The translations under genes and the position numbers were made by a program. Positions 1-64,000 of a DNA stretch of 64,000 nt are shown here, piece by piece. The notes below the pieces were generated by a model. It had not been told where the DNA came from, did not search any database, and saw nothing but the letters and a program-made list of their open reading frames with translations. This stretch comes from Anoxybacter fermentans (GTDB lineage: Bacteria > Bacillota > Halanaerobiia > DY22613). Position 1 is the first letter of the stretch. Each line of letters starts with the position of its first letter. Location: NCBI RefSeq assembly GCF_003991135.1, contig NZ_CP016379.1:2294001-2358000 (forward strand). Reading direction: 5' to 3'.

Positions 1-579
1 AAAAAAGGCGGCTGCTTCACGGGAAAAAAGAACATTCTCAGTAGATATATCTGGATAATATTTAGCACCAACCATTTGACAACAACCTTCCAGAGCATAT
101 CGAAGGTAGTCCAACAATTGTTGACTAAACTCTTTTCTAGAGTAGGGAAGATTAAATACTTCATCCAAACTATACTCTGACTTTTTTCGTTGTATCCGAA
201 GTCTTAATCTTATAGTTGAGTAAACCCGCCTATCAGTCTTATTTCCATTCTCAACCCGTTTAATTTTAACAAATTGATCTGTGTACCAAACATTTAAATT
301 CAAATATAATCGTGAATTTCTTCCCATTAGGGAACTAATTTCTTTTTGAGCAATAGTAAGTATTTCAATAGTCTGATTCACCCAATCAGTAAAAGATATT
401 AAGCTTTTAAATTCAGAATCAATCGACTGAAAATAATATTTTTCATAACAATTACTATAAATTCTTATCCCTTTACCACTTTGCTGCATATTATCCCCAA
501 ATTCAAATTTATTATTAATCAGAGATAGACCATAAATAGTTTTATACTCGGTAAATATTTCTTTATAAAAATTATTCAT
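1..579 (-). CDS. TldD/PmbA-like peptidase, N-terminal part (cut by window edge)
   Basis: The frame is open from an ATG at 579 to the window edge, giving 193 visible residues. A good ribosome binding site (AAGGAG) lies upstream, and the gene begins 15 bases after the ABC permease stop. The last visible residues, VLFSREAAAFF, match the segment that precedes the zinc-binding helix in TldD-type proteins (usual pattern VLSPEAAxxLxHE), and the preceding part fits the mixed alpha/beta N-terminal TldD domain. TldD works with TldE as a heterodimeric metalloprotease that removes leaders from modified peptides such as microcin B17. At the end of a peptide-modification operon it would be the candidate maturation protease. 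The metal site itself lies outside the window, so the family call rests on a short motif plus context. Confidence 0.6.
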   Translation of the reverse strand, partial: MNNFYKEIFTEYKTIYGLSLINNKFEFGDNMQQSGKGIRIYSNCYEKYYFQSIDSEFKSLISFTDWVNQTIEILTIAQKEISSLMGRNSRLYLNLNVWYTDQFVKIKRVENGNKTDRRVYSTIRLRLRIQRKKSEYSLDEVFNLPYSRKEFSQQLLDYLRYALEGCCQMVGAKYYPDISTENVLFSREAAAFF

Positions 580-594
580 TTAACTCACTACTCC

Positions 595-1497
595 TTAATA
601 ATGTCCAAGTGTACCATCACGTAATGCTTTACGATATCCCATATTTAAAACCAATATTCCAAGAGGAATGAATAAAACTGATATAACCAACAGTGTGGCT
701 ACATCTTTCAATACAGGTATTGACCATAGGGATTCTCCATTGAGTAAAATATGCCGTAAAGCATCAAGCGAATATGTCAGAGGTAACATAAAGGCTATTA
801 TACGTAAACCAATAGGCAAAATTGCTATTGGATAAAACATTCCACATAAAAGACGACTAATCCAATCAAAAACGGTAGCTGCAGGATTTGCGGCCTTAGT
901 TACAAGTATTGCTCCCATCGATGCAAGACCAAAACCTAAATGAGATGTCACAAGCAAACATGAAACAACAATCGTAGAAAGTACAGTAGTTAAATTTAAT
1001 ACAGGACGAAAACCAAGCAATAACATACCTGTTCCTAAAGTTAAAATCACATAAAACCAAGAGTAACAGAAATAGCAAGAATAATTTCCTAAAGCATAAG
1101 TTATTGGATTTATTGGAGTAACCAAAACCGCTTCAACTGTTCCCCAATTCTGTTCACGTCTGGTATTCCAGTCAATAGCCATAAATATCTCATATACAAA
1201 ATGTTGAAAACTAATACCTACAATAACAAAAGAAAAATAACCTCCTGAAAAACCTCCTACATTTTTATTACTTATCAAGCTATCTAAAAAAAAGTATGTA
1301 AGTATTGGAAGAAAAATTTGAATAAAATCTAGAAGGACCAGGGAACCATAACCTGTCCATATTTTAAATTCTTTTAGAAAAAATCTTTTTATAATATAAA
1401 GCACACCTACAGGTTCATAAGTTTCTTTCAAAGAATTTATAACTTCATTTACTCCAGTAATATTAGGAGTAATATTAGGTGTAACCTTATGATGCAC
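595..1497 (-). CDS. ABC-2 type exporter permease
   Basis: A protein of about 300 residues with six hydrophobic stretches, typical of ABC-2 membrane subunits (family of drug, polysaccharide and peptide exporters). It starts at a GTG at 1497 that overlaps the end of the ATPase gene by 11 bases, so the two are translationally coupled and form one transporter in the cytoplasmic membrane. The N-terminus carries a small tandem repeat (TPNI TPNI). The gene is followed 15 bases later by the TldD-like gene. In this setting it is the likely exporter or self-protection pump for the peptide product; the substrate is inferred only from context. Confidence 0.82.
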   Translation of the reverse strand: MHHKVTPNITPNITGVNEVINSLKETYEPVGVLYIIKRFFLKEFKIWTGYGSLVLLDFIQIFLPILTYFFLDSLISNKNVGGFSGGYFSFVIVGISFQHFVYEIFMAIDWNTRREQNWGTVEAVLVTPINPITYALGNYSCYFCYSWFYVILTLGTGMLLLGFRPVLNLTTVLSTIVVSCLLVTSHLGFGLASMGAILVTKAANPAATVFDWISRLLCGMFYPIAILPIGLRIIAFMLPLTYSLDALRHILLNGESLWSIPVLKDVATLLVISVLFIPLGILVLNMGYRKALRDGTLGHY

Positions 1498-2461
1498 AAA
1501 GATCCCCCCATCCCATTGTAATTTTTAAGACATCCTCAAGACCACATTCTTCAGGCCAGATCCCTACCAGTTCTTCTTTACCAAACTTTTCGATTATCTG
1601 TGATATGGCACTTGATGCATCAGGTACTAATAACTTAAATGATACTATATCATCTGAATTATCAGAATTTGTAATCTCTTCTTGAATATCAAGAATATAT
1701 GGTAATGGTCTTATTTGTTTTTTAAAATGAACTGAATCCCCTTTCAGTTTAATTTTAACAACCTCTGTTTTTCTTATTTGACGATTGAGCTCACTTATTG
1801 AACCTTCCAGCAGTATTTTCCCTTTATGAATAATGGAAACTTTTTGGCATAATTCTTCTATTTCTTTTAAATGATGTGAGGTATAAAGAATAGTAGTACC
1901 AAGTTCTTCATTTATTCCTTTAAGCAGAATATAAATATCCTGTGCTGAAAAATAATCTATACCTGATGTTGGTTCATCCAATAACAGAACATCAGGATTA
2001 TGAATTAAGGCTTTTGCCAAACGAAGTTTTGCCTTCATACCAGTAGAAAAATCCTTAACTAATTTTTTTCTCGATTTTTCAAGACCAAAAAACCCGAGTA
2101 ATGCGTTAATTCTCCTGTAAGCCACTCTGGGTGAAACACCATATAATGAAGAGAAAAATTTTAGATTTTCCTCAGCATTTAATCTTAAATATAAACCCAT
2201 ATTGTCCGGATTACAAAAACCCAAAATACGACGTACAGCTTTAGGATTTTTGGTTATATCAATTCCATTTATCCTTACTTGTCCTGAATCCAATGATAAC
2301 AAACCGCAAATAATTTTGATTAAAGTTGTCTTTCCAGCTCCATTAACTCCAAGTAACCCATGAAAACTCCCTTTTTCAATCATTAAATCCACTCCAGATA
2401 ATGCCTGGGTAACATTTTTTCCAGTTTCAAAACTCTTGCTAACTGCTCTAATTTCAATCAT
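1487..2461 (-). CDS. ABC transporter ATP-binding subunit
   Basis: A 324-residue nucleotide-binding subunit. The Walker A motif GVNGAGKTT lies near residue 40, the signature is the variant FSTGMKAKLRLAKAL, Walker B is VLLLDEPTSG, and the switch histidine follows in TSHH. The C-terminal extension of about 100 residues is the kind seen in drug- and antibiotic-export ATPases of the CcmA/NatA type. It overlaps the permease gene 595-1497 and is separated from the cobalamin radical SAM gene by 140 bases, so it could have its own promoter. It powers export by the adjacent ABC-2 permease; the peptide substrate is an inference. Confidence 0.88.
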   Translation of the reverse strand: MIEIRAVSKSFETGKNVTQALSGVDLMIEKGSFHGLLGVNGAGKTTLIKIICGLLSLDSGQVRINGIDITKNPKAVRRILGFCNPDNMGLYLRLNAEENLKFFSSLYGVSPRVAYRRINALLGFFGLEKSRKKLVKDFSTGMKAKLRLAKALIHNPDVLLLDEPTSGIDYFSAQDIYILLKGINEELGTTILYTSHHLKEIEELCQKVSIIHKGKILLEGSISELNRQIRKTEVVKIKLKGDSVHFKKQIRPLPYILDIQEEITNSDNSDDIVSFKLLVPDASSAISQIIEKFGKEELVGIWPEECGLEDVLKITMGWGDLCAS

Positions 2462-2601
2462 ATTTAATTGAACCTCCTAATCAGTTATAAAATTACTTAA
2501 TACATTTTATTATCTAAAAAAACTTTTTATCAATAGCAACACATCTCCTCATAATATATTCAAATCATTTTACTCAAGAAAGATGTAGACCATGAATAAA
2601 A

Positions 2602-3948
2602 TTATTCTGTTAAAGGCTTAACCGATTGCCCCCGCAAATAACCTGCTTTTATGGCTTCCAAATATAAATCTACCAGTCTGGTTCTACTTATATATGGAAT
2701 CTTCATAACAGGAGTCTGACCATCCCATTTTTCCATATTGGTTTCAACTATCTTTGCCCCATATTGTTTAAGCTCAGACTGTAGTCTGGTTCCGGGTAAT
2801 GGAGTTGCAAATGAAAACTCCATCCATGCAAGCGGTAATTCAGTTGCAAAAGAAATGGTTTTTTGAATATGGGATTCCTTTTCCCATGGAAAACCGATAA
2901 TAAAAGAACCGAAGGCCTTAATCCCTTCTTCTGCTAACATCTTCAATTTTTCCTTTACAATATTAATATCTGGATTTTTACCAATCCTTCTCAATGTATC
3001 AGGATCCCCAGATTCTAAACCCATAAAAATAGAACGACAACCAGAAGCAGCCATTTCTTTTACAAGGTTTCTGTCTAGATTTTCAACCCGCGCATCGCAG
3101 GACCAAAGTACATCTGGAACCTTTTTTCGTAAAGTTTTACAAAAACTATAGACAATATCAGGAGATCCAGTAAAAAGATTGTCTACCAGAACTATAGATG
3201 ATAGAGAATATTTTTTCCATAAGTATTTAATTTCTTCTACAGTTTCCTCTATATCTCCCGGCATCCATTTACCTTCCATGAATCTTACCTGGCAAAAATA
3301 GCACTGATAAAGACATCCTCTGCTAAATTGAACTGAACCCGCAAACCTGCTACCCACCTGAATATAGTCCTCCATTCTAATTAGATGACGGGCTGGACTA
3401 AATCTTTTGGTCAATTTGGCTAAAGGACTATTTTTCTCCTTATTCATCTCTAAATGACATTGAACTGTATTAATACATTGGTCTACATAATTTTCTCGAA
3501 AAATTACATTAGGTAAAGACTCGGGGATTTTTTTTGCACCTAGACATTTATATAATTCTATTATAGGTTCTTCACCCGGACCAATTATAGCTGCATCAAA
3601 GGGAGCTTGTCCACCTACCACCTGATCAGTACAAAAACTAGCATGGTATCCACCTAAAACCACAAATACATCAGGCCTTAATGCCTTGGTTAGAGCTGCC
3701 AGTCTGGTTGAAGAGCGATAACCCGGGGTAAAACAAGAAATACCTAATAATCCTCCTGGTTCTAAATCTTTCAAAATCTCTTCAAGCCTGATTCCTGGGA
3801 AATTCATATCAACAATTTTAACTTTCGCACCTACACTTTCTAAAGCCCCACCGATATACATTAGACCAAGAGGTGGAGCAATCCACTCCGGCTTCCACTT
3901 GGTCAGTGGTGCATTTAGCAAAAGAACGTCATATCCCATTAATTTCAC
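2602..3948 (-). CDS. Cobalamin-binding radical SAM enzyme
   Basis: A 448-residue protein with an N-terminal B12-binding Rossmann domain (residues about 5-140, with LNAPL and VVLGGYH elements) and a radical SAM barrel (about 200-400). The iron-sulfur motif is C212-LYQ-C216-YF-C219 within SRGCLYQCYFCQV, followed by LVDNLF and FMGLESGD strands. Class B radical SAM methyltransferases have this architecture and methylate unactivated carbons, among them residues of modified peptides; other members catalyse ring changes or have no known reaction. It lacks a SPASM extension. It sits five bases after the winged-helix gene. A role as peptide C-methylase in this operon is plausible but inferred. Confidence 0.87.
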   Translation of the reverse strand: MKLMGYDVLLLNAPLTKWKPEWIAPPLGLMYIGGALESVGAKVKIVDMNFPGIRLEEILKDLEPGGLLGISCFTPGYRSSTRLAALTKALRPDVFVVLGGYHASFCTDQVVGGQAPFDAAIIGPGEEPIIELYKCLGAKKIPESLPNVIFRENYVDQCINTVQCHLEMNKEKNSPLAKLTKRFSPARHLIRMEDYIQVGSRFAGSVQFSRGCLYQCYFCQVRFMEGKWMPGDIEETVEEIKYLWKKYSLSSIVLVDNLFTGSPDIVYSFCKTLRKKVPDVLWSCDARVENLDRNLVKEMAASGCRSIFMGLESGDPDTLRRIGKNPDINIVKEKLKMLAEEGIKAFGSFIIGFPWEKESHIQKTISFATELPLAWMEFSFATPLPGTRLQSELKQYGAKIVETNMEKWDGQTPVMKIPYISRTRLVDLYLEAIKAGYLRGQSVKPLTE

Positions 3949-3953
3949 TCCTT

Positions 3954-5153
3954 CTAAAGATATATTATCTTAGACAACCCATGAAATTTAGCCAGATTTA
4001 ATAAACTATTATCAAGGGCAGCACTTAAACACTTCGATTTACATTTAATTTCAGCAGATTTAACAAGAAACTGATTCTTTTTACGATCAGCTTTACAATC
4101 AACATACCCAACAAAATCACTGCCAAAGAGAATTGAAAGTTGCCATTTCATATTCTTTTTCTGAAAATACTCCATAGTAAAAGTATAATTAAATAACTTA
4201 TTCAGCCATTTTCTATTTCGAACAAAATTATCTAAAGGAGAGAGTAGTGATATTTTTCGGTGATTATTATTTTTCTCAATAACCATCTGCCAATCTGGTA
4301 TAACCCACCATTGACCTCGTATACCTTCGATTGAGGCTGTTGCAGCTAGTCCCTGCTTTCTATGATATTCTAAAGCTTCCTCTACCTTTTTGGAAGGAAG
4401 TCCTGTAATATAAGCAATATGACTACGGTCTGTAATACCATAAGCTTTCAATATACGTAAAACAAGCCAGCGTGTAGCCTCTTCTTCTGTCACATTCTCA
4501 TTAGGCCAGGGCCCGGGTATTAAAAGATCTTTTAATCCAAAAACTGGTTGGCGAAAAGTTCCAGGCAAACGGTCAGCAACAATGACATCTCCTCGCCGTA
4601 ACATACGATAAAAAGCTGATATTAATGGGGGAGCTTTTACCTTCTGGCCCGAACGAGTTCTTTTTACATAATCTTTCCATTCTTCATAGTGCCTCAAATT
4701 AGTCCATAGCTGTTCCTGTACCATTGGTCCATTCTTTGCAAAGGCCTGAACAACCATATCTTCAGCTCTTTTATCTTCACTAGTGCATTCCTTTGCCTCC
4801 CTATCTGCATCTGATCCACCCCATCGGCGTATTTGACGGGTTGCTTTACGGTAAAGTATAAATTCATCTGTTGGTACAAAAAATTTATTACGTCTCATGG
4901 CATAAACCTCAATTAACGTACGTTCATGATAAGCTGCGCGGTCAAGATCCTCTTCTTTAAATTCGGGAATTCTATTCCATAAGACTAGATAGTGATTCTG
5001 ACTTACCACCGGATTGGGATCATATTGAACTCCTGCGAGAGCACGAACAACTTCTACAGGATCTTTCAACTTACTATTCTCTGATAAATGTTGACTGCAG
5101 ATTGCTAAAGCTCTAGCCTCTTCTAAAGTCAGATGAAATTCCTTAGTTATCAA
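3954..5153 (-). CDS. Winged-helix DNA-binding protein of the HTH_42 (AlkX/YcaQ) family
   Basis: About 400 residues matching the HTH_42 family: the opening LTLEEARALAI, the segment AGVQYDPNPVVSQNHYLVLWNR, and the basic YAMRRNKFF stretch are characteristic. Some members (AlkX, formerly YcaQ) are DNA glycosylases that unhook interstrand crosslinks or protect producers from genotoxic metabolites (AlkZ of the azinomycin cluster). I prefer the TTG start at 5153, which has GAGGGGGAG just upstream; an earlier in-frame TTG at 5219 would add 22 residues lacking family similarity. It lies five bases before the cobalamin radical SAM gene. In a biosynthetic cluster it could be a self-resistance or regulatory protein; there is no direct evidence for either. 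Confidence 0.72.
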   Translation of the reverse strand: MITKEFHLTLEEARALAICSQHLSENSKLKDPVEVVRALAGVQYDPNPVVSQNHYLVLWNRIPEFKEEDLDRAAYHERTLIEVYAMRRNKFFVPTDEFILYRKATRQIRRWGGSDADREAKECTSEDKRAEDMVVQAFAKNGPMVQEQLWTNLRHYEEWKDYVKRTRSGQKVKAPPLISAFYRMLRRGDVIVADRLPGTFRQPVFGLKDLLIPGPWPNENVTEEEATRWLVLRILKAYGITDRSHIAYITGLPSKKVEEALEYHRKQGLAATASIEGIRGQWWVIPDWQMVIEKNNNHRKISLLSPLDNFVRNRKWLNKLFNYTFTMEYFQKKNMKWQLSILFGSDFVGYVDCKADRKKNQFLVKSAEIKCKSKCLSAALDNSLLNLAKFHGLSKIIYL

Positions 5154-5368
5154 AGATACTCCCCCTCGTATATAATTTAAATTAAATAAAGTTCTATAGT
5201 ATAAAGCCTTGTAAATCAAATGTTTTCCTATTTCTAAAAAAGTTCAAATTTTTATCCAGGCAATTTTAAACTAATCTTTACAAATTGGGGTTTATCAGGC
5301 ATAATTCTCAATAGAAATCAGGGAAAATAATACTCCCCTTGTTGCATCTCTTCCAGGTGACTTCTTAA

Positions 5369-5483
5369 TTAAGAGTGTATCCCCTCCCCTTACCGGTACT
5401 CTTAACTCACAGTTTGTTTCTTTTAATTCTAATTCTGGGGAGGTTGTTGAACTTATCAGAAATGCTGGGACCCCTAATTCAAC
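5369..5483 (+). ncRNA. Possible bridge-RNA region in the left end of the IS110 remnant
   Basis: Two hairpins precede the recombinase frame. One pairs TTAAGAGT (5369-5376) with ACTCTTAA (5398-5405) around a 21-base loop; the other pairs GTTGAA (5446-5451) with TTCAAC (5478-5483) around a 26-base loop. IS110-group elements encode in this place an RNA with two internal loops that pair with target and donor DNA. The match is by position and shape only, and the element is dead. Confidence 0.35.
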
Positions 5484-5498
5484 AAAATACTTTCACGG

Positions 5499-6570
5499 GT
5501 GGTGATGATATTGTCTAACAAACTCTTTGTCGGTATTGATGTAAACTTAAAAGAAAACCAGTTACAATGCCTGAATGCTGATGATAATTTTATTAGCAAA
5601 TCAAAACGTTTTGTTAATAATTTGCCAGATACTATAGATATGATCAACTATCTTAAATCCATCATGGACAATGAAAATTTTGAATCACTAACCATTGGCA
5701 TGGAAGCTACATCTCTTTATTGGTTTCCCCTGTGCAATACTCTTAGTTCCTCAAAAGATCTTAAAGATTATTCAGTCGAAGTACTAAACTTAAATCCTGA
5801 ACTTATTAGTAATTTTCGTAAGGCCTATACCGATATGGATAAAACCGACCTTAAAGATTCTTTTGTCATTGACGACCGACTCTGTTTTGGTAGACTGCCT
5901 GAATCATAAACTACTGATGTTAAGTGTCTTGCTCTACAACGTCTTACCAGATTTCGCTTTCACTTATGCCAAATGAAAACACTATTAAAAAACCACGCCA
6001 GTTCCCTTTTATTTCTGACCTTCAGTGAATGGAATCGGGTTAAACCTTTTTCTAACTAATATGTTTGGTACCACAGCCAGAAATCTATTGAAAAAATTCC
6101 ACTCTGCAAAAGAACTGGCCGAAATACCTATCGAAGAACTTAAAAATTTGCTTGCTTCATCCAGCAAAAATTACTTCCGCAATATTGACCAAAAATCAAT
6201 TCTGGTTAATCAAACAGCAAAATACTTATTCTCTATCCCTAACATCTTAGCTGAACAAATAAATTTTCTTATCAAAGAGGAAAACTTTACTGATGATGTT
6301 ACTCCCTTGACCAGAACAGGGAATGCTTATCTTCGCTATTACTTTATTCAAGACACTCAATCTATGATAAATTATAATTCTGAATATTGTGAATACTATA
6401 AACATAAATTTAAAGAAACACCTCGCCATTCTCATAAAAGAGCACTGACACTCACTGCTCGTAAACTGGTACGTTTAGTTTCCACTCTATTATCCAAAAA
6501 ACAACTCTACCCTTCGCCGGAAGAAAGAAAAGAGCGTAAACTTAAACAAAAGGAGATGACTGATAGTTAA
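5499..6570 (+). pseudogene. IS110-family transposase, broken
   Basis: The first part (5499-5909) is a DEDD-type catalytic domain starting MILSNKLFVGIDV, with GMEATSLYW and KTDLKDS motifs. An in-frame TAA at 5907-5909 stops it, but the same frame goes on with recognisable sequence (TTDVKCLALQRLTR). A frameshift near 6025 leads to the C-terminal part (6025-6570), with the Transposase_20 pattern TRTGNAYLRYYF. The helix-hairpin segment IPGIG normally found between the halves is missing, which indicates an internal deletion around 6280. The protein cannot be functional as it stands. Confidence 0.8.
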
Positions 6571-6633
6571 ATTCCTGAAATAGTAGCGGAAAAATCTAAA
6601 GTACAAGACATATCACAAAAAACTCAACAAAAA

Positions 6634-6729
6634 AAGTGAAGACACTAAGTGTTGCTGCAAAATCCGCAAGAACTCAGCTTAAGCTGGAACATACATTAAT
6701 TTACGCAATCAACACGTAGGTCTTCACTT
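6634..6729 (+). other. Structured non-coding segment at the 3' side of the IS110 remnant
   Basis: A closed structure can be drawn: AAGTGAAGAC (6634-6643) pairs perfectly with GTCTTCACTT (6720-6729); inside it GTGTTG (6649-6654) pairs with CAACAC (6710-6715), and CAGCTTAAGCTG (6675-6686) is a perfect palindrome. It may be the folded right end of the IS110 element or part of its RNA. The remaining bases between 6730 and 7169 hold no convincing gene. Confidence 0.45.
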
Positions 6730-7169
6730 ACCGTAAAAATAACATTTTTTAGGTAAGTAATCAAGACCTACTGAGAAATTTCAAACTAAACCCTATTACT
6801 CTTAACAATTGAAGTGAGTAAGGGATTTATGCTACCAATATGGTAAAATACATTAATTTAGGATATAATTGCTTTTTGTCCTCCTGACAACTGTAAACCT
6901 ATGATTATAATGGGCATTACAATGGAAAGGGTAGAAACCCGAAAAGATAAATTCTATATCTCAATAACACTTTTTAACTTCGAATCACGAAGTCTATTTG
7001 GCATGCCCATTTTTCTGATATTAATTACTATAGAATTTAAAACATTTACTTTCTTTCTTGAATTCATTCAAATTACACCTTAAATTCCTTTTAATAGTAC
7101 TTAATGCATTTTAGTCACTAAATATCTTGCAAACACCTATAAATTATTATCTTTCAATTTTTTGTAAAT

Positions 7170-8408
7170 TTAAAAAATAAAATGATCTCTCTGCTGAAAC
7201 GGTAATATACATAGCTCTGCCTTCAAATTCTGACCAACAACATATCGAGCTGCCATCAATCCTGCACGCTGCCCAAATGTTATAGCAGAATTAACTCCAA
7301 ATGTTCCGACACAACAATCACCACAGCCAAAAACACCAGGCACTTGACATTCACCCCAGACTCCAATAATCAGAAAACCCTGCTTATATATATTAAGTTC
7401 TCCAACAATTTTCGGTAAGCGAGGTCTAAAATATGATATATCAAAAATGCTGTAATTATATACTGGTATCTTACAGTAAACTTTTTCAGTTAGAATTGTA
7501 ACCTGGCTTAAAAAACCCCCTTTTACTTCCCAATCAACTACTTCCCCAATAATTGCCTCTGAAGGTGGTTGTCCAGTATAATCTGGCAATATAACAATAT
7601 TCAATTCTGTAATAAATCTTTTTAAATACTCTATTAAAGGTTTCAACCCTGGCCATGCCCCATACACTGTTACCCGAGAATCTTTAAAGCGTTCAAAAGC
7701 CTTTGGGCTACGCAACATTAAAGAATCAAACACATTGGGCATACCAATAACGGATCTGTAAAATTTATCTGTCATACCAATAGCAAAAATCAAAGCATCC
7801 GTTTTAAAAGAGTTATAAGTTGAAACAATTGTAAAGCTATCTTTAGATTTAATAATTTCAACAACTTCTTCTCTAATTAAAGTTACTCCTGTATCGTTAA
7901 TGACCTGCCATAACCGATCTAATAAGACATCTGAACGAAAGGCCATCCCCGGTAATAAAGACATTGTAATAGAAGGTACTGCAGTTAATAGACCTCCTGG
8001 AGCTGGGTCAAGTAAAATAACCTTTTTTGCAGAACCAGATGTTTGGATATAATTTGCCGCAGTTCCTGCGGCAATAATTCCTGCCGGGCCTGCTCCAATA
8101 ACCACTACACCAATTGAATCCTCTGATAGATCAACATCACTTTTGTTATCACCCATTTTATCAGAAACTGAGGAAAATAGTTTATTTTTGAGAAAAGTGA
8201 TGTCAGCCTTAACCTTATCTTCATCAACATGAAATTCTAACATTATCTGCTTGGCAATTTCTTCATCTAAAAATCCCTTTGAAGCAAGTTCAATGATTCG
8301 AGCCCCTACTTCATTTACAAAAACTTGTTTACCATTATAAAATATCCAACTACCATTTCCTTCCCTAATGAAACGAATTGTATGGTTCCAAAGATTTAAC
8401 TCAGGCAT
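7170..8408 (-). CDS. PqqD-like domain fused to a thioredoxin-reductase-like flavoprotein
   Basis: The first 80 residues resemble PqqD, the peptide-binding domain called RRE (RIIELASKGFLDEEIAKQI, then a helix-rich end). After a short linker comes an FAD/NAD(P)-binding oxidoreductase with VVIGAGPAG (near residue 107) and the C-terminal GVFGCGDCC...SAITFGQRAG segment that binds FAD. The redox CxxC pair of true thioredoxin reductases is absent from the middle of the protein. I chose the ATG at 8408 (AAAGGA nine bases upstream); a GTG at 8414 overlapping the methyltransferase stop is also possible. It probably oxidises or reduces a residue in the peptide bound by its own PqqD domain. This fusion is unusual and is inferred from the sequence alone. 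Confidence 0.78.
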   Translation of the reverse strand: MPELNLWNHTIRFIREGNGSWIFYNGKQVFVNEVGARIIELASKGFLDEEIAKQIMLEFHVDEDKVKADITFLKNKLFSSVSDKMGDNKSDVDLSEDSIGVVVIGAGPAGIIAAGTAANYIQTSGSAKKVILLDPAPGGLLTAVPSITMSLLPGMAFRSDVLLDRLWQVINDTGVTLIREEVVEIIKSKDSFTIVSTYNSFKTDALIFAIGMTDKFYRSVIGMPNVFDSLMLRSPKAFERFKDSRVTVYGAWPGLKPLIEYLKRFITELNIVILPDYTGQPPSEAIIGEVVDWEVKGGFLSQVTILTEKVYCKIPVYNYSIFDISYFRPRLPKIVGELNIYKQGFLIIGVWGECQVPGVFGCGDCCVGTFGVNSAITFGQRAGLMAARYVVGQNLKAELCILPFQQRDHFIF

Positions 8409-8413
8409 TATCA

Positions 8414-9265
8414 CTAATCCTTTCGCCTTAAAACTGCAACATGGAAGAATCCACGATTTTTGTAATATGGGTCATCCATTAATTTAATATTAGCTTCAAC
8501 AAGTTTTTGAGGAAGATTAGGTGAATAATAATACAAGCTCTGGAAATACCAACCCATACTCATTAGAAAAGAATCAAGATGAAATAATGTTCGCCTATCC
8601 ACTATTTCTGCTTTTTCTGCTGACTGTATTAATTGATCAAATTCTCCAGGTGTAACAGGATGAAAGACATTTCCTGCCAAATCCAGAAAATTATCAGTTT
8701 CCATCATTTTTGTAATTTCTGGTACAAATAAAAATCTCCGTACCTGAAAATTGAGCATTGCCAACTTATCAACTGCAGTAATAAATAACAAACTCCCCGG
8801 TTTTAATGCATCTATTAGTCGCCCTAAAAGTTCACGCCTTTCTGCATCAGATAAATACTCAATTGTTTCTAATAGCATTATCGCATCATATTGATTTTTC
8901 TCTGGCATATAGTTCGTTAAATCTCCATATTCAAACTTTACAAGATCTTCTAATCCTAGTTTGATTGCAATATTTTTTCCCATTTCCAAATATTTCTCAG
9001 ACATATCAACAACTTTTATACTGTAGTCATATGCAGCTAGAGAAAAGGCTATTCTACCCCAACCACCACCAGCATCCAATATACTGGTTTTTTTCCCAGA
9101 ACTATTTAAAAATCTATTAATGTAATAACATGTTAAATCAGTATCCACAATTCGTATATTTATATGAACTGAATCCTTATATACTCGAGCCATTGAATTT
9201 AACCAGTCTTCATGATTCGGCCACATCTGCTTAGGATCACAGAATCCCCTCCACTTTTCTTCCAC
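8414..9265 (-). CDS. SAM-dependent methyltransferase (class I)
   Basis: A 283-residue class I methyltransferase. The SAM-binding glycine loop is ILDAGGGWGR, the acidic residue after strand 2 is in VVDMSEKYLEMG, motif II is KFEYGDL, and DAIMLLETIEYLSD forms motif III. It starts with GTG at 9265, whose G is the last base of the radical SAM stop codon (TAGTG), and its own stop abuts the flavoprotein start, so the three genes are translationally coupled. The likely job is N-, O- or C-terminal methylation of the operon's peptide; the fold does not tell which atom is methylated. Confidence 0.86.
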   Translation of the reverse strand: MEEKWRGFCDPKQMWPNHEDWLNSMARVYKDSVHINIRIVDTDLTCYYINRFLNSSGKKTSILDAGGGWGRIAFSLAAYDYSIKVVDMSEKYLEMGKNIAIKLGLEDLVKFEYGDLTNYMPEKNQYDAIMLLETIEYLSDAERRELLGRLIDALKPGSLLFITAVDKLAMLNFQVRRFLFVPEITKMMETDNFLDLAGNVFHPVTPGEFDQLIQSAEKAEIVDRRTLFHLDSFLMSMGWYFQSLYYYSPNLPQKLVEANIKLMDDPYYKNRGFFHVAVLRRKD

Positions 9266-11079
9266 TATTTATCCCCCCCAATAATACTAAATTCTTTTGC
9301 CTTTGTCCAGAATTCGTTTACATCCTGAACTACTTGTTCCTTATCATTTATCTCAAAAGATTTCATCATTTCCTGAATGGTTTCTTCAAAAGTTTTACCT
9401 TCTGCTATACAACGCATAATAAATAATGAAGTATAGTTGCATAATACTACTTGACTTTTCCTACTTGAATAAACTAGATATTTTTCACCAACTTCCTTAA
9501 CTATTAATGGTGAAAGATTATCTGATTCATCATTTTCAAAAAAATTATCTACTTCTGCAATATAGTTTCTAACATTTTCCTCTGGTAAAAACTTAAAGTT
9601 AACTAATTTCTTAAGTAATGATACCAAATCCCTGATTATCCGCTGGAATTCTACATTATACTGTTTTGCAAATTTGGTTCCAATTTGATTTATAGTTAAA
9701 CCCTGAGCAATTTCTTTTAACATTAGATACCCCATCTGATTTATTATTACAAAAGTATTTCCGGGATTCGGATGTTTACCTAGGACGCAGAGAGAATAAC
9801 GAATAAACTTTCTAATTACCCCAAATATCTTAAGTTGTTCCGCTCCAACTTCTGATGCATTTTCCGGAAATTGTGAATATAACTTATTCGCAATATTCGG
9901 AACTAACGGCCAACTTATTTTTTCTTGACGTTCTAACCATTTTGTAACAAGAGGACAGCGAATATCAGGTGCAGCAAGAGATTTTGTTAATCCATAAACT
10001 GAACTTCTACAACCCGACAAGCAGATTGGTTTAATAGGACAACTTTTGCATGGAGAAATGTCATCAGTTTTGATTTGCCTGAGATATGTCAAAAGAAGAG
10101 AACGTTGCCAAACATCAGCCACTCCGTGTTCGATAACATTTCCACAACGTAATTCCGGGAAAGAAGACATCAGATCACATGGATAAAGCCAACCTTCAGA
10201 ATCAATTGCAGCAGTATGTACTCCGGCTATGCAAGTTCCACATTCTGGAGTTATTTCCGGCATTTTTCCCCATAAACGAGGATGATATGCATCTTCTATC
10301 CTATCCAGTAATGGAAGATAGGTTTGCCATCCACCATGCCACATACCTCGAACATTGAATTGTATTTTCCCCTGTTTCATTTTATCAGTAACTTCCCGAA
10401 CAAATTTAGTCCATAAAGGATAAGATATTATTGCTGATTCAGGACTACGTCCCACTGGAGCAAGTTGCCCTACTGTAATACCGGAAGCACCTGCTTCCAC
10501 TACAATCTCAGCGGTCTCCATAAACCAGTTGATAGATTCGGTTGTCACCATAAAGTTAGCTTTAACAGGAACACCAGCTTTACTTAAAATACGGATTGCA
10601 CCAATAGCAGTATCAAAAGCACCGGGAACACCTCTAAAGTGATCGTGTTTATCACGAGGACCATCAACACTAATATGAACACTTATTTCTTTGCCATAGT
10701 TTGATAATTGTTCTGCAAACTCTTCTGTAATATTGGCACCATTTGATGCTATTGAACATGGCATACCCAAATTAATGATTCGGTCAACTATAGTAAGCAA
10801 ATCTGGTCTTAAAGTAGGTTCACCACCAGTTAAAGCAATTGTCAAACATCCAAGATCAGCAAGCTGTTCTACAATCGACAACCACTGATCAGTAGTCAGT
10901 TCTTTCAAATCATCTTCAAGAGCTTTTGCACAGCAATGCGGACATTTTAAGTTACAACGTCGTGTTACTAAAAGTTCAACTTCCGCCGGAGGACCGACAC
11001 AAGTTATAGTTTCATTAAAAGTAAAAACATCAATTTCCCCAGGTTTAGCTCCTGCTGAACAGTTGTTCTGATTTAACAT
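9265..11079 (-). CDS. Radical SAM/SPASM peptide maturase with two C-terminal PqqD-like domains
   Basis: A 604-residue enzyme. The radical SAM cluster motif is C42-NLK-C46-PH-C49, with GGEP at 85-88. A SPASM domain provides further cysteines for auxiliary clusters (C280, C283, C301, C344, C347, C353, C357, C375). Two PqqD-like segments follow at about 432-500 (MLKEIAQGLTINQIGTKFA) and 528-600 (IMRCIAEGKTFEETIQEMM). SPASM enzymes such as PqqE, StrB and the cyclophane synthases install C-C, C-O or C-N bonds in peptides, and the PqqD domain holds the leader. It begins 111 bases after the 29-codon gene with GGAG eight bases upstream of its ATG. It is the probable core enzyme of the peptide pathway. 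Confidence 0.9.
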   Translation of the reverse strand: MLNQNNCSAGAKPGEIDVFTFNETITCVGPPAEVELLVTRRCNLKCPHCCAKALEDDLKELTTDQWLSIVEQLADLGCLTIALTGGEPTLRPDLLTIVDRIINLGMPCSIASNGANITEEFAEQLSNYGKEISVHISVDGPRDKHDHFRGVPGAFDTAIGAIRILSKAGVPVKANFMVTTESINWFMETAEIVVEAGASGITVGQLAPVGRSPESAIISYPLWTKFVREVTDKMKQGKIQFNVRGMWHGGWQTYLPLLDRIEDAYHPRLWGKMPEITPECGTCIAGVHTAAIDSEGWLYPCDLMSSFPELRCGNVIEHGVADVWQRSLLLTYLRQIKTDDISPCKSCPIKPICLSGCRSSVYGLTKSLAAPDIRCPLVTKWLERQEKISWPLVPNIANKLYSQFPENASEVGAEQLKIFGVIRKFIRYSLCVLGKHPNPGNTFVIINQMGYLMLKEIAQGLTINQIGTKFAKQYNVEFQRIIRDLVSLLKKLVNFKFLPEENVRNYIAEVDNFFENDESDNLSPLIVKEVGEKYLVYSSRKSQVVLCNYTSLFIMRCIAEGKTFEETIQEMMKSFEINDKEQVVQDVNEFWTKAKEFSIIGGDK

Positions 11080-11115
11080 ACTATCAGCTCCAATTTTTTA
11101 TTTTAATTATAATTT

Positions 11116-11136
11116 AATTGGAAAGAAGGATCTTGT
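11116..11136. repeat. Inverted repeat arm downstream of the precursor gene
   Basis: AATTGGAAAGAAGGATCTTG plus one base is the inverted partner of 11359-11379, with one mismatch in 21 bases. The arm lies between the 29-codon gene and the radical SAM gene. Confidence 0.8.
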
Positions 11137-11190
11137 ACAAATTACGGTCTCTATAGATCAAATTCTAGTTAAAAATTTAAATATCATAGT

Positions 11191-11280
11191 TTATGTTAAA
11201 TCAGACTCTTTATCCCACATAGTGGTAAAAGCAACAGTTGGGGATTCGTATTCAATTATTGGTTTTTCATATTTCCTCAT
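11191..11280 (-). CDS. Candidate RiPP precursor peptide, 29 residues
   Basis: An ATG at 11280 is preceded by AAAAAAGGAGGTG with AGGAGGT seven bases from the start, the best ribosome binding site in this region. The frame encodes 29 residues and ends with TAA at 11191-11193. The N-terminus MRKYEKPIIEYE looks like a short leader of the PqqA kind (basic and aromatic, with KP and then hydrophobic residues). The C-terminal part FTTMWDKE carries one Trp, one Phe and several Thr, Asp, Lys and Ser but no Cys. The stop lies 111 bases before the radical SAM/SPASM start in the same direction. The single WDK triplet fits the aromatic-X-X substrate motif of three-residue cyclophane synthases. No homologue can be looked up here, so the call rests on the ribosome site, position and composition. 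Confidence 0.75.
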   Translation of the reverse strand: MRKYEKPIIEYESPTVAFTTMWDKESDLT

Positions 11281-11309
11281 TTAAAACACCTCCTTTTTTA
11301 AGTTGAAAA

Positions 11310-11344
11310 TAAGAAAAGATTATAAAAAATATAATCTTTTCTTA
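11310..11344 (-). promoter_or_regulatory. Perfect 15-bp hairpin in front of the precursor ribosome site
   Basis: TAAGAAAAGATTATA (11310-11324) and its exact reverse complement (11330-11344) surround five bases. Read on the minus strand the hairpin is followed by TTTTCAAC and then by the AGGAGGT of the 29-codon gene. It could be a weak AT-rich terminator or attenuator, or protect the 5' end of the short message. Confidence 0.5.
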
Positions 11345-11358
11345 TATATATAGTTTAA

Positions 11359-11379
11359 ACAAGATCCTCCTTTCCAATT
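11359..11379. repeat. Inverted repeat arm upstream of the precursor gene
   Basis: This arm (ACAAGATCCTCCTTTCCAAT plus one base) is the inverted partner of 11116-11136. Together the arms enclose 222 bases that hold the hairpin and the whole 29-codon gene. The right arm contains a Shine-Dalgarno-like GGAAAGGAGG when read on the minus strand. Confidence 0.8.
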
Positions 11380-11424
11380 TTGAAATTTTAACAATATTCA
11401 AAATATTTAATTTATATTTATTGA

Positions 11425-11609
11425 ATCTATAATTAATATTGTAAAAAAAGCATTTTCTAGCTCTGTTGAATTAGTTGCGAACTAAAAACCAAAGAAAGGA
11501 GTCCAGCAAATGCAAAATAATAATATCATAAAATTTCTTGATTTGCCAGACATTATCGCAACCGAAATTATTTCAACGACGGACAGGTATATTTTTATTG
11601 CTGAAGCAA
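11425..11609 (+). mobile_element. 5' remnant of an ISL3 element
   Basis: The sequence is nearly the same as the upstream end and first 30-odd codons of the intact ISL3 copy at 56379-57773: end sequence CTATAATTAAT, then GTTGCGAACTAAAAACC, GGAGTCCAGCAAATGCA, and a start reading IIKFLDLPDIIATEII. Homology stops abruptly after the codons for AEAK at 11609, where another IS-like end begins. It is a fragment and cannot move by itself. Confidence 0.85.
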
Positions 11610-11612
11610 AGA

Positions 11613-12275
11613 TTATATAGCCCCCCTAATAAATTTGGAGAAACTGTGTTTAAATGACATAATTAACTTAAAGGGGGTTTTAATTATGAAACGTAAAAAG
11701 TATTCTGATGAATTTAAACAACAAATTCCTGAAGAATGTAGATTAATAAGTAATGTTGCTTTGATTGCTCGTCGTCATGAAATTTCTAAGAATACAATAT
11801 ATACCTGAATTAAAGCCAATCGTAAAAAAGGTTCTACTAAATCTTTTCCCAGAGATAAAAAACAATATCAAGAAATAGTTAAAAGATTGGAAAAGGTAAG
11901 TACTGAAAATGATATGTTAAAAAAGCTTCTTACTGAAAAAGAATTGGAGTTGGCTGTTCTTAGAGATCTCAGAGATATGGTAAACCCTCAATTACCGACA
12001 AAGTCATAATAGCTAAAAAATGGATAGAACAGGGATATAAAGCCTGTCTTATTCTTAACTTTATCCCCATCAACTTATTATGAAAATATTTTAAAAAACT
12101 GAAAAAACAGGCTAATAACTCAAAATCTTCAGGAAGGCCTATACCTGGTTATTCCTTAACAAATAAAGGGATAAAAGTTCCCGATGAACAGATTAAAGAG
12201 TGACTGTGTGAACTTATTGCAGGTGATGGATTTTCAAAGAGCGTTATGTTTCTTGAGAATTCATCTGCATAAAAT
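11613..12275 (+). pseudogene. IS3-family transposase remnant (orfA and start of orfB)
   Basis: From 11686 the sequence reads MKRKKYSDEFKQQI, a typical IS3-family OrfA start with a helix-turn-helix. A TGA replaces the expected Trp of the NTIYTW motif, and the frame goes on to the coiled-coil part KDKKQYQEIVKRLEK and NDMLKKLL. The OrfB part begins with VIIAKKWIEQGYKA and has two further stop codons before homology is lost near 12275. The DDE catalytic core is missing. The left end CCCCCTAATAAA joins directly to the ISL3 fragment. Confidence 0.78.
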
Positions 12276-12549
12276 TATAGCAGTTAAATTTTAATTTGTC
12301 AATTATTTTATTTATATATATATAAGTGAATTTCTTAAAAACAAAACTTAATATATCAACATTTTTCAAAACAAAAGAAAAACTTCACCCATATTATGTC
12401 GCATATATTAGTAACCAAACCAAAAGTCGGCATAAAGTGAAATCACAAAGGATTTTACAATTTTGATGGAATACCAATGTGTAAGGGTGTGGATACGAAA
12501 TGGTATATTGGGGACATGAAAAAGGTAATAATAAGTTTACAACCTCTAA
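12276..12549. other. Non-coding stretch after the IS scars
   Basis: No gene with a usable ribosome site was found on either strand. A plus-strand stretch around 12448-12520 can be read as GFYNFDGIPMC...KWYIGD, which looks like a shred of a further transposase, but it has no start and is too short to name. Confidence 0.4.
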
Positions 12550-13335
12550 TTAACTACTTGCACTTGTATAAAATCTCAAAGCCAAATTCCAGAACCATTT
12601 AGAAACCCCAAAAAGTAAAATTGTTAAAACAACACTGATGAAAACATACTTAACTTTAATACCTTCTATAAGTATTTGGGCAGGATAATTTATAATTATA
12701 ATGATAGGTATCACAAAACTGAAAATAAATTTGATTCCACCTTTAAAAACCGAAGCTGGATATTTACCATATGAAATTATTTCCATTATAATAAAATAAA
12801 GCCCTTCTACTTTTATTGTCCAGATTACCACACTCATAAAAATCAATAATAATGCATACCCAAGCAAAAGACCATTAATTAGCAAAATTATATAAACAGC
12901 ATAATCAAAAAAACCCGGGTGAATATTTAATTGTTTTAAAGCATGAAATAAAAGTGGTAAAGCTGCAAAACTACTTAAAATATGTCCAAAATTAATATAT
13001 CGGGTTGATATATAAAATTGTGTACTAATTGGCTTTAACAAAATATAATCCAGATCTCCCTTATTTACATAATGTTGTAAACCCGGCAAATTGTTTGCAA
13101 ATAATCCGTAAAAAAGACCTGTGAAAATTTGATTTGTTGCTATTAAAACAATTACCTGAAATTTATTCCAATCTCCAATGGCATTAACATTAGCAAAAAT
13201 AGCATTATACAGTGTCAAATTAATTAAAAAAAATAAAAGTCCTTCACCTAAAGTAACCAGAAAATTTTCTTTAAAATAAATATCGCGGGTTAAATTGTTT
13301 TTTAAAAAACACCAGTATAACCGGATATATTGCAT
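12550..13335 (-). CDS. ABC-2 family permease, second subunit
   Basis: About 261 residues with six predicted membrane segments, of the ABC2_membrane_6 (DUF990) type that works as a heterodimer with a sister permease. The start is set at the ATG (MQYIRLYWCF) at 13335 because GGAGGG lies eight bases upstream; the longer frame from 13350 would use the ribosome site itself as codons. The stop of the preceding permease lies just upstream. With 13340-14134 and 14148-15125 it forms a complete exporter. Such COG4586/4587/3694 systems have few known substrates. It could belong to the peptide locus, which follows in the same direction beyond IS scars. Confidence 0.85.
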   Translation of the reverse strand: MQYIRLYWCFLKNNLTRDIYFKENFLVTLGEGLLFFLINLTLYNAIFANVNAIGDWNKFQVIVLIATNQIFTGLFYGLFANNLPGLQHYVNKGDLDYILLKPISTQFYISTRYINFGHILSSFAALPLLFHALKQLNIHPGFFDYAVYIILLINGLLLGYALLLIFMSVVIWTIKVEGLYFIIMEIISYGKYPASVFKGGIKFIFSFVIPIIIIINYPAQILIEGIKVKYVFISVVLTILLFGVSKWFWNLALRFYTSASS

Positions 13336-13339
13336 CTTC

Positions 13340-14134
13340 TTACCCTCCAATTGCTCTATAAATTCTAATCCCTTTTTTCCAAATTAGTTTACATATCAGA
13401 TGAAAAATCAATATCCACATTAGCAAAACTACAAAATGTTGAGCTAAGTTTACTGTTGTTACCTGGCCCAGGTAAATTTTAATAGGAAAATATACCATAT
13501 AAGAAAAAGGAGTAAATTGTAATAAATATTTCAGCTGGCCCGGATACCAATCTAAAGGAATAATACTACCTGAAAAAAGCTGTAAAACTAAAGCCTGAAA
13601 ATAAAATAACCCTTCAGTATGTTCCCACCAAAAAGCAATAAGACCTAATAAAAAGGAAAAATAAAAACCCATTATACTGGCCAAAAATAAACTTATCAAA
13701 AAAATAAGCAAATTTAAAATTGAAAACACAGGTAGCAAAAGACCAGGCAAAAATATAAACATCATCGAAAATATTATCAAAATCAATGTAATTAATACCA
13801 CTTTATCAGATAAATGAAAGGATAAGTGAAGCCACATGTATTTGATAGGTTTCAGGACATGACTATTAATTTTACCATCTCTAATCTCTTCTGAAACTAC
13901 CCACGATATTTCAGAATGAAGTAATGTAGATAATAAATAAGCTAAAATATAATATGTAAAAATCTGATTAAAACTCATACCATTTATAATAGAATGTTTT
14001 GAATAAATCTCTTTCCATAAAAAAAACAGAGCAAATAGAGGTAAAATTCCTGATAAAAGAGTCAAAAAGAAATTAAGCCGATATTGCAACAAATTTCTAA
14101 TTTTAATCAAAAATAATGCTATATATTTTCTCAT
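13340..14134 (-). CDS. ABC-2 family permease, first subunit
   Basis: About 264 residues with six hydrophobic stretches, starting MRKYIALFLIKIRN. The ATG at 14134 has GAGGGG nine bases upstream, and the gene follows the ATPase with a gap of about 13 bases. It resembles the partner permease of ABC2_membrane_6 systems (COG4587-like) and carries the conserved amphipathic entry helix followed by the first membrane span. Together with the next gene it should form the heterodimeric channel of the exporter. The transported compound cannot be told from sequence. Confidence 0.84.
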   Translation of the reverse strand: MRKYIALFLIKIRNLLQYRLNFFLTLLSGILPLFALFFLWKEIYSKHSIINGMSFNQIFTYYILAYLLSTLLHSEISWVVSEEIRDGKINSHVLKPIKYMWLHLSFHLSDKVVLITLILIIFSMMFIFLPGLLLPVFSILNLLIFLISLFLASIMGFYFSFLLGLIAFWWEHTEGLFYFQALVLQLFSGSIIPLDWYPGQLKYLLQFTPFSYMVYFPIKIYLGQVTTVNLAQHFVVLLMWILIFHLICKLIWKKGIRIYRAIGG

Positions 14135-14147
14135 ACCTGTCAACCCC

Positions 14148-15125
14148 TCAATTATAAGCTCTTCCTAAATATTCCTCGAGAATATTATCTATAGGTACAT
14201 CTTCTACCACCAAATTTTCTATTTGAGTATTTACCGCAGAAATTTCCTGCAAAAATCTACTAATTAACTGATTAGGAATTTTATATGTTGCTTTAAATAC
14301 ATCAGATTCTAACAACATTTCATTCCATGTATCTGGTAATATTCTTAATTTTTTTGCAAAAACAGTTACCTTTTTATATAATTGATGCTCCTTTATAAAT
14401 TCACTCAGTGAATTGTCGTATATTTTTTCACCTTGATTAAGAATAACAATCCGGTCAGCCAGATTAGTTATGTCCTGAATATAGTGACTGGTAATTATTA
14501 CTGTTGCATTATTTTCCTGCACATATTTTTTAATAAATTGACGTATCATTTTCTGTGAAATTATATCCAATCCTAATGTCGGTTCATCCAGAAAAATAAC
14601 TTTTGGAAAATGTAATAAAGAATTTATCAGTTCACATTTCATCCTCTGACCAAGAGAAAGATTTCGCACCTGAGTATTTAGCAAATCCTCAATATTAAAA
14701 AGATTAACTAAGTACTCCAAATTATGCTTATACTCTTTATTACTAATCTGATATATTTCCTTAGTTAAGTTAAATGACTCAATGGGCGGCAAATCCCACC
14801 ACAATTGATTTTTATTTCCCATAACCATCGTAATCTGTTTTTTAAATTCCGGTAAACGTTCAAAAGGTCGATAACCTAAAACACTAATTGTTCCACACGT
14901 TGGATAAAGCAAACCTGTCAAAAGTTTTAATAAAGTAGTTTTGCCAGCACCATTAGCCCCAAGTAATCCAACAATTTCTTTCTCATTTACTGTTAAACTT
15001 ATGTCTTTTACAGCCTGGATTGTTTTTGTGTTTGAATAAAATAATCCTTTTAATGCACCTTTAATTCCAGGTTCTGTTTGTTTAATCCGATACTCTTTAC
15101 TTACTCTTTCAACCTTTATTACCAC
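14148..15125 (-). CDS. ABC transporter ATP-binding subunit (COG4586-like)
   Basis: A 325-residue ATPase with Walker A GANGAGKTTLLK, an extended Q-loop region with NKNQLWWDLPP, the signature LSLGQRMKCE, Walker B VIFLDEPTLGLD and switch TSHYIQD. The WWDLP segment after the Q-loop and the LSLGQ signature are typical of the COG4586 group, which always pairs with two permeases of the kind encoded next. It is the first gene of a three-gene operon with its own promoter at 15355-15383. Role: energises an exporter of unknown substrate. Confidence 0.88.
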   Translation of the reverse strand: MVIKVERVSKEYRIKQTEPGIKGALKGLFYSNTKTIQAVKDISLTVNEKEIVGLLGANGAGKTTLLKLLTGLLYPTCGTISVLGYRPFERLPEFKKQITMVMGNKNQLWWDLPPIESFNLTKEIYQISNKEYKHNLEYLVNLFNIEDLLNTQVRNLSLGQRMKCELINSLLHFPKVIFLDEPTLGLDIISQKMIRQFIKKYVQENNATVIITSHYIQDITNLADRIVILNQGEKIYDNSLSEFIKEHQLYKKVTVFAKKLRILPDTWNEMLLESDVFKATYKIPNQLISRFLQEISAVNTQIENLVVEDVPIDNILEEYLGRAYN

Positions 15126-15354
15126 AATTTGAACCCCCCCTTACATAATTTATAGTTCTAAAAATTACATAAAGTTAGCGGAAAGATAAAGACAAACTAT
15201 TAACATTTTATAAATATCCAGCTACAATTTGGAAAGTAATTTACAGCATCAACTGGATAAAAAGAACAATAAAAGAAATTCGTAAATAATATACTAAAAA
15301 ACAATTATTCTTCTTATAAATTTTATTATTAGTTCAAATTTTTCTTTGCTATAT

Positions 15355-15383
15355 ATTATATATTTTTTTAGTTTTAATGTCCA
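15355..15383 (-). promoter_or_regulatory. Sigma-A promoter of the ABC exporter operon
   Basis: On the minus strand TGGACA (15378-15383) and TATAAT (15355-15360) are 17 bases apart. Transcription would start near 15348, leaving a leader of about 220 bases before the ATPase gene. Nothing else is seen in 15126-15420. Confidence 0.6.
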
Positions 15384-15424
15384 TACATCTTTATTCTTCT
15401 TGTTTCAAGTTCATTTTAAAAAAT

Positions 15425-15452
15425 CAGGCTCTCCAATATAAGGAGAGCCTTA
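15425..15452 (-). terminator. Terminator of the ribose operon
   Basis: GGCTCTCC and GGAGAGCC form an 8-bp stem around about seven bases; on the minus strand it is followed by GATTTTTT. It lies about 45 bases after the rbsB stop. Confidence 0.82.
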
Positions 15453-15496
15453 GAAAACGTGTTATGTTATCAGATCTAAAATATCCTATCTTGATT

Positions 15497-16399
15497 TCAC
15501 TCTACAACTAGCATCAAAGGTACTGGTATATATTCTTCCACTTTTCCACCATTAATAATCTTTTGAGCAGTTTCTACAGCCATTTGACCCATTAAAGCTG
15601 GCTTTTGAGCAATAGTTGCAGCCAATTTACCCTCTTTAATAGCCTTTAAGGCATCATTAATAGCATCAAATCCAACAACTATGATTTCATCTAATCGTCC
15701 TGAAGCTTCAATAGCTTCTAGCGCTCCAAGAGCCATAGAGTCATTATGAGCAAAAACAGCATCAATATTACGATGAGCCTGTAAAATATTCTCCATTACT
15801 GCCATACCTTCTGCTCTATTAAAATTGGCTGGTTGACTAGCAATAATTTTTATATCAGAATAATTTTTTAACCCTTCATGGAAGCCTTTACCTCTATCCC
15901 GTGCAGCTGAAGTACCCGGAATACCTTGTAATTCTACAACATTACCTTTTCCGTTAAGTTTTTTGGCTATAAATTCTGCAACCATTTTACCTCCAGCTAC
16001 ATTATCAGATGCTATATGACATGCAACTTTACCACCATTAGCACCTCTATCAACAGTTATAACAGGTATTTTAGCTTGATTAGCTAATTCAATCGCTGAA
16101 ACTATAGCATCGCCATCTACAGGGTTAATTATCAATACATCTACCCGTTTCATAATTAAATCCTCAATACTGCTTAATTGTTTAGCTGCATCATCCTGTG
16201 CATCAACGACCAATAACTCTATACCCAATTTGTTTGCTTCTTCTTCAGCACCATTTTTTAAATCAACAAAAAATGGATTGTTAAGTGTAGAAATTGCAAG
16301 CCCTACTTTTACGCCTTTAGCCATAACAGTACCGCTCAAGACTAAAATAATTGACAATACAAAAATTATCATAATACTCGCAAATCTACTTTTTAGCAT
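15497..16399 (-). CDS. rbsB: Ribose ABC transporter, substrate-binding protein
   Basis: About 301 residues of the periplasmic-binding-protein type (Peripla_BP_4). The ATG at 16399 (MLKSRFASIMIIF) follows AAAGGAGG and gives a proper signal peptide of about 27 residues ending VMA-KG; an earlier in-frame start at 16456 would put a basic non-signal stretch in front. Mature sequence begins VKVGLAISTLNNPFF, the standard RbsB opening, and contains VDVLIINPVDGDA and VDRGANGG sugar-contact motifs. It binds ribose outside the membrane and passes it to RbsC/RbsA. It is the last gene of the operon, about 100 bases after rbsC. Confidence 0.93.
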   Translation of the reverse strand: MLKSRFASIMIIFVLSIILVLSGTVMAKGVKVGLAISTLNNPFFVDLKNGAEEEANKLGIELLVVDAQDDAAKQLSSIEDLIMKRVDVLIINPVDGDAIVSAIELANQAKIPVITVDRGANGGKVACHIASDNVAGGKMVAEFIAKKLNGKGNVVELQGIPGTSAARDRGKGFHEGLKNYSDIKIIASQPANFNRAEGMAVMENILQAHRNIDAVFAHNDSMALGALEAIEASGRLDEIIVVGFDAINDALKAIKEGKLAATIAQKPALMGQMAVETAQKIINGGKVEEYIPVPLMLVVE

Positions 16400-16496
16400 A
16401 AATCTTCCTCCTTTTTTATTATATTTGGTCCCCTTCCTCTTCACTTTCCTCACCAAACTCTAATTAAAGTTTAAAGCTTCACCTCCTTAATAAGTT

Positions 16497-17471
16497 TTAT
16501 TCAGCCTGTTGACTTCTTCTATCCAGGAAGACAGCAATAAGGATTACTGCTCCCTTAGCAACTAATTGATAAAATGAAGATACATTTAATAAATTCAAAC
16601 CATTATTTAAGACACCAATAATTAAGGCACCCATAATTGTACCTATAACTCCACCCTGTCCTCCAGCTAAGCTTGTACCCCCTAAAACAACTGCTGCTAT
16701 AGCATCCAACTCATAACCCGTACCTGCAGTTGGCTGGGCAGAGTTCAATCTGGAAGTAAGAATTATACCACTAACAGCAGCCAGAAAACCGCTAATTGCA
16801 TAAACACTCATCTTAATAGCATCGGTATTTATTCCAGAAAGTTTTGTTGCTTTTTCATTTCCACCTACAGCATAGACATAACGGCCAAATGAAGTTTTTC
16901 TCAGTACAATATAACAAATTAACAAAATTATTATCATGATCACTACAGGAAATGGTATAATCCCCAAATACCCAGCCCCTAAAAATCTAAAGGTTTTATT
17001 GAAGCCAGAAATAGGTCTACCTCCTGAGTAAATTAAGGTAAAACCCCGGGCTATAGTCATCATTCCCAATGTAACTATAAAAGGGGGCATTTTTGCTTTA
17101 GCCACTAATATACCGCTGAATAATCCTAATATAGCACCCAATAACAATCCTGCTAATATAGCAATAACGACATCATAGCCAGTAGATAATAATCCAGCTG
17201 TAATTGCTGATGTTAAAGCTAAAATAGATCCTACCGATAAATCAATACCACCTGTGAGAATAACAAAAGTCATTCCAAACGCTAAAATAGCATTAATTGA
17301 TACCTGCCTGGTTACATTAAGTAGATTAGGTAAAGTTAAGAAATATTCGCTTAAAAAAGATAGAACTATTATTAATCCTATCAATCCAATACCTGATTTA
17401 AATTTTCCAGCGAATTTTAAAGCCTGCGACAAGTATTGATTAATTGGGTTTTCTTTTTTTACTAAATTCAA
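16497..17471 (-). CDS. rbsC: Ribose ABC transporter permease
   Basis: A 324-residue BPD_transp_2 permease with eight to ten membrane spans. Signature segments include AFGMTFVILTGGIDLSVGS and TSLAGGQGGVIGTIMGALI, both typical of RbsC. It begins one base after the rbsA stop. It forms the homodimeric channel through which ribose is taken up. Confidence 0.94.
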   Translation of the reverse strand: MNLVKKENPINQYLSQALKFAGKFKSGIGLIGLIIVLSFLSEYFLTLPNLLNVTRQVSINAILAFGMTFVILTGGIDLSVGSILALTSAITAGLLSTGYDVVIAILAGLLLGAILGLFSGILVAKAKMPPFIVTLGMMTIARGFTLIYSGGRPISGFNKTFRFLGAGYLGIIPFPVVIMIIILLICYIVLRKTSFGRYVYAVGGNEKATKLSGINTDAIKMSVYAISGFLAAVSGIILTSRLNSAQPTAGTGYELDAIAAVVLGGTSLAGGQGGVIGTIMGALIIGVLNNGLNLLNVSSFYQLVAKGAVILIAVFLDRRSQQAE

Positions 17472-17472
17472 T

Positions 17473-18963
17473 CTATTTCCCTCCCATAGCCAATTTCATT
17501 ATTTCTTCCTGGTTTGCATTTTCTGCCATTAATGAACCAACCAGACGATGTTCATGCATAACTACTATTCTATGACTTAAATTTAATATCTCAGGTAATT
17601 CAGATGAAATTAAAATTATTGCTACTCCTTTTTCAATTAATAAATTTATTAGATCATAGATTTCTTTTTTAGCTCCAACATCAATACCACGAGTAGGTTC
17701 ATCCAATATTACTACCTCAGGTTTAGTAGATAATACTTTTGAAATCACTACTTTCTGTTGGTTGCCCCCACTTAGGTTTTCTACTATTTGCTGAGCATGT
17801 GGTGTCTTAATTTTTAAATCATCAATATATTTCATAGCCATCCTTTTCTCTTTTTTGTCCATAATAAATCCAAATTTTAATATCTGTTTAAGCTCAGATA
17901 AAGTGATATTTTTTTGAACAGACATATTTAAAATTAAGCCTTCACCTTTTCGATCTTCACTTAAATAATTGATTCCCAATTTTATTGCTTTTTTTGGAGA
18001 GTTAATATTTACTCTTTTACCTTTAAAATAAATCTCTCCCTTTTGTGGAGGATAAACTCCAAATATACATTTAGCTAATTCTGTTCTTCCTGATCCCATT
18101 AATCCTGCTATTCCCAAAACTTCACCTTTATAAACATCTAAAGAGACATCATATATTTTTCCTGGAACAGTGATATTTTTAATTTCTAAAATCTTTTTCG
18201 ATTTATTATTCTTAATTTTCGGAAATCTATTTTCGATCTTACGTCCAACCATCATACTTATCAATTCTTCATGAGATGTACCTTTAACCTTTACTTCCCC
18301 TACATTTTTTCCGTCCCTTAAAACAGTAACTCTATCACAAATCCTAAAAATTTCTTCCATCCTATGAGAAATATAAATTATTGAAATACTATCTTTTAAT
18401 CTTTCTATCAAAGAAAACAAAATATCTATTTCCTTTTGAGTTAAAGAAGAAGTAGGTTCATCCATAACTAAAATATTTGCATTTTGAGACAATGCTTTTG
18501 CTATCTCAACCATCTGCTGATTACCAATATTTAAATCTTTCACTTTACTTCTGGGATCAATATTAACCCCTAACTTATTTATTATTTCTTCTGCCTTTTG
18601 AATCAACTTTTTAAAATCAATAAAAATACCCTTTTTAGGTTCCCGACCTAGAAAAATATTTTCCGCTACAGTTAACTCCGGAATCAATTCTAATTCCTGA
18701 TGAATTATAGCTATACCTGCGTTCTGTGCTTCTTTAGGATTATTAAATTCAACTTCTTCTCCATTTAAATATATAGAACCGCCGTCTTTTTTATAAATTC
18801 CACTTAAAATTTTCATTAATGTAGATTTACCTGCTCCATTTTCTCCTAATAATGCATGAACCTCACCCTTATAAAGTTTCAAATTAACCTTATTAAGAGC
18901 GTTAACTCCAGGAAAAGTCTTAATAATATTTTTCATCTCTAAAACTATTTCTTTATTTTCCAC
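17473..18963 (-). CDS. rbsA: Ribose ABC transporter, double ATP-binding subunit
   Basis: A 496-residue protein with two ABC domains. The first has [27 protein letters not shown] and [11 protein letters not shown]; the second has the degenerate Walker [13 protein letters not shown] normal for the second half of RbsA, then [15 protein letters not shown] and [13 protein letters not shown]. The start is a GTG at 18963 whose G is also the last base of the rbsD stop codon. Cytoplasmic energiser of the ribose importer. Confidence 0.95.
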
Positions 18964-19358
18964 TAGAAATCAACCCCTGATACCAGGATTATATTTGCAT
19001 AAGGTATTATTTCACCACTTCGTACAATACCTTTTGCTTCATGAGTCATATCTTTAAATTCCTGATGTGAACAATATTCAACTGGAATATCTCCTAAAAT
19101 CTCCAGTGTCTTTTGATAGAGGTCTGGACTTACTTCCTTCATTTCATTGGCTATAATTGCTTTTTCAACCACCAGGTCATCCAAAACTACCTGTAATACC
19201 TCTAGAAATTTAGGAATACCTTTGGTCAAAGCTAAATCAATACAATTAGCTGTTTTTGGTATTGGCAAACCACAGTCACAAATTACTAACTTATCTGTAT
19301 GTCCCATCTCAGCTAATAATTTTGAAAGATCAGCATTTAAAACACCATGTTTTTTCAT
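18963..19358 (-). CDS. rbsD: D-ribose pyranase
   Basis: A 131-residue protein starting [20 protein letters not shown], the hallmark of RbsD, with the catalytic His in GHTD and the conserved VCDCGLPIP and [12 protein letters not shown] ends. It interconverts the pyranose and furanose forms of ribose so that RbsK receives the furanose. It lies two bases after rbsK and overlaps the rbsA start by one base. Confidence 0.95.
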
Positions 19359-19360
19359 TA

Positions 19361-20281
19361 CTATAACCCCTTTTCTTTTTTAAATTTCTCTACTTCAGAA
19401 ATGTCAGGTAAAGAACTTTGCGCACCTAATTTTGTAACTGTTAAAGCTGCAACGATTCTAGCATAATTTATAGACTCTTCAATAGACCAATTTCGGTACA
19501 AACCTAAAGAAAAAGCCCCTGCAAAAGCATCTCCTGCTGCTGTTGTATCGACAACTTCCACCTTAATTGCTTCAAATGTTTTCTGCATACCTTTTGTATA
19601 TAAAGATATTCCCTTCTCTCCTCTAGTCACTAAGACTGCCCCAACTCCCCAGTCCAAAAGTTGAGCTACTTTGTCTTCCAGAGTTGGTAAATTATAATCT
19701 TTTAGCAATAAATCTAATTCACCTTCATTTGGCAAAAGATAATCTATCTTATGATAAATATTTTCTGGTAATTTTCTGGCAGGAGCAGGATCAAGTATTA
19801 CTTTGGTATTATATTGATGAGCCAACTCTATAGTATGTATAACAGTTTCTAGAGGTACTTCTAACTGAAGCAATACAATTTTTGCTCTACTTATCTTATT
19901 CTTTAATGTATCAATCATTTCCGGAGTCAACTTACTATTAGCCCCTTGAACTATAATTATTCGATTATCTCCATTTTTTTCTATTGTGATAGCTGCTATC
20001 CCTGTAGACTCTTCCAACCTATATACTGCGTCTGTATTAACTCCACCCTTTTTTAAACTGGATAACAATATATCACCAAAATAATCCTTTCCACATGCTC
20101 CAATAAAACTAACATTGCCACCCAATTTTCCAATGGTTAAAGCTTGATTTGATCCCTTTCCTCCCGGTACTAGCTTAAAGTCATTTCCAATAATAGTCTC
20201 ACCTTTTTTTGGATAACGATCTGTTTGGACTACCAGATCCATATTCATACTACCTACTACTAAAATATCATTCTTCATCAT
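19361..20281 (-). CDS. rbsK: Ribokinase
   Basis: A 306-residue PfkB-family kinase. The N-terminal signature is VVGSMNMDLV, followed by PGGKGSNQALTIGKLGG; the C-terminal catalytic signature is VDTTAAGDAFAGAF with the base Asp in AAGD. It phosphorylates ribose to ribose 5-phosphate. It overlaps the end of rbsR by 14 bases, so repressor and enzyme are translationally coupled. Confidence 0.94.
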   Translation of the reverse strand: MMKNDILVVGSMNMDLVVQTDRYPKKGETIIGNDFKLVPGGKGSNQALTIGKLGGNVSFIGACGKDYFGDILLSSLKKGGVNTDAVYRLEESTGIAAITIEKNGDNRIIIVQGANSKLTPEMIDTLKNKISRAKIVLLQLEVPLETVIHTIELAHQYNTKVILDPAPARKLPENIYHKIDYLLPNEGELDLLLKDYNLPTLEDKVAQLLDWGVGAVLVTRGEKGISLYTKGMQKTFEAIKVEVVDTTAAGDAFAGAFSLGLYRNWSIEESINYARIVAALTVTKLGAQSSLPDISEVEKFKKEKGL

Positions 20282-21284
20282 TCCACCCTCCTGTTGAATC
20301 TCTTACAATTAATTCAGTATTTAAAACTACTTCTTGCTGATTATCAGATTCCAATCCCTCAATCCTTTTAATTAACATTTCTGCCGCTATTTGTCCTAAT
20401 TTATACTTAGGTTGAGTCATAGTAGTTAAACCAGGTCTAATTATGGAAGCTATATCTATATCATCATGGCCTATAATAGATATATCCTCAGGTATTTTTA
20501 ATCCATAATCAAAAATTGCTTCATATGCACCGATCGCCATCAAATCATTAGCAGCAAATACAGCAGTAGGCCTTTTCTTTTGAGTAAGTAAAGTTTTCAT
20601 CTGCTTATATCCAGACTCTTTACTATAATCTCCCTCTAAAATATATTCATCTTTATAATCAAGATTAAATTCCTTTAAAGCCTGTTTAAAACCCTCTAAT
20701 CTATCCTGACCAGTTTTAGTTCCAAGATTTCCAGTAATATGAGCCAGATATTTATGCCCCAATTCTATTAAATATTTCGTAGCATTATATGCTGATAAAA
20801 TATTATCAATAGTTACCGTTGGAAATATTGAACCTGGAATTTTTCTATCAATCTGTACAACAGGAAAATTTTCTTCTTCTAATTTATCCAGCTCTTCCTT
20901 ATTGCTCATTGATAAGGATAAAATTATACCATCCACCTGTTTACTTTTCAGCAAATCAATAGCCTCTTTTTCTCTTTGCTTATTATTATCCGTGTTATAA
21001 AAAATTACAGAATAACCCAATTGTCTGGCTTTATCCTGTATCCCTCTGGCCACCTCTGGAAAGAAAGGATTGCAAATATCAGGTATAATTAGACCAATGG
21101 TATATGTTTTCTGTAAAACAAGCCCTCTGGCAATACCATTGGGATTATACCCTAACTTATTTATAACCTCTAAAACCTTTTTTTTAGTTTTATCACTAAC
21201 ATCAGGTTTATTATTTAATACTCTTGATACAGTAGTGGTGGAAACATTTGCTTCTTTAGCAATATCTTTAATTGTTACACTCAT
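20268..21284 (-). CDS. rbsR: LacI-family ribose operon repressor
   Basis: A 338-residue LacI/GalR regulator. The N-terminal helix-turn-helix is VTIKDIAKEANVSTTTVSRVLN, here with a two-residue-shorter hinge than some, and the effector domain contains SVIFYNTDNNKQREKEAIDLL and VFAANDLMAIGAYEA. As the first gene of the rbs operon it very likely represses it in the absence of ribose. The repeat operator 21331-21363 lies directly downstream of the promoter of this gene, giving autoregulation. Confidence 0.92.
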   Translation of the reverse strand: MSVTIKDIAKEANVSTTTVSRVLNNKPDVSDKTKKKVLEVINKLGYNPNGIARGLVLQKTYTIGLIIPDICNPFFPEVARGIQDKARQLGYSVIFYNTDNNKQREKEAIDLLKSKQVDGIILSLSMSNKEELDKLEEENFPVVQIDRKIPGSIFPTVTIDNILSAYNATKYLIELGHKYLAHITGNLGTKTGQDRLEGFKQALKEFNLDYKDEYILEGDYSKESGYKQMKTLLTQKKRPTAVFAANDLMAIGAYEAIFDYGLKIPEDISIIGHDDIDIASIIRPGLTTMTQPKYKLGQIAAEMLIKRIEGLESDNQQEVVLNTELIVRDSTGGWNDEE

Positions 21285-21330
21285 CTTTGTTAACCCTCAC
21301 TTTATGTAAAATATATAGTAGAAATTTACT

Positions 21331-21363
21331 GTTAACGTTACCGTTAACGTTACCGTTAACGTT
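21331..21363. promoter_or_regulatory. Repeated LacI-type operator of the ribose operon
   Basis: The unit GTTAACGTTACC occurs twice in a row followed by GTTAACGTT. This yields three GTTAAC palindromes spaced exactly 12 bases apart, with AACGTT centres between them. It begins about three bases after the expected transcription start, the usual place for LacI-family roadblock repression. Confidence 0.8.
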
Positions 21364-21373
21364 TTCAATAACA

Positions 21374-21402
21374 ATTATATACAATTTTTTAACATCAGAC
21401 AA
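21374..21402 (-). promoter_or_regulatory. rbsR: Sigma-A promoter of the ribose operon
   Basis: On the minus strand TTGTCT (21397-21402) and TATAAT (21374-21379) are separated by 17 bases. The start would be near 21367, right at the edge of the repeated operator. Confidence 0.75.
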
Positions 21403-21549
21403 ATCCGAAAATTCATTATATTTTTTTTAATATGGTTAAATAGCTTCACATTTCATCATTAGATTTATACTTTGCTCTCATTTTATTATTTTTTTGAAAA
21501 TTTAAACTATATGACTAGTAATAAGTAAAAAGAGTTTGAATTTCGTAGT

Positions 21550-21585
21550 TCATTGAATCGTATAGATAATTTCAACTTCAAACAT
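21550..21585 (-). CDS. Possible 11-codon mini-gene with a strong ribosome site
   Basis: AAAGGAGGT lies eight bases before an ATG at 21585; the frame reads MFEVEIIYTIQ and stops with TGA. No gene follows in this direction until rbsR, 265 bases away. It could be a leader peptide, a decayed gene start or chance. Nothing else was recognised in 21403-21766. Confidence 0.2.
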   Translation of the reverse strand: MFEVEIIYTIQ

Positions 21586-21766
21586 AAAAAAGACCTCCTT
21601 TCTGGTGAAAATAACTTTAAGTTTATTAATATTTTATTGTTTTACCTAATTAAATTAAAAAATTTTTTATTCGATAAATTGAACTCTGGTTAAAATTTAC
21701 TTTATTGGTTCTAATATATTTCCACAAACTTTTTTTGTCAGAATATTTAAACTTTCCTCATGCCAC

Positions 21767-21795
21767 TTGGATATTTATAAGAATCATTGTATAAT
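21767..21795 (+). promoter_or_regulatory. Sigma-A promoter of the symporter gene
   Basis: TTGGAT (21767-21772) and TATAAT (21790-21795) are 17 bases apart, 43 bases before the ATG of the symporter, which has GAGGGTGGAG as ribosome site. Confidence 0.65.
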
Positions 21796-21838
21796 TATCT
21801 ACATCACGTCAAAATATTTTGAAGAGAGGGTGGAGTAA

Positions 21839-23080
21839 ATGAAGAAACAGATGACGTTGACGACACAAATATTTATAGCTTTACTGGCAGGAGTAGTTTT
21901 TGGAGTTATTGCTAATCTTTTCCTATCTCAGGAAGTATATCAAGCATTGGAGAAGTGGATTTTAACACCTGTAGGAAATATTTTCATACGTGGAATTAGA
22001 ATGATGGTTGTACCTTTAGTACTTATTTCTCTTGCCTGTGGCGCTGCAGGAATTGGTGACTTAAAAAAGTTAGGACGTATTGGTGGGAAAACATTGATAT
22101 TTTATATGTCCACTACAGCTATTGCAATTACTATTGGTTTGATTCTTGCATATATTATAAATCCCGGTATAGGAATTAACTTATCTTCAGAAGCTGCCTT
22201 TCAGTCTAAAACCCCACCATTTATTATGGATGTTTTGACTGATATCATCCCAACCAATCCATTTGCAGCAATGACAGAAGGTAATATGTTGCAAATTATT
22301 TTATTTGCCATTTTGACCGGTATTGCTATAGCTTATGTTGGGGAAAAAGCACAACCAATCCTTGAACTAGCAAATATATTAAATGAAGTAATGATAAAAA
22401 TGGTTAGTATAGTTCTAGTTTTTGCACCATACGGAGTCTTTGCTCTTATTGCCAAAGTAATCGCTTCACAGGGATTGGAAATAATTCTTCCACTTATTAA
22501 ATATATGAGTACCGTTCTCTTAGCATTGTTACTGCACACTACTATCACTTATTCCAGCGCTCTTACCCTGCTGGCCCGGGTTAATCCACTAACTTTCTTT
22601 AAAAAATTCTCTCCTACAATGATGGTAGCTTTCAGCACAAGTAGTAGTAATGCTACTTTACCGGTCACAATAGAGACAGTAGAAAGTAAATTAGGTGTTT
22701 CCAATGAGATCTGTAGTTTTACTCTTCCATTGGGTGCTACCATTAATATGGATGGTACCTCAATTATGCAAGGTGTGGCTACTATTTTCATAGCTCAGGT
22801 GTTTGGCATTGATTTGAGCTTCCAGGCTCTTTTAATGGTTATCTTAACTGCTACCCTTGCTTCCATTGGTACTGCTGGTGTACCTGGGGTAGGATTAATA
22901 ACCCTTTCTATGGTACTACAATCGGTAGGATTACCTGTTGAAGGTATTGCTCTAATTATTGGTGTTGACCGAATTCTGGATATGACCAGAACCGTAGTCA
23001 ATATTACTGGAGATGCAGTAGCCACAATTGTTATTGGTAATTCAGAGGGAGCATTTGATAGAGTTAAATTTAATTCTTAA
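21839..23080 (+). CDS. Dicarboxylate/amino acid:cation symporter (SDF family)
   Basis: A 413-residue member of the DAACS/SDF family with about eight membrane helices and two re-entrant hairpins. The serine-rich hairpin motif AFSTSSSNATLPVT and the substrate-binding MDGTSIMQGVATIF are intact, as are the C-terminal GVPGVG and DRILDMTRTVVN. It is close to the GltP/GltT glutamate-aspartate carriers; succinate or serine carriers share these motifs, so the substrate is not fixed. It imports its substrate with sodium or protons. It is monocistronic, with its own promoter and a bidirectional terminator behind. Confidence 0.9.
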   Translation: MKKQMTLTTQIFIALLAGVVFGVIANLFLSQEVYQALEKWILTPVGNIFIRGIRMMVVPLVLISLACGAAGIGDLKKLGRIGGKTLIFYMSTTAIAITIGLILAYIINPGIGINLSSEAAFQSKTPPFIMDVLTDIIPTNPFAAMTEGNMLQIILFAILTGIAIAYVGEKAQPILELANILNEVMIKMVSIVLVFAPYGVFALIAKVIASQGLEIILPLIKYMSTVLLALLLHTTITYSSALTLLARVNPLTFFKKFSPTMMVAFSTSSSNATLPVTIETVESKLGVSNEICSFTLPLGATINMDGTSIMQGVATIFIAQVFGIDLSFQALLMVILTATLASIGTAGVPGVGLITLSMVLQSVGLPVEGIALIIGVDRILDMTRTVVNITGDAVATIVIGNSEGAFDRVKFNS

Positions 23081-23137
23081 CTCTGCACCATATCCCCTCC
23101 TCTTGTAAATTTAAAGAACAAAATGCCCTTCAGGTAT

Positions 23138-23251
23138 TGCACAAAGCTAATTTTTCGCTTCACAGTGAAGTTTTTCGAACCATCTAAAGTTCGATCTCAC
23201 TAAGATGGTTTAACGAAAAATTTCAATATCGCTCAAAATTAGCTTTGTGCA
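23138..23251. repeat. Palindromic repeat, copy A (short variant)
   Basis: The ends TGCACAAAGCTAATTTTT and AAAATTAGCTTTGTGCA are inverted copies of each other. The other copies carry CAAAAAG/CTTTTTG at this place; here both arms have changed together to CACAAAG/CTTTGTG, so pairing is kept. The inner part is only about 80 bases and lacks the GC-rich hairpins of the long copies. Confidence 0.85.
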
Positions 23252-23311
23252 GTTTGATCATAATGTTATCCACAACCTGCAAAAAGTATAATTTCCTAAA
23301 CACTAAAAAAT

Positions 23312-23350
23312 GAGCCCCTACCTGTTTACTTTACAGGTAGGGGCTTTGAT
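23312..23350. terminator. Bidirectional terminator between convergent genes
   Basis: AGCCCCTACCTGT and ACAGGTAGGGGCT form a 13-bp stem with a short loop, followed by T-rich sequence on the plus strand and preceded by A-rich sequence for the minus strand. It serves the symporter gene and the YibE/F gene. Confidence 0.88.
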
Positions 23351-23379
23351 TTGCTCTAAATCCTGTCCTTAAAATAAAA

Positions 23380-24519
23380 TCACTTCCTCATCACTTTTTG
23401 AAAGAATTTTCTGGGCTCCATACAGTATATCCAACCTGCAAAAATAGCAGTAATAGGTGCCACCAAAACAAGTCCTATACTTCCAGTTATAGTTCTGAGT
23501 ATTTCCGCTGCTACTAACTTAAAATTTACAATCCGCATAAAACTCGTATTCTTTGTCATAAACAGCATCAATAAAGTTAAATACCCACCAGAATAAGCCA
23601 ATAACAGTGTTGTGGTCATTGTTCCTATAACTGATCTACCAACATTAAAACCTGATTGAATTAATTCTTTAACTGTTATATCAGGTTTTTTCATTTTCAC
23701 TTCTTCCATAGATGCAGCAATATCTATCGCAATATCCATTGCCGCACCTGATGCACCTATTATTATAGCTGCATAAAAGATATGTTTCATATTTAAACCA
23801 AGATGTCCACTATAAAGTAAAGTCTCTGCAAAAGGTGCTGTCATACCAGCCAGAACTAATTTGTTACCAAAAAATATTGTTATACCGATGGTAACAAATA
23901 GACCACACATTGTTCCCAAAAAAGCTGCCAATCCCTTCCTAGTAAACCCGGCCACAGAAAAAAGGATTATAGCTGACAACAATATCAATACAAATAAAGC
24001 CAATAATAACGGGTCCTTTCCTTCCAATAGTCCAGGTATGAGAAAAGTCCAGATTATATAGAGGCTAGCCACAAAAGAAAATAGTGCCTTTAAGCCTGTA
24101 TAACCGGCATATAATATTAAACATAAAACAAAAAACCCAAAAAGTACTAACTCCCAATTCTGTCGGTATAGATCTATAGCTTTTGCACCTATTACCCGAT
24201 TATCTTTCTCTGTAATAGCAACAACAATTTTATCTCCCGGTTTATAATAATGATCTAGCTGTAATTTACCCATCAAATGATTGACAGCATTGATCTTCTG
24301 ACCCTTATATTTACCTTCTAAAATTCTTATAACAAGAAACTGGTTACCAATCATTGATATCCCTGACTTAATCATTTCACTATCATCTGTTTCTAATACA
24401 ATAGCTCTAACTTCTAAAACATTCTTACTCTTAATTTTTTCCGAATTATCTATAACCAATAATCCGATCAATAATAGAGTTAATCCTATTATAAAAAATA
24501 CAGGCATAAACTTTTTCAT
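23380..24519 (-). CDS. YibE/F-family membrane protein
   Basis: A 379-residue protein with one N-terminal anchor, an extracytoplasmic beta-rich segment (residues about 35-115, with VRAIVLETD and GDKIVVAI) and seven or eight further membrane spans. The segments GASGAAMDIAIDIAASM and GFNVGRSVIGTMTTTLLLAYSGG are the signature of the YibE/F family. Lactococcal members are membrane proteins of unclear transport function. It is a single gene between two palindromic repeats. Function unknown beyond a likely transport role. Confidence 0.88.
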   Translation of the reverse strand: MKKFMPVFFIIGLTLLLIGLLVIDNSEKIKSKNVLEVRAIVLETDDSEMIKSGISMIGNQFLVIRILEGKYKGQKINAVNHLMGKLQLDHYYKPGDKIVVAITEKDNRVIGAKAIDLYRQNWELVLFGFFVLCLILYAGYTGLKALFSFVASLYIIWTFLIPGLLEGKDPLLLALFVLILLSAIILFSVAGFTRKGLAAFLGTMCGLFVTIGITIFFGNKLVLAGMTAPFAETLLYSGHLGLNMKHIFYAAIIIGASGAAMDIAIDIAASMEEVKMKKPDITVKELIQSGFNVGRSVIGTMTTTLLLAYSGGYLTLLMLFMTKNTSFMRIVNFKLVAAEILRTITGSIGLVLVAPITAIFAGWIYCMEPRKFFQKVMRK

Positions 24520-24570
24520 AATTTTTCACCTCAAAACTATTCAATAACTGCCATCAGAAATATTTTATTT

Positions 24571-24795
24571 AAGATTATACTGCAAAAAGCTAATTTTGAG
24601 CCACATAGAAATTTTTCGCTAAATCATCTTAACGAGATTTCCGACGAAATGAGGCCTCATCACAGAAGGTGATGAGCTAATCAAGAGCCAGGAGGGCCCT
24701 TTGATTAGGAAGCCTTATTTCGGCGGAAATCAAGCTTTAGATGATTCGAAAAATTTCTCAAGAAGCGAAAAATTAGCTTTTTGCAGTTTAATCAT
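24571..24795. repeat. Palindromic repeat, copy B (long form)
   Basis: The outer ends GATTATACTGCAAAAAGC and GCTTTTTGCAGTTTAATC pair across about 210 bases. Inside are a second pair (CGACGAAATGAGGC with GCCTTATTTCGGCG) and two small GC-rich hairpins (CTCATCAC/GTGATGAG and GGGCCC around AGGA). The whole could fold into one long branched hairpin. Confidence 0.9.
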
Positions 24796-24805
24796 TTAAA
24801 ATTTG

Positions 24806-24838
24806 AAAAATAGCCGGGAAAATCCCGGCTATTTTTCA
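24806..24838 (-). terminator. Terminator of the alkaline phosphatase gene
   Basis: AAAAATAGCCGGGA and TCCCGGCTATTTTT form a 14-bp stem with a three-base loop, about 22 bases after the stop codon of the minus-strand gene. Confidence 0.9.
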
Positions 24839-24860
24839 AGCCCTTATCAATTATCATTAA

Positions 24861-26270
24861 TTATTTGAGTTCAGTTAATTTAAAGCCCATCAAATCTGCC
24901 ATAGTTTTGGCAATCTCACTATTATCCTTAAAACCACCAAAGTTAGCTGCACCAACTCCTATAGCTGACATTGGAATAGCAGTTCCGGTGTGAGCATATG
25001 TAGTCCAGAATAAATTGGCTCTTTCAGATACAATATGAGCAACTGCTGCATTAACCGGACTTAACCAGGAAGGACCATTTTCAATTTTTTCACCGGCATC
25101 TGCCATATCCATTGCCCTTTCAAGCTCAGCTTTTTCTTTATCTGTCAGGTCATCCAGACCAAAATTCTCTGCTAAGTACTTATACAATGCTTCTCTATCT
25201 CCTTTATAACGGATACTATCTACAGAAGCCTTAACATCCATTAACTCCTGGAGTTTTAAGAAATAATTATCTCCAAATCCCAGTCCAAAACCACCAGTTT
25301 CGTGGTCTCCAATAATTACGATCAGAGTCTCTTCAGGATGTTGCTTGTAAAACTCATAAGCTTTTGCAATGGCTTTATCAAATGCTAAAACATCATGAAT
25401 TACACCAGCTGGGTCATTTGCATGAGAAGCATAGTCGATTTTTCCACCTTCAACCATCATAAAGAAACCATTCTCATATTTAGATAAAACTTCAATACCT
25501 TTTTGAGTAAGCTCAGCTAATGATGGTACATTATCATTTCTATCAATTTCGTACGGCAAATGACTGTAAGTAAATACAGCAAATACTTTCTCCTTTCCTA
25601 CAGGCTTATAATTTCTAAATTTCTCAGTATCATTCTCTGTTACAAATATTTTATATCCCAACTTTTCAAACTCTTCAATAAGATTTCTGTCATCTTTTCT
25701 CTTTGACTTCAATTCTCCATTCTGTGGAACAAAGTGTCTATATCCACCACCTGCAAAGAACTCGACACCGCTGTCCAGATAATCAACAGCAATTTCATTT
25801 TCATTACCTCTGCTTTGATTATGAGCTGCAAAGACCGCTGGAGTTGCATGGGTTAATCTCATAGTAGTAATGATACCGGTTGCCATACCCTTTTCCTCAG
25901 CAGCCTCAACAAGAGTTTTAACATTTGTTCCATCCGGTAATTGGGCAATCATACCATTATCAGTTTTAAAACCGGTAGCTAAAGCAGTACCAGCAGCGGC
26001 AGAATCAGTTACCAGAGAATCTAAAGAATGGGTTGTGTTAATACCCGCAACAGGAAATTGATTCATAACCAGTTTTACAGTATTATCACCAGTTTTCACC
26101 TGGAGAAAATATTCGGCTGCCTGTCTTTGAGAAGACCCCAGACCATCACCAATGAAGTAAAACACATACTTAGGAGCTTTTTGACTGCTTGCAAAAACAA
26201 AAGCATTAAAGCCAAGCAGTACTATAAGAACCAGTAATAAAATTCTTGAAGTAAGATTTCTCTTGAACAT
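24861..26270 (-). CDS. Alkaline phosphatase, exported
   Basis: About 469 residues of the classical alkaline phosphatase superfamily. The start at 26270 (MFKRNLTSRILLLVLIVLL) follows AAAGGGG and gives a signal peptide ending in VFASS. The zinc-site Asp is in YFIGDGLG, the nucleophile serine in TDSAAAGTALATG, and further metal ligands are in GDHETGGFG and in AHTGTAIP near the C-terminus. Family members release phosphate from monoesters outside the cell. The gene is monocistronic with a strong terminator. No Pho-box could be made out upstream. Confidence 0.92.
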   Translation of the reverse strand: MFKRNLTSRILLLVLIVLLGFNAFVFASSQKAPKYVFYFIGDGLGSSQRQAAEYFLQVKTGDNTVKLVMNQFPVAGINTTHSLDSLVTDSAAAGTALATGFKTDNGMIAQLPDGTNVKTLVEAAEEKGMATGIITTMRLTHATPAVFAAHNQSRGNENEIAVDYLDSGVEFFAGGGYRHFVPQNGELKSKRKDDRNLIEEFEKLGYKIFVTENDTEKFRNYKPVGKEKVFAVFTYSHLPYEIDRNDNVPSLAELTQKGIEVLSKYENGFFMMVEGGKIDYASHANDPAGVIHDVLAFDKAIAKAYEFYKQHPEETLIVIIGDHETGGFGLGFGDNYFLKLQELMDVKASVDSIRYKGDREALYKYLAENFGLDDLTDKEKAELERAMDMADAGEKIENGPSWLSPVNAAVAHIVSERANLFWTTYAHTGTAIPMSAIGVGAANFGGFKDNSEIAKTMADLMGFKLTELK

Positions 26271-26405
26271 TTGTTCAACCCCTTTCAACTTTTTTTTTTA
26301 TATTGTTATCGTTATATTTTTTCGACATATAATTTTAAAATCCTTTAATTACACCAATATTTTTTTAGTTCTGAATATTTATAATAAGATCAATAATAAA
26401 TATAA

Positions 26406-26432
26406 ATAAACCCACAGGCGTGGGTTTTTAAT
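26406..26432 (-). terminator. Small terminator hairpin
   Basis: AACCCAC and GTGGGTT form a 7-bp stem around AGGC, with T-rich sequence on both sides. It lies 32 bases after the stop of the 43-codon gene on the minus strand. Confidence 0.65.
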
Positions 26433-26463
26433 ATTAAAATCTTCCTAAATTATTTTTAAAAAA

Positions 26464-26595
26464 CTACCCGGTCTTTAATATTTTTAAAGACTCTAGAACT
26501 TTAACACGGCACTCAGGACATAGATCCATCCAAAAACTTTTCTTCTGTTTAAGTCTAATTAACAAAATTTTTTTACACGGTAAACATAATAACAT
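26464..26595 (-). CDS. 43-residue protein with two CxxC motifs
   Basis: An ATG at 26595 with GGGGGGAGGAAA seven bases upstream opens a frame of 43 codons ending with TAG at 26464. The N-terminus MLLCLPCKKILL has a CxxC pair and residues 26-30 read CPECR, a second pair; the part between is basic and hydrophobic. This spacing suits a minimal zinc ribbon or knuckle. A terminator follows. It is divergent from the DUF1540 gene, which is also Cys-rich. No named family was recognised; the strong ribosome site, the paired motifs and the terminator make it a likely real gene. Confidence 0.62.
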   Translation of the reverse strand: MLLCLPCKKILLIRLKQKKSFWMDLCPECRVKVLESLKILKTG

Positions 26596-26740
26596 ATATC
26601 TTTTCCTCCCCCCATTTTTTTCTTTTAGTATAACCATGAACAACTCTTCTCAAACTTTTTTTAATTCTTTTTTTTAAGTGTATAAAATCTGTAAATGGGG
26701 GTAAACATATATAATGATAAAAACTGGAGGTGACAGCTAA

Positions 26741-26932
26741 ATGGCCAAAATCGGTTGCTCGGTACAGAATTGCAAGTATTGGCAAAATGACATTTGTACT
26801 GCTGATGAAATTCAGGTCAACTTAAATGAAAGGTACAACAATACCTATATGGAAATTGGGGTACTTGCCGGCCAAAATGCAGCCAACACCTCACAAGAAA
26901 CCCAATGTAGTACTTTCATTCCAAGAGGGTAA
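26741..26932 (+). CDS. DUF1540-type small cysteine protein
   Basis: A 63-residue protein reading IGCSVQNCKYWQNDICTADEI, matching DUF1540: C6, C11, C19 and a late Cys (QCSTF) form the likely metal site. It has a good ribosome site (GGAGGTGACAGC) and a terminator 11 bases behind the stop. Homologues are common in spore-forming Clostridia; their role is unknown. Confidence 0.85.
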   Translation: MAKIGCSVQNCKYWQNDICTADEIQVNLNERYNNTYMEIGVLAGQNAANTSQETQCSTFIPRG

Positions 26933-26942
26933 TCATCAGAAT

Positions 26943-26986
26943 AATGGAGGGGTCTAATAATTTGATAGCCCCCTCCATTTTTTTTG
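26943..26986 (+). terminator. Terminator of the DUF1540 gene
   Basis: AATGGAGGGG and CCCCCTCCATT form a 10-bp stem with a 14-base loop followed by TTTTTTTT. Confidence 0.9.
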
Positions 26987-27073
26987 CACACCCTGGCCTG
27001 ACCCTACGTATAGTGGTAGAGGGACTTTTATTCTGTAGGGCTAACCCTCCCTGCATTACAAAGGAGTGGGTTA

Positions 27074-27988
27074 ATGTTGAAGATAAATTCCCGATTCTAT
27101 GAAGGAAAAAAAGTATCACTCTTTGCTCTCTTCATCAACAGTTTTCTTGCCATCTTTAAAATAAGTGTCGGATACCTGGCTCATAGCCGGGCCATGATTG
27201 CTGATGGTATTCACTCTGCTTCTGACTCTTTTTCTACAATTATTGTGCTTTTCAGTCTTAGAGTGGCCAGTAAACCTCCTGACTCCTGCCATCCCTACGG
27301 TCATGAACGTTCTGAAACCCTGGCTGCAAATATCTTAGCTTTGAGTTTGATCATAAGCGGCATAATAATTATAAAAGATAATATGGCAAGTATATTTACA
27401 CAAAACTTCTTTTATCCAGAAACAATAAATATCTATGCCGGAATCATTTCTATTATAGCTCAAGAAGGTACTTATCGCTATGCGTTATATGTTGGCCGAA
27501 AGATTAACAGTCCTGCAATTATTGCCGATGCCATGCACCACCGCTCAGATGCTATTTCTTCAATTGCAGCTATTTTCGGAATTATAGCAGCACGAAACGG
27601 ATTACCTATCTTGGATCCCATTGCTGGAATTATAGTTGCAGGAATGATTATCCACATGGGCGGAGAAATTCTTATCGATACCATCCACGAACTAATGGAA
27701 GCCTCACCGGATTCCACCTATCTGACTCAGATTACTAAGATTGCTCAATCCATCAAAAAAGTGAAGGATATAACTGACCTAAAAGTAAGAAAACATGCTG
27801 GTTCTGAAATTATTGAAATGACCATTACAGTAAACCCCAGTTTAAGTGTTGATGAAGGCGATAGAATTGCACATCTGGTGAAAGATCAGATCATCTCTAA
27901 TATTGATAATCATCAGATTAAAGAAGTTTTCATCCACGTAGATCCCCATCAAGTCAAATCTTACCAAAAAGAAGTAAACAGCCAATAG
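27074..27988 (+). CDS. Cation diffusion facilitator family transporter
   Basis: A 304-residue CDF protein with six membrane helices and a cytoplasmic C-terminal domain. The transport-site Asp and His residues are in MIADGIHSASDSFS (DxxxSxxD, with His) and in IIADAMHHRSDAISS; the family segment HPYGHERSETLA follows helix 2. It exports divalent metals (zinc, manganese or iron) from the cytoplasm. The ATG has AAGGAGTGGG upstream. Its last 35 bases overlap the convergent GDT1-type gene. The dipolar DD/HD pair does not fix the metal. Confidence 0.9.
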   Translation: MLKINSRFYEGKKVSLFALFINSFLAIFKISVGYLAHSRAMIADGIHSASDSFSTIIVLFSLRVASKPPDSCHPYGHERSETLAANILALSLIISGIIIIKDNMASIFTQNFFYPETINIYAGIISIIAQEGTYRYALYVGRKINSPAIIADAMHHRSDAISSIAAIFGIIAARNGLPILDPIAGIIVAGMIIHMGGEILIDTIHELMEASPDSTYLTQITKIAQSIKKVKDITDLKVRKHAGSEIIEMTITVNPSLSVDEGDRIAHLVKDQIISNIDNHQIKEVFIHVDPHQVKSYQKEVNSQ

Positions 27989-28226
27989 CAATAAAAGCAA
28001 TCCCTGCAGCTACCTGAATATAGTTAGCGGGGATTATTTTATTTAAAAGAAAACCCAGGGCCACCCCTAAAAAAGTTGAACAAACAAGAGCCAAAGCCGC
28101 ACCGAAAAAAACGGCTTTTGGAGATTTATTTTGGGATACTAAAAGCATGGTGGCCAATTGGGTTTTGTCTCCCAACTCTGCCAGAAAGACCAAGCCAAAT
28201 GTTGTTAATAATGTTTTCCAGAACAA
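27954..28226 (-). CDS. GDT1/TMEM165-type transporter, half-size
   Basis: A 90-residue protein with three membrane helices and one copy of the family motif ELGDKTQLAT. Full-length members have two such motifs (about 190-200 residues), whereas small bacterial members act as pairs or homo-oligomers. The family exports manganese or calcium. The start is a TTG at 28226 with AGAGAGGTGG upstream, inside the end of the preceding small membrane protein gene, so both are coupled. Lying opposite a CDF metal exporter supports a metal role. Confidence 0.8.
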   Translation of the reverse strand: MFWKTLLTTFGLVFLAELGDKTQLATMLLVSQNKSPKAVFFGAALALVCSTFLGVALGFLLNKIIPANYIQVAAGIAFIAIGCLLLFGKI

Positions 28227-28507
28227 TTAAACCACCTCTCTTTTTCACACTCTACCCCTTTATTTTTACCACCTATAGAAATAATACTTCGTATTACCCA
28301 GCATAATACCACTCCGATAGGAAGGCTTAGACAAAAAAACAAACCGTCCGGGATTGAGTCGATAAAGATTTCGAAAAAACAAATCATATAACCAGCAAGA
28401 AAAACAGGTAGCCCTAAAGTTATCCCAAAAACAAAGGGTAGATTCATAAAATAGGGTATCCAGGCCAGTAAACCCCAAGATAAACCCAACGTCCAGACTT
28501 TCCCCAT
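28205..28507 (-). CDS. Small membrane protein coupled to the GDT1-type gene
   Basis: About 100 residues starting MGKVWTLGLSWGLLAW at an ATG (28507) with GGAGG eight bases upstream. It contains three hydrophobic stretches and a hydrophilic, Cys-containing tail (ECEKERW). Its end overlaps the GDT1-type start by 22 bases. No family was recognised; genomic coupling suggests an accessory subunit, but this is a guess. Confidence 0.6.
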   Translation of the reverse strand: MGKVWTLGLSWGLLAWIPYFMNLPFVFGITLGLPVFLAGYMICFFEIFIDSIPDGLFFCLSLPIGVVLCWVIRSIISIGGKNKGVECEKERWFNCSGKHY

Positions 28508-28623
28508 TCTCTCAACCTCCATCTTAATCCCCCTTTTTCTATGTCTATTTCTGAAATATAATAAATATTCACCCGACCAGATAGTAAAATCTGACGCTTT
28601 AAATTTAATAGTCCTTTAAAAAT

Positions 28624-28664
28624 TAAACTAAAAAAAACCTGAAGCAAACTGCTCCAGGTTTTTT
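28624..28664 (-). terminator. Terminator of the former etfA gene
   Basis: On the minus strand AACCTGGAGCA and GCTTCAGGTT pair around GTTT and are followed by TTTTTTT. It remains intact although the gene before it has decayed. Confidence 0.75.
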
Positions 28665-29275
28665 CATTGCTCTTTTAAAGCTCCAATTACTTTTTGAACT
28701 ACCTGATATACATCACCAACAATACCATAATCAGCTACTTAAAGACTAGCACGTTTGTATTACAATTATTTTGGAATTGCTCATACCTGCTAGATGCTGA
28801 ATAGCTCCAGAAATTCCGCAGGCTATATAAAGATCAGGTTGAACCGTCTTCCCTGTCTGTCCTACCTGATGCTCGTGACCAATCCAACCACAATCGACAC
28901 AGGCACGGTGAGAAACGACTTCACCACCCAGAACGTCAACTAACTTTTTAATAAACTTAAAACCTTCAGGGCTTCCTAAACCACGACCACCGGAGAAAAT
29001 GATCTTAGCTTCTTCCAGATCAACACTCTTTTCAGCCTCTTTTTTACAATCCCTTTTATCTTTATATTAATTTCCAACTCTGAAAAATCAGTTTTTAATT
29101 CAATAATCTCACCCTGTCGTCTAATGTCAGGTTTAGATTTTTATGATCATCAGTTCCAATTTGCCAATTCTGGCTATAATATGCATTCTGGTATTTTCAA
29201 TCATTTCTATCACGAATTAGTTTTATAAAATCAACAAAGTATTGTGCTTAAAAATTATTTTAACATACTATTTAT
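28665..29275 (-). pseudogene. etfA: Electron transfer flavoprotein alpha subunit, decayed
   Basis: The minus strand still encodes the FAD-binding C-terminal domain of Etf[21 protein letters not shown], then [20 protein letters not shown] and [17 protein letters not shown]. After [10 protein letters not shown] there is a stop, the loop normally reading NKDPDAPIF is lost, and the end VADYGIVGDVYQVV resumes in another frame. Upstream, a frameshift near 29050 separates this from [20 protein letters not shown]. No start codon or N-terminal domain remains, and no etfB is next to it. Confidence 0.85.
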
Positions 29276-29366
29276 ATTACATCAATTAAAGAAGTCGCAT
29301 AACTGTCTCGCCGCATCTTTTCTAGAGCATTTACTGACTTTTTAAATTTACTCATTAGAAAATGAA

Positions 29367-29392
29367 AAAATCTCCCTGAATAGGGAGATTTA
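29367..29392 (-). terminator. Terminator of the glucan operon
   Basis: AAATCTCCCT and AGGGAGATTT pair around five bases; on the minus strand the stem is followed by TTTTCATTTTC. The stem overlaps the stop codon of the GH35 gene. Confidence 0.85.
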
Positions 29393-31780
29393 ATCAATAT
29401 CAATAAAAACATCTACAAGCACTTCCTCCTGATTTGAATCCAGATCCAGATTGATGAATATATCATCACCCTGACCTTCAACTTTTAACACTCGCCTACC
29501 ATCTATTTCTATTCGAGTAGTTGATTTCCCGGTTAATTTAATGATCCCCTGAGTAGATCCATTACCAGCAACAGCCAGAGAAAAACCATTTTGATTACAA
29601 TCAATAGACAGAATCTCTACAGTAGAATATTCAATAATTAAATCATCTGTAAGGGGAATATTCCAGGGTAGAATTAGTCCACTGCGCGGATTTAGTGTTA
29701 TTTCATGACCATCAAATAGTTCTTTATTTTTCCTTAATATCTTAAACTTTTGGGGAATGTCATCATAATTCAGCACTGATATAAATCCTTTCTCATTTTC
29801 CACTCTGGCAACTATCGAGATATTATCATTATCAGTTAAAAATTCCTGTTCGATCCCCAATTCTAAAGCCAGGTCTTTTATAATTCCAATCTGATAATTG
29901 TACATATGATTAAAGCCAAAACCCAAAACTACTACTTCCCCTTTACCAACAGTTTTTCTGATTCCGCAAATACCCCTAGACTTATCCAGACAAACCAGTG
30001 AAATAGTGTTTTCATCTTCTTTAAAAAGGTACGGATTCATAACCGAAAAACTCCTATATCCTTTATAAGAGGCCAGATAACGCCCATTCAATCTATCTTC
30101 CACTTTGATTTGCAAAGCATCTTTTAGAATTGTCGCCCGCTTTCCTACCATATTTTTAACAGGTACATGCGGAAAAAGGATTAATTTACCACCATTTTGC
30201 ACATATTGTACCAACTTTTGTTGGATATCCTCTACCATCATCTCTTGAGCAAAAACCCATAAGGTCTTACACTCCATCAATTCTTCTAAGCTGACTTTTA
30301 ATAGATCATGGGCTTGAAAATGAAGGTTAGCACAGATAAGAAGGCGAATTATTCCGTCAAAGAAGAAATTTTCCCGTTCATGAATTAATTTAGAGACTTC
30401 TTCTCCTTTATTAAGTTCTTCAGTCTCAGTCATATAATAATCTGGATAAAAACCTACATGTGTTACAACCTTCTTTCTAGTCCTGACAAACTGTCGTCCA
30501 AAAGTTTTGAAAAACCTCCCCATCCGACGTGCATTAAAAAAGCTGGGTCTCTTATCTCCATTTGAAGCAAGAGGAGCCTGCCACTCATGGTATCTACCAA
30601 ATTCACCAATACCCTCTAAATTAACCCCGCCAGCAAACATATAATAATTTAAAGCATTCATACCGTGGGCAACACAGGTTCTGGTATTGAGTTCTAAATC
30701 CTGAGGATAAATACGGGGTCTATCAGCAAGTCTCCCTGCTTGAAACTCTGCTGAAAAGAGAGGAATTTCTATATTCTGAATTGCCTTTGTAAATTCTGAA
30801 GCAATAACCAGATCATGAAAGGTATCATAACCAATTCTACCAGGATAAAAATCTCCTGCCAGTACTGTTTGGGGAAGCTCAGATATGGAATATAATTGAG
30901 ATAATCCTATAGGATAATCGATTCCCCGGCTATATAATGAATAGTCTTTGAAGCCATGAACATTAATTAAAATTGGTACATCAATACCCTCTTTTTTTGC
31001 ATAAGCAGTCAGCTCTTCTACATACTTCTTTATATACCAGCGCCAGAATAAACCCCAATCCCGGCTAAAAATAGATTGATTACAGATTGCTTCCGGAGAA
31101 ATTTCTTTATAATCTTCAAGATTAGTTCCATAAGTTTTATTTAATTGTTCCATATTTCCATATTTGTTTTGGAGAAATTTGAGAAAATACGTCCAGGTTA
31201 TATGTGAGTAATCCGATTTCCCGGAAACCCAATTAAGCATACCAATTTCATTACATAATTGAACCATTATAATATTTCCGTTTCTGGAAATCAATCTTTC
31301 CTTTATAATAGGCATAACCATTCTATACCAATCTCTCACCTTATTAAGGTAAGTAGGATGTAAATATGATACAACCGCAAGAGGATGGAGAGAACCATTT
31401 TTATCTCTGGCAATAATTTCGGGATAATTTTTTAATAACCACCCGGGAAGTCCATAATTGACCAATTCAGCCATTACATAAGGGCCAGGCCGAACAATTG
31501 TATAAAAACCCATCTCATGACAGAGATCGAGAAAACCAACTACATCCCGCTGATGATGGGTTTTTCCGGTTAAATCAACCTTTCCCTCATAAGGCTCATG
31601 CCAGATCCAGGGAATGTATGTGCTTACCAGATTACACCCCGCTTCTTTTACCTTTTGTAAGCGATCCTGCCATTCCCCTTTTGGAATCCTAAAGTAATGT
31701 ACTTCTGCGCCGTACAAAAATTCCGGCTTTCCATCTATTTTAAAATATCCATCTTCAAATTCTACTCTATTTGTTACCAT
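29390..31780 (-). CDS. GH35-family glycoside hydrolase or transglycosylase
   Basis: A 796-residue protein with an N-terminal TIM barrel of the GH35 type: YGAEVHYFRIPKGEW, TYIPWIWHEPYEG, RPGPYVMAEL, the acid/base Glu in VQLCNEIGML and the nucleophile Glu in FSAEFQAGR. A GATase-like domain (residues about 440-560, KLILFPHVPV) and a beta-rich C-terminus follow. There is no signal peptide, so it works on imported sugar in the cytoplasm. GH35 usually means beta-galactosidase, but one characterised member from Ignavibacterium is a 1,2-beta-oligoglucan glucosyltransferase. In an operon with GH144 and GH94 the latter kind of activity is worth considering. Confidence 0.85.
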   Translation of the reverse strand: MVTNRVEFEDGYFKIDGKPEFLYGAEVHYFRIPKGEWQDRLQKVKEAGCNLVSTYIPWIWHEPYEGKVDLTGKTHHQRDVVGFLDLCHEMGFYTIVRPGPYVMAELVNYGLPGWLLKNYPEIIARDKNGSLHPLAVVSYLHPTYLNKVRDWYRMVMPIIKERLISRNGNIIMVQLCNEIGMLNWVSGKSDYSHITWTYFLKFLQNKYGNMEQLNKTYGTNLEDYKEISPEAICNQSIFSRDWGLFWRWYIKKYVEELTAYAKKEGIDVPILINVHGFKDYSLYSRGIDYPIGLSQLYSISELPQTVLAGDFYPGRIGYDTFHDLVIASEFTKAIQNIEIPLFSAEFQAGRLADRPRIYPQDLELNTRTCVAHGMNALNYYMFAGGVNLEGIGEFGRYHEWQAPLASNGDKRPSFFNARRMGRFFKTFGRQFVRTRKKVVTHVGFYPDYYMTETEELNKGEEVSKLIHERENFFFDGIIRLLICANLHFQAHDLLKVSLEELMECKTLWVFAQEMMVEDIQQKLVQYVQNGGKLILFPHVPVKNMVGKRATILKDALQIKVEDRLNGRYLASYKGYRSFSVMNPYLFKEDENTISLVCLDKSRGICGIRKTVGKGEVVVLGFGFNHMYNYQIGIIKDLALELGIEQEFLTDNDNISIVARVENEKGFISVLNYDDIPQKFKILRKNKELFDGHEITLNPRSGLILPWNIPLTDDLIIEYSTVEILSIDCNQNGFSLAVAGNGSTQGIIKLTGKSTTRIEIDGRRVLKVEGQGDDIFINLDLDSNQEEVLVDVFIDID

Positions 31781-31810
31781 TCTGTTTCCTCCTTTGCTGT
31801 TCCGGTATAG

Positions 31811-32641
31811 CTAACCCTTTAATCCCGATAAAGTTATCCCACGAATAAAATATTTTTGTGCCATAAGAAAGACAATAATTACGGGCAAGACAACAATCAC
31901 CGCTCCTGCCATCTGTAATCCATATTCAGTTTGATACTGACCTCCCAAATTAGCAATAGCTACTGGAAGAGTGTACATCTTTTCATCTGTTGCAATAATC
32001 AATGGCCATAAAAATGAATTCCACGAACCCGTAAAGTTAAAGATTCCTAAAGTTGCCAGGGCAGGTTTGCAAAGTGGTAAAATAATCTTGAAAAAGATAT
32101 ATAACTCACTTGCCCCATCAATCCTGGCCGCTTCTAATAGCTCGTCTGGAATAGTCCTTATAAATTGCCGCATAAAGAAGATACTAAAAGCACTTGCTAA
32201 CCCGGGTAAAATCAATCCCAGATAGGAGTTTAGCAATCCCAATTTTTTTAGCAACAAAAACACCGGAATCATTGTAATCTGGCCTGGTATCATCAAGGTT
32301 CCCAACAACCCCAAAAATAATTTATCCCTCCCTGGAAACTGAAACTTGGCAAAAGCATAGCCAGCCATTGAACAGATCAATAAAGAGAGGGTAGTAATTG
32401 AAAAAGCCACAATAATCGTATTCTTAAAAGGTGTCAAAAAATCTAATGTCTGAAATAGTTTGGTGTAATTGATCAGGGTTGGATTATTAGGAATCCAATC
32501 GGGCGGAAAACGAAAAATCGCCTTTGTACTTTTAAAAGATGTGGACAACATCCATAGAAATGGGGCAATCATAACAATCAAACCCAACAATACCACCAGA
32601 TGAACAATTATCTTTTCTATTAAAAAAATTTTTTCTTTCAT
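31811..32641 (-). CDS. Sugar ABC importer permease (MalG type)
   Basis: A 276-residue permease of the CUT1 class with six membrane spans. The cytoplasmic coupling motif is present as EAARIDGASELYIFFKIILPL, matching the EAA loop. It lies 30 bases before the GH35 start and 68 bases after the partner permease. With 32710-33600 it forms the channel of an oligosaccharide importer; the ATPase is not encoded here, which is usual because CUT1 systems share an MsmK/MalK-type ATPase. Confidence 0.92.
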   Translation of the reverse strand: MKEKIFLIEKIIVHLVVLLGLIVMIAPFLWMLSTSFKSTKAIFRFPPDWIPNNPTLINYTKLFQTLDFLTPFKNTIIVAFSITTLSLLICSMAGYAFAKFQFPGRDKLFLGLLGTLMIPGQITMIPVFLLLKKLGLLNSYLGLILPGLASAFSIFFMRQFIRTIPDELLEAARIDGASELYIFFKIILPLCKPALATLGIFNFTGSWNSFLWPLIIATDEKMYTLPVAIANLGGQYQTEYGLQMAGAVIVVLPVIIVFLMAQKYFIRGITLSGLKG

Positions 32642-32709
32642 AAATTTCTCGCCTTAAACCTTTTATAAGGTTAACAGGCAATTTTTCACCTCCATAATTA
32701 TTAAAATCA

Positions 32710-33600
32710 CTAGTATTGAATTTCCTCATCTCTAAATTTCATCTGAATCAATGTAGCCACAAATATGATACCAAAAAGAACATAGGCAATTGCAGAAGCA
32801 TAACCCAGATTGAAAAACTTAAATCCCTGTCTATACATATAGAGAACTATAGATAAAGTTGAATTTAACGGTCCACCATCAGTTAACATATACGGTTCTG
32901 CAAAGAGCTGAAGATAACCAATCAAAGTCATAACGGTAACAAAAAAAGTAGTGGGTCGTAATAATGGAATAGTGATATGAAATAACTGCTGCCAGCGATT
33001 GGCACCATCAATTTGAGCAGCTTCATAAAGATGTTCCGGGATATTTTGTAATCCAGCAAGAAAGATAATGATGTTATAACCCAAACCCTTCCAGACAACT
33101 AACATAATTATAGCTGGCATTGCCCATCTGGGGTCTCCCAACCAGCTAGGACCAGTAATTCCAAAAAGACTTAATGCCCAGTTTAAAATTCCATAACGGG
33201 GATTTAAAACCCATTTCCAGACAACAGCAATAGCTACTGTTGTGGTAATATGGGGCAGATAAAAACCAACCCGGAATAGATTCCTTCCAATAATATCCGG
33301 CCTATTTAATAAAATAGCAAATGATAAGGAAAATATAATTGCACAGGGAACCCCAATTGCTACAAAATACAAGGTGTTTTTTAAAGCTTTCCAGAAAAGT
33401 TCATCATTTAATAATTTTCGGTAATTTTCCAGACCTATAAATTTAGCTTTGCTCCAATCTACCAGAGCAAAAACATTAAAATCGGTCAGACTGAGATAAA
33501 AGGAAACAAAAATCGGAAGTATCATAAAAATCAACATCAAAACCAATGCTGGTGCTAAAAATAATAATGGTACTTTTATATCCTTTTTCATTTTATACAT
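32710..33600 (-). CDS. Sugar ABC importer permease (MalF/UgpA type)
   Basis: A 296-residue CUT1 permease with six spans and the EAA loop YEAAQIDGANRWQQLFHITIPL. The N-terminus MKKDIKVPLLFLAPALVLM is typical. It pairs with the MalG-type protein. It follows the binding-protein gene after a hairpin at 33626-33649. Confidence 0.92.
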   Translation of the reverse strand: MYKMKKDIKVPLLFLAPALVLMLIFMILPIFVSFYLSLTDFNVFALVDWSKAKFIGLENYRKLLNDELFWKALKNTLYFVAIGVPCAIIFSLSFAILLNRPDIIGRNLFRVGFYLPHITTTVAIAVVWKWVLNPRYGILNWALSLFGITGPSWLGDPRWAMPAIIMLVVWKGLGYNIIIFLAGLQNIPEHLYEAAQIDGANRWQQLFHITIPLLRPTTFFVTVMTLIGYLQLFAEPYMLTDGGPLNSTLSIVLYMYRQGFKFFNLGYASAIAYVLFGIIFVATLIQMKFRDEEIQY

Positions 33601-33625
33601 CTCCCACCTAATATAATGAGCTTCT

Positions 33626-33649
33626 GACCCCTCCTTTTAGGAGGGGCCA
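33626..33649 (-). other. Hairpin between binding-protein and permease genes
   Basis: GACCCCTCC and GGAGGGGCC pair around four bases; no T-run follows on the minus strand. Such hairpins behind a sugar-binding-protein gene usually protect the upstream message and lower permease expression. Confidence 0.65.
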
Positions 33650-33676
33650 GTCAGGATTAACCAGAATCTATACCTA

Positions 33677-34879
33677 TCAGAGTACTCCCTCAATATCTCT
33701 GGCTAAAGCCTCTGCTGCTTCTTTTGGAGTCTTTTCTCCATAACATGCCTCCTGAACACGCCGTTGGATGAATGATTCAATCTGAGCCCATTGAGGAATA
33801 TTAATAGGCGCCTTGGCATCCTTTAATTGTTCTCCGAAAACTTGCATCATTTCTAAATTATTAAAATAGGTATCTTCCCAGGCCCACTTATTGGCAGGTA
33901 AACAGCCGGAGATTTTAAACCACTCAACCTGATTTTGTGCCTCGGTCATAAATTCAATAAATTTCCAGGCTGCTTCCTTATGTTTTGAATCTTTAAAGAT
34001 AACCAGATTGCATCCACCAATAAAGGAAGTACGGCTTTTCTTTTCCGGCATCAAAGCAACTGACCATTTACCATCAATTTCCGGTACCTGCTCATGAGTA
34101 AGATTTACCATCCAGGGTCCACTGAAATACATAGGCATCCTTCCAGCTGCAAATTCCTGAAATAAATTAGTACCCTGAGCATCAATAGGTGCTAGACCTT
34201 CTTTAAATAGTTTGACATAGAATTCCAAAGCTTCCACAAAGGCCGGTTCAGTCACAGCAACTTCACCATTTTCGTCAAGAATCCGACCACCATTTTGCCA
34301 GACAAATGGCATAAACTCTTGATAATTATTGGTAGATAATGCTAGACCATAACCACCATCTGCAGCCAATTTACGTGCCACATCTTCTAGTTCCTCCCAG
34401 GTCCGCGGAGGATGATCATAACCTACTTCAGCCAACAAATCTGTACGATAAAATAAGACACGGGTATCTACATACCAGGGAATACCATAAAGCTTCCCAT
34501 CAACAATATTGGTATTTAAAGAACCCTCAAAGAAATCATCCTCTTTGATTACCTTTGAGTTTTTAAGATAGTTACTGACATCTTCAAAAACTCCAATTGA
34601 TCCAAATTCAGCCATCCAGGTTGTCCCCATCTGAGCAACATCAGGTACAGTACCACCTGCAATAGCTGTAATTAACTTATCATGAGCACTGCTCCAGGGT
34701 ATAGCCTGAACCTTTACTTTTAACCCCGGATACGCTTTTTCAAATTTCTCTACCATCGCACCAATCTTTTTAGCTTCCGCCCCCATCGCCCAGACCGTAA
34801 TGGTCTCAGCTGCAAAGGCTGATAATGTACTGAACAGGATAATGCCCAATAACAGTATTAAAATTAAGGCTTTTTTCAT
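33677..34879 (-). CDS. Sugar ABC importer, extracellular solute-binding protein
   Basis: A 400-residue family 1 solute-binding protein. A signal peptide (ALILILLLGIILFSTLSAFA) precedes the mature start ETITVWAMGAEA. Family segments include PDVAQMGTTWMAEFG, GIPWYVDTRVLFYRTDLL and KEAAWKFIEFMTEAQNQVEW. No lipobox Cys follows the signal, so it may be free rather than lipid-anchored, or held by the uncleaved helix. It captures the oligosaccharides released by the secreted glucanase encoded just upstream. Confidence 0.92.
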   Translation of the reverse strand: MKKALILILLLGIILFSTLSAFAAETITVWAMGAEAKKIGAMVEKFEKAYPGLKVKVQAIPWSSAHDKLITAIAGGTVPDVAQMGTTWMAEFGSIGVFEDVSNYLKNSKVIKEDDFFEGSLNTNIVDGKLYGIPWYVDTRVLFYRTDLLAEVGYDHPPRTWEELEDVARKLAADGGYGLALSTNNYQEFMPFVWQNGGRILDENGEVAVTEPAFVEALEFYVKLFKEGLAPIDAQGTNLFQEFAAGRMPMYFSGPWMVNLTHEQVPEIDGKWSVALMPEKKSRTSFIGGCNLVIFKDSKHKEAAWKFIEFMTEAQNQVEWFKISGCLPANKWAWEDTYFNNLEMMQVFGEQLKDAKAPINIPQWAQIESFIQRRVQEACYGEKTPKEAAEALARDIEGVL

Positions 34880-34909
34880 GCATATCCCTCCTGGATAGTG
34901 ATTTTTATT

Positions 34910-37900
34910 TTACTCCAAAATCAATTGACCCCATAATTCAGGATTGGCCCAGATTTCAGGAAGGTTATTCCAGGCTAACATATTGGTTCTTACATACTCC
35001 CCAATTTTTGCATCTTCTTTGTTACTATTATGGATGGTATGGCAGAAACCTAAAATAGTACCTGACTTAGGTTTTATACCCAGATCGGCAAAGGGAATGG
35101 CTACCTCAATAGCATATCCCGATTCGGTTCGTTTTGAAGCTACTTTGATATCTGGCCCCACTTCAGCAATTGGCCCTGGCTTAGCATCCTCATGGCGTAC
35201 TGCCTGAACATTACCTTCAGTATCAAATGGAAGAATTGCAAGTTTCATGATTCCTGCATCTGAGCCAGCCCTTCCTGGATCAAGGTAAAACTCAATAGAA
35301 TCAGTACGGTAATAACCACCTTTATCTTCTGGTGCAATATTGCTAACTACCACCTCATCAGAAACATCAGCTGCCAGATAGAGATATTTATCATCCCACT
35401 GGATATAAAACTTGCTATGAAGAATCTGCTTCCTCTTATCAACCTTCTGTAATCCTCCTGCAGGAACATTCATATCTTCATCGACAACATAGTATTTCTG
35501 GCCCTGCCACTCTGAGAGATCACCATCTACCTGAATCGTACCTTCCAATCTATGGGCTACTGCTTTTTTGTCTTTTGGAGCAAGCCGCATCTTTTCAAAT
35601 TCTGCCTGATAACCTGGAGTAACAGCATAGTCAGCTTTTTTCTCAACAAATCCGATTTTATCCAGAGCCCTCTGAATACTTTCATTCTGCATAAAATACT
35701 TCCAGACAAAACCGGTTCTATAATTCTCGATCATCAGCAGAATGTCACCCTGATCAATACCGATATGTTGATCAGAAAACCAGTTCTGGTCTACATTAAA
35801 TGCACTAACAAAACCATATTTACCCCAGATAAGAGGACCATATTTTTTAAGCATCTCTTTCATAGCAGCAATTGAAAGCTCCGGAGTAAAGGGCATGGAT
35901 GCTATGGAAGCATAAGGAGCAATAGTACCATCATGGTTTCCCTCAGAAGCACCATAGGCTTTATATCCTGCAGGACCGTCAGAAGCACTGATTCCCCAGA
36001 TATTCAAATCATAGGACTTATAATTATACCGGTTCAAAACGGCAAATAAGCGATTTATTCTGGTAGCAATTACAGAGTTATTCCAGTAGTTAGCATATTT
36101 ATCTTCTTTATCTCTGAAATCAATCCAGATATGGGGATACTGGTAAACAAACAATACTTCCATGGGCAGATTGATGTAATTGTCATTTACAGGCCGATAA
36201 ATTGCATCCCAGGACTCTGCTGGAATAGGATAAGTTGGTGAACCTATTGCCAGGATATATGCCAGAAGACCTTCGTTAAATGAATCCCAACGTGCATTCA
36301 AAAAACCAGCTTCTGGTTTCCAGCCCATTGCCAGAGTATCACCATCATTCATCATCCACTGCCAGTTTACATCTTCATAAAGCTGTTGAGCTAATCTCTC
36401 AATAATTGTGCCTTTAAAATATTCACCCGCAAAGAGGGCACCGGCAATAAAGATGGCTGTATCAATAGAAGACAACTCACTATTACCGACTCTTCTTCCT
36501 GTTTTCATATCCACAAAGTGATAAAAGAAACCATTCTTGCCCTCTACGCCCCCTTCTGCAAAAGTACGGAGGGTAGTTAAAATTCGCTCAAAACCTTCTA
36601 CCCTGGAAATCCAACCTCTTTCAATTCCCACAGGTATAGCAGTCAATCCAAAACCGACTGCAGCGATACTACACGGAGAATCTTCTGTGCTTCTGTCTTT
36701 GATCAAGCCATTTTCAGGATTTGCCTCCAACCAGAAATAGTCAAAGGTCTTTTTTGAAACAGCGTTCAGCAAATCTTCAGTATCCATCTTTAAAAGTGAA
36801 GCAACTTCCTTTTTTATCTCCTCAGGGACAAGGTTCAATCGTTCTTCTAAGCTTAGAGCTTTCTTTTGCTCTACATAAATTCCGTCAATATAAAATTTTT
36901 CTGTCAAAGGAATCTTATTATTGGCTTTATCAAATCCAGCAAAAGCAAGATAAATTTTATATTTCCTTGAAGAATCAAGTTTTTTCATCACATCTGCCAA
37001 TGGATAACGGACCTGATTCCAACCCGGCTTAACTTCTGTCTTAGAAAAAACACCGCCAATCCAGGACCATTCCTCAGTTACATCAGCCATCCCCAAAAAG
37101 AACATTTGAGGATTTAGCTCATTATCCTCAGGCAAATAGATGTTTATGATAACCTCATCATTACCAGCCCAGAGATTTATTTTTTCCCCAACCAGATCTA
37201 AAGCAATCTTTGTTTCAACAGCTTCTCCACTGGGGATGACTGCCAAAGAATGCTGCCCTTGATAAACTATCTCACTATTTAATGCAAATCTGGTTCCTGT
37301 ATTATCATCATCAAAATTGTTAATTTCTTTTTCACTATCCATTGTCCAGATATATTTGACAGTAGATGAAATCTGTAATGGTTCTACCCTTATCCCGTCA
37401 ATATAGAAACTTTCAGTTAAGGGAACCTTGACATTATTTTCGTCAAACCCAATAAACGCAAAATATAGCTTATATTTATGATTCATTTTTAGATTTTTCA
37501 TATTTTCAGAAAGATGATAACGAATCTCATTCCAACCAGGCTGTACTTCTGTTTCAGAGAATACACCATCTATCCATTTCCACTCACCAGTCACATCAGC
37601 CATACCTAGAAAGAAACTGGTAGGATTTAATGAATTTTTCTCAGGTAAGTACACATTCAAAACCACTACATCACCATTGTTCCAAATTTTAAGCTTATCT
37701 CCAGACAGATTAAGATCAAGTTTAGTTTCTATTGCTTCTCCACTGGGTATCACTTCAACAGAACTCTGGCCCTGATAAACAATCTTTGAGTTTAAGACAA
37801 ACTTAGCACCAGTATTATCATTACCATAACCGGCTACCTCTTTTTGAGTCTCCATAGACCAGATATACCCGTTTTCTCCCTCTGTACCTGCCATTGCCAC

Positions 37901-37957
37901 AGCAGACAAAACAATGGTTATGATTAAAAATCCCAATAGGCCTATTGATTTTCGCAT
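34910..37957 (-). CDS. Secreted GH144-type glucanase with duplicated N-terminal modules and CBM9-like domain
   Basis: A 1015-residue exported protein. A signal peptide (residues 1-23) is followed by two repeats of about 170 residues (about 25-195 and 200-375), each with NDNTGAKF- or DDNTGTRF-like starts and FFLGMADVT, GVFS, EVQPGWN or EVKPGWN and FYIDGI landmarks; they look like carbohydrate-binding beta-sandwiches. The catalytic part (about 400-800) matches the Glycoamylase domain (PF10091, GH144): KKTFDYFWLEANPENGL, DMKTGRRVGNSELSSIDTA, YGASEGNHDGTIAP and FNVDQNWFSDQHIGIDQG. Characterised GH144 enzymes are endo-beta-1,2-glucanases. The end (about 815-1015) is CBM9-like (IQVDGDLSEWQG, IEFYLDPGR). 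It would cut glucan outside the cell for the importer that follows. Confidence 0.83.
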   Translation of the reverse strand: MRKSIGLLGFLIITIVLSAVAMAGTEGENGYIWSMETQKEVAGYGNDNTGAKFVLNSKIVYQGQSSVEVIPSGEAIETKLDLNLSGDKLKIWNNGDVVVLNVYLPEKNSLNPTSFFLGMADVTGEWKWIDGVFSETEVQPGWNEIRYHLSENMKNLKMNHKYKLYFAFIGFDENNVKVPLTESFYIDGIRVEPLQISSTVKYIWTMDSEKEINNFDDDNTGTRFALNSEIVYQGQHSLAVIPSGEAVETKIALDLVGEKINLWAGNDEVIINIYLPEDNELNPQMFFLGMADVTEEWSWIGGVFSKTEVKPGWNQVRYPLADVMKKLDSSRKYKIYLAFAGFDKANNKIPLTEKFYIDGIYVEQKKALSLEERLNLVPEEIKKEVASLLKMDTEDLLNAVSKKTFDYFWLEANPENGLIKDRSTEDSPCSIAAVGFGLTAIPVGIERGWISRVEGFERILTTLRTFAEGGVEGKNGFFYHFVDMKTGRRVGNSELSSIDTAIFIAGALFAGEYFKGTIIERLAQQLYEDVNWQWMMNDGDTLAMGWKPEAGFLNARWDSFNEGLLAYILAIGSPTYPIPAESWDAIYRPVNDNYINLPMEVLFVYQYPHIWIDFRDKEDKYANYWNNSVIATRINRLFAVLNRYNYKSYDLNIWGISASDGPAGYKAYGASEGNHDGTIAPYASIASMPFTPELSIAAMKEMLKKYGPLIWGKYGFVSAFNVDQNWFSDQHIGIDQGDILLMIENYRTGFVWKYFMQNESIQRALDKIGFVEKKADYAVTPGYQAEFEKMRLAPKDKKAVAHRLEGTIQVDGDLSEWQGQKYYVVDEDMNVPAGGLQKVDKRKQILHSKFYIQWDDKYLYLAADVSDEVVVSNIAPEDKGGYYRTDSIEFYLDPGRAGSDAGIMKLAILPFDTEGNVQAVRHEDAKPGPIAEVGPDIKVASKRTESGYAIEVAIPFADLGIKPKSGTILGFCHTIHNSNKEDAKIGEYVRTNMLAWNNLPEIWANPELWGQLILE

Positions 37958-38103
37958 TAATCTTTACCTCCTTAGAATCATTTTATTAAATTCGAAGGTT
38001 AAATACCAGCTTTTTCAACTGCCATATGCTTCCATAATCACATCTAAATTCCCCCTTTTTTTTTATAAAATAGCTTAACCACTACAAATTTCTTATGAAC
38101 TTT

Positions 38104-40482
38104 TTATTTAAAAAACACCTCTACCTTATGTATCTTCCCATCACCATGTGGAAAAATTACATTTCCTTTTAATCTTTCACCATCTATATAGATCCCGGCC
38201 TCTTCTTTCTGAATCTTTTTAAAATAAATCTGATAAGTTGCTCCCCGGTATTGACGGGAAACGAAAAATTCTTCCCATTCTGTAGGAATGGCTGGTTCGA
38301 TTCGCAATCCATCCCATTCAGCTTTAATTCCTAAAATTCCCTCTATTGCTACCAGGAAAGTCCAGGCTGCTGAACCAGTGTACCAACTCCAACCTCCTCT
38401 ACCAAAGTTGGGAGAATCAGGTCCGTCCACATTACCCGGAGTTACATAAGGTTCTACTTTATATAAATCGGGATTCTGACCTCTATATGGTGGTAAAAAA
38501 CTTTTTAATATCCGGTAGGCCTTTTCACCATATCCAAGTTTACAGGCCGCCAGAACAGCCCAGGTAGCAGCATGGGTATATAAACCTCCATTCTCCCTTA
38601 CCCCTGGTGCATATCGGCTCAGATAACCAATATTGGGATAAGGCTTTTTATATGCTGGGTAAAAGAGAATAGGTCCGTACTCCCTTATCAAATATTTCTC
38701 CACAGACCTGAAAACTTTTTTTGCACGCTCTTCATCGGCCACATCGTTAAGAATGGCCCAGGTCTGAGCATTAAGAAAGATTTTACCTTCTTTACACTCT
38801 TTGCTCCCCATAACATATCCATCATCACAAACAGCTCTGATATACCATTCTCCATTCCAGCCATAGTCATTGATGGCCTTTTTCAAATTCTTAGCTTCTT
38901 TTCGATATCTCGCAGCCCTATTTACGTCATCATACTTTTCAGCAACTATTGTAAAATCTTTTAAAATACCATATAGAAAATGGCCCAACCAGATACTTTC
39001 ACCCTTTCCTGCAAAACCTACTGCATTCATGCCATCATTCCAATCACCATCACCTATTAAAGGAAGACCTCTTTTACTCCTTTTAGATAGGCTGTATTCA
39101 ATAGCCTGACAGCAGTGTTGATAAATAGTAGCTTCCTCGCCATTTTTATATGGAACCTTTTCATCGAGAAAATCAAAATTACCGGTTTCTTTAAGATATT
39201 TTATTGTAACAAAGGGTAACCAGAGGAGATTGTCTGAGATATTATTCTCTGCTCCAATCTCTGAGAGAGGATGCCACCAATGGTTAACCCTTCCTTCTGG
39301 AAATTGATGGGCTGCATGCAGTTTGATCTGTTCAGCAGTTTTATCCGGGTCTATTAGAAGAAAGATCTGGCTATCCTGAAGTTGATCCCTAAAACCGTAA
39401 GCTCCTCCGGCCTGGTAATATCCAGTTCTACCCCAGATCCTGCCCGAAATAGCTTGATATTTTAACCAGACGTTGTTCATCAGATTAAAACCCACATCTG
39501 GAGTTTTAACTTCCAAAGTTGATAACAGCTGATTCCAGAATCTCTTAACCTCAGTAAAAGCCTTTTCAACTGTCTTAAGATTTTGATATTTCAGAATTAA
39601 CTCTTCAAGCCGGGTCATCTCTTCTTTTTTAACAGCCCCAAGTAGATAAACAAGTTGAATACTTTCACCGGGACTTATTTTTACCTGATTGTGTAGACTT
39701 CCAATAGCATCTCCCCATTTACCACAGGAATTAGTTAATCTACCTTTTTTGATAGCAGCAGGAGCTTGTAAAGAACCATACATACCCAGAAAATTTTCTT
39801 TATCACCTTCAAAACTAACGACAGGCTCGTTAACACTATGAAATGCCACATATTCCCAGTCTCGATTCCAGTGCTGGCCCTTTTCATTTGGAAGTTCCCA
39901 GAATCTTTTTCTGCTCAAAAGGGTATTTAATTTCCCGTCGAATTCAGTTTCAATAAAAATTTTATGGAATTCACGGTGAGAATCGGGTGCAACTCCAAGT
40001 CCCCATTCCAGATAAGTAAAGAGAGAAAGGGTTTTTTCCTGATTTGATTCATTAGTAAGCTCAACCCACCAGATTTCTACCGGATCATCTTTGGGAATAA
40101 ATATTGTCAACTGACTACGAATACCATAATTTCTAGAAATGAATTTTGAATAGCCTATACCATGATGAACCTGATAGAATTCGGGATTTTGACAGACAGG
40201 TTTCCATGTTAGAGACCAGAAGTATCCTGTATTATCATCTCTGAGGTAAACATATTTACCCCAATCATCCCTGATTAGATCCTGTTCCCAACGGGTTATC
40301 CGATTTAATGATGCGTGAGTTTTCCAGCTATAACCTCCACCAGTCTGAGAAATAACAAGTCCATAATCTCCCGGACAGATCACATTAACCCAGGGCCTGG
40401 GTGTATCCGGTCTGGTAATAACATACTCTTTCCCTTCTTCATCAAAATAACCGTATTTATTTTGAAAAACTGTCATCATCAA
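38104..40482 (-). CDS. GH94-family beta-glucoside phosphorylase
   Basis: A 792-residue GH94 enzyme. N-terminal beta-sandwich: NKYGYFDEEGKEYVITRPDT; catalytic (alpha/alpha)6 barrel with YGFRDQLQDSQ, WWHPLSE and the catalytic Asp in GDGDWNDGMNAVG; phosphate-binding end RGGWSWYTGSAAW. GH94 members split beta-glucosides with phosphate to glucose 1-phosphate. The size is that of cellobiose or chitobiose phosphorylases; 1,2-beta-oligoglucan phosphorylases are usually about 300 residues longer, so the linkage is open. It lacks a signal peptide. The first structural gene after the repressor, it is preceded by an operator at 40501-40514. Confidence 0.9.
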   Translation of the reverse strand: MMMTVFQNKYGYFDEEGKEYVITRPDTPRPWVNVICPGDYGLVISQTGGGYSWKTHASLNRITRWEQDLIRDDWGKYVYLRDDNTGYFWSLTWKPVCQNPEFYQVHHGIGYSKFISRNYGIRSQLTIFIPKDDPVEIWWVELTNESNQEKTLSLFTYLEWGLGVAPDSHREFHKIFIETEFDGKLNTLLSRKRFWELPNEKGQHWNRDWEYVAFHSVNEPVVSFEGDKENFLGMYGSLQAPAAIKKGRLTNSCGKWGDAIGSLHNQVKISPGESIQLVYLLGAVKKEEMTRLEELILKYQNLKTVEKAFTEVKRFWNQLLSTLEVKTPDVGFNLMNNVWLKYQAISGRIWGRTGYYQAGGAYGFRDQLQDSQIFLLIDPDKTAEQIKLHAAHQFPEGRVNHWWHPLSEIGAENNISDNLLWLPFVTIKYLKETGNFDFLDEKVPYKNGEEATIYQHCCQAIEYSLSKRSKRGLPLIGDGDWNDGMNAVGFAGKGESIWLGHFLYGILKDFTIVAEKYDDVNRAARYRKEAKNLKKAINDYGWNGEWYIRAVCDDGYVMGSKECKEGKIFLNAQTWAILNDVADEERAKKVFRSVEKYLIREYGPILFYPAYKKPYPNIGYLSRYAPGVRENGGLYTHAATWAVLAACKLGYGEKAYRILKSFLPPYRGQNPDLYKVEPYVTPGNVDGPDSPNFGRGGWSWYTGSAAWTFLVAIEGILGIKAEWDGLRIEPAIPTEWEEFFVSRQYRGATYQIYFKKIQKEEAGIYIDGERLKGNVIFPHGDGKIHKVEVFFK

Positions 40483-40500
40483 CCCTCCATTTTTAAAATT

Positions 40501-40514
40501 CTTAACCGGTTAAG
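40501..40514. promoter_or_regulatory. LacI-type operator in front of the GH94 gene
   Basis: CTTAACCGGTTAAG is a perfect 14-bp palindrome in the 52-base gap between repressor and GH94 genes. A possible promoter lies just upstream on the minus strand (TTGAAA, 17-18 bases, TTATAT/TATATT) inside the repressor gene end. Its core recurs at 41583-41594. Confidence 0.82.
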
Positions 40515-40534
40515 TAAAAGGTAAAAAAATATAA

Positions 40535-41530
40535 TTAAGCACAGGAACCCCTTTCAACAAGGACTGTTTTTAATAAAATTTTCCTTGGCTCAGGTTCTTC
40601 TCCCCTAATTAAATCCATAAGAAGTTCGACGGCTTTTTGTCCCATTTTAGCAGTAGGCTGACTAATAGTAGTCAAAGGTGGATCCACCAATGCTGCTGCT
40701 TCAATATCGTCAAAACCAATAATGGAAATATCATCAGGTACTTTAAGACCTGCTTCTAAAATAGCACTTAAAGCCCCAAGGGCCATCTGGTCATTGGCAG
40801 CAAAAATGGCAGTTGGTTTTTTTTCTAACTTAAGCAATTCTTTAGTAACCTGATATCCGCCTATTTTTTGAAATTCACCATGCTTGATAAACTCCTCTTG
40901 AAATTTTAAACCATAATCTTTCAAAGCCCTACAGTAACCCTTAAATCTGGATTCATTATCCCATGAGTCCCGGGAACCGTGGATAAAAGCAATCTCTTTA
41001 TGTCCCAACTTTATTAAATATTCAGTGGCCTTATATCCACCTTCTTCATTATCTACAATAATTGAATAGATAGACTCATCATCTATAGGGCAGTCAATAA
41101 ATACAAACGGGATTCCTCGCTTTTTTAATTCATAAATATAATCAATATTTAAATGATAGGTCATCAGAATCACACCATCAACACGTCCACTGGTAAATGA
41201 ATCAACCACATCCTTCTCTTTTTGCGGTTCTGCATGGGTGGTGCATAAATTTAAGGTATAATTGAACCTATTAGCAGTATTTTCAACACCTCTGATAATA
41301 TCTGCATAAAACATATCAGTGATATCAGGTATCACTAAACCCAACATCTCTGTTTTTTGCCCGGCTAGACCACGAGCAACAGCATTGGGTCGATAGTTCA
41401 TTTCCTTCATTATCTGGAGTATTTTTTGACGTGTTACCTCACTAACACCAGGTTTATTATTAATTACATATGATACAGTAGCTTTAGAGACATTTGCTGC
41501 TTTAGCGATGTCATTAATGGTAACAGGCAT
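40535..41530 (-). CDS. LacI-family repressor of the glucan operon
   Basis: A 331-residue LacI/GalR protein. The helix-turn-helix and hinge read TINDIAKAANVSKATVSYVI with YRPNAVARGLAGQ; the sensor domain has VIPDITDMFYADIIRGVE and FAANDQMALGALSAI. Identical operators lie at its own start and before the next gene, so it very likely represses both itself, the downstream operon and the divergent GH1 gene. The inducer is presumably a sugar released from the imported glucan. Confidence 0.92.
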   Translation of the reverse strand: MPVTINDIAKAANVSKATVSYVINNKPGVSEVTRQKILQIMKEMNYRPNAVARGLAGQKTEMLGLVIPDITDMFYADIIRGVENTANRFNYTLNLCTTHAEPQKEKDVVDSFTSGRVDGVILMTYHLNIDYIYELKKRGIPFVFIDCPIDDESIYSIIVDNEEGGYKATEYLIKLGHKEIAFIHGSRDSWDNESRFKGYCRALKDYGLKFQEEFIKHGEFQKIGGYQVTKELLKLEKKPTAIFAANDQMALGALSAILEAGLKVPDDISIIGFDDIEAAALVDPPLTTISQPTAKMGQKAVELLMDLIRGEEPEPRKILLKTVLVERGSCA

Positions 41531-41582
41531 AAAATCACTCCCAAAAACCTTTACAATATTTACGATTTGTATTAAAATAAAC

Positions 41583-41594
41583 TTAACCGGTTAA
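41583..41594. promoter_or_regulatory. LacI-type operator between repressor and GH1 genes
   Basis: TTAACCGGTTAA, a perfect 12-bp palindrome, sits 5 bases downstream of the -10 box of the repressor promoter, over the expected start. It can control both divergent directions. Confidence 0.82.
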
Positions 41595-41598
41595 CTTA

Positions 41599-41628
41599 AT
41601 TATAACTTCTTAAACTCTTTTTTGTCAA
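41599..41628 (-). promoter_or_regulatory. Sigma-A promoter of the LacI-type repressor
   Basis: On the minus strand TTGACA (41623-41628) and TATAAT (41599-41604) match the consensus exactly with an 18-base spacer. Transcription would start inside the operator. Confidence 0.8.
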
Positions 41629-41650
41629 TACCCATTTTTCTGAATTATTC

Positions 41651-41697
41651 TTTTTCGAAAAATTTCTCACAAAGCGAAAAATTAGCTTTTTGCAGTA
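41651..41697. repeat. Palindromic repeat, copy C (one half only)
   Basis: Only the right half is left: TTTTTCGAAAAATTTCTCAC then GCGAAAAATTAGCTTTTTGC. It ends 35 bases before the GH1 start and lies in its leader. Confidence 0.8.
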
Positions 41698-41731
41698 TAA
41701 CCATTTAAAATTTAAAGAAAGGAGAAAAAAA

Positions 41732-43081
41732 ATGCATAGGAGATATTTCCCTGAAGATTTTATCTGGGGAGCTGCTACTGCTTCATATCAAATTGAAGGA
41801 GCTTATAATGAAGATGGAAAAGGAGAATCCATCTGGGATCGCTTTAGCCATACTCCTGGCAAAATATTAAATGGAGATACCGGAGATGTTGCCTGTGATC
41901 ACTATCACCGATTTAGAGAAGATGTAAAATTAATGAAAGAATTAGGCCTCGACTCTTACCGTTTTTCCATCTCCTGGCCCAGAGTATTACCGGAAGGTAA
42001 AGGTCAGGTAAATGAAAAAGGGCTGGATTTTTATAAGCAGTTGGTAGATCAGCTTTTAAAAGCCGGAATTGACCCAGCTATCACCCTTTACCATTGGGAT
42101 CTGCCACAGGCTTTACAGGAAAAAGGAGGTTGGGCAAATCGTGATACTGCAAAATATTTCGTCGAATATGCCAATTTAATTTTTAAAGAATTAGGAGATG
42201 TAGTACCCCTCTGGATTACCCACAATGAACCCTGGGTTGTCTCTTTTCCAGGCCACGCTTTTGGTGAACATGCTCCGGGAATAAAAAATTATCAAACTGC
42301 TCTTCAGGTAGCCCATAATTTATTACTTTCCCACGGAATGGCAGTTCAAAGTTTTCGTCAGTTGGGTTTACCCGGAAAGATTGGTATCACTTTAAACCTG
42401 ACTCCTGTTTATCCTTTTTCAGATAATGAGGCAGATCAAAAAGCCTGTGATTTACAGGATGCTTTTATCAATCGCTGGTTTTTAGACCCGATCTTTGAAG
42501 GAAGTTATCCAGAAGAACTCCATCAAATTTATCGTAAAAAAGTTGGTGAATTTATAATAAAAAATGACGATCTGGAAATTATTAATCAAAAGATCGACTT
42601 TCTTGGAATTAATTATTATTTAAGGTTGGTAGTAAAACACAATCCAGATTATAATATCTTTGGAGTCGAAACAGTAAAACCCGAAGGACGGGAATACACC
42701 GAGATGGGCTGGGAAGTCTATCCAGAAGGCCTGTATGATCTATTGATCAGGTTACATAAAGATTACGCTCCTGAAGCCCTCTATATTACAGAAAATGGTG
42801 CCGCATATCAGGATCAGATAGATGCTGATGGTAGAGTTCATGATCAAAAGAGGATTGCTTATTTAAAAGCACATCTCAAAAACGCACATCGAGCTATAGA
42901 GGCAGGAGTTCCCGTAAAAGGATATTATATCTGGTCATTGATGGACAATTTTGAATGGGCATTTGGTTATAGTAAGAGATTTGGTCTAATTTATATTAAC
43001 TATGACAATCAGCAACGGATTTTAAAAGATAGTGCTTACTGGTATCGGACTATAATTGCTAAAAATTACATTGAAGATTAG
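41732..43081 (+). CDS. GH1 beta-glucosidase
   Basis: About 450 residues, starting MHRRYFPEDFIWGAATASYQ at an ATG preceded by AAAGGAG; the upstream in-frame start at 41690 lies inside a repeat and is rejected. Catalytic acid/base Glu is in ITHNEPW and the nucleophile Glu in YITENGAAY; sugar contacts YHWDLPQAL and NFEWAFGYSKRFGL are intact. No signal peptide. It hydrolyses short beta-glucosides in the cytoplasm (phospho-beta-glucosidases of GH1 differ in the last loop). Divergent from the repressor and probably under the same operator. Confidence 0.92.
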   Translation: MHRRYFPEDFIWGAATASYQIEGAYNEDGKGESIWDRFSHTPGKILNGDTGDVACDHYHRFREDVKLMKELGLDSYRFSISWPRVLPEGKGQVNEKGLDFYKQLVDQLLKAGIDPAITLYHWDLPQALQEKGGWANRDTAKYFVEYANLIFKELGDVVPLWITHNEPWVVSFPGHAFGEHAPGIKNYQTALQVAHNLLLSHGMAVQSFRQLGLPGKIGITLNLTPVYPFSDNEADQKACDLQDAFINRWFLDPIFEGSYPEELHQIYRKKVGEFIIKNDDLEIINQKIDFLGINYYLRLVVKHNPDYNIFGVETVKPEGREYTEMGWEVYPEGLYDLLIRLHKDYAPEALYITENGAAYQDQIDADGRVHDQKRIAYLKAHLKNAHRAIEAGVPVKGYYIWSLMDNFEWAFGYSKRFGLIYINYDNQQRILKDSAYWYRTIIAKNYIED

Positions 43082-43106
43082 CCCACCTTAAAGATTTAAG
43101 GTGGGC
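43081..43106. terminator. Hairpin between convergent genes
   Basis: GCCCACCTTAAA and TTTAAGGTGGGC form a 12-bp stem with a tiny loop. A T-run is weak on both strands, so termination is likely but not certain. Confidence 0.6.
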
Positions 43107-43111
43107 AATCC

Positions 43112-43687
43112 CTACCTATTCCGCGGATAAGTAAAAACCTTCAAATCAATACATATCTCATCCCGACCCAATTCAATAAAGCCAACACTGGACAAATGGC
43201 GATTTCTTATCGGCATACCTGGGTTAAAGACTAAAACATCTTTTTTCAGTTTTTTAAAAGGTTGATTTTCTGGATAAAATTCTACCCGGAAGCTCTCCAG
43301 TAATGGTTGGTGATAATGGCCAAAGACAATTATATCCAGACCCTTTTCATTGATGAAGGGTTCAACTAAAACCTGATAGAGCCATTCTTTAAGTTGAGTT
43401 TTGTTTACATAAAGACCATTTAGCTCATCACCATGAATCATACCAATCCGATATCCATTAAGATCAAGAACTTTTTTGCGGGGCAAATCTAAATTACGTT
43501 CTAAATCATGGTTTCCTGCAACAGCCTCTACAGGAGCTATCTCCTTTAACTGATCCAGAATCTTCATTTCTATTATATCTCCGCAATGGAGTATCAAATC
43601 AACCCCGGAAAAGGCTTCTATAATCCGGGAACTCAGTTTATGATACTTATCTGGAATATGGGTATCTGCAATTACACCAATTCTCAT
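43112..43687 (-). CDS. YfcE/MJ0936-type metallophosphoesterase
   Basis: A 191-residue calcineurin-like phosphoesterase. Metal-binding motifs are in order: GVIADTHIPD, LHCGDI, AVAGNHD, MIHGDE and VFGHYHQP. Small enzymes of this kind cleave phosphodiesters; the cellular substrate is not known. It begins 20 bases after the end of the CotS-like gene and probably is the last gene of that operon. Confidence 0.92.
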   Translation of the reverse strand: MRIGVIADTHIPDKYHKLSSRIIEAFSGVDLILHCGDIIEMKILDQLKEIAPVEAVAGNHDLERNLDLPRKKVLDLNGYRIGMIHGDELNGLYVNKTQLKEWLYQVLVEPFINEKGLDIIVFGHYHQPLLESFRVEFYPENQPFKKLKKDVLVFNPGMPIRNRHLSSVGFIELGRDEICIDLKVFTYPRNR

Positions 43688-43707
43688 TTTTATTCTCCCC
43701 TTTTCAT

Positions 43708-44718
43708 CTATTCTTCACAATAAATCATTTTAAATTCTGATAGAAATCTGGCTCTGTTCTCTTGCTGAGCCAGAAATTTGCGTAATTTTCTAAATAATCG
43801 TTTATAAGACCAGCCATCCCGTCCCCGTTTCTCATAATATTTACGTAAAATGCGCCAGACCTTTTCAGGGAAGGTTAAAAAGATGGCAAGTAATTGATAG
43901 TCCTCCTGATCTAAAGGACGTACCTCCGTATATCCATCAAGAATCCTTCGTATCACATCTATATCCCACTGATCACGATTTAAAGTCCGCCTGAGCAAAC
44001 GCCAGAGATCAGTTATAGGCAAATCTAACTTCATTGAGTCATAATCAATTAAATGAATCTGGCCCTTTTTGTCTATAAGAAAATTTCGCCTGGCTGGATC
44101 ACCATGACAAATTTGAGTAAGATTTCTGCTTTCTTCTACTTTTTTATAATAGACCGAATCCCTTAGGGCTATAAAAGCTTCCTTAGTATCTTTTAAAATC
44201 CTGTCTGCATTTTTAAGAAAATACCAGTCAAAATCTGACCCTTCTTTTTCTGCTAACTCAATGTAAAATTCAATATCCCCTACCCGACGAGCCAGCTTCT
44301 CAGGCCATTTACCTAATTTATCTTTAACTTTAATACCAGGCTCCGGTTTATAACCTTCAGCTGCCTTATGAAACTCTGCCAAAACCTTGGCAGCGCCGAT
44401 CATCTCTTTTATTGAGCGATATCTAATCTCCTTTCCTTCAATCCAGGGAGTTAAAATTAGATTCTGACCATCATAATTACCAAAAGGTTCTCCTTCAGGT
44501 GTATGTATATATGAAGCCAGAACCTGAAAACCACGGCTCTTGACATATCTAATCACCGAATCAAAAAAGAGTAGCCTTTTTTTGCTATCCTTAACCGGCT
44601 TTAGACAATAAATCTCCCGGTCAGTCCAGACTTTAAAAACACCTCTAACTCGGCGTACTTTCTCAGGCCTAATTCCCCAGGTTTCAAGTGCTTTAAAGAC
44701 CTCTCTTCTCTCCATCAC
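43708..44718 (-). CDS. CotS-like kinase-fold protein 1 (active-site motifs intact)
   Basis: A 336-residue protein of the aminoglycoside-phosphotransferase/CotS family found in spore coats. The catalytic loop is ICHGDPARRNFLIDKKG (HGDxxxxN) and the magnesium-binding motif is IHLIDYDSM. The N-lobe contains IYCLKP and the hinge ILTPWIEGKE. It starts with GTGATG overlapping the stop of the preceding gene. Substrates of CotS-type kinases are mostly unknown. Expression during sporulation is expected from the family, not shown by the sequence. Confidence 0.87.
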   Translation of the reverse strand: MMERREVFKALETWGIRPEKVRRVRGVFKVWTDREIYCLKPVKDSKKRLLFFDSVIRYVKSRGFQVLASYIHTPEGEPFGNYDGQNLILTPWIEGKEIRYRSIKEMIGAAKVLAEFHKAAEGYKPEPGIKVKDKLGKWPEKLARRVGDIEFYIELAEKEGSDFDWYFLKNADRILKDTKEAFIALRDSVYYKKVEESRNLTQICHGDPARRNFLIDKKGQIHLIDYDSMKLDLPITDLWRLLRRTLNRDQWDIDVIRRILDGYTEVRPLDQEDYQLLAIFLTFPEKVWRILRKYYEKRGRDGWSYKRLFRKLRKFLAQQENRARFLSEFKMIYCEE

Positions 44719-45752
44719 CGTTCCTCCATTCCTTTAAACATTTTTAATATCTCCTGATAAACTTTCATCTCTCGCGCCGCCCCTTCTAAAGCCTTGCGTA
44801 ATTTCCGAACATAACCTTCTTCAGACCAGTTCTTTTTCCTTAACTGATATCTATCGATCATCTTGACCACTTTGGAAGGATATAGTAAATATGATAAAAG
44901 CCAGACTTTTTCGCCCCGGCTCAAAGAACGCTCCTCTTCATACCAGTTGATTACCTGGGGTATTACTCTTTTAAGTACTCTCTTAGAAGAAACTTTTTTA
45001 ACCAGGCGTTTAATCCATTTCCCAAGATCCTTTACCCGCAGATCATAATGAACTTTCAGCGGATTGATAAAATATGTTCGACTATCTAACCCAATTAAAA
45101 ATTCCTTCTCCTTCATCTGATGATAGGTAACGGATCGCTCATTTTTCTCCTTTTGAATCAAGTGCTGACAGCTTAAAGAAAGGGCCAATTCCATAGCCTT
45201 TTCGATCCTTTCTTTAAGTAATAAACTCTCTTTTAAAAACATTTGATCAAAATCCGATAGAGACCCGGATTTAGATTTAATTTTTTCCATATAAAAATTA
45301 AAAATTCTACGGCCTTCAATCAACCTCTCAGGCCATTTACTCCAATCTTCCTTTCCTTTTCCATTACTCTCCAGAGATATACCAGACATGTACTTATGTA
45401 AAAGGGCCAGATCCTGGGTAATCTGTTTAACATCACTTATAACATTCAACTCTGGAGTCCGACCATTGACCCAATCCATTAGAACCCAATTACTGTGTTC
45501 AGTCTGAATATTTGGACGGCCCTCATTTGTCTGATAAATAACCGGAACCTGATTCATACCCCGTTCCCGTAATTCGGTAACAACAGAATAGACAAATATT
45601 AACTTTGAAGATTTGATTTGAACCCGGGCCAGCCGCCGATACCCCTGATCAGTCTCAACCCGATACTGATCACCTTTTACGGGTGTTATTCCTATAACTT
45701 TAAAAGGATAATTCTTTTCAATAACCTCTTTTAATTGGTCTAAATTAAACAT
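44715..45752 (-). CDS. CotS-like protein 2 (probable pseudokinase)
   Basis: 345 residues with the same layout as its neighbour (N-lobe YRRLARVQIKSSKLIFVYSV, hinge WVLMDWVNGRTPE, C-terminal YPSKVVKMIDRY). At the catalytic loop the HGDxxxxN motif is replaced by VTYHQMKEKEFLIG and the DxD-like metal site by YFINPLKV. It is therefore unlikely to phosphorylate anything and may bind a ligand or act as structural coat protein. Ribosome site AGGAGGTG, seven bases after the small gene 45759-45968. Confidence 0.82.
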   Translation of the reverse strand: MFNLDQLKEVIEKNYPFKVIGITPVKGDQYRVETDQGYRRLARVQIKSSKLIFVYSVVTELRERGMNQVPVIYQTNEGRPNIQTEHSNWVLMDWVNGRTPELNVISDVKQITQDLALLHKYMSGISLESNGKGKEDWSKWPERLIEGRRIFNFYMEKIKSKSGSLSDFDQMFLKESLLLKERIEKAMELALSLSCQHLIQKEKNERSVTYHQMKEKEFLIGLDSRTYFINPLKVHYDLRVKDLGKWIKRLVKKVSSKRVLKRVIPQVINWYEEERSLSRGEKVWLLSYLLYPSKVVKMIDRYQLRKKNWSEEGYVRKLRKALEGAAREMKVYQEILKMFKGMEER

Positions 45753-45758
45753 TTTTCT

Positions 45759-45968
45759 TCACCTCCTTGCAGTATCCCAATCCAATGTAATTATTATCTT
45801 AGCTTTTTTTTCATTCTTATCAAACCTGATTCTAAGAATCCCATCTCCCGGTAAGGCAACATAATCTCTTTCTCTGGGTATTAATCCGAATTTATTAAAA
45901 TATGTAACAAGTTCATCTAAATAACGGGCCAGTTCTTCACAGGAGTGACAATAAATTTTGAATTTCAC
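45759..45968 (-). CDS. Small amphi-Trp-like protein, first in the CotS operon
   Basis: About 69 residues. The GTG at 45968 is preferred because GGGAGGAG lies eight bases upstream; the longer frame from 45989 would translate that site. The pattern ELARYLDELVTYF ... LRIRFDKNEKKAKIIITLDW resembles the amphi-Trp domain (helix, then beta strands ending in W). Two Cys (CHSC) near the start could bind metal. A similar small protein is encoded at 62571-62807. Function unknown. Confidence 0.62.
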   Translation of the reverse strand: MKFKIYCHSCEELARYLDELVTYFNKFGLIPRERDYVALPGDGILRIRFDKNEKKAKIIITLDWDTARR

Positions 45969-46054
45969 TACCATCTCCTCCCATTCCAATCCATACTCTA
46001 TATACTATATTCATTTCCCGTGCCTTTTGTTAGTAATTTTTATTCAATGAGTAA

Positions 46055-46182
46055 ACTGCAAAAAGCTAATTTTAAGTGACATAGAAATTTTTCGCTTCAC
46101 CATCTTAGTGAGATTTCAGTCGAAATAAGACCTCATCACAGGATAAAATTTCTCTTGAAGCAAAAAATTAACTTTTTGTAGT
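46055..46182. repeat. Palindromic repeat, copy D (worn)
   Basis: ACTGCAAAAAGCTAATTTTAAG at the left and AACTTTTTGTAGT at the right are degraded arms; the centre has lost the second hairpin after AAATAAGACCTCATCACAGG. It lies in the gap between the divergent CotS-like operons. Confidence 0.8.
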
Positions 46183-46255
46183 AAAATCATCCAGTAATTT
46201 TTCTTCATTTAACCTCATACTCTTTTATATAGTGTATTTTAACGGAGTGGAAGCC

Positions 46256-47254
46256 ATGAACAAAGATTTAATTCATCTTATCGAAAAAGAATATCAAATC
46301 CGTATCAATGATTATCATCCCTTAAAAAAGGCCTGGGTATTACAAACCAACCGGGGCCCCTTTTTTCTTAAATCCTTTGTCTTTCGGGATGGACCTAGAC
46401 TTCAATTCATCGATGGTGCCATGCGGCATCTTATAAAACGCGGCTTTAACCATATCATTCCCTTTAAACGGACAAAAAAAGGCGACCCATATATCTCCTA
46501 TGCAAAAGAAATTTACTTTATGACTCCATATATCAAAGCCCGACAGTGTAATTATAACAATCCGGATGAACTTTCTAAGGCCGCTTCACTTCTTGCCGAG
46601 CTTCATCTCGCCTCTTTCGGTTACCGACCTTCGCCGGACTTAAACCCTCAATACTTCTGGGGGCTCTGGCCCAGGCGCTTTAAAGAAAAAATCCAGCATC
46701 TATACACTTTCAAAAACAACCTCGAAAAAAAAGCCAACTTAGATCAATTTGATCAAATTTTTATAGAAAAATTTTCCTACTATTTTCAAAAGGCACATCA
46801 GGCTTTAGATCAGCTTTTAAAAAGCGACTATCAGCGTCTTATGTTTAATGAACAGCGATTCCACTCCTTCTGTCACCACGACTATGAATATCACAATCTG
46901 CTGATCACTCCTGAAAACCATTATTATGTAATCGATTTTGACTATCTTCTCTGTGATACCCATCTCCATGATCTGGCCAGTCTATTAATTAGAGCGGGCA
47001 GGCGATCCAAATGGGATGAGAAAAAACGGGAATTAGTAATCCGTGCCTATCACCAGATATATCCCATCCACCCAGAAGAGATTCCTATAATCCAGGCTAT
47101 GATGCTATTCCCTCAGGTATATTGGCAGGTCGCTTTTGCTCGCTATTTTGAAAACCAACCCTGGCCTTTAGAAAGGTTTATAAATGATATCTCCCGTAAA
47201 ACCAAATATGAAAAGGCACGTGTCAAATATATTGAAAATCTAAACATTCCTTAA
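46256..47254 (+). CDS. CotS-like kinase-fold protein 3 (active-site motifs intact)
   Basis: About 332 residues from the ATG at 46256 (MNKDLIHLIEKEY), which has GGAGTGG upstream. Catalytic loop SFCHHDYEYHNLLIT (HHDxxxxN), metal site YVIDFDYLL, followed by HDLASLLIR. It is closely similar in layout to protein 5 (49400-50422), which suggests a recent duplication. Probable spore-coat-associated small-molecule kinase. Confidence 0.87.
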   Translation: MNKDLIHLIEKEYQIRINDYHPLKKAWVLQTNRGPFFLKSFVFRDGPRLQFIDGAMRHLIKRGFNHIIPFKRTKKGDPYISYAKEIYFMTPYIKARQCNYNNPDELSKAASLLAELHLASFGYRPSPDLNPQYFWGLWPRRFKEKIQHLYTFKNNLEKKANLDQFDQIFIEKFSYYFQKAHQALDQLLKSDYQRLMFNEQRFHSFCHHDYEYHNLLITPENHYYVIDFDYLLCDTHLHDLASLLIRAGRRSKWDEKKRELVIRAYHQIYPIHPEEIPIIQAMMLFPQVYWQVAFARYFENQPWPLERFINDISRKTKYEKARVKYIENLNIP

Positions 47255-47307
47255 AATAGTTTTTGAATCTACGTGCACTTCCCTGGTTTTAAAATAATAT
47301 AATATAA

Positions 47308-47530
47308 TGATTATACTACAAAAAGCTAATTTTGAGCGACATAGAATTTTTTTGCCAAATCTTCACGAGATTTCCGACGAAATAAGGCCTCATCACAGGA
47401 GGTGATGAGCTAGTTCTAAGGGCCAGGAGGGCCCTTTGATTAGGAAGCCTTATTTCGGCGGAAATCGAGCTTTAGATGATTCGAAAAATTTCTCAAGAAG
47501 TGAAAAATTAGCTTTTTGCAGTTTAACCAT
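47308..47530. repeat. Palindromic repeat, copy E (long form)
   Basis: ATGATTATACTACAAAAAGC and GCTTTTTGCAGTTTAACCAT form the outer arms; inner pairs CGACGAAATAAGGC/GCCTTATTTCGGCG, CTCATCAC/GTGATGAG and GGGCC/GGCCC are intact. It ends 34 bases before the start of the next CotS-like gene and will form part of its leader. Confidence 0.9.
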
Positions 47531-47563
47531 ATAATGATTGAAGTTAAGGAAGGAGTGGAGAAA

Positions 47564-48571
47564 ATGGATGATGGAATACTACAAAAAATCGAAAAAATTT
47601 ACGGAATACATATATTTTCAATACAGCCAATCAGGGATATTTACCGCTTGAAAACAGATCAGGGAAAGCTTTGTTTAAAGGAAATAGATTATAAGCTTAA
47701 AAAATTTTTATTTATATACTATGCCATGGAACATTTAATCAACCGGGGTTTTCATCAGCTTCCTGCATTTGTTCATACCCTGACAGGGGATCCTTATTTT
47801 TCTTATAATGATCGAATCTTTTTTATCTCAGAATGGATCGATGGACGCGAATCTGATTTTAAAAATCCGGCTGATCTGGATCTGGCTCTCATAACTTTAG
47901 CCAAAATGCATCGAGCATCAATTGGGTTCCGTCCTCCATCCCATGTTAAAGTCAAAAGCAGACTTGGTATCTGGCCAAAGCGTTTTCATAAACGGATCTC
48001 CGATTTAAAGAAATTTAAAGAGATAGCTTTACAAAAAGTTGAACCTTCAACTTTTGATAAATATTACCTAAAACACGTAGACAAAATTATTCAAGAAGGA
48101 GAGAAGGCACTTCAACTTCTTGAAAAATCAGCCTACAATGAACTGGTAAAACAGGCAAAAAAAGATGGAAGTTTTTGTCATAATGATTTTGTTTACCATA
48201 ATGTGCTCATTGATGATTCTATACCTGCTGCTTATATCATTGATTTTGATTACTGCCGATTTGATTTACGTATCTATGATATTGCCCGTTTGATACGGCG
48301 TATAATAAAAGACAAAGAATTTAAAGAAGATTTGCTGGATATAATTCTCTATTCTTATAACTCCGAATACCCTCTGTTAAAAGAAGAATATCCGGTTCTT
48401 GCAGCATTTTTACAATTTCCCCAGCGTTTCTGGAGAATAGCTGACCGCTATTATCATCAAAAATGCGATTGGAGTGATGAGAAATTTCACTCCCATCTAA
48501 AGCGCGCTGTCAGGCGTTATCGATATCAAAGATCACTGGTTAAGGAGATTTTGCGCTATGAAAAAAATTAA
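47564..48571 (+). CDS. CotS-like kinase-fold protein 4 (active-site motifs intact)
   Basis: About 335 residues from the ATG at 47564 (MDDGILQKIEKIYG), placed by GGAAGGAGTGG just upstream; an earlier start at 47516 lies in a repeat. Catalytic loop SFCHNDFVYHNVLID (HNDxxxxN), metal site YIIDFDYCRFD. Its end overlaps the PHP-domain gene by 14 bases, giving a coupled set of three genes (47564-50422). Confidence 0.87.
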   Translation: MDDGILQKIEKIYGIHIFSIQPIRDIYRLKTDQGKLCLKEIDYKLKKFLFIYYAMEHLINRGFHQLPAFVHTLTGDPYFSYNDRIFFISEWIDGRESDFKNPADLDLALITLAKMHRASIGFRPPSHVKVKSRLGIWPKRFHKRISDLKKFKEIALQKVEPSTFDKYYLKHVDKIIQEGEKALQLLEKSAYNELVKQAKKDGSFCHNDFVYHNVLIDDSIPAAYIIDFDYCRFDLRIYDIARLIRRIIKDKEFKEDLLDIILYSYNSEYPLLKEEYPVLAAFLQFPQRFWRIADRYYHQKCDWSDEKFHSHLKRAVRRYRYQRSLVKEILRYEKN

Positions 48572-49403
48572 AATTGACTTGCATATCCATTCTAATTTCT
48601 CTGACGGAATATTAACTCCAACAGAAATTGTAACCCAGGCCAAACAGAAAAAAATTCAGGTAATTGCTCTCACAGATCATGATACTTTGGATGGAATTCC
48701 TGAACTTTTAAAAGAAGCAAAAAAACAAAATATCCCAGCTATATGTGGTATTGAATTCACCTGTCGAATGAATGGCCGGGTTTTGCATATCCTTGCCTAT
48801 AACTTTGATCCTGAAAATTATGAAATCCTTCAGCTGGTACAGAATTTTAATAAACTTCAAGCAATGCTCAATCTTAAGCGAATCCGTAATTTTGAGAAAA
48901 AATTTGGGCATACAATTGATCTCTCAAAAATTCCTAAAAAAGGAAATGTGACACCCATTCGCCTGGCTTATTGGCTTTTAGAAACAGGTCAAATTAATCC
49001 CGATGAATTTCCTGAAAGGATCAAAGATATATACCTGCTTTTCGAGCCATCGGTAAGAGCCTTTGAAAAGGGTTATCTATCCTATCTTCCCCTAGCAGAA
49101 AATGTAGTTCAGATTATCCGTAATGCCCATGGTTTTCCGGTATTGGCACATCCCCAATCTCAGAGAGTGACCTTTGCTGAACTACTGCGTCTCTATGCCA
49201 GAGGATTAAAGGGAATCGAAGCTTTCTATCCAGATCAAGACCCACTACCTTATCTGAACTGGGCCAAAAAGTTGAGTCTGGCTGTTACAGCTGGAAGCGA
49301 TTATCACGGAATACTGGATAGAAAAGAACGTTCTATCGGTTTCACCATCCCTAAACCACTGCCCGATGGGCTCTATCTCTATACAGGAGATGTTACCATA
49401 TGA
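48558..49403 (+). CDS. PHP-domain phosphoesterase
   Basis: A 281-residue PHP protein of the TrpH/RnaAM type. Metal ligands are in IDLHIHSNFSDG, ALTDHDTLDG, GIEFTC, LAHPQ and GSDYHG. Relatives hydrolyse 3',5'-bisphosphates or short RNA 5' ends. It lies between two CotS-like genes with overlaps on both sides (14 and 4 bases), which implies translation coupling; a functional link to the kinases is not obvious. Confidence 0.9.
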   Translation: MKKIKIDLHIHSNFSDGILTPTEIVTQAKQKKIQVIALTDHDTLDGIPELLKEAKKQNIPAICGIEFTCRMNGRVLHILAYNFDPENYEILQLVQNFNKLQAMLNLKRIRNFEKKFGHTIDLSKIPKKGNVTPIRLAYWLLETGQINPDEFPERIKDIYLLFEPSVRAFEKGYLSYLPLAENVVQIIRNAHGFPVLAHPQSQRVTFAELLRLYARGLKGIEAFYPDQDPLPYLNWAKKLSLAVTAGSDYHGILDRKERSIGFTIPKPLPDGLYLYTGDVTI

Positions 49404-50422
49404 GGGATTTACCCACTTTTGACAAAACTGAGATAATTCGAATTGTTCGCCGGGGATATGGAATCAGGGTTCAGAAAATTATCCCATATCGGCACATCTA
49501 CCGCCTGGAAACAAATCTGGGAACCCTTTTTTTTAAACCATTCCACTCAAAAGAAGCTAAATTACAATTAATCGTTAAAGCTCAGGAACATTTAAAAAAA
49601 CAAGGTTTTACCAGATTCATCCCATTTATTCCCACCTTAAATGGGAAACCCTATTACTGTTATAAAAAACAGTTATTCTATTTAACCAGATGGATAGATG
49701 GGCATCCTTCTAATTATGACAATCCCTTTGAATTACGAAAAGCTGTGCATCTCTTTGCCAGATTTCACAAGGCAGCAAAAGGATTTGCACCTCCTATAGA
49801 AATCCCTGATTTTCTGGGAAAATGGCCCCTAATGTTTAAAAAACGTACCCTTGAACTTAAAAAATGCCGTAAAAACGCTCAAAAATATCCCCGGCCAACC
49901 CCTTTTGAGAATCTATTTTTTAAACATATCGACTATTATATTGAACAGGCGGAAAAAGCCATTGAGCTATTGGATAAGACTGATTATGTCCTATTAAGTA
50001 AGGCTGGAAAGAGAGAATTACCTTTCTGCCACCATGATCCGGCCCACCATAATATTCTGATTACATCCACCAATAAAGCTTTTCTTATTGACTTTGACTA
50101 TCTCATTCGGGATCTTCATCTTCATGATCTGGCAAGTCTGATTATCAGAAATGGAAAGGCTTCTACCTGGAACCTTAAGCGCTGTGAATTTCTCATAAAG
50201 GCTTATCAAGAGATAAAACCTATAACCCCGGAAGAATTTGCAGTTATCCATGCCTTTATGACTTATCCCTATGATATCTGGCTTTTGGCACGAGCCCGCT
50301 ATATTGAAAAAAAACCCTGGCCTTTAACTTATTATATAAAGGAACTAATCAGAAAAACTAAAAATGAAAAGGCACGCCAGTATTTCCTCGATAAATTTTT
50401 ATATTCTTATCTTTTACTTTAA
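49400..50422 (+). CDS. CotS-like kinase-fold protein 5 (active-site motifs intact)
   Basis: 340 residues, ATGA overlap with the PHP gene. Catalytic loop PFCHHDPAHHNILIT, metal site FLIDFDYLIRD, then LHDLASLII as in protein 3. The N-lobe has TLFFKPFHSKEAKLQL. Likely an ATP-dependent small-molecule kinase linked with the spore coat by family. Confidence 0.87.
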   Translation: MRDLPTFDKTEIIRIVRRGYGIRVQKIIPYRHIYRLETNLGTLFFKPFHSKEAKLQLIVKAQEHLKKQGFTRFIPFIPTLNGKPYYCYKKQLFYLTRWIDGHPSNYDNPFELRKAVHLFARFHKAAKGFAPPIEIPDFLGKWPLMFKKRTLELKKCRKNAQKYPRPTPFENLFFKHIDYYIEQAEKAIELLDKTDYVLLSKAGKRELPFCHHDPAHHNILITSTNKAFLIDFDYLIRDLHLHDLASLIIRNGKASTWNLKRCEFLIKAYQEIKPITPEEFAVIHAFMTYPYDIWLLARARYIEKKPWPLTYYIKELIRKTKNEKARQYFLDKFLYSYLLL

Positions 50423-50531
50423 AAACTCAAGAAAAACTACCGTTTAACTAGGTATTAGGAGATAATTTTACCAAATTAACCTCTACCTCATTTGCCCCTG
50501 GTTGAAAAAGACGATAGAATATAAATGTAAA

Positions 50532-50587
50532 TGAAAATCATTATCAATCGAATTTATTTTTTACATAAGTAATGATAATGATTTTCA
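50532..50587. promoter_or_regulatory. Two mirrored Fur boxes before the iron importer
   Basis: TGAAAATCATTATCA (50532-50546) and TGATAATGATTTTCA (50573-50587) are exact reverse complements, each one mismatch from the Fur consensus TGATAATNATTATCA. They are 26 bases apart and end 34 bases before the binding-protein start. Iron-loaded Fur would shut the operon. Confidence 0.9.
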
Positions 50588-50620
50588 TAATCAAAAATAT
50601 ACAAAAGGAGGTTACATATT

Positions 50621-51640
50621 ATGAGAAAAACTATGTTGTTATTTTTGCTAATTTTAATGGTAGCAAGTATTTGGACGGAAACACAGGCCTGGGGTAATGA
50701 AGGTGAATTGGTTATCTATTCTGGTAGAAAAGAAAAATTTGTACTTCCCCTCATTGAAAAATTTGAACAAGAAACCGGAATCAAGGTTAAATTATTAAGC
50801 GGTAAAGCCACTCAGTATGCACACAGAATTATTGAAGAACAAAAACGTCCTCAGGCTGACCTTCTATTGGCCAATGATGCTGGTGTCATGGAATATCTTC
50901 GTCTTCAGGGGGTTTTAGCTCCAAATAATGACCCAATTCTGAACCAGATTCCTGCTAATTTTAAAGCTGTAGATGGCTCCTGGGTAGGACTTTCTGCAAG
51001 AGCTAGAATATTTATGTACAATCCTAAATTAATCAGTGAAGAAGAAATGCCCCACTCTATCTTTGATTTAGCTGATCCTAAGTATAAGGGTAAATTTGCC
51101 ATTGCCCGTGCAGGTAATGAATCGGTAATATCACATTTTGCTGCCATTCGTGCCTATGCGGGAGATGAGAAGACTAAAGAATTAATAAGGGGTATTATGG
51201 CCAATGAGCCAATCATTACTCATGGACATACCGATATTCGAAAAGCAGTTGGAGCCGGTGAAATTGCCTTTGGATTGGTCAACAATTATTATTTCCACCT
51301 CCAGTTAGAGGAAAAAACAAATAATGATGTAAAGGCAATCTACCCAGACCAGGGTCCTGATCAAATGGGTGTCTTCGTAAACGTTGCAGGAGTCGCTTTA
51401 ATAAAAAATGCCCCACATCAAAAAGAAGCCAAAAAATTTATCCGTTTCCTCTTACAACCTGAACAACAAAAAATGTTTGCATGGATCAGTAAAGAGACTC
51501 CAATTTTACCTGAAATAGAAACCTTAGAATATGCAAAGAAAATAAATGAGTATAAAGTCTTTGAATTACCTCTGAGTAAATTAGGTCCAGTCTGGAATGA
51601 TACAATTAAACTAATGGAAGAGGCAGGTTTCAGTGAATAA
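50621..51640 (+). CDS. fbpA: Ferric iron ABC importer, substrate-binding protein
   Basis: A 339-residue exported FbpA/IdiA-type protein. Signal peptide of about 24 residues, then GELVIYSGRKEKFVLPLIEK, the standard opening. Iron ligand tyrosines appear in the NNYYFHLQ segment near residue 225. It binds ferric iron outside the membrane. Strong ribosome site (AAAGGAGG) and Fur boxes upstream; overlaps the permease start by 8 bases. Confidence 0.92.
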   Translation: MRKTMLLFLLILMVASIWTETQAWGNEGELVIYSGRKEKFVLPLIEKFEQETGIKVKLLSGKATQYAHRIIEEQKRPQADLLLANDAGVMEYLRLQGVLAPNNDPILNQIPANFKAVDGSWVGLSARARIFMYNPKLISEEEMPHSIFDLADPKYKGKFAIARAGNESVISHFAAIRAYAGDEKTKELIRGIMANEPIITHGHTDIRKAVGAGEIAFGLVNNYYFHLQLEEKTNNDVKAIYPDQGPDQMGVFVNVAGVALIKNAPHQKEAKKFIRFLLQPEQQKMFAWISKETPILPEIETLEYAKKINEYKVFELPLSKLGPVWNDTIKLMEEAGFSE

Positions 51641-53219
51641 AATTGATAAAATTAAATCGATAGTAAAGCAGGTCTGGGGCAACCCACGACCTGCTATAAG
51701 TTTAATACTTTTAAATCTATTGTTGGGGATTTTAATGTTAATCCCCCTGGTATATGTATTTTTACGCAGTCTTCAGGCTGGACCTAAACTTTGGTTTAAG
51801 TTGATTTCTTCATATCTATCAGAACTTATAATAAATACAATTACCTTAACTTTGGTAGTAAGTGTATTAGCTATTTCTATTGGAGTACTAATGAGCTGGT
51901 TAGTAGTAGGAACCAATTTGCCGGGACGAAAAATCTGGCAATGGATTTTAGCTTTACCTCTTGTAATTCCGCCTTATGTAGGAGCATTGAGTTATATTAT
52001 CCTTTTCAGGCCACGCGGTTGGATATATCAACTAATTGGACACTCCATTTTACCGATTTACTCATTTTGGGGTGCTGTAATTGTTTTAACTATATTCACT
52101 TATCCATACGTTTATATAATTACATCTTCTTCTCTTAAAAAGATTAACCAGAGTTATATTGAAGTTGGTAGAAGTTTTGGGATGAAACCTTTCACTATTT
52201 TTTTAAAGATTATTTTACCCTTAATAAAACCAGCTATTGGAGCAGGTGGATTTCTTATTGCTTTATATGTTCTTTCTGATTTTGGAGCTGTTGCTATGTT
52301 GCGATATAAAACTTTTTCCAGCGCTATCTACTATCAGCTTACAGGCAAATTTGACCGGTCTGGAGCGGCAATTTTAAGTACAGTTCTAATTTTTTTTACA
52401 ATGATATTTTTATATCTGGAAAATCGGAGCCGGAAAGGACAAAAATTTTTCCAGAATCAGGGTACTTACCGTAAATTTAAACCTTTTGATCTTGGTAAAT
52501 GGAAAATAATTGCATTATTTCTTGTCGGATCAGTTGCTTTTTTGGGAGTAGGAATACCCCTTAGCATTTTGACCTATTGGTCCATTTCAGGAATAAAAGC
52601 AGGCATCTTAAACAGCCGATTCTTCTCTTATATTTTTAATACTTTTCTTGTAGCCGGATCTGCTGCCCTTATTTCGACAGTTGCAGCAATTCCTGTCTCC
52701 TTTCTCAAATCCCGATATCCATCACCTCTAAGTAGCAGTGTTACCAGATTTGCCTATACAGGGTATATCTTGCCGGGAGTCATCGTTGCTCTGGGAATTA
52801 TCTTTATTTTTAATCAATATCTACCTTATTTTTATGGAACGCCTTTAATGTTATTAATTGCTTATATTATACGGTTTTTACCTTTAAGTCTACGCTCTAT
52901 TGAATCAAGCCTTGCTCTAATTTCACCACGTATAGATGAGGCTGCAAAAAGTATGGGAGTTTCACCATTAAAAATGATTTTTCAGGTGATTTTACCCCTC
53001 ATTTTCCCGGGATTAATGGCAGGAGGTGCTCTGGTCTTTGTAAGCTCTATTAAAGAATTACCAGCCACCCTTATACTTAGACCAGCAGGCTTTGATACTT
53101 TAGCAGTTCGGGTATGGTTAGAAGCCAGTGAAGGGTTTTATGAATTAGCTGCTCCAGCGGCATTAATCATAATCCTTATTTCAGTAATACCGCTAAAATA
53201 TTTACTTAAACAAAAATAG
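51633..53219 (+). CDS. fbpB: Ferric iron ABC importer, double permease
   Basis: A 528-residue protein formed by two fused permease halves with about twelve spans. Each half has an EAA-type loop: YIEVGRSFGMKPFTIFLKIILP and IDEAAKSMGVSPLKMIFQVILP. This arrangement is standard for FbpB/SfuB. It carries iron across the membrane, powered by the next gene product. Confidence 0.93.
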   Translation: MNKIDKIKSIVKQVWGNPRPAISLILLNLLLGILMLIPLVYVFLRSLQAGPKLWFKLISSYLSELIINTITLTLVVSVLAISIGVLMSWLVVGTNLPGRKIWQWILALPLVIPPYVGALSYIILFRPRGWIYQLIGHSILPIYSFWGAVIVLTIFTYPYVYIITSSSLKKINQSYIEVGRSFGMKPFTIFLKIILPLIKPAIGAGGFLIALYVLSDFGAVAMLRYKTFSSAIYYQLTGKFDRSGAAILSTVLIFFTMIFLYLENRSRKGQKFFQNQGTYRKFKPFDLGKWKIIALFLVGSVAFLGVGIPLSILTYWSISGIKAGILNSRFFSYIFNTFLVAGSAALISTVAAIPVSFLKSRYPSPLSSSVTRFAYTGYILPGVIVALGIIFIFNQYLPYFYGTPLMLLIAYIIRFLPLSLRSIESSLALISPRIDEAAKSMGVSPLKMIFQVILPLIFPGLMAGGALVFVSSIKELPATLILRPAGFDTLAVRVWLEASEGFYELAAPAALIIILISVIPLKYLLKQK

Positions 53220-53231
53220 GAGGTATAAAGA

Positions 53232-54269
53232 GTGATTATTCAATGTAAAAATATTAGCAAAAAATATCCCGGTACAGCACAACCGGCAGTACAAAATTTA
53301 AATATAACCATTAATGAAGGTGAAATTGTTAGTTTACTTGGTCCAAGTGGTTGCGGTAAAAGTACAACTTTACGAATAATTGCTGGATTTGAAGTCCCTG
53401 ATGAAGGAGAGATCATTCTGGCAGGTAAACAGGTTTATGGTAAAGGGATATGGGTTCCTCCAGAACACCGGGATGTTGGTATGGTTTTCCAGGATTATGC
53501 TCTTTTTCCTCACTTAAATGTGATTAAAAATATTACCTTTGGCTTAAAGCGAACCAGAGATTTGAATCAAAGAGCAAAAGATTTACTTAAATTAGCAAAT
53601 TTAGATGGCTTAGAGTCAAAATTACCCTCAGAGCTTTCCGGTGGTCAGCAGCAAAGAGTAGCTCTTATTCGGGCTCTTATGCGTCAACCCTGTATTGTTC
53701 TAATGGATGAACCCTTCAGTAATCTTGATGCCAGTTTAAGAGAACAGCTGAGAGTTGAAATTAAATCAATTTTAAAGCAAACTGAAACCACCTGTCTTTT
53801 TGTTACCCATAATCAAGAAGAGGCATTAACCATCTCGGATAGAATAATCGTCCTGAACCAGGGGAAAATTGAACAGATAGGAACCCCTGAAGAAATTTAT
53901 TTTCACCCAAAAAGTTTATTTGTTGCTAAATTTGTAAGTCAAGGAAATATTTTGGAAGGAATTTGTTCTGGTAATACAATCAAAACAGAATACTTCTCAC
54001 TTAAAGTAAATAATATTCACAAAAATAATGGAAAGAAGGTAAATGTTATTATTCGTCCTCGAGGTTTAAAACCCGATCCGAATGGTTTGATTAAAGGAAA
54101 AATAGAAGACGTTCAATTTAAAGGAGAAAGTTATGAATGTATAGTAAAATTATTTTCACCACAAGGAGCAACCACCAATTTCAAAATAACAGTTGATGTA
54201 CAAACTAAGATAAAACCTGGTATTCAACAAACCTTTTCAATTGATGAGAATCAGATAACTATTATTTAA
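53232..54269 (+). CDS. fbpC: Ferric iron ABC importer, ATP-binding protein
   Basis: A 345-residue ATPase: Walker A GPSGCGKSTTLR, Q-loop VFQDYALFPH, signature LSGGQQQRVALIRAL, Walker B IVLMDEPFSNLD, switch THNQEEAL, and a C-terminal TOBE-type regulatory domain from about residue 230. It starts 12 bases after the permease stop. A palindromic repeat begins right at its end and may act as a terminator. Confidence 0.93.
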   Translation: MIIQCKNISKKYPGTAQPAVQNLNITINEGEIVSLLGPSGCGKSTTLRIIAGFEVPDEGEIILAGKQVYGKGIWVPPEHRDVGMVFQDYALFPHLNVIKNITFGLKRTRDLNQRAKDLLKLANLDGLESKLPSELSGGQQQRVALIRALMRQPCIVLMDEPFSNLDASLREQLRVEIKSILKQTETTCLFVTHNQEEALTISDRIIVLNQGKIEQIGTPEEIYFHPKSLFVAKFVSQGNILEGICSGNTIKTEYFSLKVNNIHKNNGKKVNVIIRPRGLKPDPNGLIKGKIEDVQFKGESYECIVKLFSPQGATTNFKITVDVQTKIKPGIQQTFSIDENQITII

Positions 54270-54492
54270 TGATTATGCTGCAAAAAGCTAATTTTTCGCT
54301 TCTTGAGAAATTTTTCGAATTATCTAAAGCTCGATTTCCGCCGAAATAAGGCTTCCTAATCAAAGGGCCCTCCTGGCCCTTGATTAGCTCATCACCTCCT
54401 GTGATGAGGCCTTATTTCGTCGGAAATCTCGCTAAGATGATTTTCAAAAAATTTCTATGTCGCTCAAAATTAGCTTTTTGCAGTTTAATCAT
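54270..54492. repeat. Palindromic repeat, copy F (long form, opposite orientation)
   Basis: Outer arms ATGATTATGCTGCAAAAAGC and GCTTTTTGCAGTTTAATCAT; the inner order of hairpins (GGGCCC first, then CTCATCAC/GTGATGAG) is the reverse of copies B and E. It begins immediately after the fbpC stop codon. Confidence 0.9.
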
Positions 54493-54502
54493 ACATTAAA
54501 AA

Positions 54503-54528
54503 AGACGCAGGTTCACCTGCGTCATAAA
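54503..54528 (-). terminator. Terminator of the chemoreceptor gene
   Basis: GACGCAGGT and ACCTGCGTC pair around two bases; on the minus strand TTTTTT follows. Confidence 0.9.
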
Positions 54529-54532
54529 ACTA

Positions 54533-56224
54533 TCACTCTTCTCCCAGATCAAATTTTTTAATCAAATCTCCGATTTTTTCACCAATCTCTTTTAATTTCT
54601 CAGCCATATCTGCTACCTCTTCGGCAGTAACAGACTGCTCTTCTGTAGCCGCTGCTACCTCTTCTGCATTTGAAGAGGTTTCTTTAGTGATCATAGCTAC
54701 TTCATCCATCTTTTTAGCTGCATTTTGACTCAAATCCATTACAGATATAATACTCTCTCTGGTCTGATTAGCTACCTTATTTGTCTCTGTTATCCCCTTT
54801 TGAATAGTATTAAAAATTTCCTTCGACTGCTCTACCAGACCAAATCCTTTCTCCGCTTCAGATTTGCTCCGGTCCATCAATTGCTGAGACTTTTCTGATT
54901 CATTCTGGGTTTCTTTAATCAACTTTTGAATCTGACCAGCTGACTCAGAAACCTCTTCTGCAAGAGACTTAATCTCCTCTGCAACAACAGAAAAACCGCG
55001 TCCCACATCTCCTGCCCGGGCAGCTTCTATGGCTGCATTTAAAGCTAGAAGTTGGGTCTGATTTGCTATGGAATTAATGAAGTTTAAAATTTCTTCAATT
55101 TCCGACGTCCTCTGAACCAATTTTTCAGCTACGCTGGCATTATCCTGAATGGCCTTTTGAATGGAACTTATCTGATCAGCCATTTTTTCAATAATTAACT
55201 GGCCCTGATTTACCGCTTCTAAAGCCTGTCGAGACTGATTACTGGAACGCTCACCCATTTCCAAAGCAAGCTGCATATGCTCTAATATCTCACCCAATAA
55301 TTTTAGAATCTGCTGAATATAATTTGCCTGCTCCTGGCTTCGTATTGCCACCTCTTCTATTGACCTAGCCACTTCCTCAGAAGCACGACTGGAACTCATA
55401 GCAGATTCGTTCAATTCTTCACTGGCCCGGTTCAGTTGGTTGAAAGATCTACTTATCTCATATATTACTTCACGGAACTGACGAACCATCTGTTTACAGG
55501 ATAAAGCCAATATGTAAAGCTCGTCTGAACCCCGGTCATTAAACAATTCTTCATATAGTTTACCCTCTGCAACTACTTTAATATTGTTAACCGTCTTATC
55601 CAAACGGTTAAGCATTCTACTTATCATAACATACAGCAGTATCTCTCCCAGAATAAATAAGGCCAAAGTTACCAATAAAGTACGGTTCCGGACCTCGTGA
55701 TAAATCTTGAAAGCATCTTTTTCTAAAACAGCAATCCCAAATGTTCCAATAATCTGCCCCTGGGAATTTTTCAATGGCTCATAATAGGCGTAACATGATT
55801 CTCCATCAATCTCTACTGGTCCTAAATACACCTCTCCGTTTTCTAAAACCTTTTGCTGTACCTCAGGACTCAATTCCAAAGTCATCTTTCCATCCTTTTT
55901 TAAATTGGTACTGACTATCTTTGCACCAACTGAGAAACTGACAATACTATTACTTATTTTACCAAACTCTTCGACAAAACTACGGTTTTCACTCACATCT
56001 ATATAACCCTTATATAACCGACCATTTTTTACTTTCCAGGAACCTAAATATTTACTCTCCAATATTTTCTTTCCGTTAACTGCATTACTCTGGAGCTGAA
56101 GCTGCACCGATTTTTCCAGTACTCCCTTCATTGTTACCTGAAAATTATAGAAATAAAAACCAGTAATAACCAGCAAGGCTATAGTAAAAAATGTAATAAT
56201 TTTTATTTTAATACTAATTTTCAA
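54533..56224 (-). CDS. Methyl-accepting chemotaxis protein
   Basis: A 563-residue receptor: first membrane helix (about 8-27), an extracytoplasmic single-Cache-like sensor (about 30-180, with [20 protein letters not shown]), second helix (about 183-203), HAMP region with [14 protein letters not shown], and the signalling domain. The highly conserved hairpin tip reads [20 protein letters not shown], followed by [17 protein letters not shown], and methylation regions rich in Q/E flank it. It senses an unknown ligand and controls CheA. Single gene with its own terminator. Confidence 0.93.
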
Positions 56225-56378
56225 TTATTCATCCCTCCTAAATAAACGGTTATACCTTACCAGAAAATATTTAAAAGCTATTTTATTAATTTGACAAGAC
56301 CAAAGTTATTTCCTGCCAAAGTTAATATTTTTTTTTTAATCTGATTTAAAAAGTTTTCAATCATTTTTAAAAAAAAAA

Positions 56379-57773
56379 GGCTCTCCGTCAAATGTTGTGA
56401 AAGATAAGTTGGCTCCGTTGAATTGATTGGTAAATTGATTTTGAAATAAACATTTAAATTTAATAACTTAACATTGCATTAAATACTCTTCTCCTTAGAT
56501 TCATAACATTTGGAACACCATATCCAATCCTTTTGATCAATTTAATCTTGTTATTGATACCCTCAGCAAAGCCATTGGTTATCTTAGTCTTAAAATAATT
56601 TAGTATTTTTTCTTCCCATCTTTGTATTATCTTTTTTACCTGGTAAAAAGGCATCAGCTTGTTTTTTATTACTTCTTTATACCACCTTTTTAGAGCTCTG
56701 GTGGCTTCTTTCACATCATCTAGCTGCAATAGGTCTCTGAATTCCTCTTTTAATTCCCAGGCCTTTTCTAGAGCTGGACTGAGTTCAAATAATTTGATGA
56801 GCTTTTCATGTTCTTCATCTGTCAATTCTTCAGCTCGTTTTTGGAGTAATAAACGACTTTGAAAAAACTTTCTTCTCTGATGATTATTTACTGTTTGTTG
56901 AACTTGTTTTCTAACTTCATCAAGGGCTCTGTTCATTAAAGTTACAAGATGAAATTTATCTATAACAATTTTTGCATGAGTAAATGCTGCATTTGCTACT
57001 GCTTTGAACGGCCGCCACATATCCATAGAGATCGATTGAATCTGTCGTCTTTGTTCATCTTCCCAACAATTAAAGTAGTCAATTAAATCATCCTTTTTGC
57101 GAGTAGGTAAAATGTCAATTAACTCCCGATTAATTGGATCTGTAATGCTAACTCCATATTTATGGCGTTTTAAAACTGCAAATTCATCGATACTGATGGC
57201 TTTTAATTGACTAAGTTTTGAAACTTGTTGTTTAATGAGAGGGTCAACTACTTTTTTAACTGCATTATTAACAGCTGTATAACTTAACCCGTTTTCTCTA
57301 GCAACTTTAGAATAATCCTTGCTGACAGTTTCTTTAGCAAGATATTTATCAAAGCGTTTGGTTTTACGGGCATATTTATCAATACTTTCATATTTTTCAG
57401 GGATACCCCTCTTATGACAATAAGGACAACGATATCTTTTCTTTAGAAGTCTAATGATTACTAGTTTACCTCTTATGGGGATGTCTCTAATATTTTGCCA
57501 TTTTGTATCATGGATTTTATTAGTGATATTACCACACTGAGGACACACAATGTGATTTTTCTTTGCTTCAGCGATAAAAATATATCTGTCCTCTGTTGAA
57601 ATAATTTCAGTTGCAATAATGTCTGGCAAATCAAGAAATTTTATGATATTATTATATTGCATTTGCTGGACTCCTTTCTTTGGTTTTTAGTTCGCAACTA
57701 ATTAATTCAACGGAGCCAGCAAATGCCTTTTTATTTTTTATAATTTTTTCTTCACAACATTAATTATAGACCC
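56379..57773 (-). mobile_element. Intact ISL3-family insertion sequence
   Basis: The terminal inverted repeats are 56379-56401 (GGCTCTCCGTCAAATGTTGTG...) and 57751-57773 (reverse complement GGGTCTATAATTAATGTTGTG...). A second inverted pair (TGGCTCCGTTGAATT) lies inside at 56410-56424 and 57704-57718. Eight A residues flank each side (56371-56378 and 57774-57781), fitting the 8-bp target duplication of ISL3. A 185-base fragment of a related copy lies at 11425-11609. Confidence 0.9.
56460..57662 (-). CDS. ISL3-family transposase
   Basis: A 400-residue full-length transposase. N-terminal zinc-binding CPQCGN and CPYCHKRG pairs and a helix-turn-helix (LSYTAVNNAVKKVV) precede the DDE domain: first Asp in AISIDEFAV, second Asp in SISMDMWRPF, then VIDKFHLV, and the Glu in TNGFAEGINNKIKLIKR. 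No stop or frameshift was seen, so the element may be active. Confidence 0.92.
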   Translation of the reverse strand: MQYNNIIKFLDLPDIIATEIISTEDRYIFIAEAKKNHIVCPQCGNITNKIHDTKWQNIRDIPIRGKLVIIRLLKKRYRCPYCHKRGIPEKYESIDKYARKTKRFDKYLAKETVSKDYSKVARENGLSYTAVNNAVKKVVDPLIKQQVSKLSQLKAISIDEFAVLKRHKYGVSITDPINRELIDILPTRKKDDLIDYFNCWEDEQRRQIQSISMDMWRPFKAVANAAFTHAKIVIDKFHLVTLMNRALDEVRKQVQQTVNNHQRRKFFQSRLLLQKRAEELTDEEHEKLIKLFELSPALEKAWELKEEFRDLLQLDDVKEATRALKRWYKEVIKNKLMPFYQVKKIIQRWEEKILNYFKTKITNGFAEGINNKIKLIKRIGYGVPNVMNLRRRVFNAMLSY

Positions 57774-57813
57774 AAAAAAAATAACTTTTATCAAATAAGC
57801 ACCTAAAATAATA

Positions 57814-57849
57814 AAAAGGACTGAAACCAAATTTATCAGTCCTTTTAAA
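57814..57849 (-). terminator. Terminator of the CotS-like operon
   Basis: AAAAGGACTGA and TCAGTCCTTTT pair around about ten bases; the minus strand continues with TTATTATTTT. Confidence 0.85.
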
Positions 57850-57865
57850 TCTTTAAGGAAATATT

Positions 57866-58852
57866 TTATAATTCTAATAAAGCAGAATAAATCTCTTTTG
57901 TGGTAGCTTGAGAGATTTTTCTAAGAGCTTTTGCATATTTTTTATTTCTTTTCTTCTCTTTCTCTCTAAGAAAGTACTTCTCTGTAACCCACCAGAAATG
58001 CCAGGGGAATTTTAAAAATCCTTTGATCAAATCAATCTCCTCACTTTTAAGAGGACGGATATGGTTATAAGCAGTAATAAGATCAATTACATCATTAATC
58101 ACCCTTACCTTTCGCCAATGTCCCAACTGGCCTAGATATGCTCCCAGACCACAAGCGGGCAAATCAGGTATAATTAGATTGAGCAAGTCAAATTCCATAC
58201 CTAAAGTGGGAGCCGGAACTTGACTTAAACTTATATAACCTCTACTCATTCCTTCAAGACGCTGTTCATAATATCCCGCCTTTTTAAGATGAATAATAGC
58301 TTCCTGCATAGCACGAAAAGCATCCGATACTGTCTTATCAAAGTATTTAGCCAGTTTTTCTTCCTTTTCATCGATTATAGTTGTATGTAATTCGTAGATG
58401 GTATCTCTGGCCATTTCAAATAATTGAACCCAATCCGGCCATTCCCACCCTTCTTTTATACCGGGTTGAAAACCTTCACCAGCCTGATGAATCCAGGCCA
58501 GTATTTCACTTCCTAATTGGTAATGCCAGCGAAAGGGAAAATCCACCCCTCCTGGCTGCCACTTTTTCAGGTAAAAATCCTGTCCATCATACTTAAGATT
58601 GGTCTCTCCACCAATCATCGGAATACTGGGTACTGCCCATTTGAAACCATTTTTGAGAAGATACTCCTCAGCCTCTAAAGAGGCCAGTAATTCCTGTCTT
58701 TCACCTGAATATTTTTTTAAATGATAGTATTCATCATTATCATCTTTTAAGAGCAACCCATCTTCAGTTTGAATAGCACTTTCAAAAGTAATGCTATACC
58801 GGGTTAGCGCAACCTGATGAAGAGAATGAGCAATTTCACTCTTTTCAGTCAT
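57866..58852 (-). CDS. CotS-like protein 6 (probable pseudokinase)
   Basis: 328 residues. N-lobe features are clear (YYHLKKYSGERQELLASLEAEE, then FYLKKWQPGG) and the C-terminal LKFPWHFWWVTEKYF matches the other paralogues. Where the catalytic loop should be it reads YISLSQVPAPTLGMEFDLLN, with no HxDxxxxN and no DFD-like motif. Third gene of a three-gene operon. Likely a non-catalytic coat protein. Confidence 0.8.
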   Translation of the reverse strand: MTEKSEIAHSLHQVALTRYSITFESAIQTEDGLLLKDDNDEYYHLKKYSGERQELLASLEAEEYLLKNGFKWAVPSIPMIGGETNLKYDGQDFYLKKWQPGGVDFPFRWHYQLGSEILAWIHQAGEGFQPGIKEGWEWPDWVQLFEMARDTIYELHTTIIDEKEEKLAKYFDKTVSDAFRAMQEAIIHLKKAGYYEQRLEGMSRGYISLSQVPAPTLGMEFDLLNLIIPDLPACGLGAYLGQLGHWRKVRVINDVIDLITAYNHIRPLKSEEIDLIKGFLKFPWHFWWVTEKYFLREKEKKRNKKYAKALRKISQATTKEIYSALLEL

Positions 58853-58865
58853 CCCTAGAACACCT

Positions 58866-59879
58866 CTATTCTACCTTTTTTTGTTCAAGGTAGGTAATCA
58901 ACTCATCTTCCCGGTCAATAAGATTTAACAAATCATCAAAACGTTCCAAACTATCCTTTACCTTCCGCTTTTTATAATAATGCCGGATCAACCGATACAA
59001 TCCTTTAGGATAAAGTAAAAAAGCAATCAAAGCATCCCACTCTTCAGATCTTAAAGGACGAATTTTTGTATAATGATCTATAAATTCAGCTACTTCTTTG
59101 ACCGGTAATTCTGTCGCTTTTAGAATCTCATCAAGATAGACAGCCAGATCATAGACCTGAACCTCGTACCTAATTCTCAGCATATTTTTAATAATCACTT
59201 GATCATCTACTAACTGCAACTTAGAATCTTTATAACTATGCAGATTAAAGGCCCTGGCTTCCATCTCTCGCTTCAACAGCTTACGGTAATCTTCATGATT
59301 AAATCTCTGCCAGGCCATAAGTCCTCTTTCAATAAGGCGATCTACCTGTTCATAGAACTTTTCATCAAAAGAGTTCTGCTTTTTATCTTTGATTATTAAC
59401 TTATATTTTACCAATTCATTTATCTCTTCAAAACACCGATCTGGCCATTTACCCCAGGAAACTTTAAATTCACTACCTGGCATGGGGTTTAACCCCCGGG
59501 CTGCTCTATGAAACTCCGCCAAAGTCTCCATTCCTCTGGTAATATTTATAGGAGTATAGGTAAATTTTTCTCCGTCCATTCTATCCATCAGGACCAGCAA
59601 CTGATCCCGGTATTTAATATATGGATAGGCTTCTTTGGACTGATAAAGGGATAAAAACTTCTCAAATCCATTGGCCTTTAAATGCTGCTGGGCAGAAAAA
59701 AGAAAGATTAAAAAACCTTCATCACAGTCTGTGGGAATCAGTTGAAATTGGCCCTTTGGAGTATCCAGTATCAGTCTTTCTCTGCCACGATGAATATTCT
59801 GAATATCCAGATCATAATAGCGATTGAGCTTTTCTAGATGCCCAATTCGTTTTATGATTAACCTGGTACGTCTACCCAT
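58866..59879 (-). CDS. CotS-like protein 7 (probable pseudokinase)
   Basis: 337 residues. Paralogue layout is kept (GQFQLIPTDCDEGFLIFLF, LLVLMDRMDGEKFT, WGKWPDRCFEEI, LYPKGLYRLIRHYY), but the catalytic loop is AFNLHSYKDSKLQLVDDQV and the metal-site motif is lost. It lies 13 bases before protein 6 and 15 bases after the large acidic protein 59895-61616. Confidence 0.8.
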   Translation of the reverse strand: MGRRTRLIIKRIGHLEKLNRYYDLDIQNIHRGRERLILDTPKGQFQLIPTDCDEGFLIFLFSAQQHLKANGFEKFLSLYQSKEAYPYIKYRDQLLVLMDRMDGEKFTYTPINITRGMETLAEFHRAARGLNPMPGSEFKVSWGKWPDRCFEEINELVKYKLIIKDKKQNSFDEKFYEQVDRLIERGLMAWQRFNHEDYRKLLKREMEARAFNLHSYKDSKLQLVDDQVIIKNMLRIRYEVQVYDLAVYLDEILKATELPVKEVAEFIDHYTKIRPLRSEEWDALIAFLLYPKGLYRLIRHYYKKRKVKDSLERFDDLLNLIDREDELITYLEQKKVE

Positions 59880-59894
59880 AGCTGATTCCTCCTT

Positions 59895-61616
59895 TCATCT
59901 TTTCTCAATCTCGCCATCAGGAGTAATAAAATAATACTCTTCATCCTTTATATCATAAAAATACCGTGGCTCTCCCATAGCATCATAACCTACTCGAAAA
60001 AAACTTTGATAGGGAGTTTGAATATAGGGACACATACCGTTCATATATCCCATGCACGGATAACTATAGAATAAATATGGTTGAACGAAAGGTATCTCTT
60101 CTGAGCCATAGTCCGGAATCGGCTTAAAAATGTAAGGGTTATCATAAAAATTAATGTGGGTAGTATAATCTAAAAATTGATTCTTTTTTTTCTGATTAGT
60201 TCTTTTATCTTTACTCTTCGGCGGCCTGGATTTTTGACCTAACTTCTTAAAGCCATCCCGATCTTTGATCTTTTGAATAAATTTTTCAACCCTATTTACC
60301 TTATCTTTAACTGCAACTTTAAAGATGGCCACTTTTAACTCCGGCATTTTTAGACCATCCACAAATTGCTTAAATAGTCTTTTACATTCCTTTTTGAATT
60401 CATCTACATCCATTTCCCGCATCTTGCGAATTTTTAACTTAATCCAGATCAAAATTTCATCTATATCCATCTTTTCTAAAATACTTTCCAGCCAGTCCTT
60501 GATCTTGCACCATAGTTCTTCTGGATTAATCTCATCCAAAATCGCATCCAGATATGCTCTGATTTTATAAAACCATTCTTTTATATCAGCTTCTTTAAGC
60601 CAACACTTAGATTTTTCAATCCATTCTTTAGAATTGAGCAGTTCCATTATTTCTTTGATAAAATCTTCAATTCTATCCCACAGATCATCTAAATCAATCC
60701 TATCCAGAATATCTTTCACATCTTCATTAATCTGCATTAACAGTTCCTTAAGTTTTGTTTCTTCATAAAATTCACAGCAGTATTCTTTACATTTCTCCCA
60801 ATACTCCACAAAATCAATCTCTTTTTTCCAGAATTTTAAACGTTTTTTTAAAATCTTAATTACCTCATCTACAGACAAATCACGGTGAAAATCAGATAAA
60901 ACCTCGCCAAACTGATTTGTTAGCATCGCCTTTTCCTCATCTATCTCTGACTCATTTACCGCTCTTTCTGGCTCAGGATATTTTAATTCTTCTTTAGAAT
61001 CCAAAGTAACAGATTCCTCTACTAAATCTTCTTCTGCCTTACCTTCACTCATTTCTAACCCAAAATGTACAGATTCTTCTTCATAATTTTCTTCTACGCG
61101 TTCTTTTTGATAACTTTCTTCCTTTAAATCCATCTCGATAGATTCTTCTGCATTAACAGCTGGCTTAATCTCCTCATCATTTTTCTCTTCTTTTCTGGCA
61201 GGAATTTTCTCAATACTCTCACCGGTTAAATCCTGATAGAATAATTCGGGATTACTGGATATAATCACCTGGCCAGGCCGATTTGGCTCCATATCTTTTG
61301 CCTCAACAGTAACAAAAATCCCATCTCCTTCTGGACTCAGCTTTTTTTTAAAGCTAAAGGTCAATTTATTTCTTCGCTGCAATTTACCAATTTTATTCCA
61401 TTTATTATTTTTGCTATCATAGGACCAGGCGTAATATGTAGCTTCTCTGCCACCTAGAAATTCCATCGGATCTGGTAAATGATATACAGAGATGATCAGT
61501 TCATCTGAATTCTCTTCAATCCGGGCAAGTCCGGTGATCATTGAATTTTTCCGGCTAGCTGCGATACTCGGAATAAGTTTGAGCATATTCCACAGTTTCT
61601 CTACCATCCTCATCAT
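59895..61616 (-). CDS. Large charged helical protein with N-terminal beta domain shared with 61752-62531
   Basis: 573 residues, not in a family I can name. Residues about 20-130 form a beta-rich domain (ITGLARIEENSDELIISVYH, GKLQRRNKLTF, VIISSNPELF) that loosely recalls the C-terminal domain of anti-sigma-K factors and is shared with the divergent neighbour. Residues about 135-245 are acidic and low in complexity (repeats of EESVE-like blocks). Residues about 250-480 hold repeated amphipathic helices of roughly 30 residues with IDLDDLWDRIEDFI-like units rich in Trp and Lys. The end is Tyr/Pro-rich (FVQPYLFYSYPCMGYMNGMC). First gene of the operon with two CotS-like proteins, so a spore-coat or surface protein is my best guess. 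Confidence 0.72.
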   Translation of the reverse strand: MMRMVEKLWNMLKLIPSIAASRKNSMITGLARIEENSDELIISVYHLPDPMEFLGGREATYYAWSYDSKNNKWNKIGKLQRRNKLTFSFKKKLSPEGDGIFVTVEAKDMEPNRPGQVIISSNPELFYQDLTGESIEKIPARKEEKNDEEIKPAVNAEESIEMDLKEESYQKERVEENYEEESVHFGLEMSEGKAEEDLVEESVTLDSKEELKYPEPERAVNESEIDEEKAMLTNQFGEVLSDFHRDLSVDEVIKILKKRLKFWKKEIDFVEYWEKCKEYCCEFYEETKLKELLMQINEDVKDILDRIDLDDLWDRIEDFIKEIMELLNSKEWIEKSKCWLKEADIKEWFYKIRAYLDAILDEINPEELWCKIKDWLESILEKMDIDEILIWIKLKIRKMREMDVDEFKKECKRLFKQFVDGLKMPELKVAIFKVAVKDKVNRVEKFIQKIKDRDGFKKLGQKSRPPKSKDKRTNQKKKNQFLDYTTHINFYDNPYIFKPIPDYGSEEIPFVQPYLFYSYPCMGYMNGMCPYIQTPYQSFFRVGYDAMGEPRYFYDIKDEEYYFITPDGEIEKR

Positions 61617-61751
61617 CCTTTCATAAATATTAACCCTACTTTGAGGGCCTAAACTATTCTATGAGTAACTTATAGCAAATGTGAGTCATTCTCCGTTATT
61701 TTAATTCATATGATAAGATAAAAGTATATTTTCACGAAAGGAGGTTGAAAA

Positions 61752-62531
61752 ATGCAAGAAATTAAAAAAATCACCCTCTTTCCTACACGCTTTATCAAAA
61801 AACATTTTCAAAATGTCATTGGTACTGCTAATTTTTCTAATAAAAGCAAACAAATCTCTTTGAATATTTATAACTTACCCGAACCTGGCTATTTTTCTAC
61901 TACAGAGCGGGAATATACTTGCTATAAAGGTTGGCTCTTTAATCCTGAAACTAATCAGTCATTTCTTATTGGCACTTTGACTCCTACGGGAGAGGGTTTA
62001 TACATACTTTACGATATTTCAATACAATGGCAGGAAGGATTTTCAGAAATCATCATTACTGCCGAACCTGATTCTGTAAAACACCCAGGAGATCTAATTC
62101 TATTAATTGGTTATTTAAAAGGTTCTAAAACCCAACCCTTAAAAAAGTTTGAACCTTTTAGCCCTCCTTTACCTAATCACAAATGGTGGAAAATAAAAAA
62201 AGCAGATACAAACCACTGTTTGTTTTGTCCTAACTGGCAACAATTTCTCTGGCCGCCTATTCCAACCCCAGTCAATCAGGGTCTTGATTTACCCCATATC
62301 ATTGGGCTTAAAACAGATGGAAATGGAAACATTCAATATTTTGTGCACGGAATTCCCGGCCGATTCTTGCGCAGTGAACAGCCAGATCAGGGTCGAACAG
62401 GTTATCTTTACTGGCATCCCTACTATGGGATTGAAGAACGCATTGGCGCAATGGGCTATTGGCTTTGCTATCTCGACCCGGAAACAAATCAGATTGCTAC
62501 ACCAATTGGGGTCACAATTCCACCCAGATAA
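61752..62531 (+). CDS. Unknown protein sharing the N-terminal domain of the divergent neighbour
   Basis: 259 residues from an ATG with GAAAGGAGG upstream. Residues about 15-130 (VIGTANFSNKSKQISLNIYN, LIGTLTPTGEGLY, IIITAEPDSVKHPGDLILLI) align by eye with the N-terminal domain of 59895-61616. The C-terminal part is aromatic and Gly-rich (NCIQ-like: YFVHGIPGRFLRSEQPDQGR then GYLYWHPYYG and MGYWLCYLDPETN). There is no signal peptide. Function unknown; the location between CotS-like operons suggests a coat or exosporium role. Confidence 0.7.
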   Translation: MQEIKKITLFPTRFIKKHFQNVIGTANFSNKSKQISLNIYNLPEPGYFSTTEREYTCYKGWLFNPETNQSFLIGTLTPTGEGLYILYDISIQWQEGFSEIIITAEPDSVKHPGDLILLIGYLKGSKTQPLKKFEPFSPPLPNHKWWKIKKADTNHCLFCPNWQQFLWPPIPTPVNQGLDLPHIIGLKTDGNGNIQYFVHGIPGRFLRSEQPDQGRTGYLYWHPYYGIEERIGAMGYWLCYLDPETNQIATPIGVTIPPR

Positions 62532-62556
62532 AATTTAATAGGTTGAATAGTGAAAA

Positions 62557-62590
62557 AAGAGCTTTCAGGGCTATTCACCCGAAAGCTCAT
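62557..62590. terminator. Hairpin between convergent genes
   Basis: GAGCTTTC and GAAAGCTC pair around 14 bases that themselves can pair as GGG/CCC; A-rich before and TTATTTT after. It overlaps the last codons of the minus-strand gene. Confidence 0.7.
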
Positions 62591-62807
62591 TATTTTCTGC
62601 CAAATCTGTACATTCCCACTCAATTTTTAATTTTAACTGTCGAGAAGTCCCCTTATCCTTAAACCTGACTTTAAAGACTGTCTCTTCAGGAATCTCTACT
62701 TCCTGCCAATCTACCAGAATAGTATGATGATCCCTAATCTGTTTTACCACTTCTTCTAATTTCTGTATTAATTCTTTAGTGCTACTACATCTATGTTTAT
62801 ATTTCAT
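62571..62807 (-). CDS. Small amphi-Trp-like protein
   Basis: 78 residues from the ATG at 62807 (MKYKHRCSSTKELIQKLEEV) with GGAGGGA upstream; the longer frame from 62846 translates that site. Pattern: helix (ELIQKLEEVVKQI), then VEIPEETVFKVRFKDKG and LKLKIEW, as in amphi-Trp domains. It is about as long as 45759-45968 and has a similar order of elements. It lies 50 bases after the manC start region end and may be cotranscribed with it. Confidence 0.65.
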   Translation of the reverse strand: MKYKHRCSSTKELIQKLEEVVKQIRDHHTILVDWQEVEIPEETVFKVRFKDKGTSRQLKLKIEWECTDLAENNELSGE

Positions 62808-62858
62808 AAAAATCCCTCCTGACAAATTAAAATTTTGTTCCAACATATCCTCTCTAAC

Positions 62859-63932
62859 TTACAAAAACTTATCCAGACTTTTTGATTTAATTAATTCCCG
62901 CAAATCTTTAACTTCCTGTGCTCGATTTTTATTACAGATTAAAATTACATCTTCTGTTTCAATAATAATCAGATTTTCAATTCCCAGGGTAGCAATGAAT
63001 TTGTCATTATTGCTTATAATGCAATTTTTAGTATCATAGCCTAAATGAAAACCCATAACAATATTACCATCTTTATCACTCTTCATAATTCTTTCAAGTG
63101 CAGCCCAATTTCCCATATCATCCCAGACAAAAGAAGCCAAAACCATATATACTTCCGAGGCTTTTTCCATAATTCCATAATCTATGGAAATGGGAATAAA
63201 TGTGCTGTACTCTTCTTTAAGTACCTCTTCTTCTTTTTTTGTTCCCATAGCATTTTTAATTTTCATTAATCCCTGGTATAGATGGGGCAAAAAGGATGAG
63301 ATATGGTCCAAAATTACATTTATTTTCCATATAAAAATCCCACTATTCCAGAAATAATCACTTCGGGTATAAAACTCTCTGGCCAGTTTAAGATCAGGTT
63401 TCTCAGTAAACTCTTTCACTCGATAAATGGGCTTATCTACATCTAAACTCAACCGTTCGCCAATCTTTATATATCCATATCCGGTTTCAGGGCGAGTTGG
63501 TTTAATACCCAGAGTGGTCAGACAATCTTTCTCTTTTGCCAGTTCAACGGCAATTTCCAGGGTTTTAGCAAACTCAGTCTCATCACCGATATAATGATCT
63601 GACGGCAAAACAACCATTACTTCTTCGGGGTCGCTCAAACTAATTTTTACTGCAGCCAGGCCTACACAGGCAGCTGTATCCCGTCTAAATGGTTCAATTA
63701 ACACATTCTCTTTTGGAATTTCAGGTATTTCATTATAAATTCGGGGAGCAAACTCTGAGTTTGTCACAATGTAGATTTTCTCAGCTGGAAAGATTTTAGC
63801 AACCCTTCTGACAGTTGCTTGAATCATGGTTATATCTTCAAAGAATTTTAAAAACTGCTTCGGATTATCTATTCGACTTTTCGGCCAGAATCGGGTTCCC
63901 AACCCGCCGGCCATGATAACTGCTGAAACCAT
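62859..63932 (-). CDS. manC: Mannose-1-phosphate guanylyltransferase
   Basis: A 357-residue nucleotidyltransferase: AVIMAGGLGTRFWPKSR at the start, then IDNPKQFLKFF, IEPFRRDTAACVGLAAV, VVLPSDHYIGD, RVKEFTEKPD and FWNSGIFIW, all typical of the GTP:mannose-1-phosphate enzyme. It makes GDP-mannose for surface polysaccharides or glycosylation. No isomerase domain is fused. Ribosome site AGGAGGGAGG eight or so bases before the ATG. The remaining bases to 64000 show no further gene. Confidence 0.93.
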   Translation of the reverse strand: MVSAVIMAGGLGTRFWPKSRIDNPKQFLKFFEDITMIQATVRRVAKIFPAEKIYIVTNSEFAPRIYNEIPEIPKENVLIEPFRRDTAACVGLAAVKISLSDPEEVMVVLPSDHYIGDETEFAKTLEIAVELAKEKDCLTTLGIKPTRPETGYGYIKIGERLSLDVDKPIYRVKEFTEKPDLKLAREFYTRSDYFWNSGIFIWKINVILDHISSFLPHLYQGLMKIKNAMGTKKEEEVLKEEYSTFIPISIDYGIMEKASEVYMVLASFVWDDMGNWAALERIMKSDKDGNIVMGFHLGYDTKNCIISNNDKFIATLGIENLIIIETEDVILICNKNRAQEVKDLRELIKSKSLDKFL

Positions 63933-64000
63933 TAACCTCCCTCCTAATCATCAGAGTTTACATACATTCAGACTGATAGAGTTTATAATATGCCTGTAAT

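Follow-up and report, generated by a model that had tools for sequence, protein, structure and literature searches.

The gene at 11191-11280 of the window (by which we mean the whole stretch of 64,000 nucleotides analysed here) very probably encodes the precursor of a RiPP matured by a SPASM enzyme. We lean towards its WDK triplet as the site where Trp and Lys become joined by a C-C bond; the flavin enzyme and the methyltransferase of the same operon probably tailor the product further. The RiPP assignment of this 29-aa peptide is strong: a short precursor adjoins a radical SAM/SPASM gene with a leader-binding domain. The bond type, the mass shift and the function of the product, as discussed below, are presumptive. 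The features of the precursor are as follows.

11191..11280, minus strand: RiPP precursor gene, 29 aa, MRKYEKPIIEYESPTVAFTTMWDKESDLT (open reading frame, perfect Shine-Dalgarno sequence, head of a radical SAM operon, paralogous precursor in the same genome)
11254..11271, minus strand: leader recognition motif YEKPII, residues 4-9, of the form YxxPx[LVIFA] (sequence and published motif)
11209..11217, minus strand: WDK, residues 22-24, proposed crosslink site (WDK-[E/D]-S common to the paralogous precursor)

The initial annotation described a peptide with one WDK and no Cys, which is confirmed by the open reading frame call and its translation, the perfect Shine-Dalgarno sequence and the operon position. 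The sequence AAGGAGGTG lies upstream of the start in the arrangement AAAAAAGGAGGTG-TTTTAA-ATG, the context of the ATG being AAAAAAGGAGGTGTTTTAAATG; 111 nt on the same strand separate the frame from the downstream radical SAM gene, and the peptide sequence is single-copy in the 3.56-Mb genome. Since the frame is the first in a tightly spaced operon, we do not regard it as an isolated chance ORF. The earlier statement that the absence of Cys excludes thioether chemistry holds for this peptide. The N-terminal YEKP-hydrophobic part had been proposed as the leader for PqqD-like domains, and this is supported, because YEKPII is an exact fit to YxxPx[L/V/I/F/A], a motif of the RRE-bound leaders of lasso and related peptides; a W/Y/LxxP-type leader motif is described for PqqD-like RREs (PMC13381572, PMC12710340).

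The precursor gene is also enclosed by repeats.

11116..11379, no strand assigned: 29-nt inverted repeats enclosing the precursor gene (86%; fold z -4.6; arms single in the genome)

The arms lie at 11116-11144 and 11351-11379, and the region folds better than its shuffles, so to speak of an RNA structure is possibly justified; an Rfam search of the region gave no match. A multi-copy element was considered as the identity of these repeats and rejected, the arms being absent elsewhere in the genome. A 16-bp perfect AT-rich hairpin (11309-11345) directly precedes the ribosome site of the precursor. Perfect complementarity of 14 nt exists between the precursor ORF at its 3' end (11192-11205) and the start of the maturase ORF (11067-11080), which could couple the translation of both.

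In the operon, the precursor is followed by a radical SAM enzyme, a methyltransferase and an oxidoreductase, the stop and start codons of the later genes overlapping.

9265..11079, minus strand: radical SAM/SPASM maturase, 604 aa, seven-Cys SPASM, motif WQTYLPL (PF04055 6.8e-28, PF13186 6.9e-8; best NCBIfam model WgkB)
9598..9759, minus strand: first PqqD-type RRE domain of the maturase, residues 441-494 (PF05402 2.6e-12, two stretches)
9289..9504, minus strand: second PqqD-type RRE domain of the maturase, approximately residues 526-597, boundaries by eye (second PF05402 stretch; model)
8414..9265, minus strand: class I SAM methyltransferase, 283 aa (PF13649 1e-13)
7170..8414, minus strand: flavin/NAD(P) oxidoreductase, thioredoxin-reductase-like, with an N-terminal PqqD-like domain, 414 aa (PF07992 6.4e-11; PF05402 2.8e-4)
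8196..8333, minus strand: PqqD-like domain of the oxidoreductase, residues 28-73 (PF05402 21.6 bits against a gathering score of 23.4)

All seven SPASM cysteines of the maturase are present (C283, C301, C344, C347, C353, C357, C375), and residues 526-596 of its model are arranged as strand-strand-strand-helix-helix-helix. The oxidoreductase matches TrxR chains in the PDB at 1e-7. Its PqqD-like domain resembles the two maturase RREs (z 6.0 and 5.5 above shuffles), and from this likeness of sequence leader binding is probable for two or more enzymes of the operon. In the class (59 genomes), the flavoprotein had no close relative; its fold, predicted without an alignment, has a pLDDT of only 32.

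WgkB is the best NCBIfam model for the window enzyme (160.7 bits) and for both SPASM enzymes of a second operon described below (160.0 and 131.7 bits), all far below the curated cut-off of 650 bits (NF050035). This preference is not merely a property of the genome, because two other peptide radical SAM enzymes of it are matched first by mycofactocin or SkfB models. Considering that the scores fall so far short and that the AhbD heme-enzyme model comes close (147.9 bits, NCBIfam), we read the WgkB match as a lead and not as membership. An AlphaFold model of the maturase, built with 28 distant relatives, is confident in the core and weaker in the C-terminal part; Foldseek ranks SuiB first for it, then SkfB and PqqE. 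SuiB is a Lys-Trp cyclase, and the ranking is consistent with a Trp-Lys cyclase, though not specific to one.

With the maturase as query, this genome yielded a further SPASM radical SAM enzyme, about 30-32% identical to it (L215, G000:C1:3304183-). The 84-nt ORF directly upstream of it, with a good Shine-Dalgarno sequence, encodes a 27-aa precursor, MKKWIVPKADFVSGRWLKWDKDSVVEE, and the alignment of the two precursors has M1, K3, P7 and W-D-K-x-S in common. The L215 operon is thus similar to that of the window in its W/YxxP leader precursor, WDK-[E/D]-S, SPASM enzyme and PqqD. It differs in having two W-x-K triplets (WLK and WDK) and two SPASM enzymes, where the window has one and one, as well as a B12-binding radical SAM protein, a discrete PqqD and an MFS transporter, and in having no methyltransferase or flavoprotein.

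A W-x-K triplet appears in 10% of shuffles of the precursor peptide and is not rare by itself; the weight of WDK comes from the recurrence of WDK-[E/D]-S in the paralogous precursor. WDK appears in both peptides in 0.06% of joint shuffles, and a stretch with four of five residues identical between both shuffled precursors in 3% of trials; the latter is the fair figure, as the motif is not presupposed, and on it, with composition kept, a shared motif would be only moderately improbable by chance. A genome-wide scan for WDK[DE]S, a pattern drawn from the two peptides, found both precursors and one more site; all that it establishes is the lack of a third copy. The additional match was rejected as a precursor, since it sits among Rnf-like genes and is a chance site. 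Judging from these sequences, WDK is a moderately supported candidate for the crosslink site.

The initial annotation suggested a cyclophane or similar C-C crosslink there. The suggestion stands in that the peptide is very probably a SPASM substrate and WDK recurs as WDKDS in the paralogous precursor; the cited precedent, streptide, was wrong, because Lys precedes Trp by four residues there, while the W-x-K of tryglysin and darobactin fit. In W-G-K, WgkB forms two C-C bonds between Trp and Lys, with a loss of 4 Da (PMC8326336, PMC8092268); darobactin has Trp joined to Lys in W-S-K (PMC9055067); and the enzymes of triceptides link Trp with an Arg, Asn or Asp at position i+2 (PMC11002830). Because of the first case, the -2 Da expected earlier is not the sole expectation: -4 Da is a real possibility from the WgkB lead, missed by the earlier reader, and we make no firm choice between the two.

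A plasmid search with the L215 enzyme gave relatives in Deinococcus radiodurans (36%) and on a Streptomyces plasmid (34%). The candidate Streptomyces precursor, METFAPSFEAPVGTDAMRWPRHTS, ends in MRWPRHTS, i.e., has W-P-R; the candidate D. radiodurans precursor, MHFKPTFEVMETNPCNGTVLRRPVVV, located before an inserted IS element, has no Trp. Trp is therefore apparently not universal in the candidate precursors beside distant relatives. The initial annotation had named a homologous precursor lacking Trp as evidence against its proposal, and such a peptide was found only in this distant relative. Some SPASM cysteines are missing from both enzymes, which may therefore differ in chemistry. P-x-x-[E/D] is present in all four aligned leaders (window, L215, Streptomyces and D. 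radiodurans). W[EQ]xYLPL is common to the window enzyme, the first L215 enzyme (r1) and the D. radiodurans and Streptomyces homologues, is degenerate in the second L215 enzyme (r2), and is absent from the other 31 radical SAM enzymes compared. In the tree, the four relatives group together at 99/96, and the window enzyme has no supported placement. The D. radiodurans operon (plasmid CP1, L226 4797-13113) is RiPP-like and is not recognised in the annotation; it contains a short peptide, an IS5 insertion, a radical SAM gene, a 113-aa protein, a B12-type radical SAM gene, a carbamoyltransferase and TldD/PmbA.

Maturase orthologues were found neither in the class (59 genomes) nor in a phylum sample of 398 genomes, a second, overlapping phylum sample or viral contigs. 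In a scan of genome contigs with a patterned alignment, the only matches were other radical SAM enzymes, with identities of at most about 30%, those inspected being heme-type; such alignments contained altered copies of the query, used only to steer the search patterns, and are not biological data. A profile search gave one match in the phylum (G071), near which no precursor was found. The rarity of the maturase and its operon is provisional, as the searches cover samples of genomes.

It is also conceivable, with a minor but real chance of being right, that the peptide is a radical SAM RiPP changed elsewhere or in another way: for instance by a crosslink at Phe18 or Tyr11, by epimerisation, by Calpha-Cbeta chemistry at Thr19 or Thr20, or by a decarboxylative or oxidative change confined to Trp, with WDK as part of a follower or export signal. 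SPASM enzymes do perform many reactions, NCBIfam models for several functions score alike without any reaching its cut-off, and the Trp-less D. radiodurans candidate adjoins a homologue; nonetheless, WDK-x-S is the sole core stretch common to the paralogous precursor, and W-x-K is the known substrate motif of two characterised systems.

We therefore keep to a Trp-Lys crosslink at WDK, for which the following course can be proposed. The YEKPII segment would dock on the PqqD-type RRE domains of the maturase, which, via SAM and reductive iron-sulfur chemistry, would connect the Trp22 indole to Lys24 by a C-C crosslink, either at the side chain of the lysine or at its alpha carbon. The ring would be of the W-x-K type of tryglysin and darobactin, with -4 Da if tryglysin-like and -2 Da if triceptide- or darobactin-like. 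The PqqD-bearing flavoprotein and the methyltransferase would act afterwards (or before) on the leader-bound peptide; the leader would then be cut and the product exported, probably by an ABC2_membrane_6-type transporter. The bond atoms, the order of steps, the mass shift, the export and the function are in this scheme what we infer.

The flavoprotein invites two further proposals. One, which we consider unlikely, is a W-x-K RiPP family outside streptococci in which the RRE-bearing flavoenzyme oxidises the crosslinked Trp unit, giving a novel kind of Trp/Lys-derived redox-active or polycyclic peptide. The other, quite improbable, is that a small redox cofactor of the PQQ or mycofactocin sort is made from the peptide: the radical SAM enzyme would crosslink or trim it, and the flavoprotein and methyltransferase would turn the excised Trp/Lys-derived unit into a redox-active group. 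It is uncommon for a flavin oxidoreductase to carry a leader-binding-like domain, and its presence agrees with a leader-bound intermediate being oxidised; mycofactocin and PqqE models are also among the NCBIfam matches. However, the operon has no dehydrogenase or peptidase set of the PQQ/mycofactocin type, the precursor has neither E-x3-Y nor a C-terminal VY, and so rare a system would be untypical of a cofactor.

A possible exporter lies on the other side of the precursor.

12550..15125, minus strand: possible exporter, two ABC2_membrane_6 permeases and an ABC ATPase (same transporter type beside the L216 radical SAM gene)

It is cut off from the precursor by IS debris at 11444-12290, comprising the truncated end of an element of about 40 copies and a degenerate IS3-type orfA. 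From 12302, a perfect TTGACA-17-TATAAT is directed toward the precursor. The transporter may be linked to the 29-aa peptide; its ATPase is 38% identical to that of L216 (2816-6668, G000:C1:3087000-), where a SPASM radical SAM gene adjoins an ABC2_membrane_6 pair and an ABC ATPase, and near which no precursor was recognised. Elsewhere in the genome (L217 3599-5080, G000:C1:3196000-), a Cys-rich 40-aa peptide, MNTPAYKGKKIAGCVGCAVVGLNPGLVSFPCIPWYVAAAV, a candidate sactipeptide, lies upstream of an SkfB-like radical SAM gene with a PqqD domain. That the cluster is decayed, insertion sequences having severed the precursor operon from the transporter so that the peptide is no longer made, is even less probable than the cofactor proposal, for despite the debris and the orthologues not found, none of the four ORFs is broken, their starts overlap, the Shine-Dalgarno sequence is perfect and no cluster cysteine is missing.

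The crosslinking of W-x-K by radical SAM enzymes is characterised in few systems, and two of the products are antibacterial: darobactin, and tryglysin, which inhibits streptococci. Here, two paralogous systems of one genome coincide in the WDK spot and differ in their accessory enzymes, and with the tandem-RRE maturase and the PqqD-bearing flavoenzyme the recruitment of a single leader by several enzymes becomes open to test.

Among the known systems, sactipeptides, ranthipeptides and SCIFF have Cys in the core, which the window peptide does not. The RRE-bound YxxPx[LVIFA] leader is shared with the lasso/LPP leaders of Bacillota, although the operon proteins include no lasso cyclase, protease or kinase. 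Streptide (SuiB, StrB) is similar in its Lys-Trp C-C bond formed by a SPASM radical SAM enzyme, and SuiB is the top structural match; its motif is, however, K-x3-W, whereas residue 18 of the window peptide is Phe, and its KxxxW model TIGR04080 is not among the best 25 NCBIfam matches of the window enzyme. Darobactin and the triceptides share an aromatic-to-i+2 linkage (Trp-Lys, Trp-Arg and Trp-Asn/Asp included), and W22-D23-K24 has the form aromatic-x-residue; among the same best 25 matches, the only triceptide-type maturase model is dynobactin DynA (69 bits). Tryglysin (WgkABC of streptococci) is similar in its short precursor, W-x-K near the C-terminus, SPASM radical SAM enzyme and PqqD-type RRE partner, and in WgkB being the best NCBIfam model of the window maturase. 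The middle residue is G there and D here, with W-D-K at residues 22-24 of 29; WgkC is discrete, whereas the RREs of the window are fused in tandem to the maturase and only the L215 operon has a discrete PqqD; no Rgg/SHP is seen, and the methyltransferase and the PqqD-flavoprotein are additional. Fusions of RREs to other enzymes, dehydrogenases included, are already known (PMC7470986), and the combination of a tandem-RRE maturase with a PqqD-bearing flavoprotein is what is new here within a known RiPP type.
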